A stretch of DNA of 20,658 bases from Epulopiscium sp. Nele67-Bin004 (lineage in GTDB: Bacteria; Bacillota_A; Clostridia; Lachnospirales; Cellulosilyticaceae): positions 1-20,658 of the forward strand of contig LNZQ01000220.1 in assembly GCA_002007315.1 (NCBI GenBank). The letters are read 5' to 3'. The notes under the pieces were generated by a model that had not been told where the DNA came from, did not search any database, and saw only the letters and a list, made by a program, of their open reading frames with translations. This document shows, piece by piece, positions 1-20,658 of the stretch (position 1 is its first letter; the number at the start of each line of letters is the position of its first letter). A program made the position numbers and the translations under genes.

Positions 1-680
1 ATCATTCACTATCTTTCAAACTCAGAAGAATTCTTGTTTTTTACAGTTTAATAGTAAGTAAAGTATAATTATTGTATATTTTAAGGTTGTTATAGATATG
101 GTTATGTGTGAAGATAAGAAAGAATCACACAAAGGTGCAAAAATATAATTGTAGTTACACTAAATCCAACATTTCATGACATTTTTTACATTTTTTTTAT
201 CAACTTGAGTCCATGGCTGGTACCTTCGCAAGTCACCCTGAACTGACCTAGGAGACCTTTGTGGACCTCTCTTAAATTATCTGACATCTGAACCCAAAGG
301 AATATTTATACACAGCACTTATCCCTAAATATGACAATAAGAACACAGTTGTTCTCTGAGTAACTTTAAGCATATTTTCCCTGATCACAAGGTGAACCCC
401 AAGAGGGCATGAGATGATTGGAAGAACAGGAAAAAAACAAAATGTGTTTACTTTACAAATGTTTCTCAAATTTCAGCTTTTCTCTAATTTTCAGCTCTTT
501 TCTATTGAAATACTGTTTTGGTGTCACCTCTTCAGGCCTCTATGAAACAGTCTACAGAAAATCAACGCACAATAAACCTGCTCCAAAGTGGCAAACTCAA
601 GGACTGAAAAATAAAGTTGACAATTGCCAACTATGTAACACGCAATATTATGTTTATTTTGCTTACTTGTTTTGCTTATA
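1..680. other. Non-coding, CpG-depleted segment, possibly eukaryotic (host) DNA
   Basis: No bacterial gene is supported here: the two longest open frames (272-469 minus, 418-681 plus) lack ribosome binding sites and family features. Base composition is unlike the rest of the window. A hand count over 201-660 gives C 98, G 73 and only 3 CG dinucleotides, an observed/expected ratio near 0.19, and bases 1-226 contain no CG at all. By contrast 8821-9060, inside speE, has about 15 CG in 240 bases. The segment carries AATAAA-type motifs near 570 and 610 and pyrimidine tracts ending in CAG near 475-495, as vertebrate DNA often does. I infer host-derived or chimeric sequence, with a junction somewhere around 650-720. 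The left 200 bases are AT-rich and could belong to either side. Confidence 0.5.
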
Positions 681-919
681 AATATATTATATTGTATATT
701 TTTTATTAAGTCAAGCGTTTTTATTGATTTTTAATCATTTTAATATGCAAATTTTATTTTTTTTGTTATTTTTTTGATTTTATTGATTATCTGGATTTTT
801 TTTGATTGTAAAAATCATTTTCTTTATAATTTTATGCTAGTTATATTAGTAAATTTTATTTTTTTTAAGGATATTTTCACAATTAATTATAGTTATACAT
901 ATTTTCACTATATCATGTA
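681..919. other. AT-rich intergenic stretch upstream of the DeoR gene
   Basis: No gene is visible. The stretch is T-rich and contains a copy of the 10-mer ATTGTATATT (691-700) and one copy of ATTGATTAT (782-790). ATTGATTAT recurs twice more at the downstream promoter (919-927 and 947-955). These could be operator-like repeats or simply AT-rich coincidence. Confidence 0.3.
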
Positions 920-948
920 TTGATTATTTTGATTATTTCTGTTATTAT
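920..948 (+). promoter_or_regulatory. Putative sigma-A promoter of the DeoR-type gene
   Basis: TTGATT (920-925), a 17-base spacer and TATTAT (943-948) fit a sigma-A promoter, giving a leader of roughly 40 bases. The -35 lies inside a copy of ATTGATTAT, and a second copy (947-955) overlaps the -10, as expected if the product represses itself. The region is so AT-rich that the match could be fortuitous. Confidence 0.4.
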
Positions 949-997
949 TGATTATAGTTTACATCTAGGTTATACAGCTGTCAAGGAGGGATACATT

Positions 998-1741
998 ATG
1001 AAATCTATAAATATAAGACAACAAAAAATCCTATCTATATTAGAACATTATGATTCACTATCTGTTTCAGAAATAAGCCGATTAGCTGGAGCATCTGAAG
1101 CAACTATAAGACGTGATTTAATTATCTTATCAGAACAAAATTTACTACTTAAATTTCATGGCGGAGCAAAATCGTTAGCAAAAGAAATTGTACCTAATTC
1201 AGATGAACAGACTCAAAAGGCTCAATATGCAATATATGCCTGTTCACTCGTTGAAGATAGAGATGTTATTTTTATTAATACAAGTTCAACAGCTATTCTA
1301 ATGTTGAAATATTTAACAAATAAACAAGTAACAGTTATTACTAATAATACTAGGGCCGTAAACTACGAACTAGGTCGAAATATAGAACTTATTGTGTTAG
1401 GAGGTATGGTTTTACCTGAAAAAAAATCTATTGTTGGACATTTTGCAACAGATATGTTATCACATATCACCGCAAATAAATGTTTTTTAGGGGTGGGCGG
1501 CTTGAGTGCTCAAAATGGTCTTGGAACTACAATATTCCAAGAAGCACGGATAAATAAAATGTTTTTGGATAGATGTGGAGGTGAAAAAGTTGTTCTAACT
1601 GATAGTAGCAAATTCGGAAACGAATGTAACTTTATATCAGCCCCTGCTACTGACATAACTCATATTATTACCGACTCACTATGCCCTGTTAATGATGAAC
1701 AATCATTTATTAATCTTGGTGTTCAAGTAATTAAAATATAA
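998..1741 (+). CDS. DeoR-family transcriptional regulator
   Basis: This is a 247-residue DeoR/GlpR-type regulator, a cytoplasmic DNA-binding protein that usually represses sugar-uptake or catabolic genes until a sugar phosphate binds. Residues ~5-57 form the winged HTH (RQQKILSILE, then SVSEISRLAG and EATIRRDL, then FHGGA). Residues ~75-240 are the sugar-phosphate sensing domain, with the usual VLGG (133-136), VGGLS (166-170) and DSSKFG (202-207) signatures. The ATG at 998 is chosen over the longer in-frame opening at 920 because AAGGAGGG (983-990) sits 7 bases before it and homology begins there. It converges on a lone PTS EIIB gene. A role in controlling a PTS sugar is plausible, but no catabolic target is in view. 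Confidence 0.9.
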   Translation: MKSINIRQQKILSILEHYDSLSVSEISRLAGASEATIRRDLIILSEQNLLLKFHGGAKSLAKEIVPNSDEQTQKAQYAIYACSLVEDRDVIFINTSSTAILMLKYLTNKQVTVITNNTRAVNYELGRNIELIVLGGMVLPEKKSIVGHFATDMLSHITANKCFLGVGGLSAQNGLGTTIFQEARINKMFLDRCGGEKVVLTDSSKFGNECNFISAPATDITHIITDSLCPVNDEQSFINLGVQVIKI

Positions 1742-1745
1742 TTCT

Positions 1746-1783
1746 AAAAAAGGGACTATCGAAAAAAACGACAGTCCCTTTTT
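1746..1783. terminator. Bidirectional rho-independent terminator
   Basis: A 15-pair stem (AAAAAGGGACTATCG against CGACAGTCCCTTTTT, one A/C mismatch) closes an A-rich loop. It has a T run on one side and an A run on the other, so it can end both the DeoR gene and the convergent EIIB gene. Confidence 0.9.
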
Positions 1784-1784
1784 A

Positions 1785-2075
1785 TTATCTATTCACAATT
1801 TTTTCTTGTACTTTTGCTTCAATCTCTGCTTGTGATAATATGTTTTCAAGTCCGATTACTGTTTTACCCTGTTGTTCAATCTCAGTAAAATGCCCGCTTA
1901 AAGCCTCTTCACAAAAAATCACATCAATCTCATCAAGTTGCTCTCTCGCTTCTTCTACTGTGCAATGGTCAAGTTCTGCCTCAATACCTAAACTTTTGAA
2001 TACTTTATCAATTTTTAATTTGATAAGCACACTTGATGCCATTCCACTTCCACATACTGTTTTTACTTTTAGCAT
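1785..2075 (-). CDS. PTS EIIB component, ascorbate/galactitol-like type
   Basis: A 96-residue single-domain EIIB phosphocarrier. The N-terminal strand and phosphocysteine loop are visible as VKTVCGSGMASS, with Cys8 as the expected phosphorylation site that passes phosphate from EIIA to the sugar during transport. This loop is typical of the ascorbate/galactitol-type EIIB proteins. The rest is an alternating alpha/beta Rossmann-like fold (DVIFCEEAL, TVIGLENIL). The ATG at 2075 follows GGGAGGG at good spacing and a strong promoter of its own. No EIIA or EIIC is present in the window, so this is either an orphan carrier serving a permease elsewhere or a regulatory EIIB. Its sugar cannot be told. 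Confidence 0.85.
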   Translation of the reverse strand: MLKVKTVCGSGMASSVLIKLKIDKVFKSLGIEAELDHCTVEEAREQLDEIDVIFCEEALSGHFTEIEQQGKTVIGLENILSQAEIEAKVQEKIVNR

Positions 2076-2097
2076 ATTGTATCCCTCCCATTATTTG

Positions 2098-2126
2098 ATT
2101 ATATTGTATATTTACAACCAAGTCAA
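2098..2126 (-). promoter_or_regulatory. Strong sigma-A promoter of the EIIB gene
   Basis: On the minus strand TTGACT (2126-2121), exactly 17 bases and TATAAT (2103-2098) form a near-consensus promoter, about 23 bases before the start codon. The spacer holds a copy of the recurring 10-mer ATTGTATATT (2103-2112), which would suit a repressor site. Confidence 0.8.
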
Positions 2127-2140
2127 TAACTTTTGGACAA

Positions 2141-3901
2141 CTACTCAATTACTTCAATACCTATCATTTTCATCAGATATTTTGCATTAGTTTTTGTTGC
2201 AACTCCATCTTTTATTTTGTAATCAAAATACATTTGCTTGTTATCAAAAAAGTCTGTAAAATGATAATTTACAATACCATCTTGTTCACCCAAAACACAC
2301 ATTTCTAGGTCATGAGTTGTTATAGCACCAATTGCCCCACCTTGCTTTAGTGCTGTAATTATTCCTTTTGCACCACTAATTCTATCACGAGAATTTGTAC
2401 CTCTAAAAATTTCATCTATTAAAAATAAAATTGTTGCTCCAGATTTGGTTGCATCAAGCAATAGTTTTATACGATTAATTTCTGCATGAAATGTTGACGT
2501 GTGTTGACCCAAGCTATCACTTGTACGCATAGAAGTATGAACATCAACAATGCATCCTTTAAATGACTTTCCGCATATAGGAGCTCCTGCATACATCATG
2601 ACCAAGTTTATACCTATTGTTCTCAAAAATGTTGTCTTACCAGACATATTTGAGCCTGTTATAATAAAAATTTCGTCATCCATTTTAAATGTATTAGCAA
2701 TTCGCTTTTCTTTCATTATTAAGGGGTGTGCAAGTTCGCTTCCTTGTATCACCTTCTGAGGATTTACCTCTCCAAATATACGTGCATCTTCTACAAAACT
2801 AAGTGTAGCCAAGCTTCCTAATGCCTCAAATTCTGCAACAAGCTCCAATGCTTTTTCAACAGACGTTCCATGTTCACTTCGCCAATCTATACAAAATTTC
2901 ATAACCCAAAAATCCCATATCAATAGACCATTTAAAGGTAATGCAAGCATAGGTTGTTGACTTATAGTTGCAAAAGATGCTATTTTTTCCAGTCTTTGTA
3001 GCGACAACAAAATACCATCATCGCCCCCTATAATACTCTTACACTTATTAGCCAAATATTCTGACCCAAATTGTTCATCTTCTATAAGCTTAAATGCTTT
3101 TATATACGGCTCAATTTGATATGAAATAGTACGCAATACTTCAAGTTGGTGCGATATATGTGCAAGTAGCAACATTCTAGCTGACAAACATACACCAACA
3201 CATATAAGCCCTATCAACATAAGTGTTGGATTTGATGTTATATAACCTCCAACTATCGTTGTTATATTTATTATAGGCATAATTGTTGCAACTATATTTA
3301 AATAGTTTGGCATCTCCACTTTTTCGGGTGATGCCCACTTTGATGTGTCATCTGCCACACCTTTATTATCCCTAAAAATAACTTGCAACTTTTGCACAAA
3401 GTCAATTTTACCCGACAAATCCTCAACCGCTTGTTTCCTTTGATTTATAGTTGACTTATCTGGTTGTAACAAAAAATCACCTAACTTTTTTCGTCCTAAG
3501 TAGGTGTGTGCAACGTTTATCTTTTTGAACAACGAAAATTCACCCACGATGTCAAGGTCATAGGCGTACGGGTGCAAACTGTCTGCAAGGTCAGTTCCGC
3601 TATCTTCAAACACATGCCATTCGTCGGTTTGTCGTCTTATATAATCTTTGTTTACTTCTTGATACAATCTAAGTAAACCTATATCTTTTCTTAGTTTTGA
3701 ATGAATTACTACAATACCAATAAATACTGCCACTGCTCCACCTGTAAGCCATGCATAAAGCCCTAGTTCCTCTGTGATCCCTCTATATATCAAAAATGCA
3801 ATTGCCACCGCCACAAATAACCTTATAGCAACAATGATTCTATCTTTCCCCTGCAACTCACGCTCTTCTTGCTGTGCTTTTTCTATTCTTTGAGCAAACA
3901 T
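2141..3901 (-). CDS. Membrane-anchored MutS-like ATPase
   Basis: A 586-residue protein with a MutS-type ABC ATPase domain at its C-terminus: Walker A GSNMSGKT (416-423), the SDSLGQHTSTFHAE segment (461-474), Walker B ILFLIDE (491-497) followed by GTNSRDR, and the switch histidine in ITTHD. It lacks the mismatch-recognition domain of MutS. Hydrophobic segments at ~21-38 and ~46-66, and a longer pair near 202-240, predict membrane insertion, unlike repair MutS. The family is known in Firmicutes and Bacteroidetes, but its role is not settled. The ATG at 3901 is chosen because GGAGG (3914-3910) lies 8 bases before it; a TTG at 3916 in frame is rejected. It is the last gene of the operon, 15 bases after the VanW gene. 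Confidence 0.85.
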   Translation of the reverse strand: MFAQRIEKAQQEERELQGKDRIIVAIRLFVAVAIAFLIYRGITEELGLYAWLTGGAVAVFIGIVVIHSKLRKDIGLLRLYQEVNKDYIRRQTDEWHVFEDSGTDLADSLHPYAYDLDIVGEFSLFKKINVAHTYLGRKKLGDFLLQPDKSTINQRKQAVEDLSGKIDFVQKLQVIFRDNKGVADDTSKWASPEKVEMPNYLNIVATIMPIINITTIVGGYITSNPTLMLIGLICVGVCLSARMLLLAHISHQLEVLRTISYQIEPYIKAFKLIEDEQFGSEYLANKCKSIIGGDDGILLSLQRLEKIASFATISQQPMLALPLNGLLIWDFWVMKFCIDWRSEHGTSVEKALELVAEFEALGSLATLSFVEDARIFGEVNPQKVIQGSELAHPLIMKEKRIANTFKMDDEIFIITGSNMSGKTTFLRTIGINLVMMYAGAPICGKSFKGCIVDVHTSMRTSDSLGQHTSTFHAEINRIKLLLDATKSGATILFLIDEIFRGTNSRDRISGAKGIITALKQGGAIGAITTHDLEMCVLGEQDGIVNYHFTDFFDNKQMYFDYKIKDGVATKTNAKYLMKMIGIEVIE

Positions 3902-3916
3902 TGCAAATACCTCCAA

Positions 3917-5239
3917 TTATGATATATTGTATATTCTCGGTTGTGGTGAATACGTTGTGGTTGATATAACTTCTTCTGACTCAAGTTCGCCATCTACATA
4001 TTTTTTCCTAATAACTTGAACTCTATACCCTTCTTTGCCCTCATCTATCAATTCACCTGATGCTGCTTGCACAAAAGATGACGTATACTGCGTTGGTATT
4101 GGATACACCTCAAGAATTTCACTTTCAAGCACATACTTAACATTATCAAGAGAATTATTTGAGTATATGTCAACCACAAGTTGATCGTCTTGAGTATATG
4201 CGTCAATTACTATTGGATATGGCAACGTGTTAATAAACCTAAAATCAAGCAAATTGCTACTAAACGAGGCATCAAGCCCCAGCGGCACATACGTTACTGG
4301 GGTTGAGTTTGAATATCGCTCAGTTGCATATAAACCAAGTTCCAATATCGCAATATATAACGTTGATGAAAGTTGCCCTATACCGCCACCTCGCATAAGG
4401 GTTGTTTTACCGCCAATTATACCTCCACCAATCAAATATTCATCGCCAATTTCTCCAAGAACATCTTGATAACTAAACTGTTCATCTGGCATAACCAACA
4501 AACTATTTATATTTGAAGATGCAATTTCAAGATTTATAGCCTCATCACTATCTGGTACGATAGCAGTTCTAATCGAAACTAACAACGTATCAACGTCTTG
4601 TAACGCCGTATCTGTTACCGCAGGCTCTGTTTCTTGCACAAACGGGGTTATATCAATAGTGGCAAAGTTGTATACAGCCATATTTTTAATAATTGTATCA
4701 ACTAACGATTGTGTATCTAGTGTGAGGTTGTTTTGGTGGGACGTTATAACTATATTTTCATCTGTAATTTGTATTGTCGCATCCACCATATCTTGATATA
4801 CTATACTTTCCATTTTTGTTATGTACTCATATATTAGTTGCTCGTTCCCCATAATTGGCAGTTGGTATTTATCTTCTACACCAAGCAAATATTTTGTCAC
4901 TTTGGTTAGTGTTGAATATTGCTGTTGCATTTCATAAATCTGCTCCAAATAAACACTTTCATCGTATGCCAGCAATATATCTTGCACATTGAGTTCCAAT
5001 ATACTATCTTGATACCTGACAGATAATGTATTGTTAGCAAATGTGTCTATTATATTAAGACTTGTATCATAACGCCATCCCTCCACGTTTATTCCGTTGA
5101 TATACGTGTTGCTTAGATAAGCCCCGTTATCATCTGGGTTGGCGAATATAATACCTATATAAGTTCCAAATATGCATATTACCGCCTGCCCTGCAAGTCT
5201 TTTCCACGGTATAGTTCCCACTGTTTTTTTGTCCATCAT
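3917..5239 (-). CDS. VanW-family envelope protein with C-terminal G5-like domain
   Basis: A 440-residue protein with an N-terminal membrane anchor (~14-33), then a long extracytoplasmic region resembling the putative peptidoglycan-binding domain found in YoaR-like proteins (~45-200). The VanW domain follows (~225-360: FSYQDVLGEI, GGGIIGG, GGGIGQLSSTLY at 284-295, PVTYVPLG), then a G5-like strand-rich tail (~365-435). VanW proteins occur in vancomycin-resistance clusters and widely in Clostridia; their biochemical role is uncertain. The motif I recall as GGGVCQ reads GGGIGQ here, so the usual cysteine is glycine 288. AAGGA lies just before the ATG pair at 5239. It follows the coiled-coil gene by 9 bases, so the two are probably cotranscribed. 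Confidence 0.85.
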   Translation of the reverse strand: MMDKKTVGTIPWKRLAGQAVICIFGTYIGIIFANPDDNGAYLSNTYINGINVEGWRYDTSLNIIDTFANNTLSVRYQDSILELNVQDILLAYDESVYLEQIYEMQQQYSTLTKVTKYLLGVEDKYQLPIMGNEQLIYEYITKMESIVYQDMVDATIQITDENIVITSHQNNLTLDTQSLVDTIIKNMAVYNFATIDITPFVQETEPAVTDTALQDVDTLLVSIRTAIVPDSDEAINLEIASSNINSLLVMPDEQFSYQDVLGEIGDEYLIGGGIIGGKTTLMRGGGIGQLSSTLYIAILELGLYATERYSNSTPVTYVPLGLDASFSSNLLDFRFINTLPYPIVIDAYTQDDQLVVDIYSNNSLDNVKYVLESEILEVYPIPTQYTSSFVQAASGELIDEGKEGYRVQVIRKKYVDGELESEEVISTTTYSPQPRIYNIS

Positions 5240-5248
5240 ATTTAATCC

Positions 5249-5872
5249 TTATTGTTTACAGAATTCTATTATATTGCTAATTCGTTGTGTTTCGGTATCA
5301 ATAGTTTTGCTTTGTTCTTTTAGAACTTCTTGTTTTGACTTGATTGCATTTTGGCATTGTGCAATCATTTCATTGTATTTAGAAATTTGATTATATAAAT
5401 CGTCAATTTCTGCCCCCAGAGTATTTTCGTAGCCTTCAATATATTGTTGCAAAACTTGCTGTCGTTGTTCCCCATCATTTACCAAACTATCTAAATCAAC
5501 TGCTGAGGCAAGCAAAATATTGCTTAATGTTGATTTTTTGACAAATTCAGGCAATTCATTTGGCAAAGCTTGCATCAAATTTTCAAGGAAAAATACTGTT
5601 TGTTGTACTGGTTCTTGCATCAAATTATATTGTGTATATAATTCATCTATTGTTAGTGCCACAAGGTCGGTATTGAGTGAGTTGTTGTTCATAGAATCTC
5701 CTATTGTTTTATTTGCAAATTCGTTTGCAGAGTGCTCCACATTAGGCGTAGGTTGTTTGTCCACTACAATAACCTCTATTTGGTCTGGTTTTTCAGGCTT
5801 TGCAGATTTTTCAGTTGTAGGGCTTTTTTCAATTATGCTATATTTTTCTAAAACAGACATTAATTTGGGCAT
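5249..5872 (-). CDS. Hypothetical coiled-coil protein
   Basis: A 207-residue protein of unknown family with no signal peptide or membrane segment. Residues ~15-65 are a polar, charged, probably disordered linker rich in Lys, Glu, Pro and Asn. Residues ~75-135 look helical, and ~136-207 form a heptad-like coiled coil (EIDDLYNQISKYNEMIAQ and onward). The ATG at 5872 follows AAAGGGG with 7 bases between. It sits in the middle of the minus-strand operon, 30 bases after the small membrane protein and 9 before the VanW gene, so it may link the cytoplasmic and envelope proteins of that set. That is inference only. Confidence 0.7.
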   Translation of the reverse strand: MPKLMSVLEKYSIIEKSPTTEKSAKPEKPDQIEVIVVDKQPTPNVEHSANEFANKTIGDSMNNNSLNTDLVALTIDELYTQYNLMQEPVQQTVFFLENLMQALPNELPEFVKKSTLSNILLASAVDLDSLVNDGEQRQQVLQQYIEGYENTLGAEIDDLYNQISKYNEMIAQCQNAIKSKQEVLKEQSKTIDTETQRISNIIEFCKQ

Positions 5873-5902
5873 CTCAAGTCCCCTTTCCTCTAACGCAAAT
5901 AT

Positions 5903-6091
5903 TTAAACGGCTATATGTGATATATATACCCCCAAACCAACGCTAAAAAGTAGCGTCAGTCCATTTATAATGACTAGATAAAATTTATCATTTAGTTTAT
6001 AGCCACGCTTCTTTAATAATATGGATATGTACCATACAAAAATATTGGATAAAATTAAAACCATTGTAATGCCAAATATTAATAAACTCAT
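5903..6091 (-). CDS. Small two-helix membrane protein
   Basis: A 62-residue protein beginning MSLLIFGITM, with hydrophobic helices at ~2-24 and ~38-60 separated by a basic loop (KKRGYKLNDK), which suggests a hairpin in the membrane with the loop on the cytoplasmic side. The frame is open further upstream to 6166, but that part overlaps the promoter. AAAGGAG (6109-6103) lies 11 bases before the ATG at 6091, slightly long but the best site. No family is recognised. It is the first gene of the operon leading to the VanW and MutS-like genes. Confidence 0.65.
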   Translation of the reverse strand: MSLLIFGITMVLILSNIFVWYISILLKKRGYKLNDKFYLVIINGLTLLFSVGLGVYISHIAV

Positions 6092-6123
6092 GTTGACGCT
6101 CACTCCTTTATCCTTTATCCTAT

Positions 6124-6152
6124 AGTATACAAAATGTGAGTAAAAATGGCAA
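6124..6152 (-). promoter_or_regulatory. Sigma-A promoter of the minus-strand operon
   Basis: TTGCCA (6152-6147), 17 bases and TATACT (6129-6124) on the minus strand, about 33 bases ahead of the small membrane protein gene. Spacing and hexamers are close to consensus. It is divergent from the spermidine operon promoter. Confidence 0.75.
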
Positions 6153-6173
6153 GAGTAAATAAACAAAATATTT

Positions 6174-6216
6174 TAGTTTAGACAGCTCATAAAGTGGGTA
6201 AACTATGAATAAACTA
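6174..6216. repeat. Three TAAACTA boxes in the divergent promoter region
   Basis: TAAACTA occurs at 6199-6205 and 6210-6216 as direct repeats with an 11-base period, and inverted (TAGTTTA) at 6174-6180. They lie between the two divergent promoters, upstream of both -35 boxes, as expected for a shared regulator site. No regulator can be assigned. Confidence 0.4.
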
Positions 6217-6236
6217 CTTTAATTATGCACTAAGCG

Positions 6237-6265
6237 TTGCAAATGCAAATATTATTGTTTATAAT
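6237..6265 (+). promoter_or_regulatory. Sigma-A promoter of the spermidine operon
   Basis: TTGCAA (6237-6242), 17 bases and TATAAT (6260-6265), giving a leader of about 45 bases before the GTG start of speD. No terminator or riboswitch-like fold was noticed in that leader. Confidence 0.75.
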
Positions 6266-6315
6266 CGTTTTGTATACTTATCAAATTTTGTATAAACGAA
6301 GGGAGAAAAAAGACA

Positions 6316-7152
6316 GTGGATAGTTCAAAACTAAAACTACATGGCTTTAACAATTTAACAAAAACACTAAGTTTCAATATGTATGACATTTGTTATACAA
6401 AAACCGAGGCGGACAGAACGGCGTACATCGAATATATCGATGAGCAATATAACGCTGATAGACTTACGCATATACTTACAACCGTTACACAAATTATTGG
6501 TGCAAACGTATTAAACATCGCAAAACAAGATTATGACCCACAAGGTGCAAGCGTTACAATACTTGTTTCAGAAGGTCCAGTTAATGAACAAAAACAAAGT
6601 CTTGAGGTTCACTCTGCATCACCAGGACCACTGCCAGACACAGTTGTTGCTCACCTTGACAAAAGCCACATCACTGTACACACATACCCAGAGTATCACC
6701 CATACGAAGGTATAAGCACATTTAGAGCTGACATTGATGTTTCAACTTGTGGAGAAATTTCACCACTGAAAGCTCTAAACTACTTAATACACTGTTTTGA
6801 CGCAGACATCATGACTCTTGATTACAGAGTTCGTGGATTTACTCGTGACATTACAGGACGCAAAATTTTTATGGATCATGAAGTAAATTCAATCCAAAAT
6901 TATATTCCAGATTCTGTTAGAAATCTATACAACATGATAGATGTAAACGTATATCAAGAAAATATTTTCCACACAAAATGTAAGCTTAAAGCATTTGACT
7001 TAGACAACTATTTGTTTGGATACACAAAAGATATGCTTCACCCTGGAACACGCAACGAAATAGCAAAAAAAGTTAAAAAAGAAATGGACGAAATCTTCTA
7101 CGGCACAAATGTTGCTAGTGCTATGTTTTCGATAGATAATGAAACATTCTAA
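6316..7152 (+). CDS. speD: S-adenosylmethionine decarboxylase proenzyme
   Basis: Makes decarboxylated S-adenosylmethionine, the aminopropyl donor for spermidine synthesis. The 278-residue protein matches the Escherichia coli-type (long) SpeD across its length: [12 protein letters not shown] at the start, [13 protein letters not shown], then [25 protein letters not shown] and [13 protein letters not shown]. The proenzyme should cut itself between Lys116 and Ser117, with Ser117 becoming the pyruvoyl cofactor. Finding the long class in a Gram-positive-like genome is worth noting, since Bacillus uses a shorter class. Translation starts at GTG 6316 behind GGGAG (6301-6305), 10 bases away. Its last 14 bases overlap the next gene, implying translational coupling. 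Confidence 0.95.
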
Positions 7153-9460
7153 AGCACCACTCCTAGAAGGAGTATACAACTATGCACAAAAAAATATGAC
7201 ATGTTTTGATGTTCCAGGACACAAGATGGGTGGTGGCATAGATATACTTAAGGATATGTGGGGAGAGTTAGTTCTAAAAATGGACATCAACTCCTCCCCG
7301 TTTGTGGACAATTTGTCGCATCCTACAACTATTATAAAAGAGGCGGAGGAACTTCTTGCCGATGCCTATCAATGTGATAATGCATTTATGTTAGTAAATG
7401 GCTCAACATCTGGTATTCAATATATGGTTATGAGTGCGATTAAAAGTGGTGACAAAATTTTGTTGCCACGAAATGTTCATAAATCGGCAATTAATGCCCT
7501 AATTTTATCGGGAGCAAAGCCTGTTTTTGTCAATACCGAGCTTGACACAAATTTAGGGATTGCAAATGCTATAACACCTAAATCAGTAAAACATGCTATC
7601 GACTTAAACAACGATATTAAAGCAATTTTAGTAATTCACTCAACTTATTTTGGGGTAACCCCTGACATAAAAGAAATTGTGAATATATGTCACGAACGAG
7701 GCATAAAAGTTCTTGTTGACCAAGCCCATGGTGCACATTTTGGGTTCAATAAGCACACCCCTATAAGTGGAACTGCTGTTGGTGCTGACCTAATTACGAC
7801 AAGTATGCATAAAACAGGTGGTGCGTTAACGCAATCGTCTGTCTTGTTCCACAATGAAGGTCTAATAAGCAAAGACGAAGTTCGTGCCACTATAAACTTG
7901 TTGCAAACAACGTCAGCGTCATATTTACTTATGTGCTCAATTGACGCAGCACGAAAACAACTTATGACCGAGGGTGACGCACGTCTTGAAAAATTGTACG
8001 AGCTTTCAGCGTATGCTAGACAAAAAATCAACGCTATAAACGGCTTTAATTGTATATCAAAAGAAACATATATAGATGGCGAAGGCGTGTATGACTATGA
8101 TGACTTAAAGCTTGTTATATGTGTTAAAGACGTTGGTCTTTCAGGCTTTAATATATATGATATGCTTGGCAAAGAGTATAACATTCAAATTGAACTTGCC
8201 GAACCATACGTTATACTTGCGATTATAAGCTTTGGCGACACTAAGGCAACAGTTGATACACTTATAAACGCACTTGCTGATATAAGCAGACGCTTTTATG
8301 AGTCAAACAAAAACGCACCACCTCTTTGTATAGAGCCAATAAAACCTAAAACAGTAATGACGCCTAGGGAGGCGTATTGCCATGCAAAGAAAACTGTTGA
8401 TATACAAGATGCTTTAGGCTATATTTGTGGTGAATCAGTTATGATTTATCCACCAGGGATACCTATAATTATTCCTGGCGAACAAATTACTAAGCAAATA
8501 ATAGACCACTATTTATATTTGCAATCAGAAAAAATTCTTATACTAAAAGATACACAAGATGAAAATAAAATTTCAATTATTGATAAAGATGCGGAGGATT
8601 CACCAATGGATTTATGGTACACAGAAAATCACCAAGACGATACAAAATTTTCAATTCAAGTAAATGAGCATATTCACACTGAAAAAAGTGAATTTCAAGA
8701 AATAGACTTCTTCAGAAGCAACACATTTGGAACATTTTTTACGCTTGATGGACTAATGATGGTTACGGAAAAAGATGAGTTTATTTACCACGACATGATT
8801 ACGCACGTTTCTATGGCTGTTAACCCAAATATAGAACGAGTGCTTATCATTGGCGGTGGTGACGGTGGAACGGCACGTGAAGTTCTTAGATACGAGCACG
8901 TTAAACATGTGGATATGGTTGAAATTGATGAGCGAGTTGTTCGTCTTTGCCAAAAATATCTGCCAATTACAGCGTCAAAACTTGATAACGACCCACGTCT
9001 AACACTACACTTCGTTGACGGATTACAGTTTGTTCAAGATGCCCAAGACGGTAGCTATGACCTAATATTAGTTGACTCAACAGACCCTATTGGTCCAGGG
9101 GAAGGGTTGTTCACTTACGCATTTTATAACAACTGCAAACGAGTGTTAAGCGACGACGGTATATTAATCAACCAACATGAAAGCCCATACTACGACACGT
9201 ATGCACACGAGATGAAACGTTCTCACTCAAAAATAAAAGAAACTTTCCCAGTAGCAAAAGTTTATCAATTCCACATGCCAACTTACCCATCTGGACATTG
9301 GTTGTTTGGGTTCGCCTCAAAGAAATACGACCCTATCAAAGACTTAAAAGCAGATTGGTGGAACTCGCTAGGAATCAAAACAAAATACTATAACACAGAT
9401 TTACATGTTGGGTGCTTTATGTTGCCAACTTATGTAAGGGAAGGACTTGAAAATGCTTAA
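7139..9460 (+). CDS. Arginine decarboxylase-spermidine synthase fusion
   Basis: A single 773-codon frame joins two complete enzymes. Residues 1-~485 are a fold-I PLP-dependent Orn/Lys/Arg decarboxylase of the Bacillus SpeA type: PGHKMGG near the start, VDQAHGAH (Asp194, His197), SMHKT with the PLP lysine at 225, and [12 protein letters not shown] (437-448). Residues 490-773 are spermidine synthase: MDLWYTENH start, IGGGDGG nucleotide-binding loop (571-577), VEIDE, and [15 protein letters not shown] with catalytic Asp646. Arginine is the likely substrate because agmatinase follows. The protein would catalyse the first and last steps of the route while SpeB does the middle one. There is no stop or frameshift at the junction, but the ancestral SpeE ribosome binding site and ATG remain. 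It overlaps speD by 14 bases and speB by 8. Confidence 0.93.
8593..8608 (+). promoter_or_regulatory. Internal ribosome binding site and start codon for SpeE
   Basis: GGAGG (8593-8597), eight bases and ATG (8606-8608, codon 490 of the fusion) make an ideal initiation site exactly where free-standing SpeE proteins begin. It could yield a separate 284-residue spermidine synthase besides the fusion. The bases also encode DAEDSPM, so no stop intervenes. Confidence 0.65.
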
Positions 9461-10307
9461 TACGTATCAATCTCATAGTTTTATAGGTTGTGATACGGAT
9501 TTTGGTGATGCCGACATAATAATTGTCGGTGCACCATTTGATGGGACAACTTCTTTTAGACCTGGGACAAGGTTTGCACCAAACCAAATCCGCATAGACT
9601 CATATGGTCTTGAAACGTATTCACCATATCTTGACCTTGACCTTGAAGATTATAAAATTGCTGATATCGGGGATATTGAATTTCCATTTGGAAATACAGA
9701 AAAAGTTCTTGATGCAATTAGAAAAAATATTAGTACGATAGTTGAAAATAATAAAAAACCACTTATGATAGGCGGAGAACACCTTGTTAGTTTACCTGCA
9801 TTTGAGGCAGTGGCAAAAAAATATCCAGATTTGCATATTATACATTTTGATGCTCATACAGATTTGCGTGAAGACTATATGGGCGAAAAGCTTTCGCATG
9901 CAACAGTTATTAGACGTGGGTGGGACCTGCTTGGAGATGGACGCATATTTCAGTTTGGGATACGCTCTGGCACAAAAGAAGAATTTGAGTGGGCAAAATC
10001 ACACACGCACCTAAATAAGTTTGATACAGACACTTTAAGCGACGTTATACCAAAGCTTAAAAATAAGCCCGTGTATCTAACAATTGACCTTGATGTGCTT
10101 GATCCATCTATATTTAGTGGAACAGGTACTCCAGAACCAGGCGGGATACAAATGAAAGAACTACTTGACGCTCTAACGTCGTTAAAAGAAATAAATTTTG
10201 TTGGGGCAGATATCGTTGAATTGTCGCCACACTATGATACAAGCGGTGTATCAACTGCTGTAGCTTGCAAAGTTATACGTGAAGTGTTATTGCTTTTAGC
10301 CGAATAA
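9453..10307 (+). CDS. speB: Agmatinase
   Basis: Hydrolyses agmatine to putrescine and urea, linking the two activities of the preceding fusion. The 284-residue protein has the ureohydrolase signatures for the two Mn ions: GGEH with His110, DAHTD (Asp133, His135, Asp137) and IDLDVLDP (Asp212, Asp214), then GTGTPEPGG. It resembles Bacillus SpeB over its whole length (SFRPGTRFAP, FGIRSGTKEEFEWAK). The ATG at 9453 is chosen over an in-frame TTG six bases earlier because GGGAAGGA ends 8 bases before it. It overlaps the fusion gene by 8 bases and is the last gene of the operon. Confidence 0.95.
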   Translation: MLNTYQSHSFIGCDTDFGDADIIIVGAPFDGTTSFRPGTRFAPNQIRIDSYGLETYSPYLDLDLEDYKIADIGDIEFPFGNTEKVLDAIRKNISTIVENNKKPLMIGGEHLVSLPAFEAVAKKYPDLHIIHFDAHTDLREDYMGEKLSHATVIRRGWDLLGDGRIFQFGIRSGTKEEFEWAKSHTHLNKFDTDTLSDVIPKLKNKPVYLTIDLDVLDPSIFSGTGTPEPGGIQMKELLDALTSLKEINFVGADIVELSPHYDTSGVSTAVACKVIREVLLLLAE

Positions 10308-10315
10308 ATAGCACA

Positions 10316-10346
10316 AAGACCAGTGGCGCCAAATTCCACTGGTCTT
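10316..10346. terminator. Terminator after speB, probably bidirectional
   Basis: A perfect 11-pair stem, AAGACCAGTGG with CCACTGGTCTT, around a 9-base loop. Flanking ATAAATAG and CTATTTAT can extend it past a small bulge. It separates the spermidine operon from the convergent poly-proline genes. Confidence 0.85.
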
Positions 10347-10413
10347 CTATTTATAGAATAGGAGTAATTACGAATAATAAAAAATTATAAAATGTTACAT
10401 TTTGCAGTACTAA

Positions 10414-10890
10414 CTATATAGCCCACTCGCTTGAGCTAAAACTTGCAGTACCAACTGAAGTTGTGTATTGGCTAATAGCTTGTGCCATCAAGTTATTAGT
10501 TACAGACACTTCTTCTGCAGCTTCTTCTTCTGCTTCTTGTGTTTCTTCAATTGATTCTAAAATCATTTCTAACGTTGTTTCTTCTGTTGACTCTGCACTT
10601 TCCATCAAAGACTCAAGGCTTGTTGAGCTATTTGAAGATAATACACCTTGTGCTGTTGAAAGAGTGCTATCATCTAGTACATAACTACTAGAGTCATCAG
10701 TATCTGTTTCAGTTTCAGTAGTTGATGGAGGTGGTGGTGGAGGTGGTGGTGGTTGGTTCCCTTTAGGTCCTTTGACCCCCTCTGACTCTTCTGTTTCATC
10801 AACTTCTTGAGTATTAGTTAAATAATCAATACTTTGTGTTGATTGCGTATACGATGTATACAACGAACTTGTACTTCCACTAATTGTCAT
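10414..10890 (-). CDS. Ser/Glu-rich low-complexity protein with nine-proline run
   Basis: A 158-residue acidic protein of unrecognised family. It starts MTISGSTSSLY, has Ser/Thr/Tyr-rich residues 1-30, acidic 31-45, a run of nine prolines at ~47-55 following GPKGNQ, then Thr/Asp/Ser-rich sequence, a VLSSNSSTSLESL stretch and an EEEAAEE cluster. There is no signal peptide or membrane segment, so it is probably cytoplasmic or exported by a non-Sec route. The ATG at 10890 follows AAGGGG. The neighbouring upstream protein is a paralogue with the same order of parts, and the two are probably cotranscribed (47 bases apart). Nine prolines in a row should stall ribosomes without elongation factor P. 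Confidence 0.7.
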   Translation of the reverse strand: MTISGSTSSLYTSYTQSTQSIDYLTNTQEVDETEESEGVKGPKGNQPPPPPPPPPSTTETETDTDDSSSYVLDDSTLSTAQGVLSSNSSTSLESLMESAESTEETTLEMILESIEETQEAEEEAAEEVSVTNNLMAQAISQYTTSVGTASFSSSEWAI

Positions 10891-10937
10891 TTCAAAATCC
10901 CCTTTCTTTCCTTAAATAAATTCCCCATTGGTGCAAA

Positions 10938-11315
10938 TTATGCTGGTATACCTAATAATTCTAATACTTCTTCAGATAGTATTTCAGGTTCGTATATAAT
11001 TTCTGCACCAGTTAAAGTTGTTGTTTCTTCGGCAGCTTCTTCTTCAGCAGCTAACAAAGAATCTAGTGTTACCCAGCTTTGTGATGACAAGAAACCTTGT
11101 GAGTCAGATAAGTTGCTTCCTGAATCTTCACCAGATGATGGTGGAGGTGGTGGTGGAGGCGGTGGTGTACCTTGTGCTTCCTCTGTACCTTCAGTGCTTC
11201 CTAACAAACTAGCACTGTCACTTAAGCTTGAAAAGCTTGTTGAGCTTGTTGATGTAGTTAAACTACTAGCGTAGCTTTGAGCATACCAGTAGCTTGAACT
11301 TGAACTGATAGTCAT
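10938..11315 (-). CDS. Paralogous Ser/Glu-rich protein with nine-proline run
   Basis: A 125-residue relative of the next gene downstream: MTISSSSSYWYAQSY start, Ser/Thr-rich 1-40, a short acidic stretch, nine prolines (~50-58), then SSGEDSGS, a SDSQGFLSSQS segment, LDSLLAAEEEAAEE, and a distinct C-terminal tail ending EEVLELLGIPA. The shared order (MTIS start, polyPro, QG-LSS, SL, EEEAAEE) shows descent from one gene. AAAGGA lies ahead of the ATG at 11315. A promoter with 11-base-spaced repeats lies upstream and suggests control by a response regulator. The function is unknown; the large uncharged and acidic content suggests an intrinsically disordered protein. Confidence 0.7.
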   Translation of the reverse strand: MTISSSSSYWYAQSYASSLTTSTSSTSFSSLSDSASLLGSTEGTEEAQGTPPPPPPPPPSSGEDSGSNLSDSQGFLSSQSWVTLDSLLAAEEEAAEETTTLTGAEIIYEPEILSEEVLELLGIPA

Positions 11316-11359
11316 ATGAATCTTTCCTTTCTGTGTTTCGTTTGTTTCTTATGTTTCAT

Positions 11360-11391
11360 AGTATAGGGTAGTAACCTTAAATTAACCTTAA
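11360..11391 (-). promoter_or_regulatory. Promoter with 11-base-spaced direct repeats for the poly-proline genes
   Basis: On the minus strand a -10 TATACT (11365-11360) is preceded by two copies of TTAAGGTTA (11391-11383 and 11380-11372), 11 bases apart. They occupy the -35 position, where no good -35 hexamer exists. This is the usual layout for activation by an OmpR/PhoB-type response regulator. Confidence 0.5.
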
Positions 11392-11442
11392 GTTTGAAAA
11401 ATTTTTAACAAAAATTTTTGGAGGCTTGTGGCAATAATTACC

Positions 11443-11473
11443 AACAGGTGGTTCAACTATAGCCTGTTATAAT
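11443..11473 (+). promoter_or_regulatory. Extended -10 promoter and inverted repeat ahead of the HTH regulator
   Basis: TGTTATAAT (11465-11473) is an extended -10 of the TGN-TATAAT kind, without a clear -35. A perfect inverted repeat, AACAGG (11443-11448) and CCTGTT (11463-11468), has centres 20 bases apart and overlaps the -10, suggesting autoregulation by a dimer. Confidence 0.45.
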
Positions 11474-11504
11474 AAGATATACAAACTTACAGAAGGAGAA
11501 ACTT

Positions 11505-13358
11505 ATGTCTATTCATAAATATATAGATTACATTAGAAATCAACAAGGCGTATCCCGTGATCAACTAGGGGCAGGGGTATTCTATTATAATGAACTTGCG
11601 AAAGTTGAGGCACTTAAAATGTTTCCCAAAAAAATTGTTATGGACACAATACTTCAACGACTTGATGCTACGAGAGATATATTTGAGTATTTTAGCACGT
11701 CAGAAGAATATAATATACTTAGCCTAAGAAAACAAATAGCTTTGTATATACATAAACAACAATATAATACAGCCATCTTGTCTATACAAAAATATAAACA
11801 ACTAATTGGTGATAACAATTTATATAATCAATTTTATGATTATTTTATTGCTTGCTTAATTGAAAATAATGTCGAACATGCTATTATACCTATCAATGTG
11901 TCTTTAGAAAAGTTTTATTTTAATATTATTAAATCAACTGTGCCAGATTTTAATGTATTGCCATTTGAACAATTATTGCTGAGTTATTTTGAAATTTATT
12001 TGATAATTAAATACACTAAATTTTTGGATACAGAACCGGCATACACTCTTTATATGGAACTTTTAAATTACGTTAATAATAAATCTCCAAAAACTAAAGC
12101 TTTATTTGCCCCAAAAATTGTTTGCAATTTAGCTGATATATTGCTGGAAAAAAATAAGTATAAAGAACTTTTGGATATCTGTAACGATGTCATTAATTGT
12201 TTAAGAACAACTAATAAATTTAATTATTTAACTAGTTTACTCAAAATAAAATTACACCTTTTAGAAATATATAATCTTAAAAATGATGAATATTATCAAC
12301 TTAAAGCTTGGCGTAATGTTTTAACTGAATTTTATGTTGGATATAATGTTGATATCAACAATGACAAATATATATTTCTTAAAATGTTTGGCTTAACAGG
12401 GGTCCATTTGATTAATAGTGTTATTAAACACAGACGTATAATGTTTGGATACACGCAAGAACACCTTGCAGACGGAATTTGTGAATTTAAAACTTTGTCA
12501 AGATTAGAAAATGGCAAAACTAAACGCCCTAATCCTAAAATACTTTCTAAGTTATTGAAAAAACTTAATTTTACGGGAGATTTGTATAGCGATACTATCC
12601 CATTTGTAGATAACGAAACGTTTATACTATCTGATAAAGTTACACAAACATTACGTATGAATAGCATAATAGAATGTCAAGAATATTTAGAGCAATTTCA
12701 AGAAAAATTAGATATGACTAATAAGCTTAATTTACAATGTATACTTTATAGAGAGCTATGTGTAAATAACAGAATAAGCCCAGAAAATAGTGCAGAATAT
12801 GTGCAAGAACTTAAAAATATATTGGGTATTACTATACCTACCACAAATGTATACGATAAAAAATATAAATATTTCTCTTGGGAAGAACTTCGTTTGATAG
12901 GAGTTATCATTTATAACTTAAATAAACTGGGTGATATAACGGAATTAAATAAATGGATTGAAATGGTAGAGTTATATTTTCAAGATAAAGAGTTTTACCT
13001 GAACCACTTGGATTCTTATTGTTTTGTGTTTTCTCAGATTTCTAGCCTACTAGGAAATCAGCATAATTTTTTAGAGTCAAATGCTATTAACAATACGCTT
13101 ATTGAGGAACAATTAGATAATGTTATTCTTGAGCATATAAATCGTGACATATACGGCAAATTTTGGAATATTATTGAAGAAAAAAAACAACAAGGGGTTG
13201 AACTAACCCCTTCAGAAATTGAATATTGCTTAAAACTTTTAAAAACTTCGTATATGTTTAGCGATATACTTAGAAATAATTATGGAAAACAACTTGTAAT
13301 AGAACAGCTGGAAAAATTAAATCCTAATCAGCATTTTATTCATTTTTTATTTTACTAG
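11505..13358 (+). CDS. Double-HTH, TPR-like regulator (RNPP-like)
   Basis: A 617-residue cytoplasmic regulator built as two similar halves. Residues ~3-54 form a divergent HTH (YIDYIRNQQGVSRDQLGAGV, then LAKVEA in place of the usual SRLE). Residues ~60-300 are helical repeats of the TPR kind. A canonical XRE-type HTH occupies ~304-356 (KHRRIMFGYTQEHLADGI, LSRLENGKTKRP), followed by a second helical-repeat region to the end. HTH plus TPR repeats is the layout of Rgg/PlcR/AimR-type peptide receptors, though those have one HTH. GAAGGAG lies 8 bases before the ATG. It diverges from the poly-proline genes and its stop is 6 bases from the end of an opposing prepeptide gene. Peptide binding is inferred, not shown. 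Confidence 0.75.
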   Translation: MSIHKYIDYIRNQQGVSRDQLGAGVFYYNELAKVEALKMFPKKIVMDTILQRLDATRDIFEYFSTSEEYNILSLRKQIALYIHKQQYNTAILSIQKYKQLIGDNNLYNQFYDYFIACLIENNVEHAIIPINVSLEKFYFNIIKSTVPDFNVLPFEQLLLSYFEIYLIIKYTKFLDTEPAYTLYMELLNYVNNKSPKTKALFAPKIVCNLADILLEKNKYKELLDICNDVINCLRTTNKFNYLTSLLKIKLHLLEIYNLKNDEYYQLKAWRNVLTEFYVGYNVDINNDKYIFLKMFGLTGVHLINSVIKHRRIMFGYTQEHLADGICEFKTLSRLENGKTKRPNPKILSKLLKKLNFTGDLYSDTIPFVDNETFILSDKVTQTLRMNSIIECQEYLEQFQEKLDMTNKLNLQCILYRELCVNNRISPENSAEYVQELKNILGITIPTTNVYDKKYKYFSWEELRLIGVIIYNLNKLGDITELNKWIEMVELYFQDKEFYLNHLDSYCFVFSQISSLLGNQHNFLESNAINNTLIEEQLDNVILEHINRDIYGKFWNIIEEKKQQGVELTPSEIEYCLKLLKTSYMFSDILRNNYGKQLVIEQLEKLNPNQHFIHFLFY

Positions 13359-13360
13359 AT

Positions 13361-13404
13361 GCTTTTATATTTCCCTTATCCAATCATGGATAGGAAGTAT
13401 AGCA
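13361..13404. other. Imperfect hairpin at the convergent gene ends
   Basis: GCTTTTATATTTCCCTTATCC folds on GGATAGGAAGTATAGC with a loop near 13382-13387 and small bulges. It begins 3 bases after the regulator stop and covers the last codons of the opposing prepeptide gene. It could end transcription from the regulator, though there is no good T run. Confidence 0.35.
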
Positions 13405-13511
13405 TCAGTTTGTGAGGAAATATAACAACTTGAATAGCTTGCTACTATAGAAATAATTGCCATGTTAATAGATAAGATTGAAATAAGTACTTTTAGTTTG
13501 TTTGTTTTCAT
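13365..13511 (-). CDS. Small secreted prepeptide, candidate pheromone
   Basis: A 48-codon gene with every sign of being real. AAAGGAG (13524-13518) lies 6 bases before the ATG, with an extended -10 promoter (TGATATAAT, 13560-13552) further up. The product starts MKTNKLKVLI, followed by a hydrophobic stretch to about residue 24 (SILSINMAIISIVA), a polar part with one Cys (SYSSCYISS), and a C-terminus LPIHDWIREI. A basic N-terminus, hydrophobic core and short polar tail is the build of PapR/Phr/NprX-type prepeptides, whose C-terminal residues are cut out as signals. It ends 6 bases from the HTH/TPR regulator on the opposite strand and diverges from a secreted protein gene. An alternative is a small membrane protein unrelated to signalling. 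Confidence 0.6.
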   Translation of the reverse strand: MKTNKLKVLISILSINMAIISIVASYSSCYISSQTDAILPIHDWIREI

Positions 13512-13551
13512 GATTTTCTCCTTTAATGTGTAATAATGTGTAGTTATGCAT

Positions 13552-13593
13552 ATTATATCATATTTTTTTCAAAACAACATACCATCTACGGTA
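13552..13593 (-). promoter_or_regulatory. Promoter and upstream dyad of the prepeptide gene
   Basis: TGA-TATAAT (13560-13552) is an extended -10 with no clear -35 hexamer. A dyad TACC-N6-GGTA (13580-13593) sits 22 bases upstream of the -10, where an activator would bind. Confidence 0.5.
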
Positions 13594-13669
13594 CAAAATA
13601 TTCGTTTATTTTATCCTCAGTTTGTGTGTTGTTAGTTTGATAAATGATATATACTTTTAAGTAGATAAG

Positions 13670-13690
13670 CCAAACAACATTTGGTGTTTG
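13670..13690. repeat. Two overlapping inverted repeats before the secreted protein gene
   Basis: CCAAA-N5-TTTGG (13670-13684) and CAAACA-N8-TGTTTG (13671-13690) share bases and exclude each other if folded in RNA. Either an operator or a leader switch is possible. They end 23 bases before the ribosome binding site of the secreted protein gene. Confidence 0.4.
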
Positions 13691-13731
13691 TCTAATATAT
13701 TATTGTACAAATTAGAGAGGAGTTAACTGAA

Positions 13732-14277
13732 ATGTTAAAACTTAATTCAATGAAAACAAGAACAAAATTAATGTATTCTATATTAGGGCTATCTTTACTT
13801 GCAACTAGTATACCTAATACAACGTTTGCTACAGATTTCACCGAAACAACAAGTATAGCTACAGATATGATTAGTTTACCTTCTATCGTTTCTGAAAATA
13901 GCGTAAATGGAACGTATACAATCATTGAGGATTTTGAGCAACATGAAGACTCAAATGGAGTTGCACCAATAGTAGTCGATGAACTAGTATACCTTAAGCT
14001 TCCAGCTGGAGAATACTATGATATAGATTTTAAGGTGGATAAATTTTTTGGAACTGACCATAATTCCTTTACTACTAGAATTATGGATGTTACTGGAACA
14101 TACAAATATATGGTTATAGGGAGCGATGGTTACAAGTATACAAGTCCTGAACGTAGCACAGACGATACGTTCACAACAACTAATGCAAGTTCTGGAGTCG
14201 AATATAGAGTTATGATATTAAATACTAATGCTATTCCACTTACTTGCACAGCACATACTTTTAGCTTTATTAAATAA
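13732..14277 (+). CDS. Secreted protein of unknown function
   Basis: A 181-residue protein with a Sec signal peptide: basic MKTRTK, hydrophobic LMYSILGLSLLATSIP, and a likely signal-peptidase I site after TFA at residue 33. The mature part (~148 residues) is rich in Thr, Ser, Asp and Tyr, has predicted beta strands (VYLKLPAGEYYDIDFKV, EYRVMILNT) and contains only one cysteine near the end, so it is probably an extracellular beta-sandwich-like domain. I do not recognise the family. AGAGAGGAG (13714-13722) lies 9 bases before the ATG; a second ATG at codon 7 would also keep the signal peptide. It diverges from the prepeptide gene across a 220-base region with dyads and may be a target of the regulator. 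Confidence 0.75.
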   Translation: MLKLNSMKTRTKLMYSILGLSLLATSIPNTTFATDFTETTSIATDMISLPSIVSENSVNGTYTIIEDFEQHEDSNGVAPIVVDELVYLKLPAGEYYDIDFKVDKFFGTDHNSFTTRIMDVTGTYKYMVIGSDGYKYTSPERSTDDTFTTTNASSGVEYRVMILNTNAIPLTCTAHTFSFIK

Positions 14278-14353
14278 TACTTATATATTCAAATTTAGAC
14301 AGGATGGGTATAGAAAACACATATACTAACTAGCTGGTAAAAAGATATTAAGA

Positions 14354-14388
14354 AAAAGAGCCTAGAGAAAATCCCTCTAAGCTCTTTT
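14354..14388. terminator. Bidirectional terminator, copy 1 of a repeated hairpin
   Basis: AAAAGAGC and TAGAG pair with CTCTA and GCTCTTTT (one C/A mismatch) around a 7-base loop, followed by TATTAT. The stop codon of the minus-strand ATPase gene lies within the stem. The first 19 bases recur exactly at 18958-18976. Confidence 0.8.
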
Positions 14389-15936
14389 ATTATACTCCAA
14401 CTCTATCACTTGACAACTATGGTCTTTGTCTTTTGTATAATCAATCCCAACTATTAATATATTTCTTTTGTATCTTTCAAACACCTCTGTTGCATATTCC
14501 CTCTCTAGTATTTGGTTTATAGCAGTCTGAGTTCCTTCGTTGCGTTTAAGTTCTATAATAACCGGTATATCTTTTGATGATATCGGGTGAAAAATAAAAT
14601 CTGCCCTCCCTTTTCCGCTATGTTCTTCTTTTTTGATTATATATTTATCTCTTGCTGACCAATACGCCAAACTTACAACGCTACTTAATCCATTTTCATG
14701 ATTATAGTCATACAAAGTTATCTCCCTGTTATGAATGTTGTAAAGTATTTTAGCCATCGTTTCTACGTCTTTTGACAACGTTGCTTTTAGCATAAGTCTT
14801 GACTCTGCAAATAATTCTGCTGTTTTTCCAAAACTTTTACTTCTTAACGCCTTTTCAAATTGTTGCATTAGCTCTTTGTTCGGAATACTAACCATATAGT
14901 CTGCATATGTTAAAAATCCTAGTGTAATCATAGCCGAATATATTTCTTCTTTACTTTGTGGCAACTGTTGCCCTGCCCTAAAATCTTCTATATCATACAC
15001 TTCAACTTCTTCATTATTTATCATTCTTAACACATCATCTCTAACCCCTGCTGGGTCTATCTCCAAATACTCCAGTACCTCATTCATCGCCCCAGTGTTC
15101 ACCCAATAACTTTTACATTTCTTTTTTGTAAGTGCAATACTAACACTTCTAGGGTTAAATATTTTTATTCCACTCTCCATTTTATAACCATTATACCAAC
15201 TTTCCAAACTTTCATAATCCATATCGTTTGCTTGACATAAACCCTTTACTTCTTCCTCAGTAAATCCAAAATATTCTTCAAATATACCATCATCTAGCAA
15301 TGTATATTCTTCAAACATGTTTAATGCTGAACCCGACGAATGTTTTTTTATTGGCAATATCCCCGTCATATAACACAAAGTGACATATGACCTACCTTTT
15401 AATAGATTTCGCAAAAACTCTAAAAAACTTTCTTGTTTATCAACATACAATCCTTTATTAAATATAAAATCCCACTCATCAAATATAAATATAAACTTAT
15501 CTCCTGTTGCTAAAAACTTGTCTGATAAATTTTTATAATTATCAAACTCTATATGAGGATAATTTTTTTCTAAATCACTTATCAAATATGATTTTATTCG
15601 TCCTATATATTCGCTATATGTTGCATCTTCGTCTACATCAGAAAAATCTATTTTTATAACGTTATATTTATTTAAATTGTTTATATAGCTTTTTGTATAG
15701 CTAATTTTTAGTTTATCAAAAATATCTTTGCTATCAATCGCTTTGCTATAATAACTTTCTATCAAAAATGTTATTTCTGACTTGCCAAAACGTCTAGGTC
15801 GTGTGATACAAATCCAACTGTTAGTTTTATTAAGCCTTGTATTTAATATATCTAATATCATCGACTTATCGATAAATATATAGTTCTCTAACAATCTATT
15901 AAAATTTTCAAATCCAGACAATGTATTCAAATACAT
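14377..15936 (-). CDS. AAA-ATPase-like / PD-(D/E)XK nuclease-like protein, copy A
   Basis: A 519-residue protein of the AAA-ATPase-like plus PDDEXK_9 family (the DUF1703 type), common and expanded in gut Clostridia and Bacteroides, of unproven function. The variant Walker A reads TRPRRFGKS (~45-53), the Walker B FIFIFDEWDF (~147-156). The C-terminal nuclease core has GRADFIFHP followed by IIELKRN, fitting D-x(n)-E-x-K. The ATG at 15936 is used because GGAGGTGA lies 5 bases before it; the longer GTG-started opening at 15951 overlaps that site. The stop falls in the terminator stem, giving an NKRA tail not shared by copy B. It lies 5 bases downstream of copy B, so both are probably translated together. 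Confidence 0.85.
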   Translation of the reverse strand: MYLNTLSGFENFNRLLENYIFIDKSMILDILNTRLNKTNSWICITRPRRFGKSEITFLIESYYSKAIDSKDIFDKLKISYTKSYINNLNKYNVIKIDFSDVDEDATYSEYIGRIKSYLISDLEKNYPHIEFDNYKNLSDKFLATGDKFIFIFDEWDFIFNKGLYVDKQESFLEFLRNLLKGRSYVTLCYMTGILPIKKHSSGSALNMFEEYTLLDDGIFEEYFGFTEEEVKGLCQANDMDYESLESWYNGYKMESGIKIFNPRSVSIALTKKKCKSYWVNTGAMNEVLEYLEIDPAGVRDDVLRMINNEEVEVYDIEDFRAGQQLPQSKEEIYSAMITLGFLTYADYMVSIPNKELMQQFEKALRSKSFGKTAELFAESRLMLKATLSKDVETMAKILYNIHNREITLYDYNHENGLSSVVSLAYWSARDKYIIKKEEHSGKGRADFIFHPISSKDIPVIIELKRNEGTQTAINQILEREYATEVFERYKRNILIVGIDYTKDKDHSCQVIELEYNKRA

Positions 15937-15941
15937 AAATG

Positions 15942-17501
15942 TCACCTCCACTCCATATACTCCAATTCAATCACTTGACAACTATGGTCTTTGTCTTTTG
16001 TATAATCAATCCCAACTATTAGTATATTTCTTTTGTATCTTTCAAACACCTCTGTTGCGTATTCCCTCTCTAGTATTTGGTTTATAGCAGTCTGAGTTCC
16101 CTCGTTGCGTTTAAGTTCTATAATAATCGGTATATCTTTTGATGATATCGGATGAAAAATAAAATCTGCCCTACCTTTTCCACTATGTTCTTCTTTTTTG
16201 ATTATATATTTATCTCTTGCTGACAAATACGCCAAACTTACAACGCTACTTAATCCATTTTCATGATTATAGTCATACAAAGTTATCTCCCTATTATGAA
16301 TGTTGTGAAGTATTTTAGCCATCGTTTCCACGTCTTTTGACAACGTTGCTTTTAGCATAAGTCTTGACTCTGCAAATAATTCTGCTGTTTTTCCAAAACT
16401 TTTACTTCTTAACGCCTTTTCAAATTGTTGCATCAACTCTTTGTTTGGAATACTAACCATATAGTCTGCATATGTCAAAAATCCTAGTGTAATCATAGCT
16501 GAATATATTTCTTCTTTACTTTGTGGCAACTGTTGCCCTGCCCTAAAATCTTCTATATCATACACTTCAACTTCTTCATTATTTACCATTCTTAGCACAT
16601 CATCTCTAACCCCTGTTGGGTCTATCTCCAAATATTCCAGTACCTCATTCATCGCCCCAGTGTTCACCCAATAACTTTTACATTTCTTTTTTGTAAGTGC
16701 AATACTAACACTTCTAGGGTTAAATATTTTTATCCCACTCTCCATTTTATAACCATTATACCAACTTTCCAAACTTTCATAATCCATATCGTTTGCTTGA
16801 CATAAACCCCTTACTTCTTCCTCAGTAAATCCAAAATATTCTTCAAATATGCCATCATCTAGCAATGTATATTCTTCAAACATGTTTAATGCTGAACCCG
16901 ACGAATGTTTTTTTATTGGCAATATCCCTGTCATATAACACAAAGTGACATATGACCTACCTTTTAATAGATTTCTCAAAAACTCTAAAAAACTTTCTTG
17001 TTTATCAACGTACAAACTTTTATTAAATATAAAATCCCACTCATCAAATATAAATATAAACTTATCTCCTGTTGCTAAAAACTTGTCTGATAAATTTTTA
17101 TAATTATCAAACTCTATATGAGAATAATTTTTTTCTAAATCACTTATCAAATATGATTTTATTCGTCCTATATATTCGCTATATGTTGCATCTTCGTCTA
17201 TTTCTGAAAAATCTATTTTTATAACGTTATATTTATTTAAGTTGTTTATATAGCTTTTTGTATAGCTAATTTTTAGTTTATCAAAAATATCTTTGCTATC
17301 AATCGCTTTGCTATAATAACTTTCTATTAAAAATGTTATTTCCGACTTGCCAAAACGTCTAGGGCGTGTGATATAAATATATTTATGCTTTGTGTGCAAT
17401 CTATTATTTAATATATCTATTATCATAGATTTATCAATAAATATATCTCCCTTGAATAGCTCCAAAAAATTTTCAAATCCAGATAGTGTATTCAAATACA
17501 T
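15942..17501 (-). CDS. AAA-ATPase-like / PD-(D/E)XK nuclease-like protein, copy B
   Basis: The tandem twin of copy A, also 519 residues. By my reading the two proteins differ at only about 10 positions beyond residue ~48, apart from the last few residues, but at about 15 positions between residues 13 and 48 (for instance LELFKGD against NRLLENY). The TRPRRFGKS, FDEWDF and IIELKRN motifs are intact. The ATG at 17501 aligns with that of copy A, but no Shine-Dalgarno sequence precedes it: the sequence is AGTAGCAGTTGATATTT where copy A has GGAGGTGACATTT. The right end of a tnpB element lies just upstream and probably removed the native site. The 3' end (MEWR tail) carries the ribosome binding site for copy A. 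Confidence 0.8.
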   Translation of the reverse strand: MYLNTLSGFENFLELFKGDIFIDKSMIIDILNNRLHTKHKYIYITRPRRFGKSEITFLIESYYSKAIDSKDIFDKLKISYTKSYINNLNKYNVIKIDFSEIDEDATYSEYIGRIKSYLISDLEKNYSHIEFDNYKNLSDKFLATGDKFIFIFDEWDFIFNKSLYVDKQESFLEFLRNLLKGRSYVTLCYMTGILPIKKHSSGSALNMFEEYTLLDDGIFEEYFGFTEEEVRGLCQANDMDYESLESWYNGYKMESGIKIFNPRSVSIALTKKKCKSYWVNTGAMNEVLEYLEIDPTGVRDDVLRMVNNEEVEVYDIEDFRAGQQLPQSKEEIYSAMITLGFLTYADYMVSIPNKELMQQFEKALRSKSFGKTAELFAESRLMLKATLSKDVETMAKILHNIHNREITLYDYNHENGLSSVVSLAYLSARDKYIIKKEEHSGKGRADFIFHPISSKDIPIIIELKRNEGTQTAINQILEREYATEVFERYKRNILIVGIDYTKDKDHSCQVIELEYMEWR

Positions 17502-17516
17502 AAATATCAACTGCTA

Positions 17517-17548
17517 CTCAAAATATGTTCAAATGTATACATATTGAG
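17517..17548 (-). repeat. Right-end subterminal hairpin of the tnpB element
   Basis: CTCAAAATATGT (17517-17528) pairs with ACATATTGAG (17539-17548) with a 2-base bulge and a 10-base loop. A bulged, imperfect hairpin near the end is the hallmark of IS200/IS605 right ends and the probable site of TnpA recognition. Confidence 0.6.
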
Positions 17549-17700
17549 ATTTTTCCTTTTTCACCGAACCTTATTTTGCCACTTTCTCGCTACTTTAATT
17601 TGATATAGTTCTCCAAAGGCTTAAATTCCGAACTAGCCATCCGTACATATATAAGTGCTTGTTTCGTTAAGCTATCTTATATTTTTTAGCATTTTTCAAG
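17549..17700 (-). ncRNA. Candidate omega-RNA (TnpB guide RNA scaffold)
   Basis: In IS200/IS605 elements the guide RNA spans the tnpB 3' end and the right end. Here the 28-base block 17598-17625, just after the tnpB stop, closely matches 20539-20566 next to the second TnpB gene (TTAAGCCT-n-TGGAGA, then TATATCAAAT on the minus strand). That is conservation outside a reading frame. The extent is approximate, and the guide would be the bases just beyond the right end. Confidence 0.6.
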
Positions 17701-18830
17701 TTATAGCTTGCATTCAAATCTCTATCTAATATAGTGTTACAGTTATCGCACTTATATGTTCTGTCGCTTAATTTTAAATCTATTTTTTTGTTTCCACAAC
17801 AACTACATAACTTTGATGATGGATGCCATCTATCTATTATCCTTAACTCTATATTATGACGCTTACATTTATTTTCAGTTTTAGTTCTAAATTCTGAAAA
17901 TCTTTGATTTGCTACAGCTTTGCTTAAATGCTTATTTTTCATCATTCCTTTTACGTTTAAGTCTTCTAAAGCTATATAAGATGGCTTGGTTTTTACTATC
18001 TTATTTATCACTTTATTTATATAATCAGTTCTTATATTGTTTAAGGTTTGATGTGCTTTTTGTACTTTAATGACTTGTTTTTGTATATTTTGACGAGTAG
18101 CCCCTCCTTTTTTATTATTTGATTTTTTCAAACTATCATATTTTCTTGATAGTTTGCGTTGTTCTCGTTTTAACCTTTTTTCTGCTTTTTTTATGCGAGT
18201 AGTTTTATTTATATTTTTATAAACATCACCATTACTACATATTACAAAATCTTTTAAGCCTAGGTCTATTCCTACTCCATCGCTATTACTTTTTGATGGT
18301 TTATTTTCAGGCTCTTCCACTAAAATTGAAACATAATATCTATCAGCTTTTTTGCTTACTGTCCCACTTTTTATTATACTATTTACAGGGCAGTATCCAT
18401 ATTCTTTAAACCTTACCCAGCCAAGAGTAGGTATTTTTACTTTGTGCCTTTCTATCGCCCAGTCTGTTTCATTATTTTTAGGAAAGTATGCTTTAACATC
18501 TGATTTATTTTTCTTCTTGAACTTTGGAAAATCAGCTTCTTTAGCAAAAAACTTGTTAAAAGCTTTATGACCATTCATAATAGCTTGCTTAACGGCTTTG
18601 CTAGATACTTCTTTTATCCAACTGTATTTTTTATTGTTAGGTAAAAATTCGTTATTTAGCCATTTAGAAAAATCGTATCCTGTTATAAAACCTTTGTTTA
18701 TCTCATAAGTTTCTATGTTGTGAGATAAATAAAAATTATATATAAACCTACATACCCCTATTGTTTTATTTATTTTTTCTTTTTGTTCTAATGTGGGAAT
18801 GATCTCTATTTTATAAGCTTTTTTATACAC
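17667..18830 (-). CDS. tnpB: TnpB RNA-guided nuclease, IS200/IS605 family
   Basis: A full-length 387-residue TnpB, the relative of Cas12 that uses an omega-RNA to cut DNA and help retain the element. It has the N-terminal HTH/beta region (MYKKAYKIEIIPTLEQKEKI), the RuvC catalytic triad as Asp189 in GVGIDLGLKDF, Glu289 in IALEDLNVKGM and Asp371 in DRDLNASYN, and a zinc finger with Cys342, Cys345, Cys361 and Cys364. No catalytic residue or zinc ligand is missing, so it is probably active. The start is GTG at 18830 behind GGAGG (18841-18837) with 6 bases between. No tnpA is next to it. It lies just upstream of the tandem ATPase genes in the same orientation. Confidence 0.93.
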   Translation of the reverse strand: MYKKAYKIEIIPTLEQKEKINKTIGVCRFIYNFYLSHNIETYEINKGFITGYDFSKWLNNEFLPNNKKYSWIKEVSSKAVKQAIMNGHKAFNKFFAKEADFPKFKKKNKSDVKAYFPKNNETDWAIERHKVKIPTLGWVRFKEYGYCPVNSIIKSGTVSKKADRYYVSILVEEPENKPSKSNSDGVGIDLGLKDFVICSNGDVYKNINKTTRIKKAEKRLKREQRKLSRKYDSLKKSNNKKGGATRQNIQKQVIKVQKAHQTLNNIRTDYINKVINKIVKTKPSYIALEDLNVKGMMKNKHLSKAVANQRFSEFRTKTENKCKRHNIELRIIDRWHPSSKLCSCCGNKKIDLKLSDRTYKCDNCNTILDRDLNASYNLKNAKKYKIA

Positions 18831-18871
18831 CTGAAACCTCCAATATAATCATCTTATTTTTTAGTGACTAC

Positions 18872-18900
18872 ATTATATAATAGGCGATGACTTTTGTCTA
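18872..18900 (-). promoter_or_regulatory. Promoter of tnpB inside the left end
   Basis: TAGACA (18900-18895), 17 bases and TATAAT (18877-18872) on the minus strand. The 9-mer TTTTGTCTA on the plus strand occurs twice, 12 bases apart (18892-18900 and 18904-18912), one copy containing the -35. Confidence 0.6.
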
Positions 18901-18957
18901 TATTTTTGTCTACTAATTGATATCTCCTTTTAAAAGCTTATTATAACATGTCACAAC

Positions 18958-18990
18958 AAAAGAGCCTAGAGAAAATTCCCTAAGCTCTTT
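18958..18990 (-). terminator. Terminator after the ABC permease, copy 2 of a repeated hairpin
   Basis: AAAAGAGC with GCTCTTT plus inner TAG with CTA; read on the minus strand it ends in a T run. The first 19 bases equal those of the hairpin at 14354. It serves the permease gene ending at 19004. Confidence 0.75.
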
Positions 18991-19003
18991 ATCTAATACT
19001 TAA

Positions 19004-19807
19004 TTATATTTCCGTTAAATCTCTTTTCTTAAAAAAACTATAAGCTATTGTCATCAACACTATAATAATCATACCTGAAAACAATATAAAACTAATACTA
19101 ATGTTACCACCTTGTGCATCTTTATACAAAAAATATCTTAAAGGTGTAAAAATACGCAAAATATTTGCATTATCTACAACATCATAAATTCCGCCTAATA
19201 TAAAACTTATAAGAAAAAATAAATTAATAATCTTACTACTCTGTTCATGTTTTTTTACAAGTATAGATATACAAATAGCAATCACAAAAAATACTAGAGA
19301 AGTAACATACGTTCCTACGCTACTCAAAAACATAAGATTACTAATATCAATATTTGCATCAAGAGGATTCATCATAAATAAGCTGCAAGTAAAATTTAGT
19401 AATGAAAAACCCGTCAAATATAAAATCCCAGACAATACCTTAATACTTAATATATATGTTCTTTTTTTTGGTTTTGTAAACAAAAATTCAAAAGTTTTAT
19501 CAATAAGTTCTCTATTGACGACACTTGAACCTAGAGTTAAAGCATAAAATGATGCAATTACAGTCGACATATACCCCAACACCCACACATACCCCTCAAG
19601 ATGTACAAAATCTATCGACTCAGTAATCCCCATCAAAGCTAACACTATTGGAGGATAATAATTTAATATAACATTTATACTTTCGCTATTTGCTCCTGCT
19701 ATTCCCTCAAACTCCATCGAGCCAGAAACAAACAATAAAATCAAAGCTATACACCATAAAATAAAAGGTTTAAGTCTTATTTTTAATTCATATTTCAAAA
19801 TTTGCAT
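19004..19807 (-). CDS. ABC-2-type transporter permease
   Basis: A 267-residue polytopic membrane protein starting MQILKYELKIRLKPF, with about six hydrophobic helices (for example ILWCIALILLFVSG, SLVFFVIAICISILV, ILFSGMIIIVLMTIAYSFF). The loop NRELIDKTFEFLFTKPKKRTYI is the signature of ABC-2 permeases of the NosY/YhfA-like sort, where EFLFTKP precedes a transmembrane helix. The ATG at 19807 follows GAGG by 6 bases; an ATG at 19819 overlaps the stop of the upstream permease (ATGA) and is possible. It pairs with the truncated permease upstream; the ATPase partner would lie beyond the window. The substrate is unknown. Confidence 0.8.
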   Translation of the reverse strand: MQILKYELKIRLKPFILWCIALILLFVSGSMEFEGIAGANSESINVILNYYPPIVLALMGITESIDFVHLEGYVWVLGYMSTVIASFYALTLGSSVVNRELIDKTFEFLFTKPKKRTYILSIKVLSGILYLTGFSLLNFTCSLFMMNPLDANIDISNLMFLSSVGTYVTSLVFFVIAICISILVKKHEQSSKIINLFFLISFILGGIYDVVDNANILRIFTPLRYFLYKDAQGGNISISFILFSGMIIIVLMTIAYSFFKKRDLTEI

Positions 19808-19815
19808 ATTCCACC

Positions 19816-20448
19816 TCATAGTTTTGATAAATCAGAATTTATAAATCGCAAAGCAGATAACCCTACACTTGCAACCAAAATTATAGTTGCATATATTGCC
19901 AAACTCAAGTCATATCCCCCACTCTTAAATATATATTTAGGAGCAAAAAAATGTAAAGGCGACAAAAATTCAAGCCATTTTATCGCTAAAGAATTAACAA
20001 ATACTGCTATAATAAATGAGAATACTCCAACTATTGACGAAATCGTCGTAGTTGTTCGTATTTTTGGTATAAATGTTGCAATAAAGATAGATATTCCCAT
20101 AAAAACAAGTTGACTTAAAGTAATTGACAATGTTGCTAGAACTGCGTTCAAATCTATAGTTGCATATTTCAAAAAACAAAATAACGATATAGGTATTACG
20201 ACTACATTAAAAATTATAATGGCTGTTAGGATAGCAAAAAGTTTTGCTTTAAAAATAGTTTGGCGTTTTACAGGCTTTGTAAAAATAAACTCTTGGCTGT
20301 GAGATTTTTTTTCTTTACCAAATATAGCAACAGTAACACTTGTTGCCATAATTCCTGCTACCAAAGTAATGTATACATACGCAAATGAATAAAAACCACT
20401 ATACCCGATACGAAAAATATATATAAATCTAACATAATCTATATATTT
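19816..20448 (-). pseudogene. ABC-2 permease truncated at its N-terminus by an IS element
   Basis: Encodes the C-terminal part of a permease like its downstream neighbour: IFGKEKKSHSQEFIFTKPVKR matches the NRELIDKTFEFLFTKP loop of the other protein, followed by five to six helices. The frame is open back to a stop at 20449-20451, and permease-like sequence (VRFIYIFRIGYSGFYSFAY) runs almost to the right end of the second tnpB element. About 70-90 N-terminal residues and any start signal appear to have been lost to the insertion. An internal TTG at 20364 has no good ribosome binding site. The remnant is probably non-functional, and the permease pair with it. Confidence 0.7.
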
Positions 20449-20455
20449 CTACTGT

Positions 20456-20493
20456 GATGCGACTTATACCTATTAAGTTTTTCGTCTTGCATC
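20456..20493 (-). repeat. Right-end hairpin of the second tnpB element
   Basis: Outer arms GATGC (20456-20460) and GCATC (20489-20493) with inner arms ACTTA (20462-20466) and TAAGT (20474-20478) form an interrupted hairpin at the permease breakpoint, as expected for an IS200/IS605 right end. Confidence 0.55.
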
Positions 20494-20600
20494 TTCCTGC
20501 TTCATAGAGTCTGTCCTCAGCACTTTCCCCTTAATAACATTTGATATAACTCTCCACAGGCTTAACTTCCCCAGTATCGATAGGTACTAATAGTTAGATA
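20494..20600 (-). ncRNA. Candidate omega-RNA of the second TnpB element
   Basis: Lies between the TnpB stop (20587) and the right-end hairpin. Its block 20539-20566 shares nearly all positions with 17598-17625 of the first element (GCCTGTGGAGAGTTATATC against GCCTTTGGAGAACTATATC), although neither is coding. The extent is approximate. Confidence 0.6.
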
Positions 20601-20658
20601 AATTTATACTTGCATTTAAGTCACGGTCTATAACTAATCCACAACATTCACATTTATA
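20587..20658 (-). CDS. tnpB: TnpB C-terminus, partial at window edge
   Basis: The last 23 codons of a second TnpB: YKCECCGLVIDRDLNASI and then NLSNY before a TAG stop. It shows the second half of the zinc finger (two Cys) and the third RuvC aspartate in DRDLNAS, as in the complete TnpB at 17667. The rest lies beyond the window, so integrity cannot be judged. It is a different, diverged element from the first one. Confidence 0.88.
   Translation of the reverse strand, partial: YKCECCGLVIDRDLNASINLSNY

Follow-up and report, generated by a model that had tools for sequence, protein, structure and literature searches.

The question raised by this locus is whether a small gene lying tail-to-tail with a large regulator gene in Epulopiscium sp. 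Nele67-Bin004 encodes the precursor of a peptide signal that is read by its neighbor. Within the window (the whole stretch of 20,658 nt analysed here), the small gene (13365..13511, minus strand) comprises 48 codons, MKTNKLKVLISILSINMAIISIVASYSSCYISSQTDAILPIHDWIREI, begins with ATG and is preceded by the ribosome-binding site AAAGGAG (13518..13524, minus strand); its stop codon ends at 13365 and that of the regulator at 13358, leaving 6 bp between the convergent genes, just as the original prediction had described for a 48-codon gene beside a 617-residue regulator. When both strands of the 20.7 kb were passed through a filter for small secreted genes (SD, ATG, 35-80 aa, hydrophobic N-terminus and K/R), the frame at 13511-13365 was the only one to come through. 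Signal peptides were judged from the hydropathy (and charge) of N-termini, and on both counts the N-terminus of this prepeptide fits a secretion-type signal. The last 10 codons (13368..13397, minus strand) encode LPIHDWIREI, a tail of mixed character which, by analogy, is the likely source of the mature peptide. No homologue of the prepeptide was found in the protein database and no close orthologue of the ORF was found, so that its assignment rests on position and type; likewise, none of 8 prepeptides scanned had a Pfam or NCBIfam family above cut-off. The 48-codon gene, which has equivalents beside homologous regulators, is real. The extended -10 promoter that had been proposed for it, TGATATAAT, is indeed present as a possible site (13552..13560, minus strand) but carries little weight: counting both strands, the window contains TGNTATAAT 9 times, and a promoter consensus scan of 13300-13800 yielded 4 promoter-like sites vs. 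4.2 in shuffles without listing this one, so the promoter alone is weak evidence.

The regulator gene (11505..13358, plus strand; 617 aa) had been predicted to encode an HTH with helical repeats, and this description stood as far as the HTH (HTH_3 by Pfam) and the PlcR-like character (by profile) are concerned, but TPRs were not seen by Pfam. The single HTH_3 lies mid-protein, at residues 307-357, and the window regulator had no TPR or RNPP_C match in Pfam; among 15 family members, RNPP_C was found in 3, and TPR_8, TPR_12, TPR_2 or TPR_6 in 3 each. The N-terminal HTH+TPR unit is visible solely by comparison of family profiles: in a 15-sequence alignment of long members, the two halves of the regulator are homologous (HHalign 99.9%, E 2.6e-31, 258 columns). 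Unit 1 (residues 1-297; 11505..12395, plus strand) comprises an HTH-like segment at about 1-56, undetected by Pfam, followed by helical repeats, and in the family profile it starts like the PDB chains 5w4n and 4yv6, which are titled merely 'transcriptional regulator' and which we take to be Rgg proteins. Unit 2 (residues 298-617; 12396..13358, plus strand), which carries the HTH_3, is homologous to PlcR: over this unit, no PDB entry matched the family profile better (E 4.3e-14), with profile positions 312-608 aligning to residues 10-290, nearly all of PlcR; the window regulator alone gave no phmmer match to PlcR at E 1. A low-confidence model of the regulator (pLDDT 54) aligns with PlcR and with other TPR proteins. 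As judged by these comparisons, the window regulator is a tandem of two PlcR-like units, a feature absent from the original prediction. Each half is of the usual receptor size, related single-unit proteins comprise ~300 aa, and the only database relative of the regulator was from Epulopiscium Nele67-Bin004 (46%). Adjacent pairs of single-unit genes occur at L195/L196 (the second gene having a convergent small ORF), L134, L097, L099 and L136; the tandem regulator may have arisen by fusion of single units, or the pairs by fission. We infer that unit 2 is the likelier reader of the peptide. A PlcR-type regulator is normally dimeric, and the fused receptor may comprise a built-in dimer within one chain, which would make it a natural single-chain form of such a regulator.

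The presence of the small frame beside homologous regulators had been set beforehand as a test of the pairing, and the frame was found there, at the same place and in the same orientation. A 4-sequence regulator profile run against 392 genomes of the order matched 72 of them, with some long proteins matched along most of the profile and many ~300-aa proteins along one half; in a class sample of 291 genomes, 5 were matched at E 1e-30, 3 of which were already known from the order-level search. Our survey of gene order drew on 30 loci from the order profile search, the Epulopiscium and named-genus loci and 60 hand-chosen regions, mainly open frames of at least about 270 aa rather than all matches; regulators with identical last 400 nt were merged, and those shorter than 250 aa or with less than 300 nt to the right were excluded. 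With ORFs scored on hydrophobic N-terminus, basic charge, ribosome site and start, a convergent small ORF of secreted type lay no more than 60 bp from the stop of 24 of the 33 fused and 24 of the 63 single-unit regulators, as compared to 4/948 control genes (841 of them from other taxa) and 0/107 of those from the regulators' own set of loci. Among the 24 fused positives are L111 and L132, whose ORFs are 40-41 bp off and may be spurious; in the narrower range of -30 to +15 bp, the counts were 22/33 and 16/63. A stricter test accepting only ATG starts found a convergent ORF in 39 of 88 regulators (18/30 fused and 21/58 single-unit) and an ORF in another position in 1/88, with 3/856 controls being convergent. 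Since the thresholds were set post hoc, having been fixed after 16 loci were viewed, and the loci share ancestry, the Fisher p value of 7e-51 for this pairing is descriptive. By the survey score, a qualifying ORF was absent from 27% of the fused regulators and from 62% of the single-unit ones; the long form in an Anaerocolumna MAG (L114) had none, and the single unit in a Herbinix MAG (L115) had one. Prepeptides of the fused set comprise 43-73 aa with tails that are often acidic or polar, and in several relatives the small ORF overlaps the regulator end by 4-26 bp. This recurrence, together with the match of the family profile to PlcR, supports the proposal that regulator and prepeptide form a pair of RNPP type.

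Among 7 genomes titled Epulopiscium or Epulonipiscium, regulator homologues were found in one, Nele67-Bin005 (G001), which has two copies; the other six had no homologue with the 4-sequence profile. Both paralogues have a convergent small ORF at their end: at L082 a 43-aa ORF lies 8 bp from the regulator with a good ribosome site, and at L081 a 44-aa ORF overlaps the regulator by 26 bp with no clear ribosome site, its score of 2.5 placing it outside the 24 fused positives. A divergent gene in the window (13732-14277), whose N-terminus looks signal-like by eye and for which neither Pfam nor NCBIfam gave a family above cut-off, had been put forward as a secreted target of the system, a proposal that found no support in the comparison with L081, where the gene at the equivalent place has no similarity to it. 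Oligopeptide-type binding proteins (SBP_bac_5) gave 4 matches in G001 and 7 in genome G006, where they are abundant yet no regulator homologue is present; their presence would permit peptide import but is generic, pointing to nothing specific.

With the two genes, their recurrent tail-to-tail order, the two units, the PlcR homology and, in one ortholog group, a receptor body and peptide tail that vary in step, we think it quite probable that the window pair serves quorum sensing in an RRNPP-like manner, as a variant from Lachnospirales whose double receptor is fused. We surmise that signaling would proceed as follows: 1) the 48-aa prepeptide would be exported via its N-terminal signal; 2) it would be trimmed outside the cell to a short C-terminal peptide; 3) this peptide would be re-imported by an oligopeptide permease; 4) it would be bound by the convergently encoded regulator, in the groove formed by the helical repeats; and 5) the peptide-bound regulator would alter transcription, with the prepeptide gene itself probably among the genes affected.

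The nearest comparison is PlcR-PapR of the Bacillus cereus group, with which the window pair shares a receptor whose homology extends along almost all of PlcR and an adjoining small propeptide gene (48 aa here). Chains of the PlcR subfamily have a single HTH and a single TPR domain, but the window regulator has two PlcR-like units, fused in 617 aa vs. one unit in the 293-aa PlcR PDB chain; and whereas papR lies downstream of plcR in the same direction, the window genes are convergent. Convergent order is, however, already known from streptococci, where, in the portions of PMC13361665 and PMC12445099 available, the peptide gene of Group III Rgg/SHP (now MutRS) is convergent with the regulator gene and overlaps its end. 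The peptide genes of the window and its relatives are likewise convergent, but the window has a 6-bp gap in place of the overlap (present in several relatives, as above), the receptor is fused, the prepeptides of the fused set are 43-73 aa, the bacterial order is different, and the often acidic or polar tails differ from the hydrophobic-rich SHP. In the available part of PMC10075063, the RRNPP signature comprises a propeptide of 10-100 aa, Sec/PptAB secretion, a receptor of 250-500 aa with TPRs, adjacent genes and a peptide that, once imported, binds the receptor, and RRNPP_detector allows a spacing of -60 to 400 bp with receptors of 250-500 aa by default. The window propeptide (48 aa) and the adjacency (6-bp gap) fall within this signature but the receptor, at 617 aa, exceeds its length range, and because of that receptor we call the pair an RRNPP-like fused variant rather than filing it under the signature. 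The clusters of that detector, as described there, resemble the window pair in having a small propeptide beside a receptor of the same superfamily, and the spacing here is within the allowed range; receptors of ~600 aa are skipped by default, whereas the clusters could include those single-unit members that are 250-500 aa long. In the open-access literature, to the extent of the texts available, we found no paper on such pairs in Lachnospiraceae or Epulopiscium; 'Lachnospir' is absent from the main text of PMC9765709 and PMC12700828 in the form available, and the accessible text of an Epulopiscium paper (PMC8245194) mentions quorum sensing once, about Myxococcus.

Evidence linking peptide and receptor comes from L178-L181, four loci of one genus with orthologous regulators (71-85% identical to that of L178) which form an ortholog group other than that of the window and the one group in which C-terminal variability was seen. 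Their prepeptides have a similar leader of ~65 residues and end in ISILRNQ, RNVLFNQ, RTAFFNQ and THRVNVNQ. Across all six pairwise comparisons, identity is 94-100% in the HTHs vs. 65-90% in the TPR regions of unit 1 and 56-76% in those of unit 2, the latter diverging more than any other portion of the regulator in 6/6 pairs by dN, though not always by dS. For L178/L181, dS was low in the upstream gene (0.17), the first HTH (0.13) and the leader (0.07) but reached at least 1.2 throughout the remaining receptor and in the peptide tail, which is the pattern left when the body of the receptor and the tail of the peptide are replaced jointly. This picture is less clear-cut in the remaining five pairs, where the upstream gene has a dS of 0.40-1.13, and there is little difference between L179 and L180 in the peptide tail (dN 0.26). 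The pattern of synonymous and non-synonymous changes had been named as a further test of whether the small frame is coding, and it lent weak support: leader dN/dS was 0.18, 0.20, 0.30 and 0.42 in four pairs but 0.72 and 1.10 in the other two, and since one antisense frame was equally low in the same pairs (0.11-0.64), the substitution pattern alone is no proof of the frame. The leader (prepeptide codons 1-64) had a dS of 0.05-0.20, far below the 0.68-1.6 of the regulator, which would fit either constraint on the nucleic acid itself (DNA or RNA) or a recent exchange.

This co-variation bears on a different reading, in which the regulator would control the small secreted peptide as an effector, of bacteriocin-like or surface-active kind, and would not have it as its ligand. 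Regulators of the RRNPP superfamily are able to control adjacent secreted products, and the collected ORFs, with a signal-like N-terminal segment and a variable tail, would suit such a role. However, in L178-L181 the TPR regions and the tail vary together while the HTHs stay fixed, with joint exchange in L178/L181, and an effector would need no matching receptor body; in addition, the 8 prepeptides scanned fell into no Pfam or NCBIfam family above cut-off. We thus regard an effector as improbable.

Upstream of the prepeptide, 31 of 52 members have a long inverted repeat (score at least 13), as compared to 35/257 control stretches upstream and 33/206 downstream of genes, some of which are the same repeats reached via neighboring genes. 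In the 420 bp that follow the regulator gene, 33 of 51 regulators with a small ORF had a repeat scoring at least 14, vs. 7 of 45 without a small ORF. The window and L081 had no long inverted repeat (window score 6, shuffled mean 6.8). The regulator side of the repeat is richer in T (6.2 vs. 4.5 of 10, p 1.5e-4, n=36), which fits a terminator; among fused regulators, the arms resemble each other more where the regulators are related (Mantel rho 0.33, p 0.0005, n=18), which fits an operator, a trend not clear for single-unit regulators (rho 0.16, p 0.07, n=18). The repeat may act as an operator, or it may terminate the transcript of the regulator. Arms upstream of the prepeptide share the core CCATGAC in L085, L086, L094 and L118, and GTGACAGAG in L087, L090 and L092; these repeats are long and near-perfect, and the regulators concerned are in part only ~30% identical. 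At L188, a regulator homologue that has no qualifying small ORF, an inverted repeat with 31-nt arms lies 14 bp past the stop.

Terminator-like repeats of this kind beyond the small gene, T-richer on the regulator side, and the tail-to-tail overlap or close abutment of the genes would also be in keeping with a unit resembling type I toxin-antitoxin systems, in which a small membrane peptide is silenced by antisense RNA from the convergent regulator transcript. Such a unit is nevertheless very unlikely, given regulators that are PlcR-like with a peptide-binding fold, small genes with hydrophilic, variable tails, tails that co-vary with the receptor, and no terminator-like site in the window at 13300-13800. 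That the signaling family is real but the 48-codon frame of the window is a chance or decayed one, as its want of a close orthologue and of the upstream repeat seen in 31/52 members and the commonness of homologues with no qualifying ORF might suggest, is scarcely credible for the sole frame in 20.7 kb to pass the filter, which is positioned exactly as in relatives and has a control rate of 4/948 genes.

Returning to the RRNPP-like pair, we further speculate, with rather more doubt than belief, that it belongs to a large pheromone family of Lachnospirales in which fused receptors would be single-chain pseudo-dimers; in which tail-to-tail order would put the peptide-reading domain beside the specificity tail, so that one recombination swaps both (L178/L181 being the clean example); in which the inverted repeat would be an operator, or a terminator beyond the antisense overlap; and which in Epulopiscium would serve as a signal between the cells of giant gut symbionts. 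If true, common gut bacteria and giant surgeonfish symbionts carry a diversified peptide signaling family, the fused members of which are skipped by the defaults of the published detector, as given in the available part of its description. Co-varying receptor body and peptide tail also make specificity directly testable.

Other genes of the window include two adjacent ORFs just upstream of, and divergent from, the regulator (10414-10890 and 10938-11315, both on the minus strand), which resemble each other in composition (acidic, rich in Ser/Thr and each with nine consecutive prolines) and which have no Pfam family above cut-off. On the other side are two adjacent near-identical genes (14377-15951 and 15942-17510, minus strand) of AAA-ATPase_like + PDDEXK_9 type, the first by scan and the second by eye, followed by a gene for an IS605-type OrfB/TnpB-like protein (17667-18830, minus strand). 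The gene at 7139-9460 (plus strand) encodes a 773-aa polyamine protein, presumably a decarboxylase-spermidine synthase fusion, that is closest to Epulopiscium MAGs (81% over part in L072, 74% in L001) and 69-70% identical to Gottfriedia/Bacillus proteins, as close as several Epulopiscium genomes, and we consider gene transfer possible from this pattern of identity.
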